Assembly: GCF_900105215.1 (NCBI RefSeq) | Contig: NZ_FOIP01000001.1 | Location: forward strand, 1,200,001 to 1,264,000 | DNA: 64,000 nt | Source of the DNA: Lacrimispora sphenoides | GTDB taxonomy: Bacteria; Bacillota; Clostridia; Lachnospirales; Lachnospiraceae | Direction of reading: 5' to 3' | Part shown: one piece after another, positions 1 to 64,000 of the stretch | How the letters are laid out: the number at the start of each line of letters is the position of its first letter | How positions within the stretch are numbered: the stretch's first letter is position 1 | Translations under genes and position numbers: made by a program | The notes under the pieces: model-generated | Told to the model about the DNA's origin: nothing | The model's input: the letters and a program-made list of their open reading frames with translations, nothing else | The model's database searches: none

Positions 1-232
<232 letters not shown>

Positions 233-557
233 AAATGGTGTTCAATCCGGGGTCAAAATCAACTAACTAGCTAATTTTTTTCCCGTTTTACTTGTTGTTT
301 GGTTCGTATACAATTACTTGTATTCGTTCTGAAATTTTCTCATTCAAAGCCATCAAACATGACTTGTTTTATTAGAATTTTCAGGGTTTTACATACTGTT
401 CAATCTTCTGTTTTCAAAGTGCTGTTTGTGTTGCTTTCTTACTCAGCAGCAACTCATTTATCTTATCATGTGGCTGCTTTTTTGTCAACAACTTTTTTTA
501 TTTTTTTCAATCTGTTTTAATTGATTGCCCACGGAGTCTCTCTCGCGCTGGGTCTTT
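233..557 (-). other. rRNA operon leader, no protein gene
   Basis: This AT-rich stretch lies between the rRNA promoter and the 16S 5' end and would be transcribed as the pre-rRNA leader. It contains a sequence of the type CACTTTGAAAACAGAA near 400-420, a motif often seen around clostridial rRNA processing regions. A 73-codon plus-strand reading frame here has no ribosome binding site and no recognisable product, so I do not call a gene. Confidence 0.6.
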
Positions 558-586
558 ATAATATCATTTCCATATGAGATTGTCAA
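558..586 (-). promoter_or_regulatory. Strong sigma-A promoter of the rRNA operon
   Basis: On the minus strand there is TTGACA (581-586), a 17-nt spacer and TATTAT (558-563), close to the consensus. Transcription would start near 551 and run into the 16S gene. An A/T-rich tract upstream (600-690) could act as an UP element. The near-consensus -35 and the position about 320 nt before 16S fit an rRNA promoter. Confidence 0.85.
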
Positions 587-689
587 GAGAATTTGTTCCA
601 CTTGTTCAAACAATTTTTCCAGTGATTCTATACCTACTATATATACGTATTCTTCCTTAATTTTTCTATATTTAGTGGTTTAAATAAAG

Positions 690-727
690 ATCTGCAAGCA
701 GAGATTATCGCATCTATGCTTGCAGAT
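690..727 (-). terminator. Terminator-like hairpin after cvpA gene
   Basis: An 11-bp perfect inverted repeat (690-700 with 717-727, arm ATCTGCAAGCA) has a 16-nt loop. It lies about 40 nt past the stop codon of the CvpA-family gene. On the minus strand it is followed by CTTTATTT, and on the plus strand by TTTGTTTT, so it could end transcription from either side and insulate the rRNA promoter. Confidence 0.7.
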
Positions 728-765
728 TTGTTTTAATTGAATATATGATAGGTACAATTTCTGTC

Positions 766-1500
766 TTATACAAAGCCACGCAGGACCCCTAGAACCATCA
801 GATTCAAAAAATTATGGGTATATATAAAGGACAGCCATTTACTCGCTTCAATCTGCCGGGTCAGCATCAGGCCCCACTCGGTTCCGGAGAACGCAGTGAC
901 CAACAGACAGGCGATCCAAAGGAATACAAGTCCTTCTAAACCTCCAAGCAGAGCGCCTGCTATCTTGTTGATTCCTGATATAATAGGAAGTCTTGAGATA
1001 ATATCCAGCCACCTCATGACCAGCCTTGAAAACAGATAGATTGCGGCAAACAGAAGAACGAATCCCACAGAATTAAGAATTACATCTGCAAGATAGTTAC
1101 CAACATAGTCTGTAAAAGCCTGAACTCCCAACATTTGATAGACTTCACTGTTGTTATTTTCAATGAGTGCGTTCTTGACGCTTTGGGGCAGCTTAAGATT
1201 TTCAATAATCATACGCTGGGCAGATGGAGCTTCCAAGGCTTCCCCGGAAGGATTTTCTTCCTGTTCCAAACCTACGGATTTTTTCATGCTCTCTGAAATA
1301 GTCTGCTGAAGACCTGTATTTTCCTTTAAATATCCCGTTACCGAGGGTAAAGCAACCCGGACAATGGTCAACGACAGGACCACCGCCAGCATTGATACGA
1401 TCAACCGGATAAATCCTCTGTGATGGCCATAAAGGACCATTCCCAAAAGATAAACTCCGGCCACTACAGATAACCAGTTTTCCATATATAGCTTCGTCAT
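766..1500 (-). CDS. CvpA family membrane protein
   Basis: A 244-residue integral membrane protein. It has an N-terminal hydrophobic pair (about residues 8-27 and 32-52), a polar extracytoplasmic stretch (about 55-125), and two further hydrophobic segments (about 135-160 and 180-205). The N-terminal GHHRGFIRLIVS region, with Gly-Phe-Arg just after the first helix, is the CvpA/colicin V production signature. CvpA proteins are linked to envelope integrity and colicin secretion in proteobacteria, while their role in Firmicutes is unclear. The ATG is preceded by AGGAGACAAATT. It is the last gene of the minus-strand dnaX-recR run and is followed by a hairpin terminator. The family assignment is good, but no specific function can be stated. 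Confidence 0.8.
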   Translation of the reverse strand: MTKLYMENWLSVVAGVYLLGMVLYGHHRGFIRLIVSMLAVVLSLTIVRVALPSVTGYLKENTGLQQTISESMKKSVGLEQEENPSGEALEAPSAQRMIIENLKLPQSVKNALIENNNSEVYQMLGVQAFTDYVGNYLADVILNSVGFVLLFAAIYLFSRLVMRWLDIISRLPIISGINKIAGALLGGLEGLVFLWIACLLVTAFSGTEWGLMLTRQIEASKWLSFIYTHNFLNLMVLGVLRGFV

Positions 1501-1589
1501 AATTTGTCTCCTAATAAATCAACTGGATATGTGAACATATCCAGTTGATTCATAAACTCAATGTTGAAGGATATTTTCTTTCAACCTTT
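1501..1589 (-). repeat. Intercistronic hairpin/SD repeat, copy 1
   Basis: The gap between the HAD gene and cvpA carries an element that recurs at 4755-4868 and 5488-5577. In transcript sense it starts with AAGGTTGAAAG at the upstream stop codon and forms a small GTTGAA/TTCAAC hairpin. A perfect 15-bp stem with a 4-nt loop follows (1517-1531 with 1536-1550, arm AATCAACTGGATATG). It ends with TATTAGGAGACAAATT directly before the ATG, so the Shine-Dalgarno sequence is part of the repeat. Confidence 0.8.
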
Positions 1590-2411
1590 TTCGAATACCA
1601 AACGGTTAATAGCTGATGCCACTCCGTTTTCATCATTCGTATCCGTTATATAGTCAGCAGCTGCATGGAGCTCTTTGCTTCCATTTTTCATAGCCACTCC
1701 GATTCCCGCCTTTTGGATCATGGAAAAGTCATTTTCACCATCTCCAATTGCCATTGTCTGATTTCCGCTGAGCCCTAAATGGGAAGCGAGCCTTAAGATC
1801 GCTTCACCTTTTGTCGCTCCGATCGCATTGAGCTCCAGATTGTTTGGTATGGAGGAGGTGACCAGAATATCCTCTCTTTTCTCCAATTCAGCCCTTAGTC
1901 TGGCGCGTTCTTCCATTTCAGGGAAAAACAGGTTGATTTTCTCCACTGGCTTATGGTTCTTTTCCACAAACTCTATGATATTGGGATGGACATCCCTGGT
2001 CTGAAAGACCATTTCCTGTAATTCAGGCGACAGACCGTATTCTGATAAGTGTTCATAAAAGCGGGGTTCTGTTATCCCGCGTCTGTCTATGTAGGGATCG
2101 TACATAACATAGTAGGATTCCACCAAGTGCAAAAGCTCCAACGCTAATTCCCGGGATAGCATCCGAGTGTCTATAACTGCATTTTCTTCCATGTCCTCAA
2201 TGACCGCTCCATTGGTGGTAATTGCATAACGGATTCCGGAAATGCCTTTTATTTCTTCAGGTATTCCATGCACTGTTCGTCCGGTACACGGAACAACCCA
2301 TATTCCTTTTTGAACACATTGGATGAGTGCCCGGCGGTTGACATCGGAAAGTCGCTTTTTACTGTCTAACAGGGTTCCATCCAAATCAATTGCAATGAGT
2401 TTAATATCCAC
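1581..2411 (-). CDS. Cof-type HAD-IIB family hydrolase
   Basis: A 276-residue cytoplasmic phosphatase of the haloacid dehalogenase superfamily, Cof/YbjI-type subclass IIB. Motif I is DLDGTLLDSKK at residues 9-19, with the nucleophile Asp and the acid/base Asp. Motif II is the Thr in VPCTGRT. Motif III is the Lys of TKGEAI (about 200). Motif IV is GDGENDFSM (about 222-230). A large cap lies between motifs II and III. Such enzymes hydrolyse sugar phosphates, nucleotides or flavin precursors, and the substrate cannot be read from sequence. The start is GTG with GGAG 8 nt upstream. It sits 15 bp after the TPR/AAA-like gene, and its stop overlaps the first bases of the intercistronic repeat that leads into cvpA. 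Confidence 0.88.
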   Translation of the reverse strand: MDIKLIAIDLDGTLLDSKKRLSDVNRRALIQCVQKGIWVVPCTGRTVHGIPEEIKGISGIRYAITTNGAVIEDMEENAVIDTRMLSRELALELLHLVESYYVMYDPYIDRRGITEPRFYEHLSEYGLSPELQEMVFQTRDVHPNIIEFVEKNHKPVEKINLFFPEMEERARLRAELEKREDILVTSSIPNNLELNAIGATKGEAILRLASHLGLSGNQTMAIGDGENDFSMIQKAGIGVAMKNGSKELHAAADYITDTNDENGVASAINRLVFEKG

Positions 2412-2426
2412 GTTTCATACTCCAAT

Positions 2427-4754
2427 TTAATAAATGAAATGTTCTTCTTTTAAAACAAGAAGGCCGTCTTTGTCATATTTTGAGGAAAACAAACCTTTAA
2501 TCCGTTTTCCAATGGAAGGCTTTTCCGCACGGTCAGCCGCCTCTTCAATCAGACTTTCTGCATTGGCTCTGTTTAAAGGAAGTCCATCCTCTTCCATGAT
2601 CTCAATTCTTTCATAGAGTGCCAGCATGCTTTTTCCGGTAATGCTGCAGTCGATCTCATTGGCATAACGACAGGCATATTGGGCGAATTCGTCAATATCC
2701 ATTTCTTCTCCATGAAAACCAGGGCCTTCCTCGTCCCGGACAGATGGGCGGAATTCTTCACTTTCTTCATAGAAATCATTGTCTTCATAGACACCGTCTT
2801 CATAAGCATCGTTTCCAAAGGAGCCATTTTCATAGGAGCCGTTTTCAAAGGTTCCATTATCATAGGTTCCGTTTACATAGGCTCCGGCATGCCCATATTC
2901 ATTCTCCTGCAAGGTATCAGATTTATAACTATATTCCTGATCTCCATAATCTTCGTTGGATTCTTCTCTTAAGTCTTTCTCATTAAAAGCAGGAGTCAAG
3001 GGTTTAAAAGCAGGCTTCTGAACAACTCTAACCGGTCTTTCCTTCTGCACTGTTTCTCTCACACAGAAAACCGGGGCTTCTTCACCGCTTCCAATGCACT
3101 CAAATTTACTTGCCAGCGCTGGATGCTCCTGGTGAAGGGTTTCCATTTGCTTTGGGTTATCAATAAGAACCACAATCATTCCGCTTGTATCCTGGTCCAT
3201 CAATTCATTTAATTCTTCCAAAGCTTCTCTGGTAAGGTCACCGGCTTCTTCAATGATCAGATCTTTTCCGGCCAGCCTGTCTGCGGATGCCAGTACTCCC
3301 CGGTTGGACAACTTGGAACCAGTGATTTTGGCCACTGGATTCTTTACGTTATTTTCATTGTGAATCTGTTTTAAGGCTTCAACTGCAATTTGAAGTCCCT
3401 TTTCAAGAGTCCTTGCCTCTATCATGAGGTGGTTTTGAACCGAGGTTTCCTCCAGGTCGTCTTCCTCTTCCTCATATAAGTCCTCGAACTCTAGATTATC
3501 TTCATCGCCGTAAGGAGCGTTTTCCTCTTCTAAGGTTGAATTTAATGATCCATCGGGCTGGTTATAATCATTTTCTTCATATCCATAATCTTCCTCCGGC
3601 TGATCACCGGATTCCTGAAAATCATCTTCTGCACCGTCGAACTGTCCTCTGGCATCATCCGGCGCTTCATATTCTGCTTCGCCGTCATAATATTCGCCAA
3701 TATCAGTATCTTCCATTCCGGGGCCTTCTGGTTCCTCTTCCTCAATTACCGGCTCCGAATGATACAAAAGAGACTCATCTTCTGCAGGTACATAGATACT
3801 CCCGGGTCTTGGTATGGCAGTTACAGGGCGGCCTACTCTCCGGATGTCCTCCAGCACTCTGGTGCGTTCCATCTTGGGTTCATCCTGCATAACAGGTTCT
3901 TCATAGGAGATTTTTGACATTTCTCTTGCCAGCGTCTCCTGAACCGCGGCTTCCTGAAGCCTCGCCTCCAGATTATCCACTCCAGGATTCTCTTCAAATT
4001 CTATGACCGGTTCCTGGTAAAACTCCTGCTCTTCTTCATAGTATTCCTCTTCAGGTTCTGATTCTGGCACTGGCACTGGCTCTGAGTTCGGCCTTCTTCC
4101 GATGCTGTATTCCTGTTCAACTGCCCGCAGCTTTGCTTCGTATTTATCCCGGTTCTCCACAAGATCCATCTGGTAGTTGGTAAGCGGTGCATACTGTATT
4201 TTTAAATCCATGGCCTTGTCCACATATTTTCCAAGGCCAAACATCAGCATGATCCGGTCGCATGTATCTACACATCGGTCAGGCATGCCCGCAAGGCTAT
4301 AAAGTTCAGCAAGCTCATACAGCCATTTCTCATCCAGTTCCACACTGGTATAGGATTCCAGGGAGTGAATGAGTTGCTGGGCCGGTGCTCCTTTAGCTTT
4401 TAATATCATAAAGCGCAGCAGCTGCTGTCTGGGATCATCAGAGGCCAGATCACCAAATTCTTTATAATAAGCTTCTGCCTCTTCGATATTTCCTTCCTTG
4501 ATCGCCAGCTCTGCAAGCTTATACAGCAGACGTTTTCCAATGGGAGCACGTTCAAAAGCCTGAAGAAGGATCTCCTTGGCTTCCTGATAATCTTCATTCT
4601 TCTCATAAATTGTGGCTACCATGGAAAGCAGATTGGTGTTGCGGACTCTCTTCCAGTCTATTGTGTCGGCTATTTTCATAGCCGTGTCATAGTCGTTTTT
4701 GCCGACCAATTTTTTAATCTGTTCAACCTTTATATTAAACTCGTACTTATCCAT
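2427..4754 (-). CDS. Acidic TPR protein with degenerate AAA+ core and AAA lid
   Basis: A 775-residue protein of unknown function. Residues 1-200 form TPR-like helical pairs. Residues about 220-440 are a very acidic linker rich in Glu, Asp and Tyr. Residues about 445-560 resemble the CbxX/CfqX-type AAA+ core: VAKITGSKL, then LIIEEAGDL as a Walker-B-like strand, then IVVLIDNPKQM and HPALASKF, which parallel the family's AGY...M and NPGL.SRF motifs. No Walker A P-loop is visible. Residues about 625-665 contain a short Gly-Asn-aromatic repeat (NGTYDNGTFENGSYENGSF). The C-terminal 90 residues look like an AAA lid (IDEFAQYACRYANEI through LIEEAADRAE). I infer a scaffold derived from an AAA+ protein that has probably lost ATP hydrolysis. 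The ATG is preceded by AGGAGACAAATA within a repeat element. It lies between recR and the HAD gene in one operon. Confidence 0.6.
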   Translation of the reverse strand: MDKYEFNIKVEQIKKLVGKNDYDTAMKIADTIDWKRVRNTNLLSMVATIYEKNEDYQEAKEILLQAFERAPIGKRLLYKLAELAIKEGNIEEAEAYYKEFGDLASDDPRQQLLRFMILKAKGAPAQQLIHSLESYTSVELDEKWLYELAELYSLAGMPDRCVDTCDRIMLMFGLGKYVDKAMDLKIQYAPLTNYQMDLVENRDKYEAKLRAVEQEYSIGRRPNSEPVPVPESEPEEEYYEEEQEFYQEPVIEFEENPGVDNLEARLQEAAVQETLAREMSKISYEEPVMQDEPKMERTRVLEDIRRVGRPVTAIPRPGSIYVPAEDESLLYHSEPVIEEEEPEGPGMEDTDIGEYYDGEAEYEAPDDARGQFDGAEDDFQESGDQPEEDYGYEENDYNQPDGSLNSTLEEENAPYGDEDNLEFEDLYEEEEDDLEETSVQNHLMIEARTLEKGLQIAVEALKQIHNENNVKNPVAKITGSKLSNRGVLASADRLAGKDLIIEEAGDLTREALEELNELMDQDTSGMIVVLIDNPKQMETLHQEHPALASKFECIGSGEEAPVFCVRETVQKERPVRVVQKPAFKPLTPAFNEKDLREESNEDYGDQEYSYKSDTLQENEYGHAGAYVNGTYDNGTFENGSYENGSFGNDAYEDGVYEDNDFYEESEEFRPSVRDEEGPGFHGEEMDIDEFAQYACRYANEIDCSITGKSMLALYERIEIMEEDGLPLNRANAESLIEEAADRAEKPSIGKRIKGLFSSKYDKDGLLVLKEEHFIY

Positions 4755-4868
4755 TATTTGTCTCCTAATGAATCAGGCGGATATGCTTGCCTGTCCCGTT
4801 GATGCCCGGTAAAGCGGGGCATGCTATTCGTAAACGAAAGGCTAAAGGATGTTTTTCTTTCAACCTTA
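4755..4868 (-). repeat. Intercistronic hairpin/SD repeat, copy 2 (diverged)
   Basis: This fills most of the gap between recR and the TPR/AAA-like gene. It shares the two ends of copies 1 and 3: AAGGTTGAAAGAAAAACATCC at the upstream side and GGATATGC...GATTCATTAGGAGACAAATA before the ATG. The middle is different and longer, with extra GC-rich inverted sequence (CCCCGCTTTACCGGGC) and a CCTTTCGTTTACGAATAG hairpin. The main stem is less perfectly paired than in copy 1. Confidence 0.7.
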
Positions 4869-4890
4869 TATCTCTAACAAGGCAAATGAT

Positions 4891-5487
4891 CTACAGTTCG
4901 ACCCGGCCTTCCAGGGCCCGTAACAATGTCACCTCATCTATGTACTCTAAGTCTCCTCCAACGGGAACCCCACTGGCTATACGGGTAACCCTGATACCTG
5001 TCGGTTTGATCAGCTTGCTGATATACATGGCTGTCGTCTCTCCCTCAAGACTGGAATTGGTGGCAATGATCACCTCTTCCACATCCCCCTGCAGTCTCTG
5101 CATCAGCTCTTTCAACTTTATGTCACCAGGTCCAATTCCCAGCATGGGAGAAATAGCCCCATGCAGGACATGATAAACGCCATCGAATTTTCCTGTTTTT
5201 TCATAAGCAGCCAAGTCCCTGGTGTCTTCCACTACCATAATCATCTTATGATTGCGTTTTTCGCTCTGGCAGATGGGACATTTTTCCTGATCCGTCAGGG
5301 TAAAGCATTCCTTGCAATAACGTACATTCCGTTTTGCTTCTGTAATGGATGAAGCAAGACCTGCCACTTGTTCCTCTGGCATATTGATGATATGAAATGC
5401 CAGGCGCTGCGCGGATTTACTGCCAATACCCGGAAGCCTGGACAGTTCTTCAATTAATCTGGTTATCTGACTGCTATAGTAATTCAT
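4891..5487 (-). CDS. recR: Recombination mediator protein RecR
   Basis: A 198-residue protein of the usual RecR length. It has an N-terminal helix-hairpin-helix ([16 protein letters not shown], residues 18-33) and a four-Cys zinc site (CKEC at 57-60, CPIC at 69-72). The Toprim domain begins at [16 protein letters not shown] and contains [12 protein letters not shown]. The C-terminal region carries [15 protein letters not shown]. RecR with RecF/RecO loads RecA on SSB-coated gapped DNA in the cytoplasm. Its position next to ybaB and dnaX is the conserved dnaX-ybaB-recR arrangement. The ATG follows AGGAGACAAATT provided by an intercistronic repeat. Confidence 0.98.
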
Positions 5488-5577
5488 AATTTGTCTCCTA
5501 ATGAATCAAACGGATATATTTGCATATCCAGTTGGTTCACAAATTCATGGCTGAAAAATGCTTATTTTTCAACCTTT
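5488..5577 (-). repeat. Intercistronic hairpin/SD repeat, copy 3
   Basis: This occupies the complete ybaB-recR gap, starting at the ybaB stop codon and ending at the recR ATG. Its layout matches copy 1: AAGGTTGAAAAAT with a short hairpin, then a long imperfect stem (GAACCAACTGGATATG pairing with TATATCCGTTTGATTC), then ATTAGGAGACAAATT. The stem has two mismatches and some G-U pairs, compared with a perfect stem in copy 1. Confidence 0.8.
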
Positions 5578-5929
5578 AGAACGGAAAGCCTCCGCCTAAA
5601 CCGCCAAGACCGCCGGTCAGCTTCGCCATGGCAGAGCTGTTGTCTTCTTCCATCTGGCGGAATGCTTCATTGGTAGCAGCCATGATCAGATCCTCAAGCA
5701 TCTCGATATCATCCGGATCTACAACTTCCTGGGATAATTTAACCCCAGTCACTTCCTTTTTTCCTGAAACAGTGACTGACACGGCTCCGCCGCCTGCTGC
5801 AGCTGTATATTCCTTTTCCTCCAGCGCCTTTGTTGTCTCTTCCATCTGACGCTGCATCTTCTGAGCCTGCTTCATTAAATTATTCATATTGCCAGGCATT
5901 GCGCCTGGAAAACCGCCACGTTTTGCCAT
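5576..5929 (-). CDS. YbaB/EbfC family nucleoid-associated protein
   Basis: A 117-residue protein. The N-terminus is rich in Gly, Met and Asn (MPGNMNNLMKQAQKMQRQME). The central GGGAVSVTVSGKKEVTGVKL strand segment and VDPDDIEMLEDLIMAATNEA are the YbaB signature, and the tail is Gly-rich. Homologues form dimers that bind DNA and are encoded between dnaX and recR in most bacteria, as here. The start ATG has GGAGGACATACACC upstream. It lies 40 bp after dnaX in the same operon. Confidence 0.95.
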   Translation of the reverse strand: MAKRGGFPGAMPGNMNNLMKQAQKMQRQMEETTKALEEKEYTAAAGGGAVSVTVSGKKEVTGVKLSQEVVDPDDIEMLEDLIMAATNEAFRQMEEDNSSAMAKLTGGLGGLGGGFPF

Positions 5930-5969
5930 GGTGTATGTCCTCCTGCTATTTTTATGATTTTATGATTTT

Positions 5970-7565
5970 TTAATCTTCTATTGTTATATCCATTAAAATA
6001 TTTGCTTTTAATTCTTCATCGCTGACATAAACGGTATCAAGCCGTTCCCCTCCGCCCAGAAGCCTAGTCTTAAAGGTTATGGACTTTTGGTAATGGTCTT
6101 CCACATACCGCTCAATCGCTGCAACTGTTGTATCCCTGCTTCCGATCATGTAATTGCTTTGATCGGAAAAGACAACGCAAAGACAGCTCTCTCCCGCTGG
6201 TTCTACAACCGTATCCCGGAAGCTGGCCCGGATAGGTCCTCCCAGTTCCCGAATGATCTTTCCCCATTCACTTCGGATCAGATTTAAATCCTCCAACTGG
6301 CCTTTGGGAAGAGCCACCCGCTCTGCAGGGGTTAATTCTGGGACAGGGGCACTACTGCCGCCGTTTCCTTCCCCCGCGTTTAAGGTATCCGGGGAAGTAT
6401 TTACTACAATACCGCTTTCCAGCTGTTTTTCTATATTGCTGATCCGTTGAAGTATGGAATCCAGATTCTGTTCCATCTGAGGGCGGGTCAGCTTGATCAA
6501 GGCTACCTCAATCAGGACTCTTTTCTGGAAAGCATAACGAAGCTGATTGGAAAGATCTGAAAACACCCGGATATACCGCAGGAGTGTTTCGTTGTCCGTA
6601 AGCTTGCTGTCCTCTTTTAACAGGTTTTGGTTCTCTGTTGACATATCGAGCAGATTTTCTGCATTATCAACGGATTTTAATATTAAAAGGTTTCTTAAGT
6701 ACCAGATAAAATCAATAACAAACTGGCCCAGCTCCCTTCCCTGGATCACCAGCTCTTCAAGACTGGTTATACAGTCTTTTGTCCGGTTTTCCACGATTGC
6801 GCGGAACATCGTTCCAAACACGGTGATGTCTACGGCTCCCAGGACATCAAGGACATTGTCGTAGGTGAGAAGCTCTCCGTAATGAAATGCAATACACTGG
6901 TCCAGGAGACTTAAGGCATCACGCAACGCCCCGTCAGCTGCCTTGGCGATATAAGTAAGGGCCCGGTCTTCCACCTGGATATGTTCTGCGACAGTCAGCT
7001 CTTTTAAATGCTCTACAATGGTTTCCACCGTAATGCGCTTAAAATCATACCGCTGGCACCGTGACAGAACCGTCACCGGGATCTTCTGGACTTCCGTAGT
7101 CGCCAGAATAAATATTACATAGGATGGGGGTTCTTCCAATGTCTTTAACAGTGCATTAAATGCTCCTGTAGAAAGCATATGAACCTCATCGATGATATAA
7201 ACCCGATATTTGCCTTCCGTGGGAGGATACTGGACTTCATCCCTTATCTCCCTGATGTTCTCCACGCCATTGTTTGACGCAGCATCAATTTCAACCACGT
7301 TAAGGGATGCGCCGGCTGCGATGTTCTTACAGGTCTGGCATTCCCCGCAGGGACTTCCGTCTGCAGGATGTTCGCAGTTAACCGCTTTTGCAAAGATCTT
7401 TGCAATACTGGTCTTACCGGTTCCTCTTGTTCCGCAAAACAGATACGCATGCCCGATACGCCCGGATACTATCTGGTTTTTCAATGTCTGTACGATATGG
7501 TCCTGACCCTTTACATCCAAGAAGGAAGGAGGGCGCCATTTCCGATACAATGCCGTATATGACAT
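5970..7565 (-). CDS. dnaX: DNA polymerase III subunit gamma/tau
   Basis: A 531-residue clamp-loader ATPase. Visible elements are the N-terminal YRKWRPPSFLDVKGQ box, Walker A GTRGTGKTSIAK (about 46-57), four zinc-binding Cys (CEH...CGECQTC, about 64-79), Walker B VYIIDEVHML (about 122-131), sensor 1 FILATTEVQKIP, and the arginine-finger SRC motif (SRCQRYDF, about 168-175). Domain III follows and a shorter tau-like C-terminus ends the protein. It loads the beta clamp at the replication fork. The ATG has GGAGTTAACAGGC upstream and lies 13 bp after the phosphofructokinase gene, so the two are probably cotranscribed. I did not identify a programmed frameshift signal. Confidence 0.97.
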   Translation of the reverse strand: MSYTALYRKWRPPSFLDVKGQDHIVQTLKNQIVSGRIGHAYLFCGTRGTGKTSIAKIFAKAVNCEHPADGSPCGECQTCKNIAAGASLNVVEIDAASNNGVENIREIRDEVQYPPTEGKYRVYIIDEVHMLSTGAFNALLKTLEEPPSYVIFILATTEVQKIPVTVLSRCQRYDFKRITVETIVEHLKELTVAEHIQVEDRALTYIAKAADGALRDALSLLDQCIAFHYGELLTYDNVLDVLGAVDITVFGTMFRAIVENRTKDCITSLEELVIQGRELGQFVIDFIWYLRNLLILKSVDNAENLLDMSTENQNLLKEDSKLTDNETLLRYIRVFSDLSNQLRYAFQKRVLIEVALIKLTRPQMEQNLDSILQRISNIEKQLESGIVVNTSPDTLNAGEGNGGSSAPVPELTPAERVALPKGQLEDLNLIRSEWGKIIRELGGPIRASFRDTVVEPAGESCLCVVFSDQSNYMIGSRDTTVAAIERYVEDHYQKSITFKTRLLGGGERLDTVYVSDEELKANILMDITIED

Positions 7566-7578
7566 GCCTGTTAACTCC

Positions 7579-8658
7579 TTATTCGTCGCCGAAGCTAATG
7601 CCTATCATCTTGGCCTCCTTAACGATAGAGCCTTCCGGATCGACGGTTTTTAATTTTCCGGCTACATCGGCTAACGGAATCTTAACAATCTCATTGTTTT
7701 TCACCGCTACCATATATCCGTATTCTTTGTTATTTATGAGCTTTGCTGCCTCAGCCCCAAGGCGGGTGGAAAGCACTCTGTCGTAGGGGCATGGATCGCC
7801 GCCTCTCTGCATATGGCCCGGTACGGTAACCCGCACTTCCTGTCCGGTGCGCTCCGTGATCTGAGCCCCGATCTCATATGCCACAGAGGGATAAACCACT
7901 CCATTCTTCTTTTTTTCTTTTAATTCCTTTTTCGTCAGGCAGGCATCTTCCTTGGAAATTGCCCCTTCCGCCACAGCAAGAATGGAAAATTTCTTACCGT
8001 TTTGGGACCTGCTCTTTAATGCCTTTATTACGATATCTAGATCATACGGGATCTCCGGCAGAAGGATGATATCAGCCCCGCCTGCAATCCCTGCATGCAG
8101 AGTAAGCCATCCGACCTTGTGTCCCATGACCTCCACGATGAAGACTCGTCCATGGGAAGCTGCCGTTGTATGGATGCAATCAATGGCATTGGTAGCCACA
8201 TTGACAGCGCTCTGGAAACCAAAGGTAATATCGGTCCCCCATAAATCATTATCAATGGTTTTGGGAAGAGATACTACATTCAGCCCCTCTTCCCGAAGGA
8301 GATTGGCTGTTTTCTGACTTCCATTGCCGCCTAATACCACCAGGCATTCCAGTTTCAGCTTTCTATAGGTGTGCTTCATAGCTTCTACTTTATTAAGACC
8401 GTTCTCATCAGGTGTCCGCATAAGTTTAAATGGCTGTCTGGAAGTACCAAGGATTGTCCCGCCCGTTGTAAGAATCCCGGAAAAATTTTCCGGCTTCATT
8501 ACACGGTACTCCTCATAAATCAGCCCTTTGTAGCCATCCTCAAATCCAACAATCTCAATATCGCCGGGCATCCGGTACAGTGCCTTTGCTACGCCTCGCA
8601 TGGTAGCGTTTAAGCTCTGGCAGTCGCCCCCGCTTGTAAGCATTCCAATTCTTATCAT
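7579..8658 (-). CDS. 6-phosphofructokinase (group III type), unusual GGNGS site
   Basis: A 359-residue phosphofructokinase that phosphorylates fructose 6-phosphate in glycolysis. It has the N-terminal nucleotide loop TSGGDCQSLNATMRG (residues 8-22), GGTILGTSR, the GGNGS motif (about 110) and PKTIDNDLWGTD with the catalytic Asp (about 131). It also has the substrate-binding IVEVMGHKVGWL and PGHMQRGGDPCP. Classical ATP- and PPi-dependent enzymes have GGDGS or GGDD at the 110 position, whose first Asp coordinates Mg-ATP, whereas this protein has Asn. The Lys in PKTIDND is usual for group III and PPi-type enzymes. The phosphoryl donor is therefore uncertain. The ATG is preceded by AGAGGTGTGCTTTC. 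It lies between ffs and dnaX. Confidence 0.9.
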   Translation of the reverse strand: MIRIGMLTSGGDCQSLNATMRGVAKALYRMPGDIEIVGFEDGYKGLIYEEYRVMKPENFSGILTTGGTILGTSRQPFKLMRTPDENGLNKVEAMKHTYRKLKLECLVVLGGNGSQKTANLLREEGLNVVSLPKTIDNDLWGTDITFGFQSAVNVATNAIDCIHTTAASHGRVFIVEVMGHKVGWLTLHAGIAGGADIILLPEIPYDLDIVIKALKSRSQNGKKFSILAVAEGAISKEDACLTKKELKEKKKNGVVYPSVAYEIGAQITERTGQEVRVTVPGHMQRGGDPCPYDRVLSTRLGAEAAKLINNKEYGYMVAVKNNEIVKIPLADVAGKLKTVDPEGSIVKEAKMIGISFGDE

Positions 8659-8708
8659 GAAAGCACACCTCTTTTTTTGATTAGATTTGTCATTAGGAAA
8701 TAGGTAGT

Positions 8709-8737
8709 ATTATACCCATTTTATAATTATAATACAA
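8709..8737 (-). promoter_or_regulatory. Promoter for the pfk-dnaX-recR run
   Basis: On the minus strand there is TTGTAT (8732-8737), 17 nt, then TATAAT (8709-8714), with the phosphofructokinase ATG about 50 nt downstream of the -10. The -10 is consensus and the -35 matches four of six. It is the most likely start of the transcript that carries the downstream housekeeping genes. Confidence 0.6.
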
Positions 8738-8817
8738 AGGGGAATATGGGGCAAGGGAAAACTTTATTTCATAAGAAATGTAAGAAAATATTAAAAATGG
8801 TAATCACACATTGCAAA

Positions 8818-8853
8818 AGACACCGCAAAACAGTTTCCTGCTCTCCGGCGTCT
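8818..8853 (-). terminator. Terminator of SRP RNA
   Basis: Downstream of the SRP RNA, the minus strand can form AGACGCCG (8846-8853) pairing with CGGTGTCT (8818-8825). The loop contains a further short stem, and TTTTGC follows. This is a short rho-independent type terminator that would separate ffs from the phosphofructokinase promoter. Confidence 0.65.
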
Positions 8854-8875
8854 GATAATTCTTTATATTTTTAAT

Positions 8876-9137
8876 CCGTGCGTCTCACTTTGAACCGCTA
8901 TCACAGGCGTTACCCTGGCAGTTAACTCGGTCCAGGCACCCTCACGGCACACAGAAGGTTTCACTTAGTGCTGCTGCATTCCTGCCCTGACACGGTTCAT
9001 GAAGATCTGTTGCGTAAGACCCAAACGTCATCGCCACTTACCAGGGGCAGCCCTGCAATAGGCAGCCCGGGGTGAGACATCACCCCTGCTAGAGCGGATT
9101 GCAGGTACAGGGCACCGCTATCTCCCCGGCTGCACGG
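8876..9137 (-). ncRNA. ffs: Signal recognition particle RNA, large bacterial type
   Basis: The minus strand holds the conserved helix 8 tip GTGTCAGGGCAGGAATGCAG followed by CAGCACTAAG (around 8965-8995), which binds Ffh. The outer ends CCGTGC (9132-9137) and GCACGG (8876-8881) pair to close a structure of about 262 nt, the length expected of the large SRP RNA with Alu domain found in Bacillus and Clostridium. It is scaffold of the particle that targets membrane and secreted proteins. It lies close to dnaX as in many Firmicutes. End positions are inferred from the pairing. Confidence 0.92.
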
Positions 9138-9172
9138 AAACTTTATGACATGTATTGGTTTAATCGCACTTT

Positions 9173-9201
9173 AGTATACATGGAAACGGGCGGGTTGTCA
9201 A
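9173..9201 (-). promoter_or_regulatory. Promoter of SRP RNA
   Basis: The minus strand shows a perfect TTGACA (9196-9201), a 17-nt spacer, and TATACT (9173-9178). Transcription should begin near 9166, about 30 nt before the predicted mature SRP RNA 5' end, so a short leader is probably trimmed. A promoter of this strength fits a stable RNA. Confidence 0.85.
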
Positions 9202-9477
9202 GGAGTTGAGGGGGATTTGCATTTTATTGGATTTTGTTTGTTGGTTACAGATAAAGCACTTCAGCTATTTCATCAAGCTTCTCATTGCGCTTATTATAGG
9301 TATAAGCAGACATTGTACCCATTGCAAAAAAGAGGATAGCTTGACGGCAATAAATTTATGCAGGCTATAGTGGACTCCCTTCTTCCACCTTTCCCCCAAA
9401 TAGGTGGCTTGACGACACTTGACCTAAAACATCGCCCGGCAAAGCCGGGCGAGCATTGAATAACTACGCTAAATTTT
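9202..9477 (-). other. Gap between rhs-locus tail and ffs; possible gene remnant
   Basis: No intact gene is visible. On the minus strand, 9244-9350 encodes a short open stretch (CRQAILFFAMGTMSAYTYN, then about 14 more residues) that ends in TAA and has no ribosome binding site, which looks like the tail of a lost gene. A GCCCGGC/GCCGGGC inverted repeat lies at 9432-9448, just after the last immunity-type gene, but without a convincing T tract. The stretch fits decayed DNA at the edge of the toxin locus. Confidence 0.35.
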
Positions 9478-9897
9478 CTAAAAATTTAATTGGATTTTGG
9501 CAATATTTAATTGCGTCAGACTCTTTATTAATTCTATCCATACTGCCATAGTCGCCGGATATACTTTATTTAAATAATATAATTCTCCGCCTGACTCATT
9601 AATAAAAGTTAATATATTTTGGATGTCCTCTCTTTTTAATGTCCGTAAATCTAATCTGCAACTAATTTCATCAATCTCCTCTTTTTCTTTTAAAAACTTT
9701 ATACAAGTTTCATCATCTTTACCAAACTGTATAATATCCTTTGTCCAACTTTTCTGTGGCTCTAATATTTGATTTAAATATTGAATTGCTTTTTTGTTTA
9801 AAACAATTCCAATCCATGACGTAATATCCAAAGTATCAGTTCTGGTAAACTTATCTATTCTAGGAATAATGTTGCAGTCAAATTGCCATATTGCCAT
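9478..9897 (-). CDS. Small protein, candidate orphan immunity protein of the rhs locus
   Basis: A 139-residue soluble protein that I do not recognise. It begins MAIWQFDCNIIPR and ends LTQLNIAKIQLNF, with no signal peptide or membrane segment. The chosen ATG has AGAAGGGAGAAG upstream with good spacing. Upstream in-frame codons run into the displaced rhs fragment and are unlikely starts. It lies at the 3' end of the rhs locus, directly after a copy of rhs core sequence, the position where Rhs/WapA loci keep extra immunity genes for lost or alternative toxins. This is inferred from context only. Its cognate toxin is not seen in the window. Confidence 0.5.
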   Translation of the reverse strand: MAIWQFDCNIIPRIDKFTRTDTLDITSWIGIVLNKKAIQYLNQILEPQKSWTKDIIQFGKDDETCIKFLKEKEEIDEISCRLDLRTLKREDIQNILTFINESGGELYYLNKVYPATMAVWIELIKSLTQLNIAKIQLNF

Positions 9898-9920
9898 TCG
9901 TATCTTCTCCCTTCTAATCA

Positions 9921-10238
9921 TCATAGCGGTAGGTGTAGACATAAGTTCCCTGGCGCTCTTCCTCTTCTGTGGCTTTTAAAAGCTTTCCGTCGTCGTCATA
10001 CTCAAAGGTCCGCTTTGTTCCGATGATCTGGTAATTGTCCTTTGCATCCTTATCGTGCTTGTTGTTATGGGAGTCTCCGTGAGGATACTGGGCGTCATGT
10101 TTTCCATTTTCGTGCCTTCCGACATGCTTGTCGTCCCAGGCGTAGGCATATAAGGATTCTACTACATCTTCCCCTACAATAAAGCCGCGGTCATCGTAGG
10201 TATATAGGTATTCGCTTACTACCCAGCCGCAGTCATCG
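9921..10238 (-). pseudogene. Displaced 318-bp fragment of rhs core
   Basis: This block aligns without gaps to 12913-13230 inside the large rhs gene. I count 17 base differences, which is about 95% identity, and only four amino-acid changes. The match stops abruptly at both ends. The reading frame starts at an ATG at 10246 without a good ribosome binding site, and stops with TAG immediately after the last homologous codons, at the ribosome binding site of the next gene. It encodes YD-repeat sequence and a His/Asp-rich segment but no toxin. The excess of silent changes suggests it came from another functional rhs allele rather than from a recent local copy. Confidence 0.85.
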
Positions 10239-10288
10239 ACACTCATACCTTTTAGGGAAACTCGAAAGTCTGAAAGTACAGCCCAAAT

Positions 10289-10690
10289 TTAATCAATATA
10301 CAGGTCAAAAGCAACTTCTGCATTAATTGAGGATAAAAATTGTATATTTCTTTTTGATAAAACCATTTCTGGCCCATCTCCTGTTTCCATTTCAATCACT
10401 ACTGTCACACTCGTCTCTAATGAATATTTTCTACTAAGTTTCTTTATAATATCTACCTTGGGTAAAAGAACGCCTTGCAATTTATCCATTTGAACTGAAA
10501 CAGCTTTACTTTCCTCCTTTTCTGTTTGTAACGACCAAGTATCCTGTGCTAATCCTGCTAAGATAGATGCGCGAGGCCATTCATTTTTCTTTCGTGCCTT
10601 TGTAGGTTGTAAATCAAGTTCTTCAGTTATAGCATTAATATCCACATTATCCCCTACCATATAAAAAATAACTTTGATTTTTGGTATCAA
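10289..10690 (-). CDS. DUF4279-like protein, probable immunity protein for the Rhs toxin
   Basis: A 133-residue soluble protein. The order of features fits DUF4279: an N-terminal strand (KVIFYMVGDNVD), then ITEELDLQPTKARKK, a Trp region (DTWSLQTEKEES), and a C-terminal NAEVAFDLYID resembling the family's closing iDiY strand. DUF4279 proteins often sit beside polymorphic toxins. The start appears to be TTG, preceded by AAAGAGGGGAATATA, an excellent ribosome binding site. It begins 49 bp after the rhs stop codon, which is where the cognate immunity gene is expected. I infer that it neutralises the C-terminal toxin of the adjoining Rhs protein in the cytoplasm. The family assignment is from memory of the pattern and is moderate. 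Confidence 0.6.
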   Translation of the reverse strand: MIPKIKVIFYMVGDNVDINAITEELDLQPTKARKKNEWPRASILAGLAQDTWSLQTEKEESKAVSVQMDKLQGVLLPKVDIIKKLSRKYSLETSVTVVIEMETGDGPEMVLSKRNIQFLSSINAEVAFDLYID

Positions 10691-10739
10691 TATATTCCCC
10701 TCTTTCTATCGGAATAATCCCGTATGTATTTGGATGCTA

Positions 10740-13700
10740 CTATCTTTGATTGATACATACAACTTCTCCTGTTTCAGTATCAATCATCATATTAAATTTT
10801 GCTCCATCTCTAAATGCAAACTCCTGTTTCAATTCTTCTGCGCCTTCATACCTAAACTCTTTAGCTATCTTATTAGCCTCCTTGTTGTTTTTAACTTTCT
10901 TTAAACTATTGCCTGTTTTAGAATCCCCCTTATTATTATCCTTCTCACTTCCAGAACCAGTAACCTGCTGTATAATCAACCCGGCGCCAATATCTCCTAC
11001 TGAAACTCCACTAGTACTACCAGCAATCTCTACCGTTGCATTATATTGGTATCCGTTTGCTCCTACTACCTTTACCGTGGACGTCATTGATCCCCCTGAC
11101 ATCCGGGTTGCCATTGCTCCTGTTAACATAGGAATCAACGCAAGGAATGATGCAGAATACCCATATTCTATTCCTTTCATAAATGCCTTAAAATTGGCAT
11201 TGTAGGCCGATTCCTGTGAGGTGTCTATTTTACCATAGGCTTTTTTATTTGCTATGATATATGCGTGCCAATAATTATCCTGAAATTCCTCAGCTGTATA
11301 AAGTCTGGAATCATCTCCAAATAACGCAAACAGGTTTCCAACAGTTTTTCCTTCTATATATTTCCAGAAGTCTGGTACTCCAAATTGAAGTCCTTCTGCA
11401 AAAAAGAAGCAATTCATAACTGCTTGATTTTCTTTCGCCTTTTTTACTGCCTTTTCAAGGCGATCCTTCGCTCCATTTAGTAACTGCTGAAATCCTTCTA
11501 CGTCATAATTAATCCCTTGGGGGACCTGGCGTACTGCACCATATTGCCCTTCTGCCGTCCGATCCGGTTCACCCGTTAAATAGGATGATGGCGTTTGACC
11601 GCTTGGATCTGTGTAGTTAAGCGGGCTAGACTTTACATAGTTGTACCGGTTCAGGCTTAATGGGTCTGTCAACTTGCCCAGATAGGTATCCTCTGTTAGG
11701 AAATCTCCACGTTCTACATCATAATATCTCGCCCTTAAGTACTGGAACTCCAGATTCGGGTTGTAATCCTCTGCATTATAGCTGTAAACATTATTATACT
11801 GCGGCTTTCCAAAGGAAATATCTCCGGTCGGGCCGTAGCGGTAGGACTTCCACAAGGTTCCCTCGCTGTCGGTTACTCCAGTGACACTTCCTCTGGGATC
11901 ATTGGTATAATAGCCTGTCCAACCTGTGAAACGCTCTAAGGCAAGACGTTCATTTCCATAAGTATAAGCCGTATCCATTTCTCCGTCAATGTTCACTTCC
12001 ATTAACACTTCCGTATATTCCCGGTTCACATCATTGACATATTCAATCAGCTCATAGTTCTTATGCTTTCCTGTGGTTTTAATGAGATCAATTAGTCCTT
12101 GCTCCACATCGGAAACCGGCTTTTTCGGCATCAGGATTCCGCTTTGATTCTGGCTTCCTCCGGTATTGTTGGTGTTTCCACTTCCATTTGCGTTATCAGA
12201 TCCATTATTGGAACTTCCGGTTCCGGTATTGCCGTTTCCATTACCGCTATTCCCATTACCATTATTCTCGCTATTTCCGTTATTTCCATTATTCCCATTG
12301 TTTCCGTTATTCCCATTGGAATTATCTTTTCCGTTGCCATTCCCTTTCCCATTATTAGTAGCGTTCCCGTCGTTGCCTTTGTCCTTGTTTTTATTCCCAT
12401 TGGACTTTGCTTTTGTCTCTGGCTCCGCTGCGTTTTCTCCAGCTGTTCCAGTAAAGAAATCCACAACGGAAGAAAGAGCTTCACTAATCACTCCGCTTAT
12501 TCCACTGTTCCCGTTATTCCCGTTTCCAGTGTTGTCCTTGTTATTTCCGTTTCCATTGCCGGAGTTTCCTTTCCAGTCATCATCCGTATGAAGGTTGTAG
12601 TTCAACTGGAACAGGCGGTTTCCGTCTCCGTCATAGGCTGCTGCCACCAAAAGCTCATCCGCATCAAAAACGGCTTTTAAACGGTTTTCCACCGTGTAAT
12701 CATAGGTCAGCTCTACCTTATCGGTTCCCTTCTTTCCTGTCTCGGAAATCAGGTTCCCATCGGCTTCATACTCGTACTTCATGGTGGTATTCTTCTTGCC
12801 GTCATAAAGCTTGGCGCTTATCTTCTGGTTGGAGGCGTTATAGGTGTATTCTGCACTTTCTAAAGCGGTGCCGTTTCGGGTCTTTGAGTAGAAGGTGCGG
12901 TTTCCCATATCGTCATAGCGGTAGGTGTAGACATAAGTTCCCTGGCGTTCTTCCTCTTCTGTTGCTTTTAAAAGCTTTCCGTCGTCATCGTACTCAAAGG
13001 TCCGCTTTGTTCCAATGATCTGGTAATTGTCCTTTGCATCCTTATCATGCTTGTTGTTATGGGTGTCTCCATGAGGATACTGGGCGTCATGCTTTCCATT
13101 TTCGTGTCTTCCGTCATGCTTGTCATCCCAGGCGTAGGCATATAAGGATTCTAACACATCTTCCCCTACAATAAAGCCGCGGTCATCATAGGTATAACGG
13201 TATTCGCTTACTACCCAGCCGCAGTCATCGCAGACATTTTTCATAGCAACAATCTGGTCTCTTGCATTGTAAGTGTTATATGTATTGATCCCGTTTGGCC
13301 GGTGGATTTCAGCCACTCGGTTAATGGCATCATAGGTGTAAGCTGTAGTCTTCCCATCTCTTCCTACTACTCCAGTGATGTTGTCATTTTTATCATATTG
13401 ATAATAAACGCTTTTACCATCTGGATAGGTAATACTCTCTAACTGGTCCGCACCGTCATAAGCATAGGTTACTGCCTGACCGGAACCACTTGTTACCTTG
13501 GTAATTCTTCCAAGGGAATCGTACTCATAGGTACTCTCTCCGGTGGTGTCCATCATGGAAACTCTTTGACCTAGGGCGTCATAACCATATAATACTCCCT
13601 CTGCCTGCGATTCTCCACTAGCTCCCTCATAGGATTTTTCCACCAGATCGTTAAGCTTATCATAATCGTAGCGAATGGTGTCGCCACTGTTTGTGATATG

Positions 13701-16700
13701 GCTGATCATCCGGCCGCCTGCGTCATAAGCGGACTGCTCCTTCCGGCCTTCTGCATTCACCAGGGAAGTCATATTTCCTTCTAAGTCATAGGTGTAGGCC
13801 GTGGTCCGGTTCATGGTATCCGTCATTGCCGTGACATTTCCCATCACATCATAAGCATAGGTCGTTGTCAGATTGCTTGGCATGGTTACCTTTACCAGGT
13901 TATCAAGGATATCATAACTGAATCTGGTCATCAGGCCATTGGTCGCCTGGACGCTTAAGACATTGCCGTGAGGGTCGTAGGTGTAGCTTTCCGTCAGGCC
14001 CATCTTGTCCTTAAGGTCAGTGATACGATTTCCGGCATCATAAGTGATCTGTGACTTCTGGGACAGGGGATCTATCGTATCAGTCAGTCGGTTATCCTTA
14101 TCATAGGTAAATTGATAAATATATCCCTTGGGGTCAATGACTGCGGTCTGATTGTAATTCTTATCATATGCAAAGCTGGTGGTTCTCTCTCCCGGCTTTG
14201 TTACCGAAGCGATCTCGCCTACTAAATTATAAACCACTTCTGTTGCCTTGCCTTCCGGGTCTACACTGGCTGTCAGTTGGTCAATTTTGTCATACCGGTA
14301 ATTCCACGTATAGCCCAGAGCATCGGTGACTGCGTTCCGGTTTCCTCTGACATCATAACCATATAACGTTTCCCCACCCTTGGCATCCAAGGCTTTTGTC
14401 ATACGGTGCATGATGTCATAGGTATAGGCATTGGTACGGCCTAAAGTATCCGTATCCGTCACAATGTTGTCGGCTACATCATAAGTAAAGCTGCGGGATA
14501 AGCCCAGCGGGGTCTTCACTCCAGTCAGACGATGTACGGCATCGTAGCTGTAGCTGTATGTTCCTCCGTTCTTCTCCTGTCTGGAAAGTACCTGGCGGTT
14601 TAAATCCACCTCATAGGCCGTCACGTTCCCTGCAGGGTCGGTGATACTGGTTACCTCATCGTGCTTGTCATAGGTATAAGCAGTTACTGCCCCCTTGGGT
14701 GAAATAGATTTTACAAGATTGCCCATCACGTCATACTGGTATTCTGTGATCAGGCCATTGGCATCCTTCACCTTTGTTAAGTTGCTGTCTGCATCATAGC
14801 GGTATTCCTGTTTATTTCCTTCCGCTGTGGTATAGGAGAGAAGCCTGGACAGCTCATCGTACTCATAAGCTGTGCCATTTCCTCTTCCATCAATAAATGT
14901 GGTCAAACGGTTGGTGGCATCGTAAACATAAGAGTTTTCTGCGCCTTCTCCATCAACTGTGCCGGTTAAATTTCCCTTGGCATCATACTGGAAGGTAGTG
15001 GCAGCCCCTAATGGATTCACCTTTTTCGTCAGACGGTTGATGGCGTCATAGGCATAGGTATAAACAGCCTCACCTGGCTCCCTGGTCTTAACAAGATTCC
15101 CCACCTTGTCATACTCATAGGAGGTCTGTTTTCCCTCCGGATCTGTCACCTCTGTGAGCCGGTTCAGGGCATCGTAGCCGTACCGTGTCGTAGCCAGATC
15201 CGTACCGGTTACGGATATCAAATGGTTAAATTTATCATATTCGTAAACAGCGCTTCTTCCGATGGTATCGGTTTGTTTTACCAGATTTCCGCTTTCATCG
15301 TACTCATAGGTCATGGTGTTGCCGATGTTATCCTTTGCTTCTGTGATCCGGCCCATGGAATCATAGGTATAGGAAGTGAATACATCAGCTTCATTAATAC
15401 TCTTTATCATCCGGTCATTTGCGTCATAGACCATGACCACACTGTCTCCATCTGGGTAAAGAACGCGGATCACATTGCCGTTTGCATCATAAGTATATTT
15501 ATACTCATGGCCCATGGCATCAGTCATCCTGGTAGTGCGGCTTAAGGCATCCATTTCCATGGAAGTCTCGCCTTTTAGAGCATCTGTCACCTTCTCCACA
15601 TTGCCCAGGGAATCATATTCCATGGCAGTGATAAATCCTGCTGCATCTACCTCTGCAAGTACCTGGCCAATGACATCATAATGGTAGCTGGTGCTGTTGC
15701 CGTTCTGATCCGTGGTTTTCACGGTGTTGCCATTTAGATCATACTCCGCGGTTACTGTGCCGTTTAAGGCATCTGTTACCTCTTTTAAGCGGCCTGCAGC
15801 ATCATAGGCATAGCCTGTGGCATTTGACTCGGCATCGGTTACTTTCTTCTGGTTTCCAGCACCATCGTAAGAGTAGAGAGTAATTCCACCCAAAGGATCT
15901 TCTGCCCTTACAATCCGGTTATTGCGATCATATTTAAATTGGTACACCCGGGACTCATCATCGGTAATGCGGATGATGTTTCCATTTCCGTCATAAGACA
16001 GCTTTGTTACCAGGCCGTTCTGGGCTGTGGTGGACACCATCCTTCCGGCCCGGTCATAAGTGTAGGATATGGATGCTCCATTTGGATACGTAATCTTTTT
16101 CAGATTCCCATTGCGATCATAACTGTAGTAAGTCTCATTGCCAAGAGCATCTTTTTTCAGAACAGGTAAATTTAAAATCTTATGGTATAGCGATTCCGTT
16201 ATATTCCCCCGGCGGTCTGTGGTCTTTAAGATATTCCCCTTCCCGTCCAGCTCATAGGCAATTTCCTGTCCCAAAGCGTCGGTAGTCTTTATCAGACGGT
16301 TCCGGCTGTCGTAGGTGTAATGGGTTTCCCCACCTTTGGTATCTCTTTCCTTTATCTTGTTATAGTTTTCATCGTATACATAATCCAGGGTATTTCCCAA
16401 GGCATCGCGGCCTGACAGGATGTTGTACATCTTATCATAGGTAAATGCAGTCTCTTCACCCATAGCATCCGTGATGGATAAAACTGTTCCTACGGCATCA
16501 AACTCATATTTTGTGGTTCCGCCGTCTTTCTCCGTTTCAGAGGTTCTCCAGCCCTTTAAGTTATACTCATAGGACTTGGTATTTCCCAGCGGATCGGAAG
16601 CTTCCAGGACGTGATTCATATCATCATAGGCAAACGTCCAGGTATACCCCTCGCCGTCGGTCATAGAAGCCACTACGGCTCCATCATAAGTAAACTCATG

Positions 16701-19700
16701 TGTTCCTCCATTGGCATCTTTTATGGATACCATACGGTTTAACTCATCATAGGTATAATGGACTGTATTGTTCTCACCATCCATCATGGACAGAAGGCTT
16801 CCTGCCTCATCATACGTGAAGGTGGTCACGTTTCCTTCATAATCTGCCGCTGTCAAGGGCAGGTTCAAGTCATTGTAAGTATAAGAGGCCTGGCTTCCAT
16901 CACCTCTGGTCTCTGTCAGAATGTTTCCGTTCTTATCATAGGTATAGGAGGTTGTTACACCCCGTTCATCCATCCTTCCGGCAACCCGGTTATCCTCTGT
17001 GTATGTGGTACTCTCGCTGCTTCCATCCGGATATTCGATTCTGGATATCCGCCTCTTGCTATCCATATAATATCTGGTAACATTGCCCCGGTTATCCGTT
17101 GATACCGTGCAGCCGTTCTCATAAGCAAGGCTGGTGGTATTGCCCAATTCATCCGTCTGGCTGGTAACACGTCCATCTCCATCATAAACGTTCTCCACGA
17201 TACGGCTTCCGTTTTCGTCATACCATGCAGTCATATGGTGAGCGTCATCATACTCGTACCGGCGCACGCCTCCTTCCGGATCGGTTACGGAAATCAGGTT
17301 GTGACTTTCATCATACCCATAGGTGATTATGCCGCCGTTTGGCAGGGTGACAGAGGTGATGCGGTGGTACTCATCTGCTGTCAGGTCAAAGAGCTTCCCT
17401 GAGGGTGTTCTTACCTGGCGAACATCATCACTTTCATCATAGAGCAGGACGGTCCGGTATCCTTTCCGGTCTGTGACATAACGCAGAAGACCCCTGGCAT
17501 CAAAGGTCATCACTGTGCCGTCTGACTTCTTAAGCTCCCAGGCCGTAGCCTCCGGAACCCTGTTATCTTCCTCTTCTCCATCTTCCTCAGTTTCTTCGGC
17601 CTCTTCCGTCATACCAGCCGGTCCATCTTCTAAGAAGGAGAAATTACGGGCATAGGTTTTGTTACTGGCTTCTGATGGTGTTCCCTCTTCCTCGTCCTCA
17701 CTGGGGATATCTGCGGTTTCTAAGTCAATGGAGTCTGCTGACACGAGAACCATATCATAGCCATCGGGTGCCTGATAACTGCCATCGGACTGCTTTGCAA
17801 AATTAATGGCTCCGCCGTCATCCTTCCGGTATAAAATATCTCCGTTATATCTAACCGTCAGCCTCTGACCAAAGGGGCTGCTCCAGCCGATTCCAAACTC
17901 GGAAATGAAATGGGCCGCGATGGAATTATAGCTTCTTTGGAATGCAAAGATTCCGCCCAGCTCTTCAAGTTCTGCGTCCGTCTGCTGCATAAAGAAATCG
18001 CCGGTATTCATGTTAATTGGCTCATGACTGAATACGCAGTCTTTCCCCATACCGTTTAACAGCATGTCAATCATCATCTGTTCTGCATCAGTCAGGGGTT
18101 TTGGAGTATATGGCGCACTCTGCTCCGGATTACGGATAAACAGGATGTCTCCGGAGAAGGTCAGGCCATTGCTTAAACGGTTGTCCTTCTGGATGGTTTT
18201 CTCCTCCACCCCGTAATGATCAGCGATCCGGGTTAATAGATCCAGACTTTGCACCTCGTAGAGCAGGAATTCATCGCTGAGCTTCTCCTCGCTGGTGGCT
18301 GTTTCTACACCTGGCACCATTTCTCCGGTTTCCGGATCCTCTTCCAGTACCACGCCTTCTGCCACAGCCATTACCTGATAGATGGTATCCGTTTTTAAAA
18401 TTAACCCGCTTTCCAGAGCCTGACTCTGCCAGTTTCCTGTCTTTGCCTGGCTGTTAAAGGCCTCAGTAAATGCTATTTCCTTTGAAAAATCAGGAGATGT
18501 ATAGGAATCCTCTGCCGTTACTACATCTTTCGCTGCTTCATGATCCATCTCCCGGAGTTCCCATGTCACCTTTGATCCGGCCTGAGAGATTCCGTGGGCC
18601 AGAACTCCCATGGTTGTCCTGCCGCCGGATTCGCTTTCCTTAACAGCCGGATTCACTTGTGCTGTCAGGGCGTTGATATCCAATAGGGCTAAGTCTCCCA
18701 AAAGCTCTCCTTCCCAGGAGATGTCGATTCTCGGTCCCATAGCCGTATGATCCCGGTTGTAAAAGCTCTCCGCAGGCATCCGGAGAGGTGCCTGGGCTTC
18801 AGACTTAGGCTCGTTAGCCGCCTGAAGCTCTAACCCGGCTTGCAGTCTGCTTCCTGTCATCCATGACTGCATCATGGCTGTTATATCATATTCCAGGGTC
18901 TGATCCGGCCCGGGAGAATCCAGAACATCAATCAGTTCCGGAAGTGGTTCTTTTAACTGATTCCAGGTAAGGGTGGTTGCATTCCATTCCTTCCCCGGTG
19001 CGCGCAGTTCAATACGGGTCTTCCCTACCCCGTTGCCAGTCTGTGTACCGATGCGGAATGTGGCCTGGGTACAGACTGCCTGGCCCATGACCTGAGTCCA
19101 GTCTCCGTTAATGGCAATATAGGTTCTCATATTGCCAAAGCCTTCCCTGTATCCGGCATACATTGGTCCCATATTTCCCAGGAACTTTGAGGGCTGTCCG
19201 TCAGCCACGTTTACCAGCACAAATTCGCTGGGAACCATGTTGACAGCCGAAGGGTCGATCCGTACCGGGTAGCTTCGGTCTTCATCCTGAAGCCATTTTT
19301 TATCCGCTGTAACGGTGGCACGGTAACTGCCTTCCTCACCGCTCAGCTTCATTACCAGGTTTTTGCTGGTCTTCCCATCTGCATCGATCATCAGGGGGGC
19401 TTCCAGAACAAATTCCGGTTGCCTTCTGTTATCGCTGTAAAGGATGATGGTATTCTTCTCCTGGGCCGCCTTTAGGCCCCCTGTCTTTATAGAAAAAGAA
19501 AACTGATTTCTTTCTGTCTTTTCCAGCAGGATAATATCTTCCTTTAGTGTGTTCCCTACCAGGCTGTATTGGTAGTCAACGCCAGGGTATACGTCGCTGT
19601 AGCGGATGGTGTTATCCGATACGGCACTCTTCTTAAAGCTTCCCCCTGACGGGATAAGTTCGATCCGGTGTCCCTCCCTTTCGATGGAGACTCCCTGACT

Positions 19701-20492
19701 TGTGTTGATTTTCTCTGGAAACAAAACTCTGCTGCTTCCCGCACTGTTCCCATAGCCAGCCACGGTCTTGGTCCTGGAGCGCAAAAGAGCACTGGAGGGC
19801 GTACCAACGGTGTATTCCTCTTCTGTTTCAGTCAGGCTGTTATCAATCTGCCCGACCACTCCGTTCTCATCCCGGTACAAGCCGGAATAACCGCCTGCAA
19901 CGGTCACATACTGGCCTTCTCCGGTGCGATAGGTACGGTACAACTCGTTAAACTGTACCAGCTGTCCCTCCGGCTCATCGATGTACTGATCGTAGTCGTA
20001 GTACAACTCCGGCTCTCTGGCCTCTTCCTGTTCCTCCAGAGTTATGTCAACTTTTTTGTTCTCTTCCGGAAGGGAAGTGCCGCTCTCTTCTTTGGTCCCT
20101 TCCGTTCCGGAATCTGATTTTCCGGTTTCTTCTGTACCGGTTTCCTCTGTTCCGCTTGCTTTCCCATCGGTATCTGCCAGACTGGTTTCTGCCTCATAAC
20201 TCTCTTCCACTTCCGGCGTTTCTGCCGTGTTGGTTTCGTCCGAAGGATCTGTGGCAGCGGTCTCACTGGCGTCATCTTCCGCCACCGCCGCTTCTGTCTC
20301 ATTCTGGTCAAACCCAAGTTCTTCCAGCGTCAATGCTTCCGGGCTTACAAAGTCTACATACCTCGGCCTGTTGTTAATGTACTCCGCACCGAATGATACA
20401 ATCGGTGTCATGCCCGGCGCTACCATACTCACACAAAGCAGATAGCTAAACAATTGTTTAACAAATCGTCTTCTTTTGCCCCTCATACTCAT
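10740..20492 (-). CDS. Giant secreted Rhs/WapA-type polymorphic toxin
   Basis: A 3250-residue uninterrupted protein. Residues 1-36 are a signal peptide (basic RGKRRRF, hydrophobic core, cut near SFGA). An acidic Thr/Glu/Ser linker follows to about 165. Residues about 420-595 look like a DNRLRE carbohydrate-binding-type domain, about 743-788 like LysM, and about 818-905 like DUF6531 (INMNTGDFFMQQTD, FQRSYNS). Residues about 1000-2640 hold dozens of YD/RHS repeats of the form YDxxGNxxxxTDxxG. A His/Asp-rich segment lies near 2450-2480 and an Asn/Gly-rich linker at about 2640-2780. The RHS core end is at about 2860-2966 (RARYYDVERGDFLTEDTY through NYTDPSG). The last 280 residues are the variable region, with a hydrophobic segment and a small basic end domain (KKVKNNKEANKIAKEFRYEG through TGEVVCINQR) as candidate toxin. 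Such proteins encapsulate and deliver toxins to neighbouring cells. The ATG follows AAGGAGAAAG. Confidence 0.9.
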   Translation of the reverse strand: MSMRGKRRRFVKQLFSYLLCVSMVAPGMTPIVSFGAEYINNRPRYVDFVSPEALTLEELGFDQNETEAAVAEDDASETAATDPSDETNTAETPEVEESYEAETSLADTDGKASGTEETGTEETGKSDSGTEGTKEESGTSLPEENKKVDITLEEQEEAREPELYYDYDQYIDEPEGQLVQFNELYRTYRTGEGQYVTVAGGYSGLYRDENGVVGQIDNSLTETEEEYTVGTPSSALLRSRTKTVAGYGNSAGSSRVLFPEKINTSQGVSIEREGHRIELIPSGGSFKKSAVSDNTIRYSDVYPGVDYQYSLVGNTLKEDIILLEKTERNQFSFSIKTGGLKAAQEKNTIILYSDNRRQPEFVLEAPLMIDADGKTSKNLVMKLSGEEGSYRATVTADKKWLQDEDRSYPVRIDPSAVNMVPSEFVLVNVADGQPSKFLGNMGPMYAGYREGFGNMRTYIAINGDWTQVMGQAVCTQATFRIGTQTGNGVGKTRIELRAPGKEWNATTLTWNQLKEPLPELIDVLDSPGPDQTLEYDITAMMQSWMTGSRLQAGLELQAANEPKSEAQAPLRMPAESFYNRDHTAMGPRIDISWEGELLGDLALLDINALTAQVNPAVKESESGGRTTMGVLAHGISQAGSKVTWELREMDHEAAKDVVTAEDSYTSPDFSKEIAFTEAFNSQAKTGNWQSQALESGLILKTDTIYQVMAVAEGVVLEEDPETGEMVPGVETATSEEKLSDEFLLYEVQSLDLLTRIADHYGVEEKTIQKDNRLSNGLTFSGDILFIRNPEQSAPYTPKPLTDAEQMMIDMLLNGMGKDCVFSHEPINMNTGDFFMQQTDAELEELGGIFAFQRSYNSIAAHFISEFGIGWSSPFGQRLTVRYNGDILYRKDDGGAINFAKQSDGSYQAPDGYDMVLVSADSIDLETADIPSEDEEEGTPSEASNKTYARNFSFLEDGPAGMTEEAEETEEDGEEEDNRVPEATAWELKKSDGTVMTFDARGLLRYVTDRKGYRTVLLYDESDDVRQVRTPSGKLFDLTADEYHRITSVTLPNGGIITYGYDESHNLISVTDPEGGVRRYEYDDAHHMTAWYDENGSRIVENVYDGDGRVTSQTDELGNTTSLAYENGCTVSTDNRGNVTRYYMDSKRRISRIEYPDGSSESTTYTEDNRVAGRMDERGVTTSYTYDKNGNILTETRGDGSQASYTYNDLNLPLTAADYEGNVTTFTYDEAGSLLSMMDGENNTVHYTYDELNRMVSIKDANGGTHEFTYDGAVVASMTDGEGYTWTFAYDDMNHVLEASDPLGNTKSYEYNLKGWRTSETEKDGGTTKYEFDAVGTVLSITDAMGEETAFTYDKMYNILSGRDALGNTLDYVYDENYNKIKERDTKGGETHYTYDSRNRLIKTTDALGQEIAYELDGKGNILKTTDRRGNITESLYHKILNLPVLKKDALGNETYYSYDRNGNLKKITYPNGASISYTYDRAGRMVSTTAQNGLVTKLSYDGNGNIIRITDDESRVYQFKYDRNNRIVRAEDPLGGITLYSYDGAGNQKKVTDAESNATGYAYDAAGRLKEVTDALNGTVTAEYDLNGNTVKTTDQNGNSTSYHYDVIGQVLAEVDAAGFITAMEYDSLGNVEKVTDALKGETSMEMDALSRTTRMTDAMGHEYKYTYDANGNVIRVLYPDGDSVVMVYDANDRMIKSINEADVFTSYTYDSMGRITEAKDNIGNTMTYEYDESGNLVKQTDTIGRSAVYEYDKFNHLISVTGTDLATTRYGYDALNRLTEVTDPEGKQTSYEYDKVGNLVKTREPGEAVYTYAYDAINRLTKKVNPLGAATTFQYDAKGNLTGTVDGEGAENSYVYDATNRLTTFIDGRGNGTAYEYDELSRLLSYTTAEGNKQEYRYDADSNLTKVKDANGLITEYQYDVMGNLVKSISPKGAVTAYTYDKHDEVTSITDPAGNVTAYEVDLNRQVLSRQEKNGGTYSYSYDAVHRLTGVKTPLGLSRSFTYDVADNIVTDTDTLGRTNAYTYDIMHRMTKALDAKGGETLYGYDVRGNRNAVTDALGYTWNYRYDKIDQLTASVDPEGKATEVVYNLVGEIASVTKPGERTTSFAYDKNYNQTAVIDPKGYIYQFTYDKDNRLTDTIDPLSQKSQITYDAGNRITDLKDKMGLTESYTYDPHGNVLSVQATNGLMTRFSYDILDNLVKVTMPSNLTTTYAYDVMGNVTAMTDTMNRTTAYTYDLEGNMTSLVNAEGRKEQSAYDAGGRMISHITNSGDTIRYDYDKLNDLVEKSYEGASGESQAEGVLYGYDALGQRVSMMDTTGESTYEYDSLGRITKVTSGSGQAVTYAYDGADQLESITYPDGKSVYYQYDKNDNITGVVGRDGKTTAYTYDAINRVAEIHRPNGINTYNTYNARDQIVAMKNVCDDCGWVVSEYRYTYDDRGFIVGEDVLESLYAYAWDDKHDGRHENGKHDAQYPHGDTHNNKHDKDAKDNYQIIGTKRTFEYDDDGKLLKATEEEERQGTYVYTYRYDDMGNRTFYSKTRNGTALESAEYTYNASNQKISAKLYDGKKNTTMKYEYEADGNLISETGKKGTDKVELTYDYTVENRLKAVFDADELLVAAAYDGDGNRLFQLNYNLHTDDDWKGNSGNGNGNNKDNTGNGNNGNSGISGVISEALSSVVDFFTGTAGENAAEPETKAKSNGNKNKDKGNDGNATNNGKGNGNGKDNSNGNNGNNGNNGNNGNSENNGNGNSGNGNGNTGTGSSNNGSDNANGSGNTNNTGGSQNQSGILMPKKPVSDVEQGLIDLIKTTGKHKNYELIEYVNDVNREYTEVLMEVNIDGEMDTAYTYGNERLALERFTGWTGYYTNDPRGSVTGVTDSEGTLWKSYRYGPTGDISFGKPQYNNVYSYNAEDYNPNLEFQYLRARYYDVERGDFLTEDTYLGKLTDPLSLNRYNYVKSSPLNYTDPSGQTPSSYLTGEPDRTAEGQYGAVRQVPQGINYDVEGFQQLLNGAKDRLEKAVKKAKENQAVMNCFFFAEGLQFGVPDFWKYIEGKTVGNLFALFGDDSRLYTAEEFQDNYWHAYIIANKKAYGKIDTSQESAYNANFKAFMKGIEYGYSASFLALIPMLTGAMATRMSGGSMTSTVKVVGANGYQYNATVEIAGSTSGVSVGDIGAGLIIQQVTGSGSEKDNNKGDSKTGNSLKKVKNNKEANKIAKEFRYEGAEELKQEFAFRDGAKFNMMIDTETGEVVCINQR
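12155..12590 (-). repeat. Asn/Gly-rich low-complexity coding repeats in rhs
   Basis: Two blocks (about 12160-12370 and 12495-12575) consist of short near-repeats of 6-9 bp such as TTCCCATTATTCCCATTG, which encode NGNNGNNGN-type sequence. Between them is a normal segment containing SSVVDFFTGTAGENAAEPE. The region interrupts the RHS core about 80 residues before its end. It is probably a flexible linker and a likely site of slippage-driven length change. Confidence 0.8.
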
Positions 20493-20848
20493 CTTTCTCC
20501 TTAATTCATATTTTTACAGCAAAGAGCCTGCAAAAATAATATATTATAAAAAGAACAATAAATGTTGTATGATGTCAGAAACGGCCATTTTTATGGCATA
20601 AACAGTTACTTAGGCAATAATCATCGCTTCAGTATCCTGAGGTTGGGAGCAATTTTACTCATTGTTTTTACATTTTCATCTATTCTACTGATATTTTTAA
20701 CTGTTGAAATCACGGTCTTAAATTACCTTATAGATATCCAGACAAAGCATCATTTTTATAACTCACTTCTTATTCCCCGAAAGAAATCCAGAAATTAAAA
20801 AAGCCTCCAAACTGAGATTTATTACTCAATTCAGAGACTTGAATGAAA
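20493..20848. other. Intergenic region between tadA and rhs
   Basis: This 356-bp gap holds the 5' region of rhs (ribosome binding site TTAAGGAGAAAG and an AT-rich stretch with TATAAT at about 20545-20552, without a clear -35) and the tadA terminator. A 78-codon plus-strand frame at 20562-20798 has no ribosome binding site or recognisable domain, and I do not call it. No mobile-element ends or direct repeats were evident by eye. Confidence 0.5.
20795..20840 (-). terminator. Terminator of tadA
   Basis: On the minus strand AAGTCTCTGAATTGAG can pair with CTCAGTTTGGAGGCTT across a short loop, with internal mismatches, and TTTTTT follows. It lies about 10-50 bp after the tadA stop and would prevent read-through into the rhs locus. 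Confidence 0.7.
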
Positions 20849-21346
20849 TCACTGTTCTGCTATAGAGGATTTGTCTTCCTGTTTTTTCTTGTTCCTTTCC
20901 CGCAGCTCTCTAAAAAAATCTTTCATCATTTGAGAACATTCTTCTCCTAAAACTCCTGTTTCCGTTTCAACCTGGTGGTTAAAGCCCTCCTCATGAAGCA
21001 TATCAAGCACCGATCCAGCACAGCCGGCCTTAGCATTCATGCAGCCGATAACGACTCTGGGGATCCTGGCCTGAACAATAGCTCCGGCACACATGGGACA
21101 GGGTTCCAGGGTCACATACATGGTACAGCCCTCAAGCCTCCAATCCCCTATTTTTCTGCACGCTTTGCGGATGGCATTGATCTCCGCATGGGACAGGACA
21201 TTTTTATCAATGGTGCGGCGGTTATATCCACGGGCAATGATCTTATCTTCATAGACAATAATGCAGCCGATGGGGACTTCACCAATGGCGCCTGCCTTTT
21301 CAGCCTGTTTTATTGCTGTGCGCATATATTTCTCATCTGTTGTCAT
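20849..21346 (-). CDS. tadA: tRNA-specific adenosine deaminase
   Basis: A 165-residue zinc deaminase that converts A34 to inosine in tRNA-Arg(ACG). The zinc site is visible as SHAEINAI (HAE with catalytic Glu, about residues 52-54) and EPCPMCAGAIV (PCxxC, about 84-91). The N-terminal MRTAIKQAEKAG and VPIGCIIV segments are typical. The ATG is preceded by AAGAGGAATAAAT. In many Firmicutes tadA is close to ffs and dnaX. Here the rhs locus lies between them. Confidence 0.95.
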   Translation of the reverse strand: MTTDEKYMRTAIKQAEKAGAIGEVPIGCIIVYEDKIIARGYNRRTIDKNVLSHAEINAIRKACRKIGDWRLEGCTMYVTLEPCPMCAGAIVQARIPRVVIGCMNAKAGCAGSVLDMLHEEGFNHQVETETGVLGEECSQMMKDFFRELRERNKKKQEDKSSIAEQ

Positions 21347-21448
21347 ATTTATTCCTCTTTGCTATTAATATAACTACCCATGCTTTCTGGGCATATTGGG
21401 ACACCTCCAGGGCATTTCAATATAACTATACCCTCCGGGTGTTTAAAT

Positions 21449-21474
21449 GTGATATACTGGGATAAGTATATCAC
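21449..21474. promoter_or_regulatory. Palindrome upstream of the radical SAM activase gene
   Basis: GTGATATAC and GTATATCAC (21449-21457 and 21466-21474) form a perfect 9-bp inverted repeat with an 8-bp centre, ending 22 bp before the ATG. It could be an operator or an mRNA hairpin close to the ribosome binding site. It is not a clear match to the tandem NrdR boxes I know, so its role is open. Confidence 0.5.
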
Positions 21475-21496
21475 GAAACAAAGGAATGGTGAAGGT

Positions 21497-22192
21497 ATGA
21501 AACTATGCGGTCTTCAAAAAACAACGCTTCTGGATTTTCCCGGCCACGTGGCAGCTACGATCTTTCTCGGCGGCTGCAATTTCCGCTGCCCCTTCTGCCA
21601 TAACAGCGGGCTGATCGGCAATGAGGCAGAATCTCTGTTCAGTGAAGAGGAGATTTTGGATTTTTTAAAGAAACGAAAAGGAATTTTAGAGGGTGTCTGC
21701 ATTACTGGGGGAGAACCCACCCTGTCAGAGGATTTAGAACCCTTTATCCGGAAAATTCGGGATCTGGGCTATCTTATTAAACTGGATACCAACGGCTATC
21801 GGCCGGAGGTCTTAAAAAAGCTGGCTTCAAACGGACTTTTGGACTATGTGGCAATGGATATTAAAGCAGGCAGGGAAAATTATCCCAAGGCAGCGGGAAT
21901 CAGGGGGCTAAGGATGAAGGACATTGAGGAAAGCGCTGCTTTTCTCCTTCAAGGAACCATTCCTTTTGAATTCCGCACAACGGCGGTAAAAGGGATCCAT
22001 AGCCTCCGTGATTTTATAGATATCGGTGAATGGCTGACAGGCTGTCCTAATTACTACCTGCAAAACTATGTGGACTCGGACCAGGTCCTATGTCCTGGTT
22101 TCCAGCCTTTTTCCAGGGAAGAGCTCAATCAATTCTTAAACATCTTAAAACCCTTGATTCCCAATGCTATGCTTCGAGGCGTTGAGGATTAA
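21497..22192 (+). CDS. Radical SAM protein, anaerobic ribonucleoside-triphosphate reductase activating type
   Basis: A 231-residue protein. The 4Fe-4S cluster motif is CNFRCPFC (CxxxCxxC, residues 27-34), followed by HNSGLI. The SAM-binding GGEPTLSED is at about 74-82. The N-terminal MKLCGLQKTTLLDFPG matches the NrdG2/PflA-like activase subgroup that installs a glycyl radical in anaerobic ribonucleotide reductase or a related enzyme. The ATG at 21497 with GGTGAAGG upstream is preferred, because the open frame upstream is not protein-like. No nrdD or other glycyl-radical enzyme is in the window, so the partner is encoded elsewhere. Confidence 0.85.
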   Translation: MKLCGLQKTTLLDFPGHVAATIFLGGCNFRCPFCHNSGLIGNEAESLFSEEEILDFLKKRKGILEGVCITGGEPTLSEDLEPFIRKIRDLGYLIKLDTNGYRPEVLKKLASNGLLDYVAMDIKAGRENYPKAAGIRGLRMKDIEESAAFLLQGTIPFEFRTTAVKGIHSLRDFIDIGEWLTGCPNYYLQNYVDSDQVLCPGFQPFSREELNQFLNILKPLIPNAMLRGVED

Positions 22193-22208
22193 TCAGGGCA
22201 AGCCGATA

Positions 22209-22230
22209 AGGGGGCTTAAACTAGCCCCCT
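22209..22230. terminator. Bidirectional terminator hairpin
   Basis: AGGGGGCT (22209-22216) pairs with AGCCCCCT (22223-22230) across a 6-nt loop and is followed by AATTTT on the plus strand. It lies between the convergent activase gene and the DUF6128-type gene, and overlaps the final codons of the latter. Confidence 0.75.
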
Positions 22231-23936
22231 AATTTTACATCGGTATACCAGAATCCAAACCTGCCGTCTTCCATTGGCTGATCTTTTGACAGAACGAAAT
22301 TAGGAAAGCCGAACATTGAAGCCATGTATCGCTCATTGCTGTAATAATGCCCTGGAATTCCAAGAAGGTAACGGGGCATCCCGTTTGGGTTCAATAGTTT
22401 TGCCAGAATTAAGTAACGGTAATTATAGTATCCATGCAGAAGGAAGCTGTTGTTGCCATAAACCCAGCTATCCCTTGGAAGGACACCGATATCCTGGGGC
22501 TTTATGGTCAGAATTTCACAGCCATCCTCATAATCAAATGCAAGAATCCTTGTATGTTCACGTTTCAACTTTTCCCAAATCATATGATGGGTGTTATCAT
22601 CCTGGATCTCATTTTGGCGAAGTCGCTCTAGTTCATCAGGATTTCCCAGTTTTGGCCGTGCTTCCTGATTGCCCATGCTTTCTTTTATCATAGCATCTGC
22701 CCGGTAACAAGTAGTTTCACCGATTCCATCCTGGGCGCTGAAGGGATAAGGCTCACTGAATACAGCTTCTCTCTCCTGGGCATCCACTGATTTGGCGGCC
22801 TCTTGTCGCTCATCTTCCTTCTCCTGCATCTCACTCGGTATGTCTTCCTGTCCGTCATTTTTCCAATCTCCGGATACTTGCTCCGTAGACTGCATGGCAT
22901 TCTTGCGGGGTTCCTGCATCGGCTCCTCTGCTTTGGCCCAGGCTTCCTGCTGCAGTGATTCCACTGATGCAAACCATTCCGGTTCTCCGGCCGCTACCGG
23001 CTCACCGGCTTTAGCTGGCTCTACGCCCGGTTCCTCCATATATTGGAGGTCTTCTTCTGATTCCTCCGTATATTGGATGTCTTCTTCTGACTCCTCCATG
23101 TACTGAAGACCTTTTTCCGATTCCTCTATGTACGAATGGTCTTCTTCCGATTCCTCTGTGTATAGTAAGCCGTCTTCTTCCGCTATCGGCTCATCAGACA
23201 TGATCCATTCCTGCTCATCAGCTTTTGATTCTGCTTTTACCGGTTCCTTATCGTCTGGTATGGCAACATCCATATCTGCATCAATTATTCTCTGGTCAAC
23301 TTCATCCAGGTGTTCTGCCTGCAGATCTTCCTCTTCCGGCAATTCCTGTTCTTCGGCAACCAAAACATCCTCTTCTACCGTTCGGTCATTAGAGGAGGCC
23401 TCAATTGTTTCATCTTGTAAAATCTCTGCCTGGGAAATCTCCCGGGGTTCATCAGGCTTCAGTGGGAATTCTTCCTCGATCTCACGTACCGCCCGTTTTA
23501 TCTGTTCTTCTGAAATAACGGCCTGTTCCTTTTCCAAAACAACCTTGGTCGCACTCTCCAGATCGACTTCCGCCGCATGGGCAACAGCATCTTCCCAAAT
23601 GGTCGTATAGGAACGCCATGTATTTTTCACATCATGGATGGTCAGTCCGTAGCACTGATCCATGTTAATTCCGGAGTGTTCTATATCGCTAGCCGATACC
23701 ACAGTCCTGAATTCACCGGAACCACCGCGTATAAAAATATTTCCCAGGAATATTTCCTGGTCTGCGGCTAATAAGTATACTCCGATATCATTGCCGCCCA
23801 CATATATTCTTTTGACACTGACCGTAATCTTGCACTGGATCCCTCTCGTCTCTATTTTGGCAAATCCGATGTTTTTTCCTTTGACTGCGCCTTCATAGGC
23901 ATAAATATATGAGATTAGTCTTCGATAATTAGGCAT
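22221..23936 (-). CDS. DUF6128-type protein with long acidic repeat linker
   Basis: A 571-residue protein without signal peptide or membrane segment. Residues 1-130 form a conserved N-terminal domain (MPNYRRLISYIYAYEGAVKG through YGLTIHDV). Residues about 150-430 are a low-complexity Glu-rich linker that includes five 10-residue repeats of the type EESEEDxQYxE. The C-terminal 120 residues (IWEKLKREHTRILAFDYEDG through FGFWYTDVKL) look like the DUF6128 domain seen in Lachnospiraceae. The function is unknown. The ATG follows AAAGGAGTGATGGC. It is divergent from nagB across a 117-bp gap. Its composition resembles the acidic linker of the TPR/AAA-like protein, and both may act as scaffolds, but that is only inference. 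Confidence 0.6.
   Translation of the reverse strand: MPNYRRLISYIYAYEGAVKGKNIGFAKIETRGIQCKITVSVKRIYVGGNDIGVYLLAADQEIFLGNIFIRGGSGEFRTVVSASDIEHSGINMDQCYGLTIHDVKNTWRSYTTIWEDAVAHAAEVDLESATKVVLEKEQAVISEEQIKRAVREIEEEFPLKPDEPREISQAEILQDETIEASSNDRTVEEDVLVAEEQELPEEEDLQAEHLDEVDQRIIDADMDVAIPDDKEPVKAESKADEQEWIMSDEPIAEEDGLLYTEESEEDHSYIEESEKGLQYMEESEEDIQYTEESEEDLQYMEEPGVEPAKAGEPVAAGEPEWFASVESLQQEAWAKAEEPMQEPRKNAMQSTEQVSGDWKNDGQEDIPSEMQEKEDERQEAAKSVDAQEREAVFSEPYPFSAQDGIGETTCYRADAMIKESMGNQEARPKLGNPDELERLRQNEIQDDNTHHMIWEKLKREHTRILAFDYEDGCEILTIKPQDIGVLPRDSWVYGNNSFLLHGYYNYRYLILAKLLNPNGMPRYLLGIPGHYYSNERYMASMFGFPNFVLSKDQPMEDGRFGFWYTDVKLGG
23031..23180 (-). repeat. Five 30-bp coding tandem repeats
   Basis: Five consecutive 30-bp units (23031, 23061, 23091, 23121, 23151) of the pattern TTCCTCCGTATATTGGATGT plus CTTCTTCTGA lie in the acidic linker of the DUF6128-type gene. 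Each encodes about SEESEEDxQYxE. Units 1 and 2 are nearly identical and the others are diverged, so unit number may vary between strains. Confidence 0.85.
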
Positions 23937-24053
23937 GCCATCACTCCTTTATAATTATTTTATGCAAAATGCCATTGCATCTATGACACAAAAATGATAT
24001 CCTTATGAAAAGAATATATAAAATTTTTTTTAAACGTATGGAGGGATAGAGAA

Positions 24054-24788
24054 ATGAAGCTTTATCGCGCGAAGGACTACAACGATATGAGCCGTAAGGC
24101 CGCCAATATAATATCTGCCCAGATTATTATGAAACCGAGCTGTGTTCTTGGACTGGCTACCGGTTCCTCACCTATAGGCACCTACAAGCAATTGATCGAA
24201 TGGTACAACAAAGGGGATTTGGATTTCTCCCAGGTAAAGACTGCGAACCTAGATGAATACAAGGGACTCACCAGGGAAAACGATCAAAGCTATTACTATT
24301 TTATGCGTGAGAATCTGTTTCGCCATGTAAACATTGACGAAGCAAATACCAACATCCCTAATGGGATGGAAGCTGACGCCAACAAAGAAGCTGCCCGCTA
24401 CGAGGAAATCATCAAAGGCCTGGGCGGTGTTGATTTACAGCTCTTAGGACTTGGGCACAATGGTCACATTGGCTTCAACGAGCCATCCGACATCTTCCCA
24501 AAGGATACGCACATTGTAGACCTTCAGGAAAGCACCATCGAAGCCAACAAGCGTTTCTTCGCATCAATTGATGAAGTTCCGCGCCAAGCCTATACCATGG
24601 GTATCGGTACCATAATGAGAGCCAGAAAGATCCTGCTTATCGTCAGCGGAGCTGAGAAAGCAGACATCCTTTATGATGTAATCTACGGACCGGTTACTTC
24701 TAAAGTTCCGGCATCTATTTTACAGCTTCATCCGGATGTTACCATTGTTGCAGACGAAGCGGCTCTTTCCAGAATGGGAAATATTTAA
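24054..24788 (+). CDS. nagB: Glucosamine-6-phosphate deaminase
   Basis: A 244-residue enzyme that converts glucosamine 6-phosphate to fructose 6-phosphate and ammonia, feeding amino sugars into glycolysis. The phosphate loop LATGSSPIGTYKQL is at residues 34-47, NLDEYKGL contains the catalytic Asp (about 66), and GLGHNGHIGFNEP is at about 131-143 with the ring-opening His. The ATG has GGAGGGATAGAGAA upstream. It is a single gene followed by a clear terminator, and nagA is not in the window. Confidence 0.97.
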   Translation: MKLYRAKDYNDMSRKAANIISAQIIMKPSCVLGLATGSSPIGTYKQLIEWYNKGDLDFSQVKTANLDEYKGLTRENDQSYYYFMRENLFRHVNIDEANTNIPNGMEADANKEAARYEEIIKGLGGVDLQLLGLGHNGHIGFNEPSDIFPKDTHIVDLQESTIEANKRFFASIDEVPRQAYTMGIGTIMRARKILLIVSGAEKADILYDVIYGPVTSKVPASILQLHPDVTIVADEAALSRMGNI

Positions 24789-24833
24789 ACCCGGTTGCTT
24801 TTTCATCCGTTTCCAAATTATATGACAGTATCT

Positions 24834-24862
24834 GCCCGGCTGCTCCTGCGCCGGGCTTTTTT
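24834..24862 (+). terminator. Terminator of nagB
   Basis: GCCCGGC (24834-24840) pairs with GCCGGGC (24850-24856), followed by TTTTTTA. This is a classical rho-independent terminator 45 bp after the nagB stop. Confidence 0.9.
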
Positions 24863-24973
24863 ATGCCTATTTTAAGGGGGCTATTCCGAATAAAAAAGGA
24901 AGATAAGGGAATCAAAGAACACAAAAACCAGGGAGGAGATCCGCATAAATGGATATCTTGTAGATAATCCGGA

Positions 24974-25816
24974 TTAAATCGCTTCTGGCGTCTTCCGGTA
25001 CTGACTGGGACTGACCCCTTTGACCTTTTTAAATACCTCGCAAAAGTAATTGCTGTCATTGAAGCCGCACTTATTTGCAATCTTCATAACCGGGATATCC
25101 GTTTCCAGAAGCAGGACCGTGGCTTCACGGACACGGATCTGGATTAAATACTCCTTAAAGCCGATGCTGGTTACTTTTTTAAACTGCCGGGAAAAATAGG
25201 TAGGCGCCATATTGATGCTGGACGCCACCTCCTCAAGAGTTACATCCTGTGCGTAGTGGCCACAAATATATTTGGCAGCCTCGTAAAAACGTTCTTCCTT
25301 GCAGTCCAGTTCATCAACGCTCTTCTTCTGTCCGGACTGGCTGTGATACATGAACAACAGAATCTCATAAAGGTGACTTTTTTTAAGAAACTGATGGAAG
25401 CTGTCCTTGATCTTATCCTCATAGATCAGCAGATTCAGCAGATTCCCGATGTACTGTCGCTTGGCCGGGGGTACACGAATATGGGATACGGAGACGATCT
25501 CGTCCACCGCCTCAGTCCCTAATTCGGATTCCATAAGGTTTAAAAAATACGGAGTAAAATTCATAACAATCCGCTCGTTAAACCGGCTGGAATAGTCCAG
25601 TGTCCGGTGAATATCCATGTTCTTAATCAGGATTAAATCCCCCGCCTTAACATGATAAAGGGTATGACCGATAAAGGTGCTGCAGCTTCCCGCATAGAGG
25701 TAATACAGCTCGTAATAGGGATGAAAATGTGCCTCCTTCATCCGGTAATTCGCCGTAATTTTTTTCCTCTCGATCCGGAATTCCTGCGTATCCTCCATCG
25801 CACGCATCTCAAACAC
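24974..25816 (-). CDS. AraC family transcriptional regulator
   Basis: A 280-residue regulator. The N-terminal 150 residues form a cupin-like ligand domain (EAHFHPYYELYYLYAGSC, GDLILIKNMDIHRTLDY). The C-terminal 100 residues hold two helix-turn-helix motifs (VTLEEVASSINMAPTYFSRQ and IPVMKIANKCGFNDSNYFCE) ending in KKVKGVSPSQYRK, the AraC/XylS signature. The start is GTG with GGGGGGATTCT upstream. It is the last gene of the sugar-uptake operon, 89 bp after the second permease, and most likely controls that operon in response to a carbohydrate. Confidence 0.93.
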   Translation of the reverse strand: MFEMRAMEDTQEFRIERKKITANYRMKEAHFHPYYELYYLYAGSCSTFIGHTLYHVKAGDLILIKNMDIHRTLDYSSRFNERIVMNFTPYFLNLMESELGTEAVDEIVSVSHIRVPPAKRQYIGNLLNLLIYEDKIKDSFHQFLKKSHLYEILLFMYHSQSGQKKSVDELDCKEERFYEAAKYICGHYAQDVTLEEVASSINMAPTYFSRQFKKVTSIGFKEYLIQIRVREATVLLLETDIPVMKIANKCGFNDSNYFCEVFKKVKGVSPSQYRKTPEAI

Positions 25817-25905
25817 AGAATCCCCCCTTCCTATCTATTCTGCCCTTTCAGATCCCTGCAGACGCTTTGTTAAAATTTTTATAAGTTCAGCCTTTTTAAT
25901 TTATT

Positions 25906-26754
25906 TTACCCCTTCAGCCCACCGGCTGCAACCCCGTCAATAAACTGATTCTGCGCGGACAGAAATACAGCGACAGACGGTAGAATCACAATGACCGAGA
26001 GCGCCAGCACCTTGTTCCACTCAAAACCGGATTCTGAGTCCATGATAAGCCGAAGACCCAGAGAGGCCGGATATTTTTTGACTGTATTGATATAGATTAA
26101 GGGTCCCATGAAGTCATTGGAGGCCCACATAAACTGAAACAGGGCGCAGGATACCATGGAGGGCTTCACCATGGGCGTCATGATCAGCCACAGACGCTGC
26201 CATGTGTTGCAGCCGTCGATCTCCGCTGCCTCCTCCAGTTCCCTGGGTATCGATCTCATAAACTGGATCAGCATATACACAAAATACGTATCTCCCGCAA
26301 AAAAGCTGGGAACTACAAGAGATAGGTAGGTGTCCAGCCAGCCGAATTTGTTGAACATCAGAAACTGCGGCACATTTAACACCACCTGCGGCAAAAGCAG
26401 GGTAGAGAGAAGGATACCGAACAGGAAGCCCTTTCCCCGGTATTGGAATCTGGAAAAGCCGTATGCCGTTATGGTAGCGGAAAGCACGGTTCCGATCACT
26501 TTGGGAATCACGAATTTGTACGTATTCAGCATATAGACTGCAAACACCGTCTCCGTTGATTTCCACCCCTTACGGTATGCCTCAAGCGTAGGGTGGGTTG
26601 GGATAAAACCAATGGAGCTGAATATCTCGTTGTTGCTGGCTTTAAAAGATGCACCTACCATCCAGATCATCGGATAAATCATGATCAGTCCCACGGCAGT
26701 CAGCAGCAGATAGCGGATACCTAAGGAAACTCTTTTTTTCCATATTATATTCAT
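25906..26754 (-). CDS. Sugar ABC transporter permease, MalG type
   Basis: A 282-residue inner-membrane protein with six predicted helices. The EAA loop that contacts the ATPase is ELEEAAEIDGCNTWQRLWLIM (about residues 187-207). It is one half of the channel of a CUT1-type importer and partners with the MalF-type permease 12 bp upstream. The C-terminal FIDGVAAGGLKG is the usual MalG-family ending. The ATG has AGGGACGGATAAAG upstream. Confidence 0.95.
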   Translation of the reverse strand: MNIIWKKRVSLGIRYLLLTAVGLIMIYPMIWMVGASFKASNNEIFSSIGFIPTHPTLEAYRKGWKSTETVFAVYMLNTYKFVIPKVIGTVLSATITAYGFSRFQYRGKGFLFGILLSTLLLPQVVLNVPQFLMFNKFGWLDTYLSLVVPSFFAGDTYFVYMLIQFMRSIPRELEEAAEIDGCNTWQRLWLIMTPMVKPSMVSCALFQFMWASNDFMGPLIYINTVKKYPASLGLRLIMDSESGFEWNKVLALSVIVILPSVAVFLSAQNQFIDGVAAGGLKG

Positions 26755-26766
26755 CTTTATCCGTCC

Positions 26767-27672
26767 CTACCTTTCCTCATCGCCGTAATAGACCCAGTAC
26801 TTCTGGCTGATAAAAGCCATTGCCGTAAATGCTGCGATGATCGCAAACAGCAGCCATGCCATCGCGCTGGCCATGCCCATGGTATTTGTCTTAAACGCGT
26901 TCTGATAGACCAGCAGGGAGATCAGTGTGGTAGAACCCATAGGTCCGCCCTTTGTGATGATAAACGGTCCGTTGAACTCCTGAAATGCCTGACAAAGTTG
27001 TGTCACTAAGTTGTAAAAAATTACAGGTGTGATCATCGGAAGCGTCACACTGAAAAACTGCCTGACCTTTGTGGCCCCATCTATAGATGCCGCCTCATAT
27101 AAATCAACCGGTACGCCCTTTAAGGCCGCCAGAAAGATTACCATGGAGGACCCGAACTGCCACACACGCAGCAGGCATACCACAAAGAGGGCGTATTTGG
27201 GCGTTCCCAGCCAGTTTAACCCCTCCCCTCCAAACAATCCGATGACCTGGTTTACCAGACCGTTCGTCTGAAACAGAAACTGCCATAACACAGCAATTGC
27301 CACGGAGCCTCCCAGTATGGAGGGAATATAGTAGACCGTCCGGAACAGACCGATTCCCTTAATCTTGAAGTTTAAGATATAGGCGATAAACAGGGCAAAT
27401 ACCAGCTTTAGCGGAACTGTCAGAAATGCGTACTGAAACGTTACTGCAAACGCCTTTACATATTTAGCCGTGTGCATAATCGTGTTATAGTTGTCCAATC
27501 CGATCCATTTTGTGTTGGTGTTAAACATGTTGTAATTAGTAAAGCTATAAAACAGTGATGATAAAAACGGGTAAAGTTTAAAAATCAGGAACCCTATAAA
27601 CCAAATGGATATGTAAAGATAGCCGATATTCTGTCTTCTGGCCCTCTTTTGAGAAATCCCCCTCATATACAT
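26767..27672 (-). CDS. Sugar ABC transporter permease, MalF type
   Basis: A 301-residue inner-membrane protein with six helices and the EAA loop LYEAASIDGATKVRQFFSVT (about residues 205-224). The first segment, YISIWFIGFLIFKLYPFLSS, is typical of UgpA/MalF-type permeases. The ATG at 27672 is chosen because AAAGGGGAG lies just upstream. A longer in-frame start exists but has no ribosome binding site. It forms the importer with the MalG-type permease and the lipoprotein encoded next to it. No ATPase gene is present in the operon, so a shared MsmK-like ATPase is likely. Confidence 0.94.
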   Translation of the reverse strand: MYMRGISQKRARRQNIGYLYISIWFIGFLIFKLYPFLSSLFYSFTNYNMFNTNTKWIGLDNYNTIMHTAKYVKAFAVTFQYAFLTVPLKLVFALFIAYILNFKIKGIGLFRTVYYIPSILGGSVAIAVLWQFLFQTNGLVNQVIGLFGGEGLNWLGTPKYALFVVCLLRVWQFGSSMVIFLAALKGVPVDLYEAASIDGATKVRQFFSVTLPMITPVIFYNLVTQLCQAFQEFNGPFIITKGGPMGSTTLISLLVYQNAFKTNTMGMASAMAWLLFAIIAAFTAMAFISQKYWVYYGDEER

Positions 27673-27772
27673 CGCCACTCCCCTTTCCGGTACTTTTATA
27701 AAAGCCCACATTCCTTTCGCTGAATCCAGTTATAAAACCTGCGCCCTTCCACTTAGCCTCTTCCTCTCAAAT

Positions 27773-27817
27773 ACTCCCCGGCATATCATGACCCTGACCT
27801 GGGATATACCGGGGAGT
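27773..27817 (-). promoter_or_regulatory. Intercistronic hairpin after the solute-binding protein gene
   Basis: ACTCCCCGGCATATC (27773-27787) pairs with GATATACCGGGGAGT (27803-27817) with one mismatch and a 15-nt loop, between the binding-protein gene and the permease genes. There is no strong T tract. Such hairpins commonly stabilise the upstream message or cause partial termination, giving more binding protein than permease. That role is inferred. Confidence 0.65.
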
Positions 27818-27823
27818 GTATTT

Positions 27824-29212
27824 TTAATATGAATTCGCTGCGTAGACTTCGTTGCAGGAATCAATCAAATACTGTGCCAGCTCGGAGGGGTCCCCCCCTG
27901 CGCTGAGGTTTTCAAATACCTCGTAGTAGATTCCGGTATCATCCTTTAGCGCAGAATTTTCAAAGTTAGGATCCACCGCAAATCTGGCTACCTTCATAGC
28001 CTGCTGATTTCCTTCAAAGGACAGTCCCTTCAAAAGCCCTTCATCCTCCAATACTTCATTTGCGTGATGGTTTAACAACATGCCTCTCTCGGTGGACATC
28101 AGCTTAACGCCCTCGTCCACCGAGGTAATGAATTCCAGCAGTAAGGCCGCCTCGGCGGGATGCTCTGATGTTTCCGGAATGGAAAAGGTCTGTGTGATCT
28201 TTGTAAAGCCCGCATCCTTCATTCCCTCTCCGGTGATATGGGGTCCAAGAACAAACTCCTGGCCCTCGTTCAGAGAATCGTTGAATTTGGCCTGAGCAGC
28301 ATCCCATTCATAAATGCCCGCATACTTTCCGCCCATCCAGTTCTGGTTCCTTTCGAGCGTTGTGGCTCCGTCTCCCTGGAGAGTCTTAACAGACGGCATC
28401 ACATGCTTTTCCTCCAGACTGTTTATAAATTCCAGGCCATCTAAAACCTCCTCCGGCGTATAGGCTACCACATTGTTCTCCGCCCAGGGCTTCTGATATT
28501 TCTCCTGCATGTAGTACAGCATCAGCAGCATTCTCTCATATTGGAACATCGCCATGGGATAGTAGTCGCCGCCAAGCTTTGTCTGGAATACGTCGCCTGC
28601 AGCATAAAGCTCGTCCCAGGTTCCGGGAATCGGAATACCGGCCTTCTCAAACGTGGTTTTATTCCAGTAGAAGCATTTGGTATTGGTTCCAAGAGGCAGT
28701 CCCTGCAGCTTTCCGCCCACCACGCAGTCGTCCAGGATCCCCTGGGGATAGTTATCCAGGGAAAGGATATCGGCGTACTGCCTAAGATCTACAAATTTGG
28801 AGCCGTCTCCAGAATATTGAAACAACCAGTTCCAGTTGCCCTGAAGCAGATCCGGCGCTGTACCGGCGCTGAGCTGGGTCGCTACCTTTTCGGTCCATCC
28901 GTCCCAGGTTCCGTACTCGCATTCCACCTTGATGTTGGGGTATTTTGCCATAAATGCGTCGACAGCAGCTTTCGTGGCTTCATGTCTCGTGTCCCCGCCC
29001 CACCAACTGAAACGGATCGTACACGGCGCACTCCCTGGCTCCGCCTTTACCTCCTGCGCCCCGGCAGAAGCCATTGCTGCTCCACTCTCCTTACCGGAAG
29101 TCAAAGCCTCCTCTGTCCCCGTAGCTGCGGCCTGTTTCGTCCCCTGACCCGTACAGGCAATTAAAGATACCGCCATACTAGCCGCTGTAAACATTGCAAT
29201 CAATCGTTTCAT
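27824..29212 (-). CDS. Sugar ABC transporter substrate-binding lipoprotein
   Basis: A 462-residue family 1 extracellular solute-binding protein. It has a lipoprotein signal peptide with lipobox SLIAC (Cys about residue 20) followed by a Ser/Ala/Gly-rich linker. The mature part starts with TIRFSWWGGDTRHEATKAAV, contains YPNIKVECEYGTWDGW and GTAPDLLQGNWNW, and continues through typical SBP_bac_1 regions. It captures a carbohydrate outside the membrane and delivers it to the MalF/MalG pair. The aromatic residues near the N-terminus fit a saccharide ligand, but its identity cannot be read. The ATG follows AAAAAGGAGAAGGGCTT. Confidence 0.93.
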   Translation of the reverse strand: MKRLIAMFTAASMAVSLIACTGQGTKQAAATGTEEALTSGKESGAAMASAGAQEVKAEPGSAPCTIRFSWWGGDTRHEATKAAVDAFMAKYPNIKVECEYGTWDGWTEKVATQLSAGTAPDLLQGNWNWLFQYSGDGSKFVDLRQYADILSLDNYPQGILDDCVVGGKLQGLPLGTNTKCFYWNKTTFEKAGIPIPGTWDELYAAGDVFQTKLGGDYYPMAMFQYERMLLMLYYMQEKYQKPWAENNVVAYTPEEVLDGLEFINSLEEKHVMPSVKTLQGDGATTLERNQNWMGGKYAGIYEWDAAQAKFNDSLNEGQEFVLGPHITGEGMKDAGFTKITQTFSIPETSEHPAEAALLLEFITSVDEGVKLMSTERGMLLNHHANEVLEDEGLLKGLSFEGNQQAMKVARFAVDPNFENSALKDDTGIYYEVFENLSAGGDPSELAQYLIDSCNEVYAANSY

Positions 29213-29227
29213 AAGCCCTTCTCCTTT

Positions 29228-29704
29228 TTACTTTTCTGTTAACAGTTTTTTTAATACATCTATTATAATCCCATGGTCTTCTTGATGGGAAAAACCGGAG
29301 GCCGTTATAGTCCCCACTACTCCGCCGCAGCTTCTCACCCGGACCGGGAACGCGCCGCCTACCTCAGCATAAGTGCCGGGGTCCAAGTGCCATTTTTCAT
29401 CTATGGACATCCCCATATCCGCCAGCATATAATGCGCCCATAAGGAACTGTGTCCCGTGTAGAGTGCCGTGTTTCGTTTTCTTCGGAGCATCTCGTCATT
29501 GCTGGGGGCGTTTCCATTGCTGGAAAAATGAAACAGCGTTCTTCCGAATGCGCTGATATTCACCGCAATTTTGTTTTTGCGTCTTTTGGCCTCCTCAATC
29601 AGCTCCAGGCCGATTTTCAGCGCTAAGTCCGCATCAAACTCCTCAAAGACCAGATTCTGTTCCAGCCGCTCCAGATCTTTTAACAGTTCCTCATATTCCT
29701 TCAT
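29228..29704 (-). CDS. GlcG/HbpS-family (UPF0303-type) protein
   Basis: A 158-residue soluble protein of the heme-degrading-domain/GlcG family. Recognisable segments are ALKIGLELIEEAKRRKNKIA, VNISAFGRTLFHFSSNG, RRKRNTALYTGHSSLW, and the Gly-rich end GGAFPVRVRSCGGVVGTITA followed by SGFSHQEDHGII. Members are variously annotated as heme-binding or as accessory proteins of glycolate, propanediol or sugar catabolism. Its place between oxidoreductases and the sugar importer argues for a catabolic accessory role here. The ATG follows AAAAGGAGACACAGAC. Confidence 0.8.
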   Translation of the reverse strand: MKEYEELLKDLERLEQNLVFEEFDADLALKIGLELIEEAKRRKNKIAVNISAFGRTLFHFSSNGNAPSNDEMLRRKRNTALYTGHSSLWAHYMLADMGMSIDEKWHLDPGTYAEVGGAFPVRVRSCGGVVGTITASGFSHQEDHGIIIDVLKKLLTEK

Positions 29705-29782
29705 GTCTGTGTCTCCTTTTGACCTATCCTTTGTTCCGGCCCTGCGGCAGTGGTTTACTGATCTTAATTTTAGCCTGTAGTA

Positions 29783-30856
29783 TTATGCCTGCCCTTTGTT
29801 CCAAATCTGTGGCTGTGACTGCACCACAGTTCCGGGGATCTTTAGCGCCTCTTCCATAAGTATCGCCAGGTAGGCATCCTGAAGGGCATCCTGAAGGGGG
29901 TAACGCTCAGTTCCGTTCCGGATATATTCCTCCATTCCGTCTAACAGCACCGCCAGCGCCGTCTCGTCCTCCGGTAGGCCGCTTCCCGGAAATGGATTCC
30001 GGTAGACAGCCCTTTCCCCTAAATAAACCGCTTCAATGGAGCCCGCCTGTTTCCCTGTCTCTATCCTCAGTTCCTGTGTCACCGGCCTGCGGTTTTCATC
30101 CAGAAAGCGAACCGTAAAATCGTCAAGTTCCCCAAACGGTCCCTGGAGATTCATATGCCTGCTTCGCAGAAAGGAATGGTACTGGACGCTGCAGAAATCA
30201 AAAAATGCCGTTTTCCCGCTTTCAAACTCAAAGGTAAAACGTTCCAGAACATTCTGCGACAGTTCCCCGTCTGTGACCACGCCCCAGCGGGAATCCGTTT
30301 CCACGACGGAAACCGGGTAGGATTTTCCACATATGCGTACCGGTTCATCCCCCACCTTCAAAAACCTCCGGATCAGGCTGGCTCCATGATAGCCGTGAGC
30401 CAGGGACAGTCTGAAAAAGGCCGGTTCCCCCAGTACACCGCTTTCTGACACGGCTAAGCGGCCGGCAATGGCCGGATAATTTAAATATTGCTCCGCCACC
30501 AGTATTTTGTGTCCGTTCTCTGTTCGGAGCCGCCACAGCTCGTTAAGCTTGGGGAGCTCCAGAGAGGGCGGAGTCTCAATGAGAACCGGAAATCCGGCCT
30601 CCATCCAGAACCGGCTTACGGAGAATATGGATGGTTTACTTACCGCCACCACAACGAAATCAGGCTTCATTGCTATGCAGTCCCCGGAGGATATACTAGT
30701 TAAAACGCCATATTCCCGGCGGATATTCTCCGCCTTCTCCTTAGACCGGCAAAGCATGGCGCACACTTCAAAACGCTCCGGAAGAGCCTTTGCAATTCTT
30801 AGATAAAATAAGGACCGCCACCCGGAACCGACGATTAAATACCGCAGCTTATTCAT
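29783..30856 (-). CDS. Gfo/Idh/MocA-family protein, atypical (EKP Lys replaced)
   Basis: A 357-residue protein. An N-terminal Rossmann fold begins LRYLIVGSGWRSLFYLR, with GxGxR in place of the usual GxGxMG. The family normally has an EKP motif whose Lys takes part in catalysis. The corresponding stretch here reads VLIETPPSLEL, with Thr in place of Lys. The C-terminal domain holds VFHDGN-type and beta-sheet segments similar to the family. It may therefore be a non-catalytic or altered partner of the oxidoreductase encoded immediately upstream, whose last codons it overlaps by 8 bp (start within GGAAATGAATAA). The ribosome binding site GGCGGAGG lies inside the upstream gene. Confidence 0.75.
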   Translation of the reverse strand: MNKLRYLIVGSGWRSLFYLRIAKALPERFEVCAMLCRSKEKAENIRREYGVLTSISSGDCIAMKPDFVVVAVSKPSIFSVSRFWMEAGFPVLIETPPSLELPKLNELWRLRTENGHKILVAEQYLNYPAIAGRLAVSESGVLGEPAFFRLSLAHGYHGASLIRRFLKVGDEPVRICGKSYPVSVVETDSRWGVVTDGELSQNVLERFTFEFESGKTAFFDFCSVQYHSFLRSRHMNLQGPFGELDDFTVRFLDENRRPVTQELRIETGKQAGSIEAVYLGERAVYRNPFPGSGLPEDETALAVLLDGMEEYIRNGTERYPLQDALQDAYLAILMEEALKIPGTVVQSQPQIWNKGQA

Positions 30857-32006
30857 TTCCTCCGCCTTCCCCGTGAGGCTCTATATGAAGCTTCTCCTCC
30901 TCACACACCCGTTTTTCCAGCTCCCGTTCGTAGGCTTCGGCGTCGATGGGCAGCGTCACCTTTTTACCCAGCCATGCGGAAAGGTAGGCGGCATTGGCGA
31001 TCTCCAGAGCGCGTATTCCCTCCTCGCCGCAGGCGGTTAAGGGCTCATCGTTAAACACTGCAGCCGCAAAGTTTTCAAACATCTGCGGATAAGGCTCTTC
31101 CTGCCTGCCAAATTCCTCTATTCTGTATTCCTCACCCAGATCTTCTCTGGCGTTACAGGAAGCCCGCTTCCCATACTCCCTTGTATCCTCGTTGTATTTC
31201 CAGAAGTGGAGCGTATCGTCCTCCAGAAGCAGCTTTCCTCTGGTTCCCACAATCTCCAGCTTCTCCGTCCAAGTTCCTTCCCCCGTAGTCAAGATGAAGG
31301 CGGCAGTCATCTTGTCCGGATATTCCATCAGGACCGTGGCCTCGTCGTCTACCAGAAATTCATTGTACTTTCCAAATGGGATCTCGGCGTAAACAGCCGA
31401 AGGCATACCGAACAGCCATTGCCAGATATCCAGAATATGCTGCCCCTGATTGATCAGCCCTCCGCCGCCTTCCCCGCTCCAACTGCTGCGCCAGTCCGCT
31501 GACTGATGATACCGGGCGGTTCTGAAATATCTGGAGTTTTCTAACAGGACTCTGCTGACTTTTCCCAGCTCCCCGCTGTCTATCATGGTTTTGATCCTTT
31601 TATATTTCCGGTAAAGGCGCTGATGAAACATCATGGCAAATTTCTTTCCCGACGCAGCTGCAGCCTCGTTCATGGCGCAGCACTGCAGCAGTGATACCCC
31701 GGACGGCTTATCACAGAATACATGCTTCCCATGTTTAAATGCCTGAACCGCAAGCTTGGGATGCGTCCTGTGGGGGGTCACGATGAGCACCGCATCAAAT
31801 CTCCAGGCTTCCCCATACATGGCTTTTGCACTGTCGAATATGACGGTTTCGCTGCTAAGATTTTCTTTCACCCACTGCTTTGACTTCAAACTTCGGCAGC
31901 ATACCGCTGCCAATGTCAGAGAACCATTCCTATCCCCGTCGATCATCTTTGCATAGGTTTTTCCCATGGAACCGGCCCCTATGAGTGCTATTTTAATTTT
32001 CTCCAT
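30849..32006 (-). CDS. Gfo/Idh/MocA-family oxidoreductase
   Basis: A 385-residue NAD(P)-dependent dehydrogenase. The N-terminal Rossmann motif is ALIGAGSMGKTYAKM (residues 6-20). The EKP-type motif appears as FCDKPSGVSL with the catalytic Lys. The substrate domain contains WSGEGGGGLINQGQHILDIW, which includes the conserved Gly-rich turn and the His and Asp of the active site. Family members oxidise sugars, inositols or sugar acids. The ATG at 32006 has the strong site GAGGAGGGGGCAT. A longer upstream frame is rejected. It is the first gene of the seven-gene carbohydrate operon, so the imported sugar is probably oxidised at once by this enzyme. Confidence 0.92.
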   Translation of the reverse strand: MEKIKIALIGAGSMGKTYAKMIDGDRNGSLTLAAVCCRSLKSKQWVKENLSSETVIFDSAKAMYGEAWRFDAVLIVTPHRTHPKLAVQAFKHGKHVFCDKPSGVSLLQCCAMNEAAAASGKKFAMMFHQRLYRKYKRIKTMIDSGELGKVSRVLLENSRYFRTARYHQSADWRSSWSGEGGGGLINQGQHILDIWQWLFGMPSAVYAEIPFGKYNEFLVDDEATVLMEYPDKMTAAFILTTGEGTWTEKLEIVGTRGKLLLEDDTLHFWKYNEDTREYGKRASCNAREDLGEEYRIEEFGRQEEPYPQMFENFAAAVFNDEPLTACGEEGIRALEIANAAYLSAWLGKKVTLPIDAEAYERELEKRVCEEEKLHIEPHGEGGGNE

Positions 32007-32322
32007 ATGCCCCCTCCTCTCACCTATATCATAGCAGGAGCCAAACCGGCGCCACCACAATTTTTTTATGTATTTTAGATGGAATCTTTGTTTTTTTGTC
32101 TTTTCTTAAAGCTGTTTTCTCTATAAAATGAGTTGCTTTCTATCCGAAAATGTAATTTTTGGTTGGTTGTTTTCATACCTGCCCTATAAATTTTTACTGT
32201 TTTAAGGACCTTTTCCCAATAATTTATTCCGGTCGCTTTAAGGCATGAAAAAACTGCTGCCGAGGATTTAAAAGCAACTGGTTTGAAAGACATTGCCCCT
32301 TAAGGAGGTAGTAAAATAACGG
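32007..32322. other. Divergent intergenic region
   Basis: This AT-rich gap separates the sugar operon (minus) from bacteriohemerythrin (plus). The operon promoter should lie here but I cannot point to a convincing pair of boxes. A 72-codon minus-strand frame at 32075-32293 has no ribosome binding site and no recognised domain. I see no repeats. Confidence 0.4.
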
Positions 32323-32351
32323 TTGGAATTTATCTGGAAATAGTGTAGAAT
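32323..32351 (+). promoter_or_regulatory. Promoter of bacteriohemerythrin gene
   Basis: TTGGAA (32323-32328), a 17-nt spacer and TAGAAT (32346-32351) form a good sigma-A promoter. The ATG is 33 bp downstream of the -10. Confidence 0.75.
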
Positions 32352-32383
32352 GAGTTTAAAACTTAAGATAAGGAGACAGTAAT

Positions 32384-32788
32384 ATGGCATATACATTTTC
32401 AAAAGATTTGGAAACCGGCAACCAGTTAATTGATTCCGAGCATCGCCAGCTGATCGATGCAGTCAATAACCTGCTTACTGCCTGCTCCACAGGGAAAGGA
32501 CGTGCGGAACTGGCTAATACCACCAAGTTTCTGCAGGAGTATACTGCAAAGCATTTCGGCAATGAGGAAAAGCTCCAGATCCAGAATCAGTATCCGGATT
32601 ATGTAAACCACAAACGTTATCACGAGGAATTTAAAAAGGTGGTGGCTGGAATCTGTGCCAAGCTGGAAAAGGAAGGCCCAACCATCATTCTTGTAGGTGA
32701 AGTCAACAGTGCCATTGCGGGCTGGCTGATCAACCACATCAAAAAAGAGGATGCCAAGGTGGCCGCTCATATTAGAAGCAGGGCCTAA
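32384..32788 (+). CDS. Bacteriohemerythrin
   Basis: A 134-residue four-helix protein that binds O2 or other ligands at a di-iron centre. The ligand residues are visible: His in DSEHRQLIDAVN (about residue 20), HFGNEEKLQ (His about 60, Glu about 64), NHKRYHEEF (two His, about 75-80), and the final NHIKKED (His about 118, Asp). The N-terminal FSKDLETGNQLIDSEH is the standard family start. In anaerobes it is thought to sense or scavenge oxygen. The ATG has ATAAGGAGACAGTAAT upstream. Confidence 0.95.
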   Translation: MAYTFSKDLETGNQLIDSEHRQLIDAVNNLLTACSTGKGRAELANTTKFLQEYTAKHFGNEEKLQIQNQYPDYVNHKRYHEEFKKVVAGICAKLEKEGPTIILVGEVNSAIAGWLINHIKKEDAKVAAHIRSRA

Positions 32789-32877
32789 TCTTACAGAGTG
32801 AAGTGCATCTCATGGAACCGGTATTATGACAGAACAGGCCGGAAAACTAAAACAACGCTCCGGCAGAAGAAAGGAAC

Positions 32878-33303
32878 ATGATTATGAAAGATCCAAATTG
32901 CGCATACTGTATGAAGGGAGATCTTGTTGCAAAATTCGGCTATCCTATTTGCGAAATGGAGACAGGATTTTTATATTTATTTAAAGAGCAGAGTAAAAAG
33001 GGCAGAGTGATTCTGGCTTATAAGGATCACGTAAGCGAGCTGATTGATATTGATGATGAGGAAAGAAATGCCTTTTTTGCTGATGTAGCCAGAGTTTCTA
33101 AGGCTGTCCATAAAGTATTTAATCCGGATAAGGTAAATTACGGCGCTTACGGCGACACCGGATGTCACCTTCATATGCACATTGTTCCGAAATATAACGG
33201 CATGGACGAATGGAGAAGCACCTTTACCATGAATCCGGACAAGATATATCTGACAGATAAAGAATATGAGGAAATGGCGGCTGCCATCCGTGCAGCATTA
33301 TAA
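32878..33303 (+). CDS. HIT family hydrolase (first of two)
   Basis: A 141-residue histidine-triad protein that acts on nucleotidyl-phosphate substrates. The triad is in CHLHMHIVPKY (His-Leu-His-Met-His, about residues 99-103). The N-terminal CAYCMKGD resembles the zinc Cys pair of some HIT proteins. The start at 32878 has AAAGGAAC just upstream, and a second ATG two codons later is equally possible. It is followed 29 bp later by the TIGR01440 gene, suggesting one transcript with bacteriohemerythrin. Confidence 0.9.
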   Translation: MIMKDPNCAYCMKGDLVAKFGYPICEMETGFLYLFKEQSKKGRVILAYKDHVSELIDIDDEERNAFFADVARVSKAVHKVFNPDKVNYGAYGDTGCHLHMHIVPKYNGMDEWRSTFTMNPDKIYLTDKEYEEMAAAIRAAL

Positions 33304-33332
33304 AAAAAGACTTATAAGGAGGAGGCCATATC

Positions 33333-33884
33333 ATGTTGGATGAAATCAGATCGCAGGCCGCAATGGCTGCAAAAGAGCTGCTGGAAGTGGCACACTTAAA
33401 TGAGAAGGACTTGGTCGTAATCGGATGCTCCTCCAGCGAGATATCCGACCACAGGATCGGTTCCCATTCCAGCGCGGAAATCGGACAGACTGTGTTTTCT
33501 GCCATTTATGAAGTTTTTAACGAACAGGGGATTTATGTTGCAGCCCAGTGCTGCGAGCATTTAAACCGGGCTTTGATTCTGGAAAAGGAAGCAGCCATGC
33601 TCTATGGCTACGAACCGGTCAATGTAGTACCGCAGTTAAAAGCCGGCAGCTCTCTTGCCACTGCGGCTTACCAGACCCTGCAATGCCCGGTGGCGGTAGA
33701 ATCCATTAAAGCCCATGCCGGGATTGATATCGGTGACACGTTGATCGGCATGCACTTAAAGGCCGTAGCCGTTCCAGTCCGCATAAAGACCAGGTATATC
33801 GGCGCCGCCCACGTGGTCACCGCCCGTACCAGGCCGAAATACATTGGCGGAGCCCGCGCCTGCTATGACGAATCCTTAGGATAA
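33333..33884 (+). CDS. TIGR01440/UPF0340 family protein
   Basis: A 183-residue soluble protein matching the UPF0340 pattern: VVIGCSSSEISDHRIGSHSS (about residues 31-50), QGIYVAAQCCEHLNRALILE and PVAVESIKAHAGIDIGDTLI. The function is unknown. A conserved Cys-Ser-Ser-Ser-Glu loop and a Cys-Cys-Glu-His segment suggest a binding or catalytic site. The ATG follows ATAAGGAGGAGGCCATATC. It is the last gene before a stable terminator hairpin. Confidence 0.88.
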   Translation: MLDEIRSQAAMAAKELLEVAHLNEKDLVVIGCSSSEISDHRIGSHSSAEIGQTVFSAIYEVFNEQGIYVAAQCCEHLNRALILEKEAAMLYGYEPVNVVPQLKAGSSLATAAYQTLQCPVAVESIKAHAGIDIGDTLIGMHLKAVAVPVRIKTRYIGAAHVVTARTRPKYIGGARACYDESLG

Positions 33885-33937
33885 ACAGGGATCATGGAAC
33901 CAGGCATCCGGGACAGCAGTCTGCATTACTTTACACA

Positions 33938-33996
33938 ACGTAAAAAGCGCATCTTGAAGCTGTTTTTACAGCCGGTCAAGACGCGCTCTTTTTACG
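33938..33996. terminator. Long bidirectional terminator hairpin
   Basis: ACGTAAAAAGCGC (33938-33950) pairs with GCGCTCTTTTTACGT near 33984-33996, with the inner arms TCTTGA/TCAAGA and AGCTG/CAGCC extending the stem, followed by TTTTTATT on the plus strand. It lies between the convergent UPF0340 and OppA-type genes and should stop both transcripts. Confidence 0.85.
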
Positions 33997-34039
33997 TTTT
34001 TATTATGCTATTTTTTTACGGTTCCTTTTGTTCCAGTCA

Positions 34040-35710
34040 TTATTCCATGGTAGCATGGGTAAAGAACCAGAAGCCGTATGGAGAGTGCCATGTACCCTTT
34101 AATTCAGGCTTCTGCAGATAGAAATCGCTGGAGTATACAAGCGGTGCAACCGCTGCGTCTTCCATGATCAGCTTTTCTGCCGCATGAAGCTTCTCATAAT
34201 GCTCTGTCTTATCAGCAGTATCACGGGCCTGGTTTAATAAGCTGTCCACCTCAGGATTCGAATACTTTCCATCGTTGTTTCCGCTTTCAGTTGTGAATAA
34301 GTTCAGCATATTGGAAGGATCATCATAGTCATATACCCAGCCTCCGCGTGCAATCTGGAAGTCACCGGCACGACGGGTTGGTGCGAAGGTAGACCATTCA
34401 ACAATCTTAATATCCATTCTGATACCAAGTTCGCTCCAGGCGCTCTGTAAATATTCTGCAATTGCCTTATTATAACCGGCATCATTGGTCATATATTCGA
34501 TCACTGGGAAGCCTTTTCCGTCCGGATAGCCTGCTTCTGCCAGAAGCTCTTTTGCCTTATTAAGATCTTCTTCGTAATTGTTTACATTAAAGTAATCACC
34601 GCCGTTGTTCTTTCTGGTGACTTCTTCAAAGGAAGAACCGCCTTCTGCATCAGATATACCAGGGCCTACAAAGTTGTTAGCTGGTAAAACGGTTCCTGCC
34701 ATTACGGTACTGGCAACATATTCCCGGTCAGTTGCAAGGGTCAACGCACGGCGTACCAGTGTATTGTCAAAAGGTGCCTTTGTGGTGTTGAAGATTGTAT
34801 AGGAAGTCGCCATACGAGGTTCCAGATGATAATCAGGAGTGCCCTCAAGGCTTGGGATTTCGTCAGTAGGAACATCCTTGATCATGGAAACTTCCCCTGT
34901 CTGGTAAGCGCTGTAAGCTGCGTTGGAATCTTCCATAAGGACAAATTTTAAGGTATTTAAGGTTACAGTATCTGCAGCCCAGTAATTTTCATTCTTAGCA
35001 AAGGTGATATGGGAACCTGGTACCCACTCGATCATCTTTAACGGTCCGTTGGATATATAACTATCAGGAGTTAAGGACCACTGGTCACCCTTTGCCTCTA
35101 CTACATCCTCTTTTACAGGAGCCATGCTGGCATGGGTGGCGATTTTATCAAAATAAACGCAGGGAGACGCAAGCTCCACTACAAAGGTTTTTGCATCAGG
35201 TGCGGATACAGCCAGGGCGTCAACATTTCCTGCTGTTGCCTCATCATATCCTTTTACCATGGAAAGCATGTCTGCTGCATAAGGAGCTGCTGTCGCAGGG
35301 TCTGCCAGACGCTTCCAGGAATATACGAAGTCTTCTGATGTAAGCTCAGAACCGTCGCTCCATTTCAAACCATCCCTTAAATGAAACGTATAGGTAAGTC
35401 CGTCATCACTCACATCATAGGATTCTGCCTGTCCGGGAATAATATTATTATCCTTATCAAAGGTCAAAAGTGTCTCAAATGCGTGCAGGATCATATTAGC
35501 TGCATCAATTGATGAATTTAAGGCCGGGTCAATGGTTTCCGGATCTGGACCAATCTGAACTGCCAGATCAAGACCCCCTGCAGTATTTCCTGCTGCTTCT
35601 GTTTTCTGTGTTTCATTGCCGGCCGTACCGGATTTACCGGAACCCCCGCATGCTGTCAGGATCATCCCTGAAGCAAGGACTGCCGCTAATACAAGCGCCT
35701 TTTTCTTCAT
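34040..35710 (-). CDS. Oligopeptide-type ABC transporter substrate-binding lipoprotein
   Basis: A 556-residue family 5 (OppA/DppA-like) solute-binding protein. The signal peptide ends in lipobox MILTAC (Cys about residue 21), then a Gly/Ser/Thr-rich linker. The mature part has the typical GPDPETIDPALNSSIDAANM start, YTFHLRDGLKWSDGSELTSE and DFVYSWKRLADP. It binds peptides or related ligands outside the membrane. No permease or ATPase genes are adjacent, so it works with a transporter encoded elsewhere. The ATG has ATGGAGGAACAGAT upstream. Confidence 0.94.
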   Translation of the reverse strand: MKKKALVLAAVLASGMILTACGGSGKSGTAGNETQKTEAAGNTAGGLDLAVQIGPDPETIDPALNSSIDAANMILHAFETLLTFDKDNNIIPGQAESYDVSDDGLTYTFHLRDGLKWSDGSELTSEDFVYSWKRLADPATAAPYAADMLSMVKGYDEATAGNVDALAVSAPDAKTFVVELASPCVYFDKIATHASMAPVKEDVVEAKGDQWSLTPDSYISNGPLKMIEWVPGSHITFAKNENYWAADTVTLNTLKFVLMEDSNAAYSAYQTGEVSMIKDVPTDEIPSLEGTPDYHLEPRMATSYTIFNTTKAPFDNTLVRRALTLATDREYVASTVMAGTVLPANNFVGPGISDAEGGSSFEEVTRKNNGGDYFNVNNYEEDLNKAKELLAEAGYPDGKGFPVIEYMTNDAGYNKAIAEYLQSAWSELGIRMDIKIVEWSTFAPTRRAGDFQIARGGWVYDYDDPSNMLNLFTTESGNNDGKYSNPEVDSLLNQARDTADKTEHYEKLHAAEKLIMEDAAVAPLVYSSDFYLQKPELKGTWHSPYGFWFFTHATME

Positions 35711-35844
35711 ATCTGTTCCTCCATATCTGCTATTTTTTGCGTCCGCCCTTCACAGACAGCGCAGGTTTTAGCATATCACAGAAAGACGGTTCTTGCAACG
35801 TGGAAATTTATGACACCCGCGTGTTAACACGGTGATTTGGTAAA

Positions 35845-35881
35845 GGGCCAGACATTTCCCGGAGCGGAAAGTGTCTGGCCC
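35845..35881 (-). terminator. Terminator of oleate hydratase gene
   Basis: GGGCCAGACA (35845-35854) with TTTCC pairs to GGAAA and TGTCTGGCCC (35872-35881) with a single-base bulge. On the minus strand it is followed by TTTACC. It lies 23 bp after the stop codon. Confidence 0.7.
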
Positions 35882-35903
35882 AAAAAGACATTTTTGTATT
35901 TTA

Positions 35904-37631
35904 TTAACGGTATGAGGTCTGTACTGCCTTCATTAAAACCTTTGGTTCCTTCACATATGGGGTGACCGGACAAACCTTTTTATTTGATCCCATCAGGGTG
36001 TAAACAGCGATTCTGGCGGCCCTTACCGAATATTCCTCGGTAAATACCATGTCGTCCGGAATCTCCACAAACTGGCTTATCATAGCGAAGTTGGTAGAGC
36101 CGGCTGGAACTACCTTCGGGCGGTCAGTCATCTTGCGTGGCTGGAACTGGGCATCTACATAAGGCATCATGCAGGGAATGACGTTAACCACATCTGCCAG
36201 AATTTCATCCTTACGGTCTTCCATATGAAGATGGTGGAGAAGCTCGATGAGCATTTCCTCTCCGGTACAATCCTTCATCGGTTTCTTTATGAAGTCTCCT
36301 TCACGATCCGTATAAAGCCCGTATCCCCAGAAGATCGTCTGGTCCATAGGCTGATTGATAAAGTGTGGCTGGGCAGCTACAACAATGCTCATCAGCCAGT
36401 TGGAATCCTTAAAGGTCATAAGTGCTCCGCTTCCAGGTACATTGCCGGAGTAATCCTCAATCAATTTAAGAAGCTTATTTCCACGGCTTGTTACGGTAAA
36501 GCTTTCCCAATTGGTCTCATGAACATCACCAAAGAATGGGTAAGGATTACCAAGGCCAGGCTTCTTTGCAGATACCTTGGTCCATAATTCCCCGGATATT
36601 GGTCTTAAAACAGGCTCCGGTGCCGGAGTGTGGAGATCTCCCAGGGTTGCACTGTCGGTCATACAAGCATTGGTCATGATGCAGATATCGCCCTCCTGAA
36701 GCTCTAGCTGTCTTTCTATTCCATTATCTTTTAAGTGAAGCACCTTAGCCGTAATCCCGTCTCCATCTGCGAAATCAATATCAGTAACCGTACAGTTTTC
36801 CGCAAAGACAACTCCCTGCTTTCTTAAATAGTTTTCCAATGGACGGATCACACTGTCATACTGGTTTAATGGAGTTCTTGTTACCCCTTCCAAGGTATTG
36901 ATCCTTGAGAATTCCAGGATCATCCGGCGCATGTAGCGGCGGAACTCAAAAAGGCTGCTCCATTTCTGGAATGCAAAGGTGGTCTGCCACATATACCAGA
37001 AATTCGTTGTAAAGAAATGAGGCATGTCAGCGAACCATTCCTCTATAGTCATATCATCCAGCTTTTCTTCCGGTGTATTCATAAGCTTTAACATAGCCAT
37101 GCGTTCCTGCTGGGTAAATCCCATGCTCTTCACATCAAGGATGGTTCCATCCTTGTCCACAAGCCTGGCCTTCGCATTGGTTGGGTGGGCATGGTCAAAG
37201 CTTAAGATCTCTTCGGTCACACTCCTTGCAGGGTTATTTAAAGACGGGATGGTACGGAACAGTTCCCAGAAGTTTTCATACGTCTCTTCATTAAGCATAC
37301 GTCCGCCCCGGCATACAAAGCCTTTTTCCGGGGTACCGATACCATCGTTGCTTCCTCCAAGAATATGCATTCCTTCAAAAATCGTGATCTGGTCTCCCGG
37401 CATGTTGCAGTCGCGTATGAGATAAGCCGCTCCTGCCATACTTCCCAGACCGCCACCTACAAAATACGCTTTTCCAGGGGCCTGCCCATTTTCCATATGC
37501 CTTATGTTTTCTTCATTTTTTAAATCCATCTGTTTTTTTGAATAATCATAGGCTTTTTTTGCGGCTACTCCCGCCGCAGTTGCCGCAGCTCCCCATGCAA
37601 GCACTTTTCCGAAATTATTTTTTCCTCTCAT
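35904..37631 (-). CDS. ohyA: Oleate hydratase
   Basis: A 575-residue FAD-dependent fatty acid hydratase that adds water to the cis-9 double bond of oleate. It has the family FAD loop AYFVGGGLGSMAGAAYLIRD (about residues 55-74), the GGRMLNEETYENFWELF region with the catalytic Glu, and the long YMWQTTFAFQKWSSLFEFRR segment. It also has an N-terminal hydrophobic stretch (VLAWGAAATAAGVAAKKAYD, about 9-28) that many homologues lack, suggesting membrane attachment. The ATG at 37631 with TGGAGCGTTGCAT is preferred over a TTG two codons earlier. The enzyme probably detoxifies unsaturated host or dietary fatty acids. Confidence 0.95.
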   Translation of the reverse strand: MRGKNNFGKVLAWGAAATAAGVAAKKAYDYSKKQMDLKNEENIRHMENGQAPGKAYFVGGGLGSMAGAAYLIRDCNMPGDQITIFEGMHILGGSNDGIGTPEKGFVCRGGRMLNEETYENFWELFRTIPSLNNPARSVTEEILSFDHAHPTNAKARLVDKDGTILDVKSMGFTQQERMAMLKLMNTPEEKLDDMTIEEWFADMPHFFTTNFWYMWQTTFAFQKWSSLFEFRRYMRRMILEFSRINTLEGVTRTPLNQYDSVIRPLENYLRKQGVVFAENCTVTDIDFADGDGITAKVLHLKDNGIERQLELQEGDICIMTNACMTDSATLGDLHTPAPEPVLRPISGELWTKVSAKKPGLGNPYPFFGDVHETNWESFTVTSRGNKLLKLIEDYSGNVPGSGALMTFKDSNWLMSIVVAAQPHFINQPMDQTIFWGYGLYTDREGDFIKKPMKDCTGEEMLIELLHHLHMEDRKDEILADVVNVIPCMMPYVDAQFQPRKMTDRPKVVPAGSTNFAMISQFVEIPDDMVFTEEYSVRAARIAVYTLMGSNKKVCPVTPYVKEPKVLMKAVQTSYR

Positions 37632-37725
37632 ATGCAACGCTCCATTCTATGAATTGTGTTAACTGATATGCTTATATTATCATACTTCATTTTATCCGTC
37701 ACCATACATGGTTTTTCAGTTGTAT

Positions 37726-37754
37726 AAAAAAACGACATCAGGGAAATGATGTCG
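37726..37754 (-). terminator. Minus-strand terminator upstream of oleate hydratase
   Basis: CGACATCA (37733-37740) and TGATGTCG (37747-37754) form an 8-bp hairpin, followed on the minus strand by a run of seven T. It lies between the 77-residue plus-strand gene and ohyA. It would end transcripts coming from rsmA-tetR that run antisense through the small gene, or act as an attenuator in a long ohyA leader. Confidence 0.75.
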
Positions 37755-37840
37755 TAAAACCAGACAAATATTCAATTTTGTCTATAGAAGATTTTTTTAC
37801 CTTATTTTAATATGAATATAATGATAAAGGAGGACTTTTT

Positions 37841-38074
37841 ATGTCGGCCACTATACACAAACATATCCGGGAGTCCGTCCTTAAAACGGCGCTGCTCCAC
37901 CAGTTAAGAAATGGACAGAAATCTCCGGAGCGAACCGCCCGGAACTTAGAAGAGCTGTTGGAAAAATTCAGCCCTATAGCTGCAGAGCTTTTTTCTTATT
38001 CTGATCTGGTTTCGCTCATTAAAAGCTGTACCAAGGAAGAATGCCTGGATATCATCATGCATAAGCTTTCTTAA
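37841..38074 (+). CDS. Small hypothetical protein (77 residues)
   Basis: A 77-residue, mostly helical, soluble protein beginning MSATIHKHIRESVLKTALLH and ending CLDIIMHKLS. I do not recognise a family. The ribosome binding site AAAGGAGGACTTTTT is very strong, which supports a real gene. Its stop codon overlaps the stop of the convergent TetR-type gene by 4 bp, and no terminator separates the two. Confidence 0.65.
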   Translation: MSATIHKHIRESVLKTALLHQLRNGQKSPERTARNLEELLEKFSPIAAELFSYSDLVSLIKSCTKEECLDIIMHKLS

Positions 38075-38634
38075 AGCCCCGCCTGGCTCCGGAGATAACC
38101 AGCCCGCTCCGAAGCCTTGGCCAGGCTTTTTAAGCGTTCCGCCACGAGCTGCGGCTCTGTTCTCATTCCCTTCTCCACCCAGTCAACGATAATCCCGCAA
38201 ATGCCATATGCATAAAATCCTGAGTCAAAATCCCTCTCCTCATCGGTGAGCTTCTTCTTTTCATCCAGCTTTATTATCGCTTCGGAAAACAGGGCCTTTG
38301 CCATATCAAACAGATAACTCTCAAAGGTATGTTCCTGTTCTTTGATGGTATTGATATAAAAGGCCTTTTCTTCTTTCATATTCTGAAGCAGTTCATAAAT
38401 CTTCTGGTCCCAGTTCTCAAGGGTAATGTCTTCTGCTATTTTAGCAAAATTCTCATTGTAATAGATCCAGCTTAAAAGTTCATATTTATCCTGAAAATGA
38501 TAATAGAAGGTCTGCCGGTTTAATCCCCATACGGATGTGATATTGGATATGGATATCTTATCAAAGGGTTTTTCCCTGCATACCTGTTTTAAGGCTTCCG
38601 CTATTGCGCGTTTTGTAATCAGCGAATCCGACAT
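38071..38634 (-). CDS. TetR/AcrR family regulator, DhaS-like
   Basis: A 187-residue regulator. The N-terminal helix-turn-helix is ISISNITSVWGLNRQTFYYHF (about residues 27-47), with the TetR signature NRQTFYYHFQDKYELL. The C-terminal domain (GFYAYGICGIIVDWVEKGM) resembles the DhaS-type TetR_C_8 domain. The ATG follows GCAGGAGGGATT. It lies 14 bp after rsmA and is probably cotranscribed with it. Oleate hydratase lies downstream on the same strand, so fatty-acid stress is one possible target, but this is only inference. Confidence 0.88.
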   Translation of the reverse strand: MSDSLITKRAIAEALKQVCREKPFDKISISNITSVWGLNRQTFYYHFQDKYELLSWIYYNENFAKIAEDITLENWDQKIYELLQNMKEEKAFYINTIKEQEHTFESYLFDMAKALFSEAIIKLDEKKKLTDEERDFDSGFYAYGICGIIVDWVEKGMRTEPQLVAERLKSLAKASERAGYLRSQAGL

Positions 38635-38648
38635 AATCCCTCCTGCTC

Positions 38649-39539
38649 TTATCTTTTCATTCCTGTAAAATAGTTGCTGAGAGAAGCAAACTGCTCTAGA
38701 GTCAATGCCTCACCCCGTACAGATGGCCCAAGCCCCAGGCTTTCAACCGCTTCCGTGATCTGCTCCTTTGTAAAGGGAATTTCCGGCGAATTGTTTAATC
38801 CGTTTTGAAGCGTCTTTCTTCTCTGGTTAAAGGATGCGCGGATCAGCCGGAACATAAGCCCTGAATCCTCTGCCTTTACCAGTGGTTCCTTGTGGCGGGT
38901 CAGGCGGATGACCGCAGACCCTACGTTAGGACGGGGCATGAAGCAGTTAGGTGGGACGTTTGCCACAATATAGGGCTCTGCATAATACTGAACGGCCAGA
39001 GAGAGGGCGCCGTAATCCTTGGTACCAGGCCCTACCTGCATGCGGTCCGCCACTTCCTTCTGAACCATGACCGTGATATTGTCGATTGGAACCTTGTTTT
39101 CAAAAAGACCCATAATGATAGGGGTTGTGATGTAATACGGAAGATTTGCAACTACCTTGATGGGACGTCCGCCGTTAAATTGTTCCGTTATCTGATTGAT
39201 GTCAACTTTTAGAATATCCGCATGGATAACGGTCACATTCTCATAGTCCGCCAAAGTCTCGTTGAGAATGGGGATCAGGTTTGAATCGATCTCCACTGCC
39301 ACGACATGTCTGGCATTTTCAGCCAGGTACTGTGTCATCGTACCGATCCCCGGCCCGATTTCCAGAACGCAATCATCCTTTGTTACGCCTGCCGCGGCTA
39401 TGATCTTATCTAAAACGTGGGTATCTATTAAAAAATTCTGTCCGAATTTCTTCTGGAATGCGAATTCGTATTTCTTTATGATCTCAATTGTTTTTTGGGG
39501 ATTTCCTAATTTACTTTGCATATAGTATTTTCCATTCAT
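38649..39539 (-). CDS. rsmA: 16S rRNA dimethyladenosine transferase
   Basis: A 296-residue SAM-dependent enzyme that dimethylates A1518 and A1519 of 16S rRNA. Visible motifs are KKFGQNFLIDTHVLD (about residues 32-46), the SAM loop LEIGPGIGTMTQYL (about 58-71), and the catalytic NLPYYITTPIIM (about 131-142). The start is uncertain: the first ATG (39539) lacks a strong ribosome binding site, and a second ATG lies six codons later with GGAAAA upstream. Both keep the conserved domain. Confidence 0.95.
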   Translation of the reverse strand: MNGKYYMQSKLGNPQKTIEIIKKYEFAFQKKFGQNFLIDTHVLDKIIAAAGVTKDDCVLEIGPGIGTMTQYLAENARHVVAVEIDSNLIPILNETLADYENVTVIHADILKVDINQITEQFNGGRPIKVVANLPYYITTPIIMGLFENKVPIDNITVMVQKEVADRMQVGPGTKDYGALSLAVQYYAEPYIVANVPPNCFMPRPNVGSAVIRLTRHKEPLVKAEDSGLMFRLIRASFNQRRKTLQNGLNNSPEIPFTKEQITEAVESLGLGPSVRGEALTLEQFASLSNYFTGMKR

Positions 39540-39713
39540 TTTTTATTAATTTATGGTATCTTATTATGATCTAAAAGTCAATGATTTATAGACAGGCCCA
39601 GAATTCCGGATTTATTGCGTAAGATTTTTGAGATACATTATATCTATACTATAATGTTATGAACATGTAAGATAAGCATATAATTGTATTAATAAGATCA
39701 TTTGAGGGAAACC

Positions 39714-41003
39714 ATGATCATACACGTTGTCCAACCCGGTGAAACCATAAATTCAATATCAGATTATTACAAAATCCCTGCTGACAGATTAATATTGGAA
39801 AACGGAATTATAAACCCAGGCAATTTAGCAATTGGCCAAACAATTGTGATTGTTCAACCGGAAACACTCTATGCCGTTCAGCCTGGCGATACTTTGGAGA
39901 GTATTGCGGAGCAGCATGGTACTACGCCAATGGATTTACTAAGAAATAATCCTTATCTTTCCGATAGAGAATTCTTGTATGCCGGTGAAACGATAGTTAT
40001 AAGCTATCAAACTAATAAAACAAGAACGATTGCCACTAGTGGTTATACCTTTGCATATATAGATAAACCTGTTTTAATAAAAACGCTTCCTTTTTTAACA
40101 TATTTGACTATATTCAATTACAGGGCTACAAGTGAAGGAGAAATTATCACCATTGCTGACGATGCTGATGTAATTCAGTTGGCTAAAAATTATGGTGTTG
40201 CGCCCATGATGTTTATTTCTACGATTACGGAAGAAGGAACAATTACTCGTGAAGTAACTCAGAATATTTTAAATAACTCTTCTGTGCAAGATCGCCTTAT
40301 TGACAATATTCTTCAAATGATAAAAACAAAGGGTTATTATGGAGTGAATATGTATATCGAAGATATTACACCGGATAACATAAACAGTATTGTAGAATAC
40401 ATAAAAAAGGCTTCAGCTATATTTCATTCAGAAGGTTATAGAGTACTAATAACCACAACGCCAATTATGAATATTCAGGGGCCTATTGTCACCTTTGAAA
40501 AATTGGATTATTCACGATTATCTGGATATGTAGATGGAATTCTATTTGCTTCTTATGATTGGGCTAGATTTTATAGTTATCCAAGCTCAATTTTCCCAGT
40601 TAATGTTTTAAGAGAACTATTAGACTACGTAACCAGTATTATTCCACCCGAATTATTATTCTTAGGAATCACTACACTCGGTTATGATTGGACACTACCC
40701 TATGTTCCGGGTGCAACGGAAGCAACTGCTATAGCAAACAATAATGCAATACAGATTGCAGCAGATAACAATATACCAATACAATTTAACGAAGCAGCAC
40801 AGTCACCTTTTTTCTATTATATGGATAGTGACGGGATTCTTCACTTAGTATGGTTTAATGATGCGAGAAGTTTTGAGGCAAGAGCCGGGCTGGTAGCAGA
40901 ATATGATCTTCAAGGTTTATCTCTCTGGACTATTATGAGATTTGATACCCAAATGTGGTTTATTATTAATACTCAATATTACATCCAGAAGTTGTCCTTT
41001 TAA
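39714..41003 (+). CDS. LysM-LysM-GH18 spore-cortex-type protein with altered active site
   Basis: A 429-residue protein. Two LysM peptidoglycan-binding repeats occupy about residues 1-95 (IHVVQPGETINSISDYY and LYAVQPGDTLESIAEQHG). A GH18 chitinase-like domain follows, as in the spore cortex enzymes SleL/YaaH. The GH18 catalytic region reads GYYGVNMYIEDITPDN. The expected NIDFE-type core keeps Glu, but the Asp two residues before it is replaced by Tyr. This probably lowers or changes glucosaminidase activity. No signal peptide is visible, as in SleL/YaaH proteins packed into the spore. The ATG at 39714 with GAGGGAAACC is preferred. The gene looks more A/T-rich than its neighbours, which may indicate transfer. 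Confidence 0.85.
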   Translation: MIIHVVQPGETINSISDYYKIPADRLILENGIINPGNLAIGQTIVIVQPETLYAVQPGDTLESIAEQHGTTPMDLLRNNPYLSDREFLYAGETIVISYQTNKTRTIATSGYTFAYIDKPVLIKTLPFLTYLTIFNYRATSEGEIITIADDADVIQLAKNYGVAPMMFISTITEEGTITREVTQNILNNSSVQDRLIDNILQMIKTKGYYGVNMYIEDITPDNINSIVEYIKKASAIFHSEGYRVLITTTPIMNIQGPIVTFEKLDYSRLSGYVDGILFASYDWARFYSYPSSIFPVNVLRELLDYVTSIIPPELLFLGITTLGYDWTLPYVPGATEATAIANNNAIQIAADNNIPIQFNEAAQSPFFYYMDSDGILHLVWFNDARSFEARAGLVAEYDLQGLSLWTIMRFDTQMWFIINTQYYIQKLSF

Positions 41004-41201
41004 TACCTGAAGGCTTAAAGCACCTATGCTATTGCCTTAGCGGCGTAGTGCATTGCTCATAATGCGAAAAGGCTGGCTTACCGGCAATTCAGGGGGCAAG
41101 AGGGAGTTAGATGATCTTTCAATGTGGAGGTTATACAAGGCATGTTAAAGTTTTAACGGGAAAATACATCATACATGGCAGGAATTGATATAAGAATATA
41201 A

Positions 41202-41236
41202 GGCATAAATACCTCTTTAATGGAGGTATTTATGCC
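41202..41236. terminator. Bidirectional terminator hairpin
   Basis: GGCATAAATACCTC (41202-41215) and GAGGTATTTATGCC (41223-41236) form a perfect 14-bp stem with a 7-nt loop. It lies between the convergent LysM/GH18 gene and the TatD-family gene. The preceding 200 bp (41004-41201) contain no gene I can recognise. Confidence 0.75.
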
Positions 41237-41249
41237 TGTCCTCCGTTTT

Positions 41250-42026
41250 TTAAGGCTGTTCCTTAAGCCTGTAAAGCCTTTTGGCATTCTGATTGGTGAT
41301 ATCTATAACTGTTTCTTCCGGGATTCCCTTAATGGCACTGATTTCCTGCACCACATAAGGAAGGTTTAAGGAGGAATTACGCTTTCCCCTGTTGGGAGCG
41401 GGAGCCAGATAAGGGCAGTCTGTCTCAAGGACCAGCTGTTCCATTGGCATATACTCCACTACTTCTTTCAGTTTTTTTGCATTCTTAAAGGTGAGGACGC
41501 CTCCGATCCCAAGAAAATACCCCATATTTAAGTATTCCCTGGCAATCTCCTTTCCATAAGAAAAGCAGTGAATCACTCCTCCAATGTCCTTTGCCCCCTC
41601 TGCCTTCATGATATCCAGAGTATCCTTTGCCGCATCCCGGCTGTGGATGACCACAGGAAGCTTCACTTCCCTTGCCAGGCTAAGCTGGCGGATAAACCAC
41701 TTCTTCTGAGTTTCATGGTCCGGCTCATCCCAGTAATAATCAAGACCAATCTCGCCGATTGCCACGATTTTCTTATGGGCAGAATACTCCTTCAGCCAGG
41801 CTAAGTCTTCCTCGTTTAGTTCTCCGGTTTCATTTGGGTGAACACCTATGGCGCCATATACATATGGATATTTCTCTGCCAGTTCAAGGGTATGTCTGGA
41901 AGATTCCATACTGGCCCCCACATTGGTAACAGCCTCAATTCCATGGTTTAAAAGGCTTGCCAGCAGTTCCTCCCTGTCTTCATCAAATGCCTCATCATCA
42001 TAATGGGCGTGTGTATCAAAAATCAT
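41250..42026 (-). CDS. TatD family metal-dependent hydrolase (DNase)
   Basis: A 258-residue TIM-barrel nuclease. Metal ligands are visible in FDTHAHYDDEAF (HxH, residues 4-8), AIGEIGLDYYWDEP (Glu about 94), VIHSRDAAKDTL (His about 130), IHCFSYG (His about 153) and LETDCPYLAPAP (Asp about 205). TatD proteins have 3'-5' exonuclease activity and take part in DNA repair or degradation. The ATG has AAAAGGAGATTCCT upstream. It often lies near metG and rsmA in Firmicutes, as here. Confidence 0.94.
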   Translation of the reverse strand: MIFDTHAHYDDEAFDEDREELLASLLNHGIEAVTNVGASMESSRHTLELAEKYPYVYGAIGVHPNETGELNEEDLAWLKEYSAHKKIVAIGEIGLDYYWDEPDHETQKKWFIRQLSLAREVKLPVVIHSRDAAKDTLDIMKAEGAKDIGGVIHCFSYGKEIAREYLNMGYFLGIGGVLTFKNAKKLKEVVEYMPMEQLVLETDCPYLAPAPNRGKRNSSLNLPYVVQEISAIKGIPEETVIDITNQNAKRLYRLKEQP

Positions 42027-42051
42027 AGGAATCTCCTTTTAAAACAGTTTC

Positions 42052-42807
42052 TTACTTTATAATAATCAAACGCAGGATATATAGTAAAACTAAGTGAGCG
42101 GGATAAAACCAATAAAAAAAGTATTTTAAATTCCCTTTCCCCCTTGCCCCGCTGTACATTCGGATGGGGATGAAGGCCAAGATGGCAGCCCCAAAACAGC
42201 TAAGACTTTCAAAGGCAGCCAGGATTCCTGCAAATATGGTCTGTCTTTTCTTATCTTTATAAAACACATAAAAAAGCAGGATCATGGTAATCCCAATGAT
42301 ATCATAATCACATTTCAAAATAACTGCAGCACTACATCCAGCCAAAAATACCAGGGTCTGTCTGATTGGGTTACCCAAAGCCTTATCATACCAGTAAAGG
42401 ACACATAGACCAATGAACAGGGTAACATATACATTCTGATAGCCTGGGTAAAACCATTTGCCAAAGAGAGCCAGATCAAACGGAATTTCGGAAATTAGGG
42501 CGAATAAAAAAAGCCTGGCACCATATTTCTTAATATCCCTGGTGTGGAAAAATCCTTCTACCAGCAGAAAACAAAAGATAGGGAATGCAATTCTTCCAAT
42601 GGTGCGGAGCACCAGGTCAGCGATATTCCACACGCTTCCGCCCGAAAGGCCAAACATCTCCCAGGCCGGAAGTTCGTCCTGATATTTTAATATACCGTTT
42701 TCAATGATTGCCACTCCGATATGATCTATGAGCATGGTAACAATGGCGATCATCTTTAAGGTGTTTCCTGTTATTCCTCTCGTTCGGGCGCTCATTGATT
42801 CCTTCAT
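42052..42807 (-). CDS. TraX family membrane protein
   Basis: A 251-residue integral membrane protein with about seven hydrophobic helices. The N-terminal GNTLKMIAIVTMLIDHIGVA and the segment IGRIAFPIFCFLLVEGFFHT are the TraX signatures. TraX acetylates F pilin in Enterobacteria. Chromosomal Firmicute homologues belong to the broad acyltransferase-like membrane family and have no settled role. The ATG follows AGAAGGAGGATTCC. It lies 25 bp upstream of the tatD-type gene and downstream of metG on the same strand. Confidence 0.88.
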   Translation of the reverse strand: MKESMSARTRGITGNTLKMIAIVTMLIDHIGVAIIENGILKYQDELPAWEMFGLSGGSVWNIADLVLRTIGRIAFPIFCFLLVEGFFHTRDIKKYGARLFLFALISEIPFDLALFGKWFYPGYQNVYVTLFIGLCVLYWYDKALGNPIRQTLVFLAGCSAAVILKCDYDIIGITMILLFYVFYKDKKRQTIFAGILAAFESLSCFGAAILAFIPIRMYSGARGKGNLKYFFYWFYPAHLVLLYILRLIIIK

Positions 42808-42831
42808 GGAATCCTCCTTCTTAAAACAATA

Positions 42832-42856
42832 AGGCCGGATCTAATTACCCGGCCTT
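42832..42856 (-). terminator. Terminator of metG
   Basis: AAGGCCGG (42832-42839) and CCGGCCTT (42849-42856) pair across a 9-nt loop, followed on the minus strand by ATTGTTTT. The hairpin is about 40 bp beyond the metG stop. Outer AACAA/TTGTT bases can extend the stem. Confidence 0.75.
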
Positions 42857-42895
42857 TCGTTGTTTCTTTTAAGCGTCTTCAGACATTCCCCTGTA

Positions 42896-44875
42896 TTAGC
42901 AGATTTCTGCTCCTGCCGGCATTGTTTTCTCCGGTATCATAAGGGATAGATTGCCTTCTGCATCCTCCGCGCAGAGAAGCATGCCTTCAGACATGACTCC
43001 AGCCAGTTTTGCTGGTTTTAAGTTTACCACAACCATCACCTTTTTGCCAACCATTTCTTCTGGTGAATAGTGGGCTTTAATTCCGCTGACAATCTGTTTT
43101 ACCTGGCTTCCGATTCTTACCTTGGAACACAGAAGCTTCTTTGACTTTGGAACCGCCTCGCAGGCAATGATCTCGCCTACCTGGAACTGCAGCTTGGCAA
43201 AATCGTCGTATTCGATCTCTGCCTTGGCTTCTATATCAATCACTGCAGAAGAATCTTCTTTGGCAGTCTCTTTCAATTCTTCCTCTTTCGAACCAAACAT
43301 GGCTTCTACATTCTCCATGACTTCCTTGATATCCATACGGGCAAACAGGATCTCCGGTTTATCCGTCACCTTGTTTCCAGAGGGATATAAACCGAATTCA
43401 TTCATCTGGGACAAGTCTCTTTTTTCTGTATTAAGCTGGTTAAGAATCTTTTTGGATGTATCAGGCATAAAGGAATCAAGGAGGGAGGCTCCGATGGTAA
43501 TAGCTTCCGTCAGATTATAAAGAACGGTTTCCAGCCGGCTCTTTGATGCCTCATCCTTAGCAAGGGTCCATGGAGCAGTTTCATCAATGTATTTGTTGCT
43601 CCTTCTGAAAATATTAAAGATTGCAGTCATGGCATCAGCAACACGATGCTTCTCCATCTTCTCCTGGACCTTTTTCACTTCTTCCAGCACCACTGCCTTT
43701 AAATCCTCATCAACAGCCTCTGCTGCCTTTCCGTCTGACACGATTCCGCCAAAGTACTTATTGGACATGGAAATGGTACGGTTCACCAGATTGCCCAGGA
43801 TGTTGGCAAGGTCAGAGTTCATGCGTTCCACCATAAGCTCCCAGGAGATAACTCCGTCATTGTCAAAGGGCATTTCATGAAGGACGAAATAGCGGACTGC
43901 ATCCACGCCAAAGAAATCCACCAGAGTATCCGCATAGAGGACATTTCCCTTGGATTTGCTCATCTTTCCGTCCCCCTGAAGCAGCCAGGGATGACCAAAT
44001 ACCTGCTTTGGCAGGGGAACATCAAGGGCCATCAGGAAAATAGGCCAGTAGATTGTATGGAAGCGGATAATATCCTTTCCGATGAGGTGAAGGTCTGCCG
44101 GCCATAATCTGGCAAACTGCTCACTGCTATTGCCGTCACAATCGTAGCCGATGCCGGTAATATAATTGGTCAGCGCATCAAGCCAGACATAGGTGACATG
44201 CTTCGGGTCAAAGGACACCGGAATTCCCCATTTAAAAGTAGTCCTGGATACACATAGATCCTGAAGCCCCGGAAGGAGGAAATTGTTCATCATCTCATTT
44301 TTTCTGGACACAGGCTGGATAAAGTCCGGGTTCTCATTGATGTGGTTTATCAAACGGTCCGCATATTTGCTCATGCGGAAGAAATATGCCTCTTCTTTCG
44401 CCGGCTTTACCTCACGTCCGCAGTCCGGACATTTGCCGTCTACAAGCTGGGATTCCGTGAAAAATGATTCACATGGGGTACAGTATAAGCCTTCGTAATG
44501 TCCCTTATAGATATCACCCTGATCATAGAGCTTCTTAAAGATCTTCTGAACCTGTTCTTCGTGGTCTTTATCCGTGGTGCGGATGAATTTATCATAAGAG
44601 GTGTTCATTAAATCCCAGATTGTTTTAATTTCACCGGCTGCCCTGTCTACGAATTCCTTCGGTGTGATTCCTGCAGCCTCTGCCTTTTCCTCAATCTTCT
44701 GGCCGTGTTCATCGGTTCCTGTCTGGAAAAATACGTCATAGCCTTCCGCTCTTTTATAGCGGGCAATGGCATCCGCTAATACTGCCTCATAGGTATTGCC
44801 AATATGAGGCTTTCCTGATGCATAGGCAATAGCTGTGGTGATATAGTATGGTTTTTTGTTAGAATCTTTACACAT
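42896..44875 (-). CDS. metG: Methionine--tRNA ligase
   Basis: A 659-residue class I synthetase that charges tRNA-Met. The HIGH-type motif is GKPHIGNTYEAV (about residues 18-29), the zinc Cys are CTPCESFF and CPDCGREV, and the KMSKS motif is GKMSKSKGNVLY (about 301-312). A C-terminal EMAP/Arc1p-like tRNA-binding domain occupies about 555-659 (FQVGEIIACEAVPKSKKLL). The ATG at 44875 with AGGAGGAAAACAGA is chosen, because the longer frame would start within the T-box terminator region. It is preceded by a T-box leader. Confidence 0.97.
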   Translation of the reverse strand: MCKDSNKKPYYITTAIAYASGKPHIGNTYEAVLADAIARYKRAEGYDVFFQTGTDEHGQKIEEKAEAAGITPKEFVDRAAGEIKTIWDLMNTSYDKFIRTTDKDHEEQVQKIFKKLYDQGDIYKGHYEGLYCTPCESFFTESQLVDGKCPDCGREVKPAKEEAYFFRMSKYADRLINHINENPDFIQPVSRKNEMMNNFLLPGLQDLCVSRTTFKWGIPVSFDPKHVTYVWLDALTNYITGIGYDCDGNSSEQFARLWPADLHLIGKDIIRFHTIYWPIFLMALDVPLPKQVFGHPWLLQGDGKMSKSKGNVLYADTLVDFFGVDAVRYFVLHEMPFDNDGVISWELMVERMNSDLANILGNLVNRTISMSNKYFGGIVSDGKAAEAVDEDLKAVVLEEVKKVQEKMEKHRVADAMTAIFNIFRRSNKYIDETAPWTLAKDEASKSRLETVLYNLTEAITIGASLLDSFMPDTSKKILNQLNTEKRDLSQMNEFGLYPSGNKVTDKPEILFARMDIKEVMENVEAMFGSKEEELKETAKEDSSAVIDIEAKAEIEYDDFAKLQFQVGEIIACEAVPKSKKLLCSKVRIGSQVKQIVSGIKAHYSPEEMVGKKVMVVVNLKPAKLAGVMSEGMLLCAEDAEGNLSLMIPEKTMPAGAEIC

Positions 44876-44939
44876 TCTGTTTTCCTCCTGTTTATGAAAT
44901 GGGATACGGCAAAGGGACTTTTTCCCTTCCCCCAAAGAA

Positions 44940-45240
44940 AAACCCGCCTTAAAAAATCCTTTCGGAAATTTAAAGACGGGGAACTGTCCCGTGTTACCAC
45001 TTTAATTTATCCGTACCTTGCAGTACAGACCTTACTGGCTGCGTTTGTTCCATAAAATCTCCTTAAGATCTTACGGTTACTTAATAACAGTCTGACACGA
45101 TAACGGGTGTAACCGTCGAAATTTAAAGGCGCGGTTTCGCCAATTCAATTCCGCTGCTCCAAGGCCATGTTGGGAAATACGCTCAAGCTTCCTTTTCAGC
45201 TTCCGGAAGTCTCTGCACATGAGGTTGATTTCTTACTCTT
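44940..45240 (-). ncRNA. T-box riboswitch of metG
   Basis: The minus-strand leader has the T-box core AAAGTGGTAACACGGG (44988-45003) that pairs with the tRNA acceptor end. It is followed by CCCCGTCTTTAAA, which can form a terminator with the same region. Upstream, CAGAGACTTCCGGAAGCTGA (about 45195-45215) matches the AG-bulge and distal loop of stem I. About 45 nt later ACATGG presents ATG (45166-45168) as the likely methionine specifier codon. Uncharged tRNA-Met should favour the antiterminator and turn on metG. Specifier assignment is inferred from spacing. Confidence 0.85.
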
Positions 45241-45282
45241 CTTTTCTCAGCATTCTTATATAAATTGATTGTTAGTAACCCT

Positions 45283-45311
45283 AGTTTAATAGTTTCAGTA
45301 AGGTTTGTCAA
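45283..45311 (-). promoter_or_regulatory. Promoter of metG
   Basis: The minus strand has TTGACA (45306-45311), a 17-nt spacer and TAAACT (45283-45288). Transcription would begin near 45276 and include the whole T-box leader. Confidence 0.85.
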
Positions 45312-45399
45312 GCGGGTATGTAGGTACATCATCGCTTTTGTCATGACTTTTTTAATATCATCATATAAATAATAATAGTGAATCACGGAGGAAGCAAAT

Positions 45400-47220
45400 A
45401 TGAAAAACATCATTTTGAAACAGGGCCGCCGTTTTCTATCTTTCATCCTGGCTGTTTCCCTGCTTTGTGCTTGTGCACCCCCCGATAAATCCCCTGCCAC
45501 ACCTTCAGGGGCCGGGTATGAACAATTCCATGCAAAAGATTTGTCCGCACAAAACAAGTTTGATCAATTTACAAATGACCTGTTTCGTGAGGAAATCAGC
45601 GATTCCGGAATCAGTTTTCACTATAGTATCGCAGATCCTGCTTCCCGGGGGTTTGATACAGTTCCTTTGACCTTGGGGGAATTTTCTCTGGATAAAATGA
45701 AACAGGGATCGAATGATCTTAGGGAGTTAAAAAGAAAGCTTGAAGGTTTTAACCCCCGCCAGCTATCCGACGAGCAGCGGCTTACCTGGCAGATTCTCCG
45801 TTCTTACATAAATACAGAATTAGAATCTGACGGTCTGGAGCTTTACGCCCAGCCTTTAACAACCACCATAGGAATCCAGGCACAGCTTCCCATCTTGTTT
45901 TCAGAATACGCCTTTTATACCCGGGATGATGTGGACCATTATCTTGCGCTGCTTTCTACCATTGATGATTATTATGGACAGATTATGGAGTTTGAAAAGA
46001 AAAAATCAGAAGCCGGCTTATTTATGTCTGACGCTGCCGCAGATCATGTATTAAAATCCTGTGAGGCATATCTAATCCAGCCTGACCACAGCTTCCTTGC
46101 CGACACATTCAACACCCGGGTGGATGCCCTTACGGACCTAACCGCTGAAGAGAAAGCTTCTTATAAAGAGAAGAATTTAAAAGTCCTGGAAGAACATTTC
46201 ATACCAGCTTATAAAAATCTAATAAATGGTATCACCGCCCTTATGGGGACCGGGACCAATGATAAAGGCTTATCCTTCTATCCAAAGGGTAAAGAATATT
46301 TTGAATACCTGGTCAAATCCAACACCGGAACCTCTTATGATTCCATCCGAAGTCTGACAAAGGCAATCGAAAAACAGTTAAATGCCGATATCCAGGCCAT
46401 AGGAGCGATCACAAAGGAACATCCCGAAGTGCTGGACCACCTTGACAACTATTCCTTCCATTATACCAAGCCGGAAGATATCCTGGATTCTCTAAAATCC
46501 CAGATATCCACAGATTTTCCTGAGCTTCCGCCCTGCAGCTATACCGTAAAATACGTTCCAAGTTCTCTGGAGGCATCTTTAAGCCCAGCCTTCTACTTAG
46601 TTCCTCCTCTGGACCGTTACGAGGATAATGTCATTTACATCAACGGCAATCCACGGTTTCAAAATGATGATCTTTTCACCACCCTGGCTCATGAAGGTTA
46701 TCCCGGACATTTATATCAGAACGTATATTTTTTAAGCAGGCAACCAAACGACTTAAGAAGCATCCTCTCCTTCCCCAGCTATTCGGAAGGCTGGGCCACC
46801 TATGTGGAGTTTTACTCCTACACCATGGATAACGGGCTGCCTCCTGGGCTTGGAGAGCTTCTGGCACATAACACTGCTGTTACGTTGGGCATCTATGCCT
46901 ATCTGGATATCTGTATCAATTATGAGGGCTGGGATAAAGAACAGACAGCCAAATATCTTGGCACGTTTTATAATATTGAGAAAACAGATATTGTAGATTC
47001 CATTTACTCCAGCCTGATCGAAAATCCCACCAATTACATGGAATACTACGTGGGATATATGGAGATTATGGAAATGCTGGGCACAGCCAAAAGGATCTTA
47101 AAGGATGATTTTAATTTAAAGGATTTCCACGCTTTTATGCTTGATATAGGTCCTGCTCCGTTTTCAGTTATACAGCCTGCGTTCCGCACCTGGCTGTCCA
47201 AACAGTTAAGAAGCCAATAA
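45400..47220 (+). CDS. DUF885 family lipoprotein (putative metallopeptidase)
   Basis: A 606-residue protein. The signal peptide ends in a lipobox LLCAC (Cys about residue 25), so it is anchored outside the membrane. DUF885 domain: LAHEGYPGHLYQNVYF (about residues 428-443) holds the HExxxGH-type zinc ligands, and SYSEGWATYVEFY (about 456-468) supplies the third ligand Glu. Homologues resemble M2/M32-type carboxypeptidases, but the substrate is not established. The ATG has GGAGGAAGCAAAT upstream. It is transcribed divergently from metG and followed by a strong terminator. Confidence 0.9.
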   Translation: MKNIILKQGRRFLSFILAVSLLCACAPPDKSPATPSGAGYEQFHAKDLSAQNKFDQFTNDLFREEISDSGISFHYSIADPASRGFDTVPLTLGEFSLDKMKQGSNDLRELKRKLEGFNPRQLSDEQRLTWQILRSYINTELESDGLELYAQPLTTTIGIQAQLPILFSEYAFYTRDDVDHYLALLSTIDDYYGQIMEFEKKKSEAGLFMSDAAADHVLKSCEAYLIQPDHSFLADTFNTRVDALTDLTAEEKASYKEKNLKVLEEHFIPAYKNLINGITALMGTGTNDKGLSFYPKGKEYFEYLVKSNTGTSYDSIRSLTKAIEKQLNADIQAIGAITKEHPEVLDHLDNYSFHYTKPEDILDSLKSQISTDFPELPPCSYTVKYVPSSLEASLSPAFYLVPPLDRYEDNVIYINGNPRFQNDDLFTTLAHEGYPGHLYQNVYFLSRQPNDLRSILSFPSYSEGWATYVEFYSYTMDNGLPPGLGELLAHNTAVTLGIYAYLDICINYEGWDKEQTAKYLGTFYNIEKTDIVDSIYSSLIENPTNYMEYYVGYMEIMEMLGTAKRILKDDFNLKDFHAFMLDIGPAPFSVIQPAFRTWLSKQLRSQ

Positions 47221-47228
47221 ATCAAAAA

Positions 47229-47260
47229 GGGCAGAAGCTTGTAATATGCAGCTTCTGCCC
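47229..47260. terminator. Bidirectional terminator
   Basis: GGGCAGAAGCT (47229-47239) pairs with AGCTTCTGCCC (47250-47260) across a 10-nt loop. TACTTTTTTA follows on the plus strand and CCTTTTTGAT on the minus strand. It separates two convergent lipoprotein genes. Confidence 0.88.
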
Positions 47261-47272
47261 TACTTTTTTATC

Positions 47273-47812
47273 TTATTTTATTTTCTTATAATTCTTAACG
47301 TATTCCAGGTAATCACTATCTCCCTGCTTGATCTGATCATTGGAATAATTCTTACCATTAACAAGAATTTTTAATTTATCCAATTCAAAATTTTCGATAA
47401 AGGTATTGCCAACCGCGGTCAGGGTAAGTAAATCTTCTGTTGTACCTTTTTCCGGCATCTGGGATAAATCAAGAGTAGCCGTTCCATCATCTTTCTTATC
47501 AAACTGCAGAACCTTTGTACCATCCTCTAATACGCTGTATTCAATCAGCTTGTCCACCATAGCGTCAGCCGTCAGCTCAGATACTGCATCCATCGCCTGA
47601 TTTAAACCGGTGGAGTCATCATTCTTACTATATACGGAAATGATCTCCATTGGTTCTGCGTTAGGATCAGGAACTTTATCACTGGCGCCTCCCGTTGAAG
47701 CCATTACCTGAGGGTCAGGCGCTGTGGTCTCCACCTTAGGCTGTGTTGGGGCACATGCCACCAGGGACATCATCATCAAAGCGCTCATTAAAAACACGAT
47801 GAATTTTTTCAT
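47273..47812 (-). CDS. Hypothetical lipoprotein
   Basis: A 179-residue lipoprotein with signal peptide and lipobox SLVAC (Cys about residue 20). A Pro/Thr-rich linker follows. The mature domain contains MEIISVYSKNDDSTGLNQAM, VLQFDKKDDGTATLDLSQMP, and ENFELDKLKILVNGKNYSND. The segment around TLTAVGNTFIENFELDKLKI and VNGKNY is reminiscent of the GerMN/spore germination-type fold, but I cannot assign a family with confidence. It lies 27 bp after the MarR-type gene and is probably in its operon. The ribosome binding site AAGGAGG is rather far (12 nt) from the ATG. Confidence 0.7.
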   Translation of the reverse strand: MKKFIVFLMSALMMMSLVACAPTQPKVETTAPDPQVMASTGGASDKVPDPNAEPMEIISVYSKNDDSTGLNQAMDAVSELTADAMVDKLIEYSVLEDGTKVLQFDKKDDGTATLDLSQMPEKGTTEDLLTLTAVGNTFIENFELDKLKILVNGKNYSNDQIKQGDSDYLEYVKNYKKIK

Positions 47813-47839
47813 AATTGAGTATTGCCTCCTTAAATTCTC

Positions 47840-48274
47840 TTAAAGGCTCCGAAACCACTGATTTAACTTGGTCAGAGCTTTGATCAAAACTTCTATTTCA
47901 TTCTCATTTAAACCTGCAACCACGCCGGCGATCATCTCCTGATGAAATCTGGCATGGTGTTCATAGGCTTCTTTCCCTTTTTCTGAAAGAGAGATGTATA
48001 CAACACGCCGGTCCTCTTTTCCTCTCTGACGGGTCACATACCCCTTCTTTACAAGACTGTTCATGGCTATGGTCAACGTACCGACCGTAACAGACAATTC
48101 CCTGGCTATGGCCGACATGTTTTTGGGTTCTCCAATGCCAATGGCCTCGATCACATGCATATCATTATTTGTAATATTAGTAAATTCCTGTGTAATGATA
48201 GCCTGTTGCTCTATATCCATAATATCTCGAAACAGTCTTACCAAAACTTCGTTAAGAGTCCCGAAAGTATCCAC
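47840..48274 (-). CDS. MarR family transcriptional regulator
   Basis: A 144-residue winged-helix regulator. Recognition helix region: MSAIARELSVTVGTLTIAMN (about residues 53-72). The wing GYVTRQRGKEDRRVVYISLS (about 79-98) is the MarR signature. The start is most likely GTG at 48274, preceded by GAAGGGGATAAAC. An upstream GTG five codons earlier has no ribosome binding site. It is followed by a lipoprotein gene and preceded on the same strand by spmB. The ligand is unknown. Confidence 0.92.
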   Translation of the reverse strand: MDTFGTLNEVLVRLFRDIMDIEQQAIITQEFTNITNNDMHVIEAIGIGEPKNMSAIARELSVTVGTLTIAMNSLVKKGYVTRQRGKEDRRVVYISLSEKGKEAYEHHARFHQEMIAGVVAGLNENEIEVLIKALTKLNQWFRSL

Positions 48275-48392
48275 GTTTATCCCCTTCACTTATGACAATA
48301 AAAGCTTCTTCGTAATTATACATGATTATGTATCCCAAGACAACCACCTGAATTCTTATGAAATTCTTAAAATCAGATCAAATAAATACCTT

Positions 48393-48920
48393 TTATACCA
48401 GAAAACGGGATATGGCGACACTTGCGGCTACGCCCGCCGCCGTGGCAGCCAATGCACCGCCCAGGGTATACCGTGTTTTTTTAATTTTTACGGTTCCAAA
48501 ATAAATGCTCAGGCAATAGAAAACGGTTTCCGTACAGCTCATGATCACTGACGTCAGCATACCGATATAGGAATCTGTTCCATATTTCTTAAAAATATCG
48601 AGCACAAGTCCTGTGGCAGCTGAGTTTGAAATCAGACGCACTAAAATCACCGGCACGACCGGTGCGGGAAGAAACAGGAGGGCAGCCGGCTTTGTCAGGC
48701 ATTTTGCCAGAAAGTCTAAAAAACCGGAAGCACGGAGCACCCCCACTGCGGTCATAAGTCCGATGAGCGTAGGCATGATCCCTGCCACGGTTTTCATCCC
48801 TTCCTTGGCCCCGTCTATAAAATCGTCAAAAACCGGACGTTTGGACAATATGCCAAAGCCTACCATGTAAAAAATGATAAGCGGCACTGCCGCCTCAGAC
48901 AGAAATAATAGAAATTTCAT
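48393..48920 (-). CDS. spmB: Spore maturation protein B
   Basis: A 175-residue membrane protein with about five hydrophobic segments. VPLIIFYMVGFGILSKRPVF, GAKEGMKTVAGIMPTLIGLM and VRLISNSAATGLVLDIFKKY are characteristic of SpmB (nucleoside-recognition/gate domain). With SpmA it contributes to spore core dehydration and heat resistance. No spmA is seen on either side, although the two are usually adjacent. The ATG follows TTAGGTGAAGGT. The organism therefore probably forms spores. Confidence 0.92.
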   Translation of the reverse strand: MKFLLFLSEAAVPLIIFYMVGFGILSKRPVFDDFIDGAKEGMKTVAGIMPTLIGLMTAVGVLRASGFLDFLAKCLTKPAALLFLPAPVVPVILVRLISNSAATGLVLDIFKKYGTDSYIGMLTSVIMSCTETVFYCLSIYFGTVKIKKTRYTLGGALAATAAGVAASVAISRFLV

Positions 48921-49078
48921 ACCTTCACCTAAAAAACCTTAATTGTTATAGTTTATTCCAATTCTTCCCTTTTCATTCAAGGCGTTTTGAGGTAAACTAT
49001 CCACGAAAGCAATGAGCACTGCGGACTCACCCGCTGCGATGCGGACTTACGTGATTAACCGAAAGGAGATGTACCGAT

Positions 49079-49438
49079 ATGAGTATTTTATTTTTACAGT
49101 ATCCCCCCTGCAGTACCTGCAAAAATGCAAAAAAGTGGCTAGATGCCCATAATGTAGCATATGACACCAGAAATATTAAAGAAGAAAACCCAAACTCCGT
49201 AGAGCTTGCAGACTGGATCCAAAAAAGCGGCCTTCCCATAAAGCGTTTTTTTAATACCAGCGGAATTATCTACAAGGAAAAAAATTTAAAAGAGCTTTTG
49301 CCCGGCATGAGCGAAAAAGAACAGATCGATCTCCTGGCGACCGATGGAATGTTAGTTAAGCGTCCCTTAATCATTGGCGATGATTTCGTCCTGGTTGGCT
49401 TTAAGGAGAAGGAATGGGAGTCGTCCCTGCTCCGGTAA
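49079..49438 (+). CDS. ArsC/Spx family protein
   Basis: A 119-residue thioredoxin-fold protein. The N-terminal CSTCKNAKKWLDAH (CxxC, about residues 12-15) and the middle LPIKRFFNTSGIIYKEKNLK segment match YffB/ArsC-type proteins of Firmicutes. The late KRPLIIGDDFVLVGFKEKEW contains the conserved Arg-Pro of the family. It may reduce arsenate or another oxidised substrate, or act like Spx. There is no ars operon nearby, so a specific arsenate role is not supported. The ATG has GAAAGGAGATGTACCGAT upstream. Confidence 0.9.
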   Translation: MSILFLQYPPCSTCKNAKKWLDAHNVAYDTRNIKEENPNSVELADWIQKSGLPIKRFFNTSGIIYKEKNLKELLPGMSEKEQIDLLATDGMLVKRPLIIGDDFVLVGFKEKEWESSLLR

Positions 49439-49471
49439 ATTCTTATCTAAAAAACAACGCTTTTCCATAGA

Positions 49472-49519
49472 AATACCCGGCGGACTTAAGTTTGTATCTT
49501 CTCCCTTCCGCCGGGTATT
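49472..49519. terminator. Terminator between convergent genes
   Basis: AATACCCGGCGGA (49472-49484) and TCCGCCGGGTATT (49507-49519) form a 13-bp stem with a 22-nt loop. It lies between the ArsC-like gene and the truncated anti-sigma-like gene on the opposite strand. T tracts on both sides are weak. Confidence 0.7.
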
Positions 49520-49531
49520 CTGCCATAAACT

Positions 49532-50020
49532 TTACTGCTCTATTTTATGGGGTATGCTGTTAATCATTAACAGTTCGATCCCCAGATGCTCTTTTATTTC
49601 TTCATACGCATTGGACACCTTGTCCGCTTTGAGTACTTCATTTCTGCTCTTACCGGCCCCCTGCTCTTTCAAACGATAAGCATGAGCCTTCTTTGCCGAT
49701 GCCCCGATTGCTGAAGCAGCCAGTATAATCAGGACCACCATTACGATTAGGAACGGCTTTTGTATGGAATTTACTATTCTGTGGCCGTAATACAATACCC
49801 TCAGCTGCTTTCCTATTACGGTTTCTGTCCCTCTCCGGTTAAGCTCCGCCATAATCGCTTGAAATTCGCCGGGAGGAGGGGATGGGGGTTCAGGTGTTAA
49901 TTCCGGATGCTCCTGCATATAATCAAGCAGATGGGCTTCCAATTTTTCCTGAGACGACAAATGATATTTTATCCGTTTTAAAATTGAATATTTTTTTCCA
50001 TGGTTTCTCTCCTTCTCCAC
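49532..50020 (-). CDS. Single-TM protein resembling a truncated anti-sigma factor
   Basis: A 162-residue protein. A cytoplasmic N-terminal part (LEAHLLDYMQEHPELTPEPP, then EFQAIMAELNRRGTETVIGK) is followed by one hydrophobic helix (FLIVMVVLIILAASAIGASA). A short external segment ends AYEEIKEHLGIELLMINSIP. This order looks like Lachnospiraceae membrane anti-sigma-type proteins, whose external part usually continues for another 150 or so residues. Here it stops and a terminator hairpin follows at once, so I think it is truncated. The start is probably GTG at 50020 with AAGAGGTG upstream. A sigma-70 factor gene lies nearby (51203-51745) on the same strand, beyond murG. Confidence 0.5.
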   Translation of the reverse strand: MEKERNHGKKYSILKRIKYHLSSQEKLEAHLLDYMQEHPELTPEPPSPPPGEFQAIMAELNRRGTETVIGKQLRVLYYGHRIVNSIQKPFLIVMVVLIILAASAIGASAKKAHAYRLKEQGAGKSRNEVLKADKVSNAYEEIKEHLGIELLMINSIPHKIEQ

Positions 50021-50131
50021 GTACACACCTCTTAAATACAAGTTATCCTTAAGTTCCCACAAGCTTTGGGGTTGACTTTTTATCGCTAACGTTTACTATA
50101 ATAGTATATCGAATTTGGGAGGCAACACTTT

Positions 50132-51193
50132 ATGAAAAAAATCATCTTAACCGGCGGTGGTACTGCCGGTCATGTTACCCCGAACCTGGCTTTAGTTCCC
50201 TCGTTAAAAGAGAGGAATTACGATATTCACTATATAGGATCATACCAGGGAATCGAACGCAAGCTCATCGAGGGAGCCGGCATCCCCTATGACGGCATTT
50301 CTTCCGGTAAATTCCGTCGGTATTTTGACTTTAAAAACTTCTCTGATCCCTTCCGGGTATTAAAAGGATATTGGGAAGCATTGAGATTGATAAAAAATTA
50401 TAAGCCGGATGTGGTTTTCTCAAAAGGAGGCTTTGTAGCCGTTCCCGTTGTGTTGGCTGCAAAACACTGCAAGGTGCCTGTTATCATTCACGAATCAGAT
50501 ATGACTCCAGGGCTTGCCAACAGGCTTAGTATTACTTCTGCAACAAAAATCTGCTGCAATTTTCCGGAAACCCTTCCTTATCTACCAAAGGAAAAAGCCG
50601 TACTCACTGGCTCTCCTATAAGGAAAGAGCTTTTAATGGGAGATCGGCAGACAGGTTTAAAATATGCACGTTTGTCTGCAAACCGGCCTGTTATCCTGAT
50701 CATCGGCGGAAGTCTTGGTTCCGTAACAGTAAATACCGCCTTACGGGGCATTCTCCCAAAACTGCTTAAAAATTACCAGGTGATACATATCTGTGGAAAA
50801 GGCAATCTGGACGAAAGCCTGATCGGAATGGAAGGATATGTACAATACGAATATGTTGACGCCCCTCTAAAACATCTATTTGCTGCTGCAGACCTAATGA
50901 TCTCAAGAGCCGGGGCAAATTCCATCTGTGAAATTCTCGCACTTAGAAAGCCGAATATCCTGATTCCTCTTTCCGCTGCCGCCAGCAGGGGGGATCAGAT
51001 TTTAAATGCAAGATCCTTTGCAAAGCAAGGCTTCAGCTCTCTTCTGGAAGAAGAAAACCTAACCGGAGATTCCCTTTTGCAGGCAATCAGCGAAACATTT
51101 GCCAACCGTCAGACTTTTATCTCTAAAATGGAGAAAAGTGAACTACACAATGCGGTTGATACCATTATTGATATGATTGAATCTCTGGTTTAA
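50132..51193 (+). CDS. murG: UDP-GlcNAc:lipid I glycosyltransferase MurG
   Basis: A 353-residue peripheral membrane enzyme that adds GlcNAc to lipid I, making lipid II for peptidoglycan. The N-terminal Gly loop is ILTGGGTAGHVTPNLAL (about residues 4-20), then FSKGGFVAVPVVLAA and IHESDMTPGLANRL. The C-terminal domain has IIGGSLGSVTVNTAL and AADLMISRAGANSICEILAL (acceptor and UDP-GlcNAc binding). It is transcribed alone, outside a division-cell-wall cluster, which is common for the clostridial version. The ATG follows GGGAGGCAACACTTT. Confidence 0.95.
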   Translation: MKKIILTGGGTAGHVTPNLALVPSLKERNYDIHYIGSYQGIERKLIEGAGIPYDGISSGKFRRYFDFKNFSDPFRVLKGYWEALRLIKNYKPDVVFSKGGFVAVPVVLAAKHCKVPVIIHESDMTPGLANRLSITSATKICCNFPETLPYLPKEKAVLTGSPIRKELLMGDRQTGLKYARLSANRPVILIIGGSLGSVTVNTALRGILPKLLKNYQVIHICGKGNLDESLIGMEGYVQYEYVDAPLKHLFAAADLMISRAGANSICEILALRKPNILIPLSAAASRGDQILNARSFAKQGFSSLLEEENLTGDSLLQAISETFANRQTFISKMEKSELHNAVDTIIDMIESLV

Positions 51194-51202
51194 AATTAAT
51201 TT

Positions 51203-51745
51203 TTATATATGAAAATTAGGACCGAGGATCTTTTTTAAGCAAACTCTAGTACGATATATCCGGGAGCGGCATACCGTTCCCGGAATTTTTAGGATTTCGC
51301 AAATTTCAGGAATAGTAAGCTGTTCCAGAAAATAAAGAATGGCCATTTCCTTCCATTCCTCTCTCATATTGGAAATCTCCCAGGTTATCTTTAAAAGAGC
51401 TTCCTCTCCAAGGATCACATCCAGGGGATCAGTGACTACATATCTCGTAAGCATCGCCACCTCATTAACTGCGTCTCCCTCATCCAGGCTCACCTTCTCA
51501 TAATGGCCGTTCTTACGGAGACAGTCAATGGATTTACGTTTCAGGATCTTAATCAACATGCCTTTCTTTCGTGTATCTGACCATGATAATGAATAATTCT
51601 CAAAATATGCAATAAAAGTTTCCTGCACTACATCATCCAGTTCCATGTCCGGCACATTGAGTGTTTTCGCTATCCTGCGGAGCAATCCCTGATATTCCCC
51701 ATATATAGACTGCAGTAACAGATTTTCATCTTCATGTATGCTCAT
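51203..51745 (-). CDS. Sigma-70 family (ECF-like) RNA polymerase sigma factor
   Basis: A 180-residue sigma factor with region 2 (LLRRIAKTLNVPDMELDDVVQ, then ETFIAYFENY and RKSIDCLRKNG) and region 4 (AILYFLEQLTIPEICEILKI, then GTVCRSRIYRTRVCLKKIL, the SR.YR.R recognition helix). It lacks regions 1 and 3, as in ECF factors. The ATG at 51745 overlaps the stop of the upstream HIT gene (ATGA), with GAGGGACACAATCA as ribosome binding site, so the two are coupled. A separated anti-sigma-like remnant lies at 49532-50020. Confidence 0.85.
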   Translation of the reverse strand: MSIHEDENLLLQSIYGEYQGLLRRIAKTLNVPDMELDDVVQETFIAYFENYSLSWSDTRKKGMLIKILKRKSIDCLRKNGHYEKVSLDEGDAVNEVAMLTRYVVTDPLDVILGEEALLKITWEISNMREEWKEMAILYFLEQLTIPEICEILKIPGTVCRSRIYRTRVCLKKILGPNFHI

Positions 51746-52179
51746 TGATTGTGTCCCTCTGATAGTAGGGCGCTCCTTATAGCGTCTCCTGTCTGTGTTA
51801 ATTCTCCTGGATCTGCCTCGCCCGGCACCCATGAAACCATTCCAGGGCCTTCCTCATAACGAGGAATCAAATGCACATGAAAATGAAAAACCGTCTGGCC
51901 TGCTTCTTTCCCATTATTCTGCACAACATTAAATCCGGCACAGCCTAATGAGTTTTTCATGGCATTTCCTATTTTAGCCGCTAACGGGAGAACCTTTTTT
52001 GCTGTTTCCTCTTCCAGCTCACAGATATCTTTGTAATGCTGTTTAGGAAGTATCAGGGCATGCCCCCTGGAAGCTGGTCCTAAATCCAGGATCACACGAA
52101 ACATGTCATCCTCGTAGATCGTTTCAGAAGGTATCACGCCATTTGCAATTTTGCAGAAAATGCAATTATCGTCCCTCAC
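51742..52179 (-). CDS. HIT family hydrolase (second of two)
   Basis: A 145-residue histidine-triad protein. The N-terminal CIFCKIANGVIPSETIYED (about residues 6-24) and the triad FHFHVHLIPRY (about 98-108) are typical of HinT/Hit enzymes that hydrolyse AMP-lysine or related adenylates. It differs from the other HIT protein in the window, which has a shorter C-terminal part and a different N-terminus. The ribosome binding site AGGAGGTGAGTAAGTG lies upstream. Its stop codon overlaps the start of the sigma factor gene. Confidence 0.94.
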   Translation of the reverse strand: MRDDNCIFCKIANGVIPSETIYEDDMFRVILDLGPASRGHALILPKQHYKDICELEEETAKKVLPLAAKIGNAMKNSLGCAGFNVVQNNGKEAGQTVFHFHVHLIPRYEEGPGMVSWVPGEADPGELTQTGDAIRSALLSEGHNQ

Positions 52180-52202
52180 TTACTCACCTCCTTCCAAATA
52201 GA

Positions 52203-52823
52203 TTATCCCCATATCTCCATATCCTGGCGCCTTCTTGGCTTGCGGTACATGAGAATCCCCATAACTACGCCAACAATGAGCCCACCAATATGGGCAGCAT
52301 TATCTACGCCTGTGCTGGTAAAGCCAAAATACAGGGAACACGCAATCACAACTGCCAGCTGTCTGACACTTAAGTCCTCCAACCGGCCGCGGTTGACTAA
52401 TACCGCATATAAAAGGCCTCCGATCACGCCAAAAATTGCGCCTGACGCCCCTGCCGAGACTACGGTTCTGTATTCTCCAAGATTCACTACCATAGACACC
52501 ACATTGGCGCCTACTCCGCAAAGCAAATAGAAGAGCAGGTATTTTATATGGCCCAGAGCCCTCTCCAAATTATCTCCCAATATAAATAAAATGAGCATGT
52601 TATTCATAATATGGTTAATACCAAAATGCATAAAAACAGAAGTGAGCAGCCGGTAATACTCTCCTCCCTCCAATACAAGCGGAGCGTACATTGCTCCATG
52701 TGCCACCATAAACTGCGTATTTTCCGTGGAGCCTGTCACCTCCAGATATAGGAAATAGATGACATTTATTGCGATCAAACCAACGTTTACAAATGCCTTC
52801 TTACGCCTGTATAAGTCCTTCAT
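52203..52823 (-). CDS. Rhomboid family intramembrane serine protease
   Basis: A 206-residue membrane protein with six predicted helices. The catalytic Ser is in VSAGASGAIFGVIGGLLY (GxSG, about residues 125-128), and the catalytic His is in GVDNAAHIGGLIVGVVMG (about 180). HFGINHIMNNMLILFILG carries the conserved His-Asn region. It cleaves transmembrane proteins inside the bilayer. The ATG has GCAAGGAGAGCTGTA upstream. It is probably the first gene of the rhomboid-HIT-sigma transcript. Confidence 0.94.
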   Translation of the reverse strand: MKDLYRRKKAFVNVGLIAINVIYFLYLEVTGSTENTQFMVAHGAMYAPLVLEGGEYYRLLTSVFMHFGINHIMNNMLILFILGDNLERALGHIKYLLFYLLCGVGANVVSMVVNLGEYRTVVSAGASGAIFGVIGGLLYAVLVNRGRLEDLSVRQLAVVIACSLYFGFTSTGVDNAAHIGGLIVGVVMGILMYRKPRRRQDMEIWG

Positions 52824-53017
52824 TACAGCTCTCCTTGCTAAATATTATGCCTATTTTAACACAAGTTGACATATTATGTAAATATGAACGCGAAATTTGC
52901 GGTAAAAACTTAACCATTTTAGCCAAAACTGCAACCTCAGCCTATCTAAATCCGGCCGGCTGTTTTAAAAGGCATCCGGGGAACTCTTCCTGCCCGGCAA
53001 GGGGCCTGAAGGATATA

Positions 53018-53038
53018 ATTTGCGAAACATTCGCAAAT
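53018..53038. promoter_or_regulatory. Palindromic operator 1 upstream of Fur-family gene
   Basis: ATTTGCGAAACATTCGCAAAT is a 21-bp site with 9-bp inverted arms and a 3-bp centre. It lies 4 bp upstream of the -35 box at 53043. A second near-copy lies over the transcription start. The size and symmetry fit a Fur/Zur-family operator. Confidence 0.8.
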
Positions 53039-53042
53039 TACC

Positions 53043-53071
53043 TTGACAACATATCAATTCCGCAGTACACT
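53043..53071 (+). promoter_or_regulatory. Promoter of the Fur-family/zinc-type operon
   Basis: TTGACA (53043-53048), a 17-nt spacer and TACACT (53066-53071) form a near-consensus sigma-A promoter. It is embraced by two palindromes, so repressor bound at both would block RNA polymerase. Confidence 0.88.
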
Positions 53072-53072
53072 T

Positions 53073-53093
53073 ATTTGCGAACAAATCGCAAAT
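53073..53093. promoter_or_regulatory. Palindromic operator 2 at the transcription start
   Basis: ATTTGCGAACAAATCGCAAAT has perfect 8-bp arms and a 5-bp centre. It immediately follows the -10 box and covers the expected transcription start. The centre-to-centre distance to operator 1 is 55 bp. Confidence 0.82.
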
Positions 53094-53109
53094 TAGGAAG
53101 TGAACCCTT

Positions 53110-53499
53110 TTGGCCAATTATATGACAGCACAAAGAAAACAGCTTTTTGCCTTTTTGCAGGAAAACCCTGACAGACAATTTTCCGCAAAACAAATTGCAG
53201 ACAGCCTTTCCGATTCTTCCGTCAGTTTAAGTGCAGTGTATCGTAATCTCACTTATCTGGAGGAAAAAGGGCTGATTAACCGCTTCACGAAAGAAGGAAG
53301 CCGGGAGCTTTTTTATCAGTATATTCATTCAGAGGATTGTCGTAATTGTATTCATATGAACTGCATAAAATGCGGAAGGGCTTATCATATGGATGCCCAC
53401 ATTGCCGACAGGATGCTGGAGGACATTTTAAAAGTGGACGGTTTTCAGATCAAAAAAGAGAAATCCGTACTTTACGGGATCTGCAAAAACTGTATCTGA
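53110..53499 (+). CDS. Fur family transcriptional repressor, probably zinc-responsive
   Basis: A 129-residue metalloregulator. The winged helix (SVSLSAVYRNLTYLEEKGLI, about residues 36-55) is typical of Fur/Zur/PerR. Two CxxC pairs (CIKC at about 88-91 and CKNC at about 125-128) make the structural zinc site. The His-rich C-terminal half (HSEDCRNCIHMNC, AYHMDAHIAD) provides regulatory ligands. The start appears to be TTG at 53110, because AGGAAGTG lies upstream at the right distance, while an in-frame ATG four codons later is too far from it. It heads the metal-transport operon and very likely represses its own promoter through the two palindromes. Confidence 0.9.
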   Translation: MANYMTAQRKQLFAFLQENPDRQFSAKQIADSLSDSSVSLSAVYRNLTYLEEKGLINRFTKEGSRELFYQYIHSEDCRNCIHMNCIKCGRAYHMDAHIADRMLEDILKVDGFQIKKEKSVLYGICKNCI

Positions 53500-53532
53500 T
53501 GTGTCCATTGTTTTTAAAAAGGAGGAAGAGAT

Positions 53533-53829
53533 ATGGCAAAAAACAAAAAACTGCTTGCCGGGTTTATCACCCTGGCGATTCTTTTTATGCTGCTCTTTTC
53601 CATATTTTATATCACTGCAGAGGCCCGCCATCAATGCATAGGCGAAAACTGCCCCATCTGTCTTGAAGTTCAGGCCTGTGTCCAGGCACTGAATACTCTT
53701 GGAACAGGCCTTGCGCCTGCCGTTGCCATATTCGCGGCCGCCTACTTTTTTGTAATCTGCGTGATTCCGGTCTTTCACCGCAACCCTTCACATACTTTGG
53801 TTTCTCTTAAGGTAAAGCTTACGAATTGA
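53533..53829 (+). CDS. Small two-TM protein with Cys/His cluster
   Basis: A 98-residue membrane protein with a hydrophobic N-terminal helix (ITLAILFMLLFSIFYITAEA), a loop HQCIGENCPICLEVQACVQA with one His and four Cys, a second helix (PAVAIFAAAYFFVICVIPVF) and a short tail. The loop is probably extracytoplasmic and looks suited to bind a transition metal. It lies between the Fur-family gene and the metal-binding lipoprotein gene, under the same operator-controlled promoter. I know no function. I infer an accessory role in zinc acquisition or sensing. The ribosome binding site AAAAAGGAGGAAGAGAT is strong. Confidence 0.75.
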   Translation: MAKNKKLLAGFITLAILFMLLFSIFYITAEARHQCIGENCPICLEVQACVQALNTLGTGLAPAVAIFAAAYFFVICVIPVFHRNPSHTLVSLKVKLTN

Positions 53830-53947
53830 ATATTGATTTTAACAGGGGAGAATTCTGCCCATTTTAGGCAGAAACCGATATCTGTCGATGCTCCCTTATA
53901 TTCTTATGCCCATTTTTAATGATCTATATTTATTCGGAGGTTCTAAA

Positions 53948-54934
53948 ATGAAAAAATTAATTTCCTGCCTGTTAGCAGGACTTATGATTATAGGAGCACT
54001 TACTGCTTGCTCCAATACAAATGCAACGACAACGGCCAGCAATAACAATAAACTAAGCGTGGTATGCACGATTTTTCCGGAGTACGATTGGGTCAGAGAA
54101 ATCCTTGGCAGTCATGGGGACAATGGAGAGGTCACCATGCTTCTGGATAACGGTGTGGATCTGCACAGCTATCAGCCGACAGCGGATGATATCATCAAAA
54201 TCTCAAACAGCGATATGTTCATCTATGTAGGTGGTGAATCCGACCTATGGGTGGAGGATGCTTTAAAGGAAGCTAAAAACAAAGATATGGTCGTGATCAA
54301 TCTCCTTGAAGTTCTGGGCGACACCGTCAAAGAGGAAGAGGTCGTTGAAGGAATGGAGTCAGAGGAAGAAGCCGAGGATGGCAGTGAGGATGGCCCGGAA
54401 TATGACGAGCACGTTTGGCTGTCACTGAAAAATGCCAAAACCTATTGCAATTACATTGCTTCAAAGCTTGGGGAAATCGACAGTGCAAATGCCGCGGACT
54501 ATTCTGCAAACGCAGATGCCTATGGAAAAAAGCTGGATCAATTGGATGAAAGCTACCAGCAGACAGTTGACTCTGCAAAACAGAATACCGTGCTGTTTGG
54601 GGACCGCTTTCCCTTCCGCTACTTAGCAGATGATTACGGCCTTACCTATTATGCCGCATTTGTGGGCTGCTCTGCAGAAACGGAGGCCAGCTTTGAAACC
54701 ATTGCCTTTCTTTCAAAAAAAGTTGATGAATTGGGGCTTGGCACTGTGCTTACGATTGAAGGCGCCAAGCATAAAATCGCTGAAACCATCGTTCAAAACA
54801 CGAAGGATAAAAATCAGGCAGTCCGTACCATGGATTCCATGCAGTCTACCACTTCCAAGGATGCAGAAAGTGGTACCACCTATCTTTCCATTATGCAGAC
54901 GAATCTGGAAGTACTGAAAGATGCATTAAATTAA
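53948..54934 (+). CDS. znuA: Metal ABC transporter substrate-binding lipoprotein (ZnuA-like)
   Basis: A 328-residue cluster A-I solute-binding protein. The signal peptide ends in lipobox ALTAC (Cys about residue 20). The mature start VVCTIFPEYDWVREILG is typical, and His in DLHSYQPTADD is the first metal ligand. The flexible loop that is usually His-rich is here Glu/Asp-rich (VVEGMESEEEAEDGSEDGPE) and leads to YDEHVWLSLKNA with the second His. Glu/Asp residues near FGDRFPFRYLADDY and TIEGAKHKIAET complete the site. The ATG follows TTCGGAGGTTCTAAA, and a longer upstream frame is rejected. A 118-bp gap with a TTCTGCC/GGCAGAA hairpin (53853-53873) precedes it. Confidence 0.92.
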   Translation: MKKLISCLLAGLMIIGALTACSNTNATTTASNNNKLSVVCTIFPEYDWVREILGSHGDNGEVTMLLDNGVDLHSYQPTADDIIKISNSDMFIYVGGESDLWVEDALKEAKNKDMVVINLLEVLGDTVKEEEVVEGMESEEEAEDGSEDGPEYDEHVWLSLKNAKTYCNYIASKLGEIDSANAADYSANADAYGKKLDQLDESYQQTVDSAKQNTVLFGDRFPFRYLADDYGLTYYAAFVGCSAETEASFETIAFLSKKVDELGLGTVLTIEGAKHKIAETIVQNTKDKNQAVRTMDSMQSTTSKDAESGTTYLSIMQTNLEVLKDALN

Positions 54935-54948
54935 GAGGAGGAATCATA

Positions 54949-55659
54949 GTGGCACAGCTAACATGTAACAACCTTACCATCGGGTATGACGGCAAAACGG
55001 TCCTTAAGGGACTTAACTTTTCCGTAAACAGCGGTGATTATCTCTGTATCGTAGGAGAAAACGGTTCCGGGAAAAGTACTCTCATGAAAACTATTCTGCA
55101 CCTTCTGGCGCCGCTTGAAGGAAGCATTGTTATAGAAAACAAGCAGCATCCAGAAGGAATCGGATATCTGCCTCAGCAGACAGTGGTACAAAAGGATTTT
55201 CCGGCATCTGTTCGGGAAATTGTTTTATCGGGCTGTCTGAACCGCTGTGGGCTGCGTCCCTATTACAGCCGCGAAGAAAAGCAGCTTTCCCATGAAAATA
55301 TGGAGAAAATGGGGATCTCCCATTTGTCCAAACGGTGTTACAGAGAATTGTCCGGAGGCCAGCAGCAGCGAGTTCTGCTGGCACGGGCGCTGTGCGCTGC
55401 CGGAAAAATGCTTCTGCTTGACGAGCCTGTTTCAGGGCTTGACCCAAAGGCCACTGCCGAGATGTATGAGTTAATCAAAAAGCTGAATGAGGAAGGCATC
55501 ACCATTATTATGATATCTCATGATATAGGCTCTGCAGTTAACTATGCAAGCCATATCCTGCACATGGGAGATCCTCTCTTTTTCGGAACAAAAGATGAGT
55601 ATTTAGACAGCAGCATCGGCAAAGCTTATTCATCTCAGAATGGAGGCAAAGAAGCATGA
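54949..55659 (+). CDS. znuC: Metal ABC transporter ATP-binding protein
   Basis: A 236-residue ATPase that energises metal import. Walker A is VGENGSGKSTLMKT (about residues 35-48), the signature LSGGQQQRVLLARAL is at about 135-149, Walker B LLLDEPVSGL is at about 157-166, and the switch His is in IMISHD. The start is GTG at 54949, preceded by AAGAGGAGGAATCATA. Its stop overlaps the start of the permease gene by 4 bp, indicating translational coupling. Confidence 0.96.
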   Translation: MAQLTCNNLTIGYDGKTVLKGLNFSVNSGDYLCIVGENGSGKSTLMKTILHLLAPLEGSIVIENKQHPEGIGYLPQQTVVQKDFPASVREIVLSGCLNRCGLRPYYSREEKQLSHENMEKMGISHLSKRCYRELSGGQQQRVLLARALCAAGKMLLLDEPVSGLDPKATAEMYELIKKLNEEGITIIMISHDIGSAVNYASHILHMGDPLFFGTKDEYLDSSIGKAYSSQNGGKEA

Positions 55660-56510
55660 GTATATTGATTGAAAAATTAGCCTTATATTTTGAATATCCC
55701 TTTGTACGCTATGCTCTGATTGTCGGGATATTAATTGCTCTCTGCTCCTCCCTGTTGGGTGTTACACTGGTCTTAAAGCGTTTTTCCTTTATTGGCGACG
55801 GACTGTCCCATGTTGCCTTTGGGGGTATGGCAATCGCTACGGTAATGAAGCTGTCTAATCAAATGCTGCTCATTCTGCCGGTTACCGTCATCTGCGCAAT
55901 TCTTCTGCTGCGAACGGGTCAGAATGCCAAAATCAAGGGCGATGCAGCTATCGCTATGATTTCCGTGGGCGCGCTGGCCCTGGGCTACCTGCTTATGAAT
56001 ATATTTTCTGCCTCAGCCAATCTGGCAGGAGACGTATGCAGCACGCTGTTTGGTTCAACCTCCATTCTGACACTGACAAAGACGGAAGTATGGCTTTGTG
56101 TTGCCCTTTCGGTGGTCGTTATCGCCGTATTTTTACTCTTTTACCATAAGATATTTGCAGTCACCTTTGATGAAGACTTTGCAAGAGCAACCGGCACAAA
56201 AGCGGAACAATACAACCTGCTGATTGCGGTTATCATAGCCATTATCATCGTACTTGCCATGAATCTGGTTGGATCTCTGCTGATCTCTGCATTGGTCATT
56301 TTTCCGGCGCTCTCGGCTATGCGCATATTTAAAAACTTTAAGTCCGTGATCCTTTGTTCGGCAATCCTTTCCGTCTTCTGCGCCGTACTGGGAATTCTAA
56401 CATCCATTCTGGCAGGAACTCCGGTCGGTTCAACCATTGTAGCCGTTGATATCGCTGCGTTTGCCATATGCTCACTCATTGGGTGGATCCGGGGAGGTGT
56501 CAAAGGATGA
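55656..56510 (+). CDS. znuB: Metal ABC transporter permease (ZnuB-like)
   Basis: A 284-residue ABC-3 family permease with about eight hydrophobic helices. FIGDGLSHVAFGGMAIATVM and the segment VGSLLISALVIFPALSAMRI are family signatures. It forms the channel for zinc or manganese with the neighbouring ATPase and lipoprotein. ATGA overlaps join it to genes on both sides (start at 55656 within the ATPase stop, and its stop within the start of the next lipoprotein). Confidence 0.95.
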   Translation: MSILIEKLALYFEYPFVRYALIVGILIALCSSLLGVTLVLKRFSFIGDGLSHVAFGGMAIATVMKLSNQMLLILPVTVICAILLLRTGQNAKIKGDAAIAMISVGALALGYLLMNIFSASANLAGDVCSTLFGSTSILTLTKTEVWLCVALSVVVIAVFLLFYHKIFAVTFDEDFARATGTKAEQYNLLIAVIIAIIIVLAMNLVGSLLISALVIFPALSAMRIFKNFKSVILCSAILSVFCAVLGILTSILAGTPVGSTIVAVDIAAFAICSLIGWIRGGVKG

Positions 56511-57115
56511 AACGTATCTTTGGGATGGTTCTGATGCTTTTCATGGTAAACCTAGCATTAACAGGCTGCGGAAAAGACGCCGTGACTGCCCCCGGTCCGT
56601 CGCTGCCGCAAGGGGACCAGGCAGACTCCGGACAATACGGGACCGCAGGCTCTGAACAATACGATCCGGAGAGTACGGAAGACTTTGACATTAATACCTA
56701 TCCTTCTGATTCCTTCGAACCAACCACGGAGCAATTTCAGGATGATCCAGCGGGCTCTACGAATAACACCGGGTTTGATATTGACCTGACGAAATTAAGC
56801 AGCACCATGGTTTTTTCCGAGGTATACAATATGATGATATCTCCGGAAGAATATATGGGAAAAACAATTAAAGCCGAAGGGATATTCCAGGTTTACCAGG
56901 ATTCGAATAATAACAATTTTTACGCTTTGGTCATTGCGGATGCCACTGCCTGCTGCCAGCAAGGACTGGAATTAATCTGGGACGTAGATCTTACTTATCC
57001 CGATGACTATCCGGTTGAAAATAGCGAAATAGAAATAACAGGTGTGTATCAAAGTTATATAGAAGAAGGCAACACATATTATTATGTGCAGGTAAATGAT
57101 GTTAAGGCGGTATAG
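56507..57115 (+). CDS. Lipoprotein with OB-like/DUF1980-reminiscent domain
   Basis: A 202-residue lipoprotein with lipobox ALTGC (Cys about residue 18). An acidic, Thr/Ser/Pro-rich linker runs to about 95. A C-terminal beta-rich domain follows (EEYMGKTIKAEGIFQVYQDS, then ADATACCQQGLELIW and ENSEIEITGVYQSY). The Gly-Lys-x-Ile-x-x-x-Gly start and the Cys-Cys after Ala-Asp-Ala recall the C-terminal domain of YcgQ/DUF1980 proteins, some of which are zinc-regulated. As the last gene of the operon, translationally coupled to the permease, it may be a metal-handling surface protein. The ATG is at 56507 with GGGGAGGTGTCAAAGG upstream. Confidence 0.7.
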   Translation: MKRIFGMVLMLFMVNLALTGCGKDAVTAPGPSLPQGDQADSGQYGTAGSEQYDPESTEDFDINTYPSDSFEPTTEQFQDDPAGSTNNTGFDIDLTKLSSTMVFSEVYNMMISPEEYMGKTIKAEGIFQVYQDSNNNNFYALVIADATACCQQGLELIWDVDLTYPDDYPVENSEIEITGVYQSYIEEGNTYYYVQVNDVKAV

Positions 57116-57138
57116 AATTTCATTCCCATACCGCCAGT

Positions 57139-57170
57139 ACACCGGCCCGAAAAAGGCCGGTGTTTTTATT
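57139..57170 (+). terminator. Terminator of the zinc-type operon
   Basis: ACACCGGCC (57139-57147) pairs with GGCCGGTGT (57155-57163) across a 7-nt loop, followed by TTTTATTTTG. It is a strong rho-independent terminator 23 bp after the last stop. Confidence 0.92.
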
Positions 57171-57196
57171 TTGTAATTATAAATTTATGTAAATAC

Positions 57197-57244
57197 AACT
57201 TCATGTAAACATAACTTCATGTAAACATAACTTCATGTAAATAT
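57197..57244. repeat. Three 16-bp tandem repeats overlapping a stop codon
   Basis: AACTTCATGTAAACAT is repeated at 57197, 57213 and 57229 (the last unit ends ATAT), with a degenerate unit AAATTTATGTAAATAC before it. The third unit contains the stop codon (TGA at 57233-57235) and last residues of the FHA-domain gene on the minus strand. Unit number could change by slippage without affecting the protein. Confidence 0.9.
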
Positions 57245-58537
57245 AAATGGGTAATTTGCAATAAAAACTTCATCTCCTATTTTCAGCGATACCGTCTCAT
57301 TTGTTTCTAATACCCGCCCGTTCACAGCGGTTCCATTGGTAGAATTTAAGTCACTGATCCGGTATTCTTCTCCTTCTCTGTCTATCCTGGCGTGAATCCT
57401 GCTGATGGCTTCTCCAGTGAGGACACAATCGACCATGCCTTCCTGCTTTCCAATTAAATAAGGGACATAAGTAATTGCGATATCTTCCAAATCAGTACCA
57501 ACTGCACGTAAGTACCGGATACTTTTATCGGCCGTTGTATCGTTTAACAAGGCCGTTTGAAATACTTCCTCATCTCCTGTATCAGGTTTTGGTGTCTTTT
57601 CCTTTATCTCTTCTTCAAATGTCAACTGCCAGTCATAGCCTTCCGCCGGTTGACGGCCCCGCTCTTCCTTTTTCACCATCATCTCCTTTGGCTGCCTGGA
57701 CTCTTTTCTCCATACGGCTAAAACTGCGAAAGCTGAGAAACCCCCGGTGATGGGCACCCCATACCAGAATTTTCGAATCCCTTCCATACCAAAAACCAAC
57801 CATAAAGCTGTAGCAATACTAAACATAGCTAAAATTGGGATAATGAAAACAACTCCATTCACCTTACCATCAAAAAGGCGACTTCTTTCTTCTATCTCCT
57901 CATTAATTGAATACAAAATGTGAGAGCTAAGATTCTCTTCCGTCTTGTTGTCTCTTTCCGTCTGAAGTACACTTTCATCACTTCCTTTTTCGCTGGAACA
58001 ATTCTTTCCGGCAATTTCAAGGAGGTCCTTCATCCCGTAATTTTCCTTAAGGCTTTCCTGATACAGGCCATACGCCATAACTACACATTCCTTATCCTGG
58101 TGATTGACCTTACCCAGAAGATACCGCAGCAACCCGGTCATCTCCTCAGGAAATCCCACCTGTCTACCGGGAACAAGGCAAAGGAAAACCGTAAACTGAT
58201 CCGGCTCAACGTAAATATATTCTGGCTCCAGTAGGATTAGTTTTTCCTTAAGCAGGTAAGCCTCCAGCCTGTCCAGAGTCCGCCCAATATCTTCAATTAA
58301 CTTCTTAAGCTCCTCCCTGCCCAGACTATGATATTCAAGAACTCTGTTTAAGGGCTGCTTTGAGGTGATCTCATAATAATATAATTTCTGATTATCCACC
58401 TGCTTCACATGGAACTTCAGCAGTCCACCGATCCTGTTTGCCGCCATCATATATATTTCATAACTGTCATTTCCATTCTCCTCCGGCTCCATAATCAAAT
58501 AATTGTGCTTCATTTCCCGCCTGTATACAGCCTTCAT
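57233..58537 (-). CDS. DUF6382/FHA-domain membrane protein
   Basis: A 434-residue protein. The N-terminal 180 residues (MKHNYLIMEPEENGNDSYEI, then LEAYLLKEKLILLEPEYIYV) resemble the DUF6382 domain found in Tad-type clusters of Lachnospiraceae. Two adjacent hydrophobic helices lie at about residues 225-270. A linker follows, and the C-terminal FHA domain (residues about 345-425) has ISRIHARIDREGEEYRISDL and NSTNGTAVNGRVLET, the phospho-Thr binding loops. It may couple pilus assembly to Ser/Thr kinase signalling, but this is inference. The ATG with AATCAGGAGGAATGAG lies directly after the upstream TadE-like gene. It is the last gene of the cluster. Confidence 0.85.
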   Translation of the reverse strand: MKAVYRREMKHNYLIMEPEENGNDSYEIYMMAANRIGGLLKFHVKQVDNQKLYYYEITSKQPLNRVLEYHSLGREELKKLIEDIGRTLDRLEAYLLKEKLILLEPEYIYVEPDQFTVFLCLVPGRQVGFPEEMTGLLRYLLGKVNHQDKECVVMAYGLYQESLKENYGMKDLLEIAGKNCSSEKGSDESVLQTERDNKTEENLSSHILYSINEEIEERSRLFDGKVNGVVFIIPILAMFSIATALWLVFGMEGIRKFWYGVPITGGFSAFAVLAVWRKESRQPKEMMVKKEERGRQPAEGYDWQLTFEEEIKEKTPKPDTGDEEVFQTALLNDTTADKSIRYLRAVGTDLEDIAITYVPYLIGKQEGMVDCVLTGEAISRIHARIDREGEEYRISDLNSTNGTAVNGRVLETNETVSLKIGDEVFIANYPFIFT

Positions 58538-58538
58538 C

Positions 58539-58928
58539 TCATTCCTCCTGATTGATGAGCGTCAACATCCTAAAAAAATTCTCCGGATCAAACACGCCCT
58601 GTTCCATTTCCAGCTTCCAGGCCCCCGCACTTCCATAGGCTTCCACCCTCCTGCCTGTTACTGGGTTTCCTGCCATCTTTATCTGAAAATCATATTTTTT
58701 CCAGGAAAAAGGATTACCGGCCCTTCTGACTGCCCACAAAGCAGCTTCATCAGACGGCTCTGTTTCATTATGGCGCAGTCTTTGCACCGTCTCTCCCAAT
58801 GCCATTGATCCTACAACTTCATCCCTCAACCGGTAAGCTGCTTGTACAGAAACAATCAGCGCCCATAAAACAATTGCCATAATAAAAGCCGCCTCAACGG
58901 TATAGCTTCCCTGCAGTCTATTCTTCAT
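58539..58928 (-). CDS. TadE-like pseudopilin/pilus assembly protein
   Basis: A 129-residue protein with an N-terminal TadE-type segment: GSYTVEAAFIMAIVLWALIV (about residues 7-26), including the Gly-x-x-T-V/I-E-A motif with Glu at position +5 of a cleavable pilin-like leader. The rest is soluble and external. Such minor pilins prime Tad/Flp pilus assembly. The ATG at 58928 overlaps the stop of the prepilin peptidase gene (ATGA). A longer upstream start is rejected. Confidence 0.85.
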   Translation of the reverse strand: MKNRLQGSYTVEAAFIMAIVLWALIVSVQAAYRLRDEVVGSMALGETVQRLRHNETEPSDEAALWAVRRAGNPFSWKKYDFQIKMAGNPVTGRRVEAYGSAGAWKLEMEQGVFDPENFFRMLTLINQEE

Positions 58929-59359
58929 AACATCACCAGTCCAATCCACACAGGAACAAGAAATGGCAGAAACGGTACCGTTTTCTTCTTATAATCCCGT
59001 CCCCGAAGCCAGCCCCAGACATAAATTCCACCGCATACAATGCCATTTAAAAAAATTCCACAGATCAATAACTTCAGATTCAAACGTGCTCTTAAAAATA
59101 GGCCGCTGACTACAAAAAACCAACCATCTCCCATTCCGATTGCCTCACCTGTTAATCGGCTTAAAAGAAGGAGTCCAACTCCTATCATACAGCTTAACAG
59201 CCGTTCTCTGCCAATATCTCCCTGTAAAAGAGCCAGAATCAGTCCGGCCATGCCTGCTGCCTGAAAAAGCCATACGCTGACAGCCTTTTCTCTTCCGTCT
59301 TCCCAGGCAGCCGCCAATAAAAACACTCCAAATATAATTTTATTTACGCTTTCCACCAT
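58925..59359 (-). CDS. Prepilin peptidase, A24/CpaA type
   Basis: A 144-residue membrane protein with about five helices, the short CpaA/TadV form lacking the methyltransferase domain. The two aspartates of the A24 active site are in AAAWEDGREKAVSVW (about residue 21) and EAIGMGDGWFFVVSGL (GxGD, about residue 76). It cleaves the leader peptide of the Flp-type and TadE-like pilins encoded around it. The ATG follows AATAGGGAGGTACCTCT. Confidence 0.88.
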   Translation of the reverse strand: MVESVNKIIFGVFLLAAAWEDGREKAVSVWLFQAAGMAGLILALLQGDIGRERLLSCMIGVGLLLLSRLTGEAIGMGDGWFFVVSGLFLRARLNLKLLICGIFLNGIVCGGIYVWGWLRGRDYKKKTVPFLPFLVPVWIGLVML

Positions 59360-59371
59360 AGAGGTACCTCC

Positions 59372-60295
59372 CTATTGAGAACAGTAGGAGCACGGTCCCA
59401 GATGGCGTACCTGGGATAAGGGGACAGCCTCCACATATGCCATGATAGAGGAACAATTCCTGTCACTGTGATACCGCTCTCCTGACGGCATGATATATAC
59501 GCTGCCGCTCTCCTCTGCAAATCTGCCGCATCTGCTGCAGGGTTTATATTTACCGCCGGATAAATTACGAACAGTTTCTATTTCCTTAAAAGAAATCTGT
59601 TCTATATCATTGTATAAGTAATGGCATGTCCGTTGGCGGTGATATCTTGTACTCGCCTTTCCAATGTACACAAGCTCATCCTCCGGTCCGTTCTTTCCGC
59701 TGCGGCCTCCCTCCTGGCCGATCCAGGCCCTCCGGCAGCATCTGGCGGTCATGGGTATGCTGCTTAAGCCAAAAACAGAAAAGGGAATTCTTACCCGGTA
59801 ATCCATAATCAGATCAATGGTCTCTCCGTCCATTAATACGGTGGAACGTGCAAAGGATGCTGATTGAAGCCGTTCAAACCCTGCCCGTCCTTCCACCCGC
59901 TTTCTGACAAAAAGAAGGATTCCTTCCTCTGTGAGTCCTTCTAAAAACTCCTCTGAAAAACCATCGATTCCTTTGGCCTGCACCTCTTCTCCCAGTTTAA
60001 GCTGGTGCAAAATATAAGCATACTGGCTGACTTCTTCTCCTGCTGCTTCCAGAGCGGTTTGTATTCGCCTCCCTTCCTTCATAACCCCCATGGGAAGCAT
60101 GAGAATCACCATAAAGAACAGGTAAAGTGGCAGGACCAGGGCAGCCTCTATGGTCAGGCTCCCCTTTTTTCGGTGGCAGGAGGCAGATGATAATACCCTT
60201 TTTACAAGGAATCCTTGTTTCATGAAGGGGATTTGTACCTGGAGAGTAACAATTTTTTTATTATTTTTTCTATGGAACTCCTTGAAAAAGGGCAT
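59372..60295 (-). CDS. TadE-like protein with tandem Cys/His (YHxxxxC...CxxC) domain
   Basis: A 307-residue protein. After a basic N-terminus comes a TadE-type segment, KKGSLTIEAALVLPLYLFFM (about residues 43-62), then an external helical and beta region to about 205. The last 100 residues hold two similar units: VYIGKASTRYHRQRTCHYLY ending in CSRCG, and VYIMPSGERYHSDRNCSSIM ending in CSYC. Each has Tyr-His, a lone Cys and a CxxC pair, a plausible metal site. This domain on a pilus assembly protein is unusual. The start at 60295 is chosen because AAGGAGG lies 9 nt upstream. ATG at 60301 is also possible, and a longer frame is unlikely. Confidence 0.8.
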   Translation of the reverse strand: MPFFKEFHRKNNKKIVTLQVQIPFMKQGFLVKRVLSSASCHRKKGSLTIEAALVLPLYLFFMVILMLPMGVMKEGRRIQTALEAAGEEVSQYAYILHQLKLGEEVQAKGIDGFSEEFLEGLTEEGILLFVRKRVEGRAGFERLQSASFARSTVLMDGETIDLIMDYRVRIPFSVFGLSSIPMTARCCRRAWIGQEGGRSGKNGPEDELVYIGKASTRYHRQRTCHYLYNDIEQISFKEIETVRNLSGGKYKPCSRCGRFAEESGSVYIMPSGERYHSDRNCSSIMAYVEAVPLSQVRHLGPCSYCSQ

Positions 60296-60359
60296 GATCA
60301 TCCACCTCCTTACCAATTTTTTACCACACCGGGCATAAAGGGATATCTGCAAGCAGCCA

Positions 60360-62246
60360 TTAATATACTTTTTCTGTCCGGACTTCCACTGGATAGGAGG
60401 GATTATTTCCTCCGAAAAACATATGCCTTGATCTCACAGTTCCCCTTACTTCCACCTGATAAACGCAGTTAGCCATGCGAAAATCCTCCTGTTTCCTGCA
60501 TAAATTCATCTGGATCACATCCATCAGACGGTAATGCTGCTGTCCGGATTCTCCCGGGAAAAGAAGAAGCTTTAAATAGCCGGTATAATCAATTCCGTCT
60601 TCATCCTCTTTCCCACCTTCGCATGTTCCCGTTCTTCCTAATTCCAAAAGGGCATCTAGGGACAGCTTCCATGTGTTCCTTGACTTAAGAAAGACCACCT
60701 TTTTCCCCTCTAGAAGCATTCTCACATCCACAAGCGCCTCCTCAAGCGCCCAGATGCTCATAACAAAAAATGCAACGATCCCGGATAGAGGAGCCAGACC
60801 CACGGCTCCGGTAATAAGGCCGGCAAGAGACATTGCCTCCTCTCGTTTCTGGTCGTCTGAAAGAATATGGATTAGGTTCATGCCTTCCCTGATCATGAGA
60901 ACCTCTAAAACTGTCTGTTTTAAGTTTTCCTCATCTGTTTTCTTTCCTGAAACCAGATATTCCAATTCGTACATTACCTCCTTATCCTCCTCTGAAAGAA
61001 CGTTTGTAAGAAAACGGCCGCAATACTCCCCAAACAGAAGCCGGTCCAAAAGGCCCGTCTCCAGCACCTGGCCATCTCCGCAGGCAACGGAAGGAAAAGA
61101 ATCGTCAGACAGAATGCCTTTGGATATTTCCTTTCCATCGGGCAGAACCAGGGATAAGAGCCCTGTCTGTATGAAACCTTCTAACTGTTCCAAAAGTCTC
61201 TGCTTTTCCGGGTCTTTCACCCCATTGGAATAAGAAAGAGAGGGGATGTCAGCCTTTGCCCATAGTTCCCCTACAGACCCCCATAGTTCGGACAGATCCG
61301 GGCCGTCATCCTCTTCATCATCACTGTCCCAGTTATCAATGATCTGCTCTACTTCAGAGGAGCGCTTCCCTGCCTGTTCCATCACCTGTTTTATCTGTTC
61401 CATCTTAACTGGCAGAGCCTCAATTTCCCGCCTTCGCTCCCCATCCTGATTTACATAGGATCCATAGCAAGAGGTATCCCCGATAAAAGCCTCACGTACT
61501 TCCTGACTCAATTCAGCCTGAGCCGCAAATAAGTCATTGTTAGTTCCACTTAAGCTGTTTTTTAAATCATCTGCCTTCTTCCCATAGGCCTTTACAAGGG
61601 AAGGAATCCGGTTCATTTCCCGCTCCAAAAGATCCGCTTCTCTACGAAAACCTGAACCATCATAATCCCTGATTCTTTCATAAGCAGACCGCCAGTATTC
61701 CTTCTGCCGCTTTAAAGAATCATTGATGTCTTCCAATGCCCTTTCCAACCGGACCGCTTCCCGTTCATGGTCACGAAACGATCCGGATAACCGTTTCACT
61801 GCTTTTGCTTCCTTTAAGTTCTTAAGCAGGGCTTCTGCACCCTTTTCATCTGTCATATTTTCAAATATTCCATACTTCATATAGTCCAGAATCTCCTTCT
61901 TCAAATACTGCCCTCCCCCATCAGTGATACGGAAAAGCTGCATTGTATCCGCCTTTTCCATATCCATGGAATACCAGCCGGAGCTGTCCATATAGGGCTC
62001 CATAAATCCTTTCCATGCTTTTTCAAGTTCCTCACCATTCTCACATTCCAGAAGAAAGAGACGGTATTTATCCCAGGCTTCTCTGTGAAACCTGCTGAAT
62101 ACAGAGTCCATGGAAGAATCGGCCGCCAGCTTTAGATAAAACCTGGTTCCGGCAGTCCGTGCGGACTCTAAAAGTCCGCACATCAGGCTGAATATGCATA
62201 AAAGAGCTAAACTGAAAAACACTGTTACCTGCCCGCTTTTGCGCAT
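60360..62246 (-). CDS. DUF5702-type Tad cluster protein
   Basis: A 628-residue protein. The N-terminal hydrophobic segment (GQVTVFFSLALLCIFSLMCG, residues about 5-24) resembles TadG/DUF5702 proteins. A long external, charged, coiled-coil-rich region follows (KRQKEYWRSAYERIRDYDGS and similar). A second hydrophobic pair lies near residues 475-510 (LAGLITGAVGLAPLSGIVAF). It is commonly found in Lachnospiraceae Tad loci, probably as an assembly or surface component. The ATG at 62246 shares a base with the stop of the pilin gene (TGATG), with AGAGGTGTATTG as ribosome binding site. Confidence 0.8.
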   Translation of the reverse strand: MRKSGQVTVFFSLALLCIFSLMCGLLESARTAGTRFYLKLAADSSMDSVFSRFHREAWDKYRLFLLECENGEELEKAWKGFMEPYMDSSGWYSMDMEKADTMQLFRITDGGGQYLKKEILDYMKYGIFENMTDEKGAEALLKNLKEAKAVKRLSGSFRDHEREAVRLERALEDINDSLKRQKEYWRSAYERIRDYDGSGFRREADLLEREMNRIPSLVKAYGKKADDLKNSLSGTNNDLFAAQAELSQEVREAFIGDTSCYGSYVNQDGERRREIEALPVKMEQIKQVMEQAGKRSSEVEQIIDNWDSDDEEDDGPDLSELWGSVGELWAKADIPSLSYSNGVKDPEKQRLLEQLEGFIQTGLLSLVLPDGKEISKGILSDDSFPSVACGDGQVLETGLLDRLLFGEYCGRFLTNVLSEEDKEVMYELEYLVSGKKTDEENLKQTVLEVLMIREGMNLIHILSDDQKREEAMSLAGLITGAVGLAPLSGIVAFFVMSIWALEEALVDVRMLLEGKKVVFLKSRNTWKLSLDALLELGRTGTCEGGKEDEDGIDYTGYLKLLLFPGESGQQHYRLMDVIQMNLCRKQEDFRMANCVYQVEVRGTVRSRHMFFGGNNPSYPVEVRTEKVY

Positions 62247-62434
62247 CAATACACCTCTTTAGACTGGCTGTTGATTTCCTTGAATATGTTATCAAGAAGA
62301 GTCGTTATCTGCTTTTTAAAAATAATGACAAGTCCGATTAACACCACCAGGATCAGCACTACTTCAATCACGCCTATTCCGTCTTCTTCCTTAAAGAAAT
62401 CCAGGATCTGACTGTTTACCGTTGTCAGCATCAT
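62246..62434 (-). CDS. Flp1-family type IVb pilin
   Basis: A 62-residue major pilin candidate. The leader is short and contains FKEEDGIGVIEVVLILVVLI (about residues 14-33), with Gly before the cleavage point and Glu at +5. A 20-residue hydrophobic helix follows, then a charged tail. It should be processed by the prepilin peptidase encoded downstream and polymerised by the TadB/TadC-type platform. The ATG has GAAGGGAGGTGAT upstream. Confidence 0.88.
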   Translation of the reverse strand: MMLTTVNSQILDFFKEEDGIGVIEVVLILVVLIGLVIIFKKQITTLLDNIFKEINSQSKEVY

Positions 62435-62446
62435 ATCACCTCCCTT

Positions 62447-63697
62447 CTAATAAAATGACAGGAACGCAGGCACGACGATCATGACCATGACCACCCCGAG
62501 CATCATAAACAGAGGCAGCAAAAGTTTGGTTCCTGCTTCTTCCCCCAGCTTTTTCGCCAGGTTCTTCCTTAGCTCAAAGGCTGAAGCCATCTCAAGCTCC
62601 AAAGCCGGGCGAAGCTGCCTGCTTCCGTTTTTCTGACTCTGTTCCAGGAGAGTGGAGAGCTTTATGTAGGCCTGTAAGCCGCATCGCCTTCCAAATTCAC
62701 TGTAAGCCCGTCCTTCCGACAGCCCGCTGCTAATCTGACTTGCTGTCTTCACCATCTCCTCATACGCCGGACGTGCGCTTCTTTTCCCCTGCTTTACGGC
62801 CTCCTTATAGCCAGCCGCAATCCTCTCCCAGGCTCCACGGACGGTAAGGCCTGCTCCGATATAGACTACCAGCTTGGAAACCACCTCAGAATAATCAAAC
62901 AGCAATTGCTGCTCACGTATCTTCGCCTGACTTTTCCTGTCAAACTCTTCTTTTACGTGCAGGAGAGCCGCCAGTAAAAACCCCAGCACCGGCAATATCC
63001 GGTAATCCGCCTCTTCAGGCTTAAAATACATCAGCCGGTTCCCCTCATAAACTGAGGGCAGTAGCAGGCGATCCTCTGTCTGCTGTTTCATATCCATCTG
63101 GCCTATCCACTGAAGAAAGCCTGCGGCTACTTTTTCGTCCTTGGTAAGGGAGGCCGGGTAAACCGTCACTTTAAACTCATATAGGTCCTCATGGTGCCCA
63201 TCTGTCACTCTGGCCCTTAACCAGACCTGCTCTCCTTCTTCTGGTATTTCCTCATTGTGAACAATTCCAAAGGAATCGATCACCTGTGGATTATCAGACT
63301 CCCAGCTGATTCTAAGCCCATAATTTCCAAGGCTGTTCTTTAAATTTAAACTTTCTCTCACCTCCTCAAGAGACTCATTTTCCCCCAGCATCTGCCGGGT
63401 CAGTTCAGGCCGGATCCTTTGAAACAGCTCCTTTGCCTCTTCCGCCCCATACTGCCGCTCCCTGACAGGGATTCTCACCGGTATCTTCCTATCCCCATTC
63501 TCCCGGTCAAGCCCGGATACCTGGATATCATATGTAATCTCTCCGTGCCCCGGCCCTGCCCGTTTAAGCCCTCCCCCTTCCGTTACCATCTGCCCGCCCA
63601 CTGCATAAAACAGCTCAAAAGCAACATATAAGGCAATCCCGGAAACAACGCAGGCCATCTGTATCTTTGTAAAAGGAAATCTCCATGTTCTTTTCAT
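62447..63697 (-). CDS. TadC-like platform protein with an extracytoplasmic domain
   Basis: A 416-residue protein. The first membrane helix (ACVVSGIALYVAFELFYAVG, about residues 14-33) is followed by an external region of about 180 residues. That region includes a beta-rich part resembling a bacterial Ig-like fold (LRISWESDNPQVIDSFGIVH, then VWLRARVTDGHHEDLYEFKV). A second helix (ILPVLGFLLAALLHV) leads to a type II secretion F/TadC domain (LVVYIGAGLTVRGAWERIAA, final LFMMLGVVMVMIVVPAFLSF). Standard TadC proteins lack such an insertion. The ATG overlaps the stop of the upstream TadB-type gene (ATGA). Confidence 0.8.
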   Translation of the reverse strand: MKRTWRFPFTKIQMACVVSGIALYVAFELFYAVGGQMVTEGGGLKRAGPGHGEITYDIQVSGLDRENGDRKIPVRIPVRERQYGAEEAKELFQRIRPELTRQMLGENESLEEVRESLNLKNSLGNYGLRISWESDNPQVIDSFGIVHNEEIPEEGEQVWLRARVTDGHHEDLYEFKVTVYPASLTKDEKVAAGFLQWIGQMDMKQQTEDRLLLPSVYEGNRLMYFKPEEADYRILPVLGFLLAALLHVKEEFDRKSQAKIREQQLLFDYSEVVSKLVVYIGAGLTVRGAWERIAAGYKEAVKQGKRSARPAYEEMVKTASQISSGLSEGRAYSEFGRRCGLQAYIKLSTLLEQSQKNGSRQLRPALELEMASAFELRKNLAKKLGEEAGTKLLLPLFMMLGVVMVMIVVPAFLSFY

Positions 63698-64000
63698 ATC
63701 TCAATCCTCATAATCCATCTTGAAATCCCCAGGGCAGCGATGTAAATGATCATGCACAGGGTCATAAGAATCCTTCCGATTCCTGTACTGTACATGATGT
63801 TAAAAAAGCCTGGAGAAGTCAGATCAATATAAAGAACAATAAAAAAGGGGATCATGCTCATAATTTTTTGTTCAAACTGTTTTGAGGCTGTCATCGTTAA
63901 AATCTCCTGTCTTACCTGTACCTTGTCCCTTATTACATCCGCCGTGTGGCTTATGATCATAACCAGTTCACCTCCGCTTCGTTTAGCCGCGGCAAACACC
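63694..64000 (-). CDS. TadB-type type II secretion F protein, C-terminal part
   Basis: The last 102 codons or so of a gene that enters from beyond the window edge. The segment AKRSGGELVMIISHTADVIR followed by EQKIMSMIPFFIVLYIDLTS, and the hydrophobic C-terminus ending RWIMRIEI, match TadB platform proteins. Codons run open to base 64000, so the start is outside. It is translationally coupled to the TadC-like gene. Confidence 0.85.
   Translation of the reverse strand, partial: VFAAAKRSGGELVMIISHTADVIRDKVQVRQEILTMTASKQFEQKIMSMIPFFIVLYIDLTSPGFFNIMYSTGIGRILMTLCMIIYIAALGISRWIMRIEI

What the first reader, a model, noticed from the sequence alone, without database searches (positions are those of the whole stretch)
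9478..20492. Giant WapA/Rhs polymorphic-toxin locus with unassigned toxin and two immunity-type genes
A 3250-residue secreted protein combines signal peptide, DNRLRE-like, LysM-like, DUF6531, a very long YD-repeat shell and a variable C-terminus. It is followed by a DUF4279-like gene and a second small gene of no recognised family. The last 60 residues of the toxin, a small basic module ending TGEVVCINQR, do not match a toxin family I can name with confidence. The toxin and its neutralising partner may be new.
Basis: partly seen in the sequence, partly recalled or inferred. Interest (0 to 1): 0.7.

Follow-up and report, generated by a model that had tools for sequence, protein, structure and literature searches.

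The report
Rhs toxin: divergent Ntox33-like module
A giant secreted bacterial weapon protein carries at its tip a diverged relative of a known small toxin family, with its matching antidote gene next door and the leftover antidote of a lost, different toxin behind it; the tip looks broken in this copy, so the locus is a clear but mostly ordinary example of how such weapons swap their warheads.

Summary
The locus is real and as described: a 3250-residue secreted WapA/Rhs-type protein (10740-20492, minus strand) followed by two small genes. The toxin is not wholly new. Its last ~57 residues form a divergent sister branch of Ntox33 (PF15533), which Pfam misses but profile-profile comparison and intermediate sequences reach. 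Its two known members (this one and an Oscillospiraceae MAG) carry Glu where Ntox33 has its defining His. The first small gene, DUF4279, is the cognate immunity gene by context: it sits next to the toxin in all 12 other places looked at. That pairing was already proposed in print for a Salmonella Rhs effector. The second small gene is an orphan: two relatives sit directly behind ParB-type toxins, and a 322-base displaced piece of the YD shell precedes it. A sister genome lost this toxin but kept its DUF4279 gene among orphan cassettes. Best reading: a cassette-swapping Rhs locus with a predicted RNase toxin, probably crippled here, plus retained immunity. New variant of a known kind.

The parts
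10740..20492 (-). WapA/Rhs-type secreted polymorphic toxin gene, 3250 aa
20385..20492 (-). N-terminal signal-peptide-like segment (residues 1-36)
   Evidence: read from the sequence only; no signal predictor was run
18723..19208 (-). DNRLRE domain (residues 429-590)
   Evidence: NCBIfam NF033679, 2.9e-14
18138..18260 (-). LysM-like segment (residues 745-785), weak
   Evidence: PF01476, 0.0015, below the cut-off
17799..18023 (-). DUF6531 (residues 824-898)
   Evidence: PF20148
11595..11825 (-). Rhs repeat-associated core, end of the shell (residues 2890-2966, ends NYTDPSG)
   Evidence: TIGR03696, 1.6e-9
10914..11594 (-). pre-toxin region (residues 2967-3193), shared with an orphan cassette of the sister genome; no Pfam family over the cut-off
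10743..10913 (-). Ntox33-like toxin module (residues 3194-3250); starts where DNA similarity to the sister cassette stops; 3' end out of frame with relatives
10289..10690 (-). DUF4279 immunity gene (133 aa, TTG start), cognate of the Ntox33-like module by context
   Evidence: PF14106 4e-22; neighbourhood
9917..10238 (-). displaced fragment of the YD shell, remnant of another cassette
   Evidence: 94.4% identical to gene bases 7263-7584
9478..9897 (-). orphan immunity gene (139 aa, MAIWQ family) whose relatives in two loci follow ParB-type toxins; 3' end out of frame with relatives

Best explanation
This is a cassette-exchanging WapA/Rhs polymorphic toxin locus. The YD-repeat shell is the constant carrier. 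Its current warhead is a ~57-residue domain on a divergent branch of the Ntox33 superfamily, most likely a small nuclease acting on RNA, neutralised by the DUF4279 protein encoded directly behind it. The second small gene is immunity left over from an earlier, probably ParB-type, toxin cassette, whose only other trace is a 322-base shell fragment. In this copy the toxin gene has lost its frame near the 3' end and so lacks the last strand of the domain; it is probably crippled while its immunity gene stays open. Shown: architecture, homology, gene pairing, cassette displacement, out-of-frame ends. Inferred: export, delivery to neighbouring bacteria, RNase activity, DUF4279 binding, loss of activity.
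For: Profile-profile: 7 rows, each over the PF15533 cut-off, against 6 rows of the window's clade, probability 98.0, E 2.3e-13; against window + L004 alone 93.8, 1.7e-7; control with DUF4279 1.3. An intermediate, cassette 3 of sister genome G802, is 45-46% identical to the window tail and finds canonical Ntox33 (L057, 46% identity; PF15533 2.1e-15). DUF4279 lies within 63 bases of the Ntox33 match in 6 of 6 plasmid records (3 of the 6 hold the same sequence) and is next to the toxin in 6 of 6 genome loci where I looked (L004, L009, L010, L043, L057, L058). Toxin and immunity identities vary together (9 loci, r 0.57; 71 of 10000 permutations reach it). The sister genome keeps a 95%-identical DUF4279 gene whose remnant lacks window bases 10752-11609. 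Out-of-frame ends: in one non-ORF frame 0 of 1000 shuffles reach the score for each of 5 relative ends; the ORF frame is at chance. AlphaFold of the intact relative L004: two helices and three main strands, pLDDT 86.2.
Confidence: 0.78

Rival explanations
1. The toxin gene is whole in the living strain; the out-of-frame ends of the toxin gene and of the second small gene are assembly errors.
For: Two disruptions fall within about 1.3 kb of AT-rich DNA (GC 0.33 and 0.29 against 0.45 for the window), where indel errors are plausible; the immunity gene is intact.
Against: The 9.75-kb ORF is open, and three downstream ORFs (198, 531 and 359 aa; named recR, dnaX and pfk by me from their sequences) have the same lengths in G802; the genome is 99.99% complete in 2 contigs.
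Confidence: 0.25
2. The Glu-for-His branch is a toxin that changed its catalytic chemistry or lost enzymatic activity and acts in another way, still held by a DUF4279 protein.
For: Both known members (window and L004, 55% identical) share the His-to-Glu and the Asp-to-Asn replacement; L004 is open to its 3' end and has its own DUF4279 gene.
Against: Only two sequences; no activity data; the role of the His in Ntox33 was not tested in anything I read.
Confidence: 0.3
3. The two small genes are a double immunity for one toxin.
For: They lie about 390 bases apart on the same strand.
Against: A displaced shell fragment separates them; the second gene's family follows ParB-type toxins in two loci; the sister genome has the DUF4279 gene without it.
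Confidence: 0.03
4. The C-terminus is a structural or regulatory end, not a toxin.
For: Weak PepSY-like matches (L004 0.14; window to PDB 9vy3 0.054; G802 cassette 3 0.6).
Against: Strong profile match to a toxin family, immunity partner, and exchange as a cassette.
Confidence: 0.04

Closest known systems
Ntox33 / polymorphic toxin type 33 (PF15533)
   Same: Homologous by profile-profile comparison; same C-terminal placement in Rhs and HINT proteins; same DUF4279 neighbour
   Different: Pfam does not detect it; the defining His is Glu and the first Asp of DxxxD is Asn in window and L004; the window copy lacks the last strand
Rhs-Ntox33/DUF4279 effector-immunity pair proposed in Salmonella (PMC13304343, passages read)
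   Same: Rhs carrier, Ntox33-type tip, DUF4279 gene next to it
   Different: T6SS/PAAR delivery there; here a signal-peptide-like N-terminus as in WapA; diverged motif
Bacillus subtilis WapA (PMC5566331, passages read)
   Same: Secreted protein with a C-terminal RNase toxin and an adjacent immunity gene (YD repeats of WapA are recalled)
   Different: Other toxin module and immunity family (recalled, not compared here); no delivery evidence here
Orphan rhs-CT/rhsI modules (PMC3150448, passages read)
   Same: Displaced toxin/immunity cassettes downstream of the main gene, with leftover rhs sequence
   Different: Here a WapA-type carrier in an unnamed organism; one cassette reduced to immunity and short remnants in the sister genome
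Tox-ParB toxins (Zhang 2012, PMC3482391, passages read)
   Same: Two relatives of the second small gene follow a ParB-type toxin with the DGHHR motif
   Different: No ParB toxin is left beside the gene in the window; the MAIWQ family matched no Pfam entry

Membership tests
WapA/Rhs polymorphic toxin | N-terminal export region, DUF6531, long YD-repeat array, Rhs-associated core, variable C-terminus | tested here: met
   signal segment by eye only
WapA/Rhs polymorphic toxin | C-terminus exchanged between relatives while the shell is conserved | tested here: met
   shell 93.5% identical in DNA to G802, tips unlike
Ntox33 (PF15533) | Match to the curated Pfam model | tested here: not met
   no hit at E <= 10 for window, L004 or G802 cassette 3; none at E <= 1 for P0003 and P0004; P0002 not scanned
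Ntox33 (PF15533) | [DN]xHxxK motif (Zhang 2012 table) | tested here: not met
   window GAEELK, L004 NAEQLK: Glu for His; met in G802 cassette 3 and P0002-P0004 (DAHDLK/DAHELK)
Ntox33 (PF15533) | DxxxD motif (Zhang 2012 table) | tested here: not met
   window NMMID, L004 NMFYN; G802 cassette 3 DMKYD meets it
Ntox33 superfamily (homology, wider than PF15533) | Significant profile-profile similarity over most of the domain | tested here: met
   98.0, 2.3e-13 over 54 columns; control 1.3
Ntox33-type toxin with DUF4279 immunity | DUF4279 gene directly downstream | tested here: met
BECR-fold RNase | N-terminal helical segment followed by a meander of four strands | tested here: inconclusive
   model of L004 has two helices then three strands; colicin D only at E 4.1 and 5.6
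BECR-fold RNase | RNase activity | not testable with these tools
   needs protein
DUF4279 (PF14106) | Curated Pfam match | tested here: met
   79.1 bits against cut-off 25
Immunity to ParB-type toxins (gene 2) | Relatives placed directly after a ParB-type toxin | tested here: inconclusive
   2 (L060, L065) of the 6 other genomes with a match among 299; ParB_N 0.0036 and 0.0056 and ParBc_2 0.0085 and 0.0058 are all under the Pfam cut-offs, DGHHR present in both; L013/L062, L061 and L063 show no toxin frame directly before it, L066 is a fragment match

The most novel reading that the evidence does not exclude
The window and L004 define a separate toxin branch that has replaced the His of Ntox33 by Glu (and the first Asp by Asn) and kept toxicity with altered chemistry or target, so that DUF4279 proteins inhibit a wider set of toxins than Ntox33 proper; in the window strain the toxin has then been silenced by frame loss while immunity is kept.
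Probability: 0.3. Interest if true: 0.5.

Novelty: new variant of a known kind. Interest (0 to 1): 0.36.

Why it matters
It takes an 'unassigned' Rhs tip into a known toxin superfamily, shows that Ntox33 is wider than the Pfam model and its His motif, adds neighbourhood support for DUF4279 as its immunity family (Zhang 2012's table lists none for Ntox33), and suggests that an unnamed family of about 140-150 aa (MAIWQ) is immunity to a ParB-type toxin. Comparison with a sister genome shows the life of a cassette: tip exchanged, toxin deleted, immunity kept.

Tried and rejected

Rejected: PepSY-like fold (weak); SNARE, TyeA, EFG_III and other single weak Pfam rows; L011 as an Ntox33 member (18.6 bits, below the cut-off, and in a stretch of ordinary genes by my reading). 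The control genomes rang in 2 of 14, both below the cut-off.

Rows dropped: structure job 1 used 5 of the 13 tails at hand (L004, window, P0002-P0004), because loci from the genome search and from plasmid records are not on the tool's list. A7 held 19 of the 30 returned gene-2 proteins plus the window's copy and L013 (21 rows); A9 held 25 of the 30 (P0007 first) plus the window's copy (26 rows; P0005, P0026, P0028, P0033 and P0034 left out). L059 was left out of the pair counts because its contig ends before the next gene; P0002-P0004 have no context in the protein database; L068 was not looked at. The correlation test used the 9 loci with both toxin and immunity out of 10 toxin rows.

Papers: PMC13304343, PMC3482391, PMC3150448, PMC12700104, PMC13129497 and PMC5566331 were seen as passages only; PMC12645872 and PMC4615327 (DUF4279) only in a listing.
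Full report
OBSERVATION. The 3250-aa ORF at 10740-20492 (-) and the small ORFs behind it exist as stated. Domain scans give DNRLRE (429-590), a weak LysM (745-785, under the cut-off), DUF6531 (824-898), 40 RHS_repeat stretches and the Rhs-associated core (2890-2966). The N-terminus looks like a signal peptide by eye; no predictor was run. The 286 C-terminal residues reach no cut-off in Pfam and match nothing of note in three other libraries. The first small gene is DUF4279 (4e-22). The second matches no family over a cut-off.

Between the two small genes lies a 322-base piece of the YD shell, 94.4% identical to gene bases 7263-7584: a displaced cassette remnant. GC falls from 0.48 in the shell to 0.33 in toxin tail and DUF4279 and 0.29 in gene 2, as expected of imported modules.

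THE TOXIN. A scan of one genome per species (84,980) found one relative of the last 56 residues: L004, a MAG titled Oscillospiraceae, 59% identity in the best segment, in an Rhs ORF followed at once by a DUF4279 gene; records of the window's own genome may be left out of that scan. The own genus (25 genomes) gave a second, G802. Canonical Ntox33 was met through DUF4279: plasmid L008 carries PT-HINT, Ntox33 (2.1e-13) and DUF4279. In 398 genomes of the phylum PF15533 matched 3, 2 of them over the cut-off (L009, L010). G802's tail then bridged the gap: searched in 392 genomes of the order it matched 4, the own genome included; the other three, L057, L058 and L059, are Ntox33 over the cut-off. In plasmids its 4 hits of 4 are Ntox33 genes, though at E 0.05-0.1 and with 3 of the 4 being one sequence. 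Profile-profile comparison gives 98.0 and 2.3e-13 for the whole clade and 93.8 and 1.7e-7 for window plus L004 alone, against 1.3 for a control. In single-sequence scoring 0 of 2000 shuffles reach the score of L004 or of each of the four others, but 47 of 2000 reach that of the window tail. So homology is sound, by way of intermediates.

It is still not filed as Ntox33: the window and L004 lack the defining His (Glu instead) and the first Asp of DxxxD (Asn), and none of the 5 clade members scanned, of 6, is hit by PF15533 (P0002 not scanned). Because a gene that is open to its end, L004, shares both changes, they look like a feature of the branch and not decay of this copy.

STRUCTURE. The model of L004 (69 aa, 5 rows) is confident: helices 9-18 and 24-32, strands 39-44, 49-54 and 61-67, and a short strand 3-5; pLDDT 86.2, pTM 0.68. 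A helical segment followed by a strand meander is the order that Zhang et al. give for BECR RNases (four strands there; PMC3482391, passages), but no solved structure matched well, so fold membership is open. Ntox33 is described as a predicted RNase of uncertain metal dependence (PMC13129497, passage); that is prediction.

THE 3' END. The window ORF stops before the place of the third main strand. Scored frame by frame, one other frame of the DNA at the 3' end matches the last 18 residues of L004 and the last 20 of G802 cassette 3 (0 of 1000 shuffles each), while the ORF frame is at chance (844 and 494 of 1000). Gene 2 shows the same against three relatives (0 of 1000 each; ORF frame 413, 147 and 225 of 1000). 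The remnant in G802 also keeps such an end before its DUF4279 gene. Open copies exist in relatives. Two such losses so close together may be decay or sequencing error; the long ORF and the neighbouring genes are open. Against a simple 'dead' verdict, P0004 and L059 also lack the TGL ending.

IMMUNITY. DUF4279 lies within 63 bases of the Ntox33 match in all 6 plasmid records with one (three hold the same sequence), and next to the toxin in 6 of 6 genome loci looked at; for L009, L010, L057 and L058 the partner was called DUF4279 by alignment, not by a Pfam scan. The other 6 of 12 plasmid DUF4279 places show no Ntox33 match, so DUF4279 also occurs without it. Pairwise identities of toxins and partners correlate (9 loci, r 0.57, 71 of 10000 permutations). 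PMC13304343 (passages) proposed the same pair in Salmonella; Zhang 2012's table lists no immunity for Ntox33. In whole-library searches 3 papers hold 'Ntox33', 3 hold 'DUF4279' and 1 holds 'polymorphic toxin type 33'.

GENE 2. 30 proteins match it, its own copy among them; the family begins MAIWQ. Of 299 genomes of the family 7 match, the own one included. In L060 and L065 it stands directly behind a reading frame that ends in a ParB-like domain with DGHHR (ParB_N 0.0036 and 0.0056, under the cut-off); in L013 (the same place as L062), L061 and L063 it stands among small or unrelated genes, and L066 is a fragment match. It is best read as orphan immunity against a ParB-type toxin that is no longer beside it; two loci with sub-threshold ParB matches make this likely, not certain.

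THE SISTER GENOME. G802 has the same site (shell and upstream flank 93.5% identical, downstream flank 96.8%) but carries, in order: the main rhs gene with another tip and a small gene behind it; an orphan cassette with a small gene; an orphan cassette (L043:15771-18233) with an Ntox33-like tip bearing DAHDLK and its DUF4279 gene (4.5e-8); and a remnant made of 188 bases of shell, the last bases of the window's toxin gene, and a DUF4279 gene 95% identical to the window's. Window bases 10752-11609 are missing from that remnant: pre-toxin and toxin gone, immunity kept. Similarity to the third cassette stops at 10913, which sets the start of the exchangeable tip at about residue 3194. Window bases 9244-10238, with shell fragment and gene 2, are absent from this place in G802. 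The remnant's DUF4279 differs at 8 bases (5 codons changed in amino acid, 3 silent; dN 0.016, dS 0.037), too few to judge selection. Orphan modules of this kind are known from Rhs and CDI loci (PMC3150448, passages).

MECHANISM. Most likely: Sec export; YD shell holding the tip; delivery to neighbouring cells by contact as for WapA (PMC5566331, passages); release of a small RNA-cutting domain; protection of kin by DUF4279. Only the gene anatomy and homology are shown. In this strain the tip is probably crippled, so the locus would serve as immunity store and as acceptor for new cassettes.

VERDICT. A good example of a known kind with a new variant tip; interest moderate.

Noticed in passing
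L043:10347-11298 and 11300-11707; L043:14606-14905 and 14961-15467: The sister genome's main rhs tip and its second orphan tip, with the small genes behind them, reach no Pfam cut-off: further unassigned pairs at the same site.
   Followed up: partly
L044:11617-12216 and 12216-12626: A third genus member (G796) carries yet another tip and small gene, neither reaching a Pfam cut-off, on a 3558-aa protein.
   Followed up: partly
L004:4878-5309 and 6330-6644: Downstream of the L004 pair lie two copies of a small frame with a GMEVHHLIE motif that reminds me, from memory, of HNH-type toxin tips; perhaps further orphan cassettes. Pfam gave only weak unrelated rows for the first.
   Followed up: partly
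window 8876-9137 (-): Bacterial large SRP RNA (RF01854, 194 bits) marks the downstream border of the locus.
   Followed up: yes
own genome C1:2610955-2611056 (+): A second, weak DUF6531 match in a 1737-aa frame; similar short weak hits recur in other genus members.
   Followed up: no
window 22221-23936 (-): 571-aa protein with a long acidic, repeat-like middle.
   Followed up: no
residues about 2640-2785 of the 3250-aa protein: A long Asn/Gly-rich low-complexity insertion interrupts the end of the YD shell.
   Followed up: no
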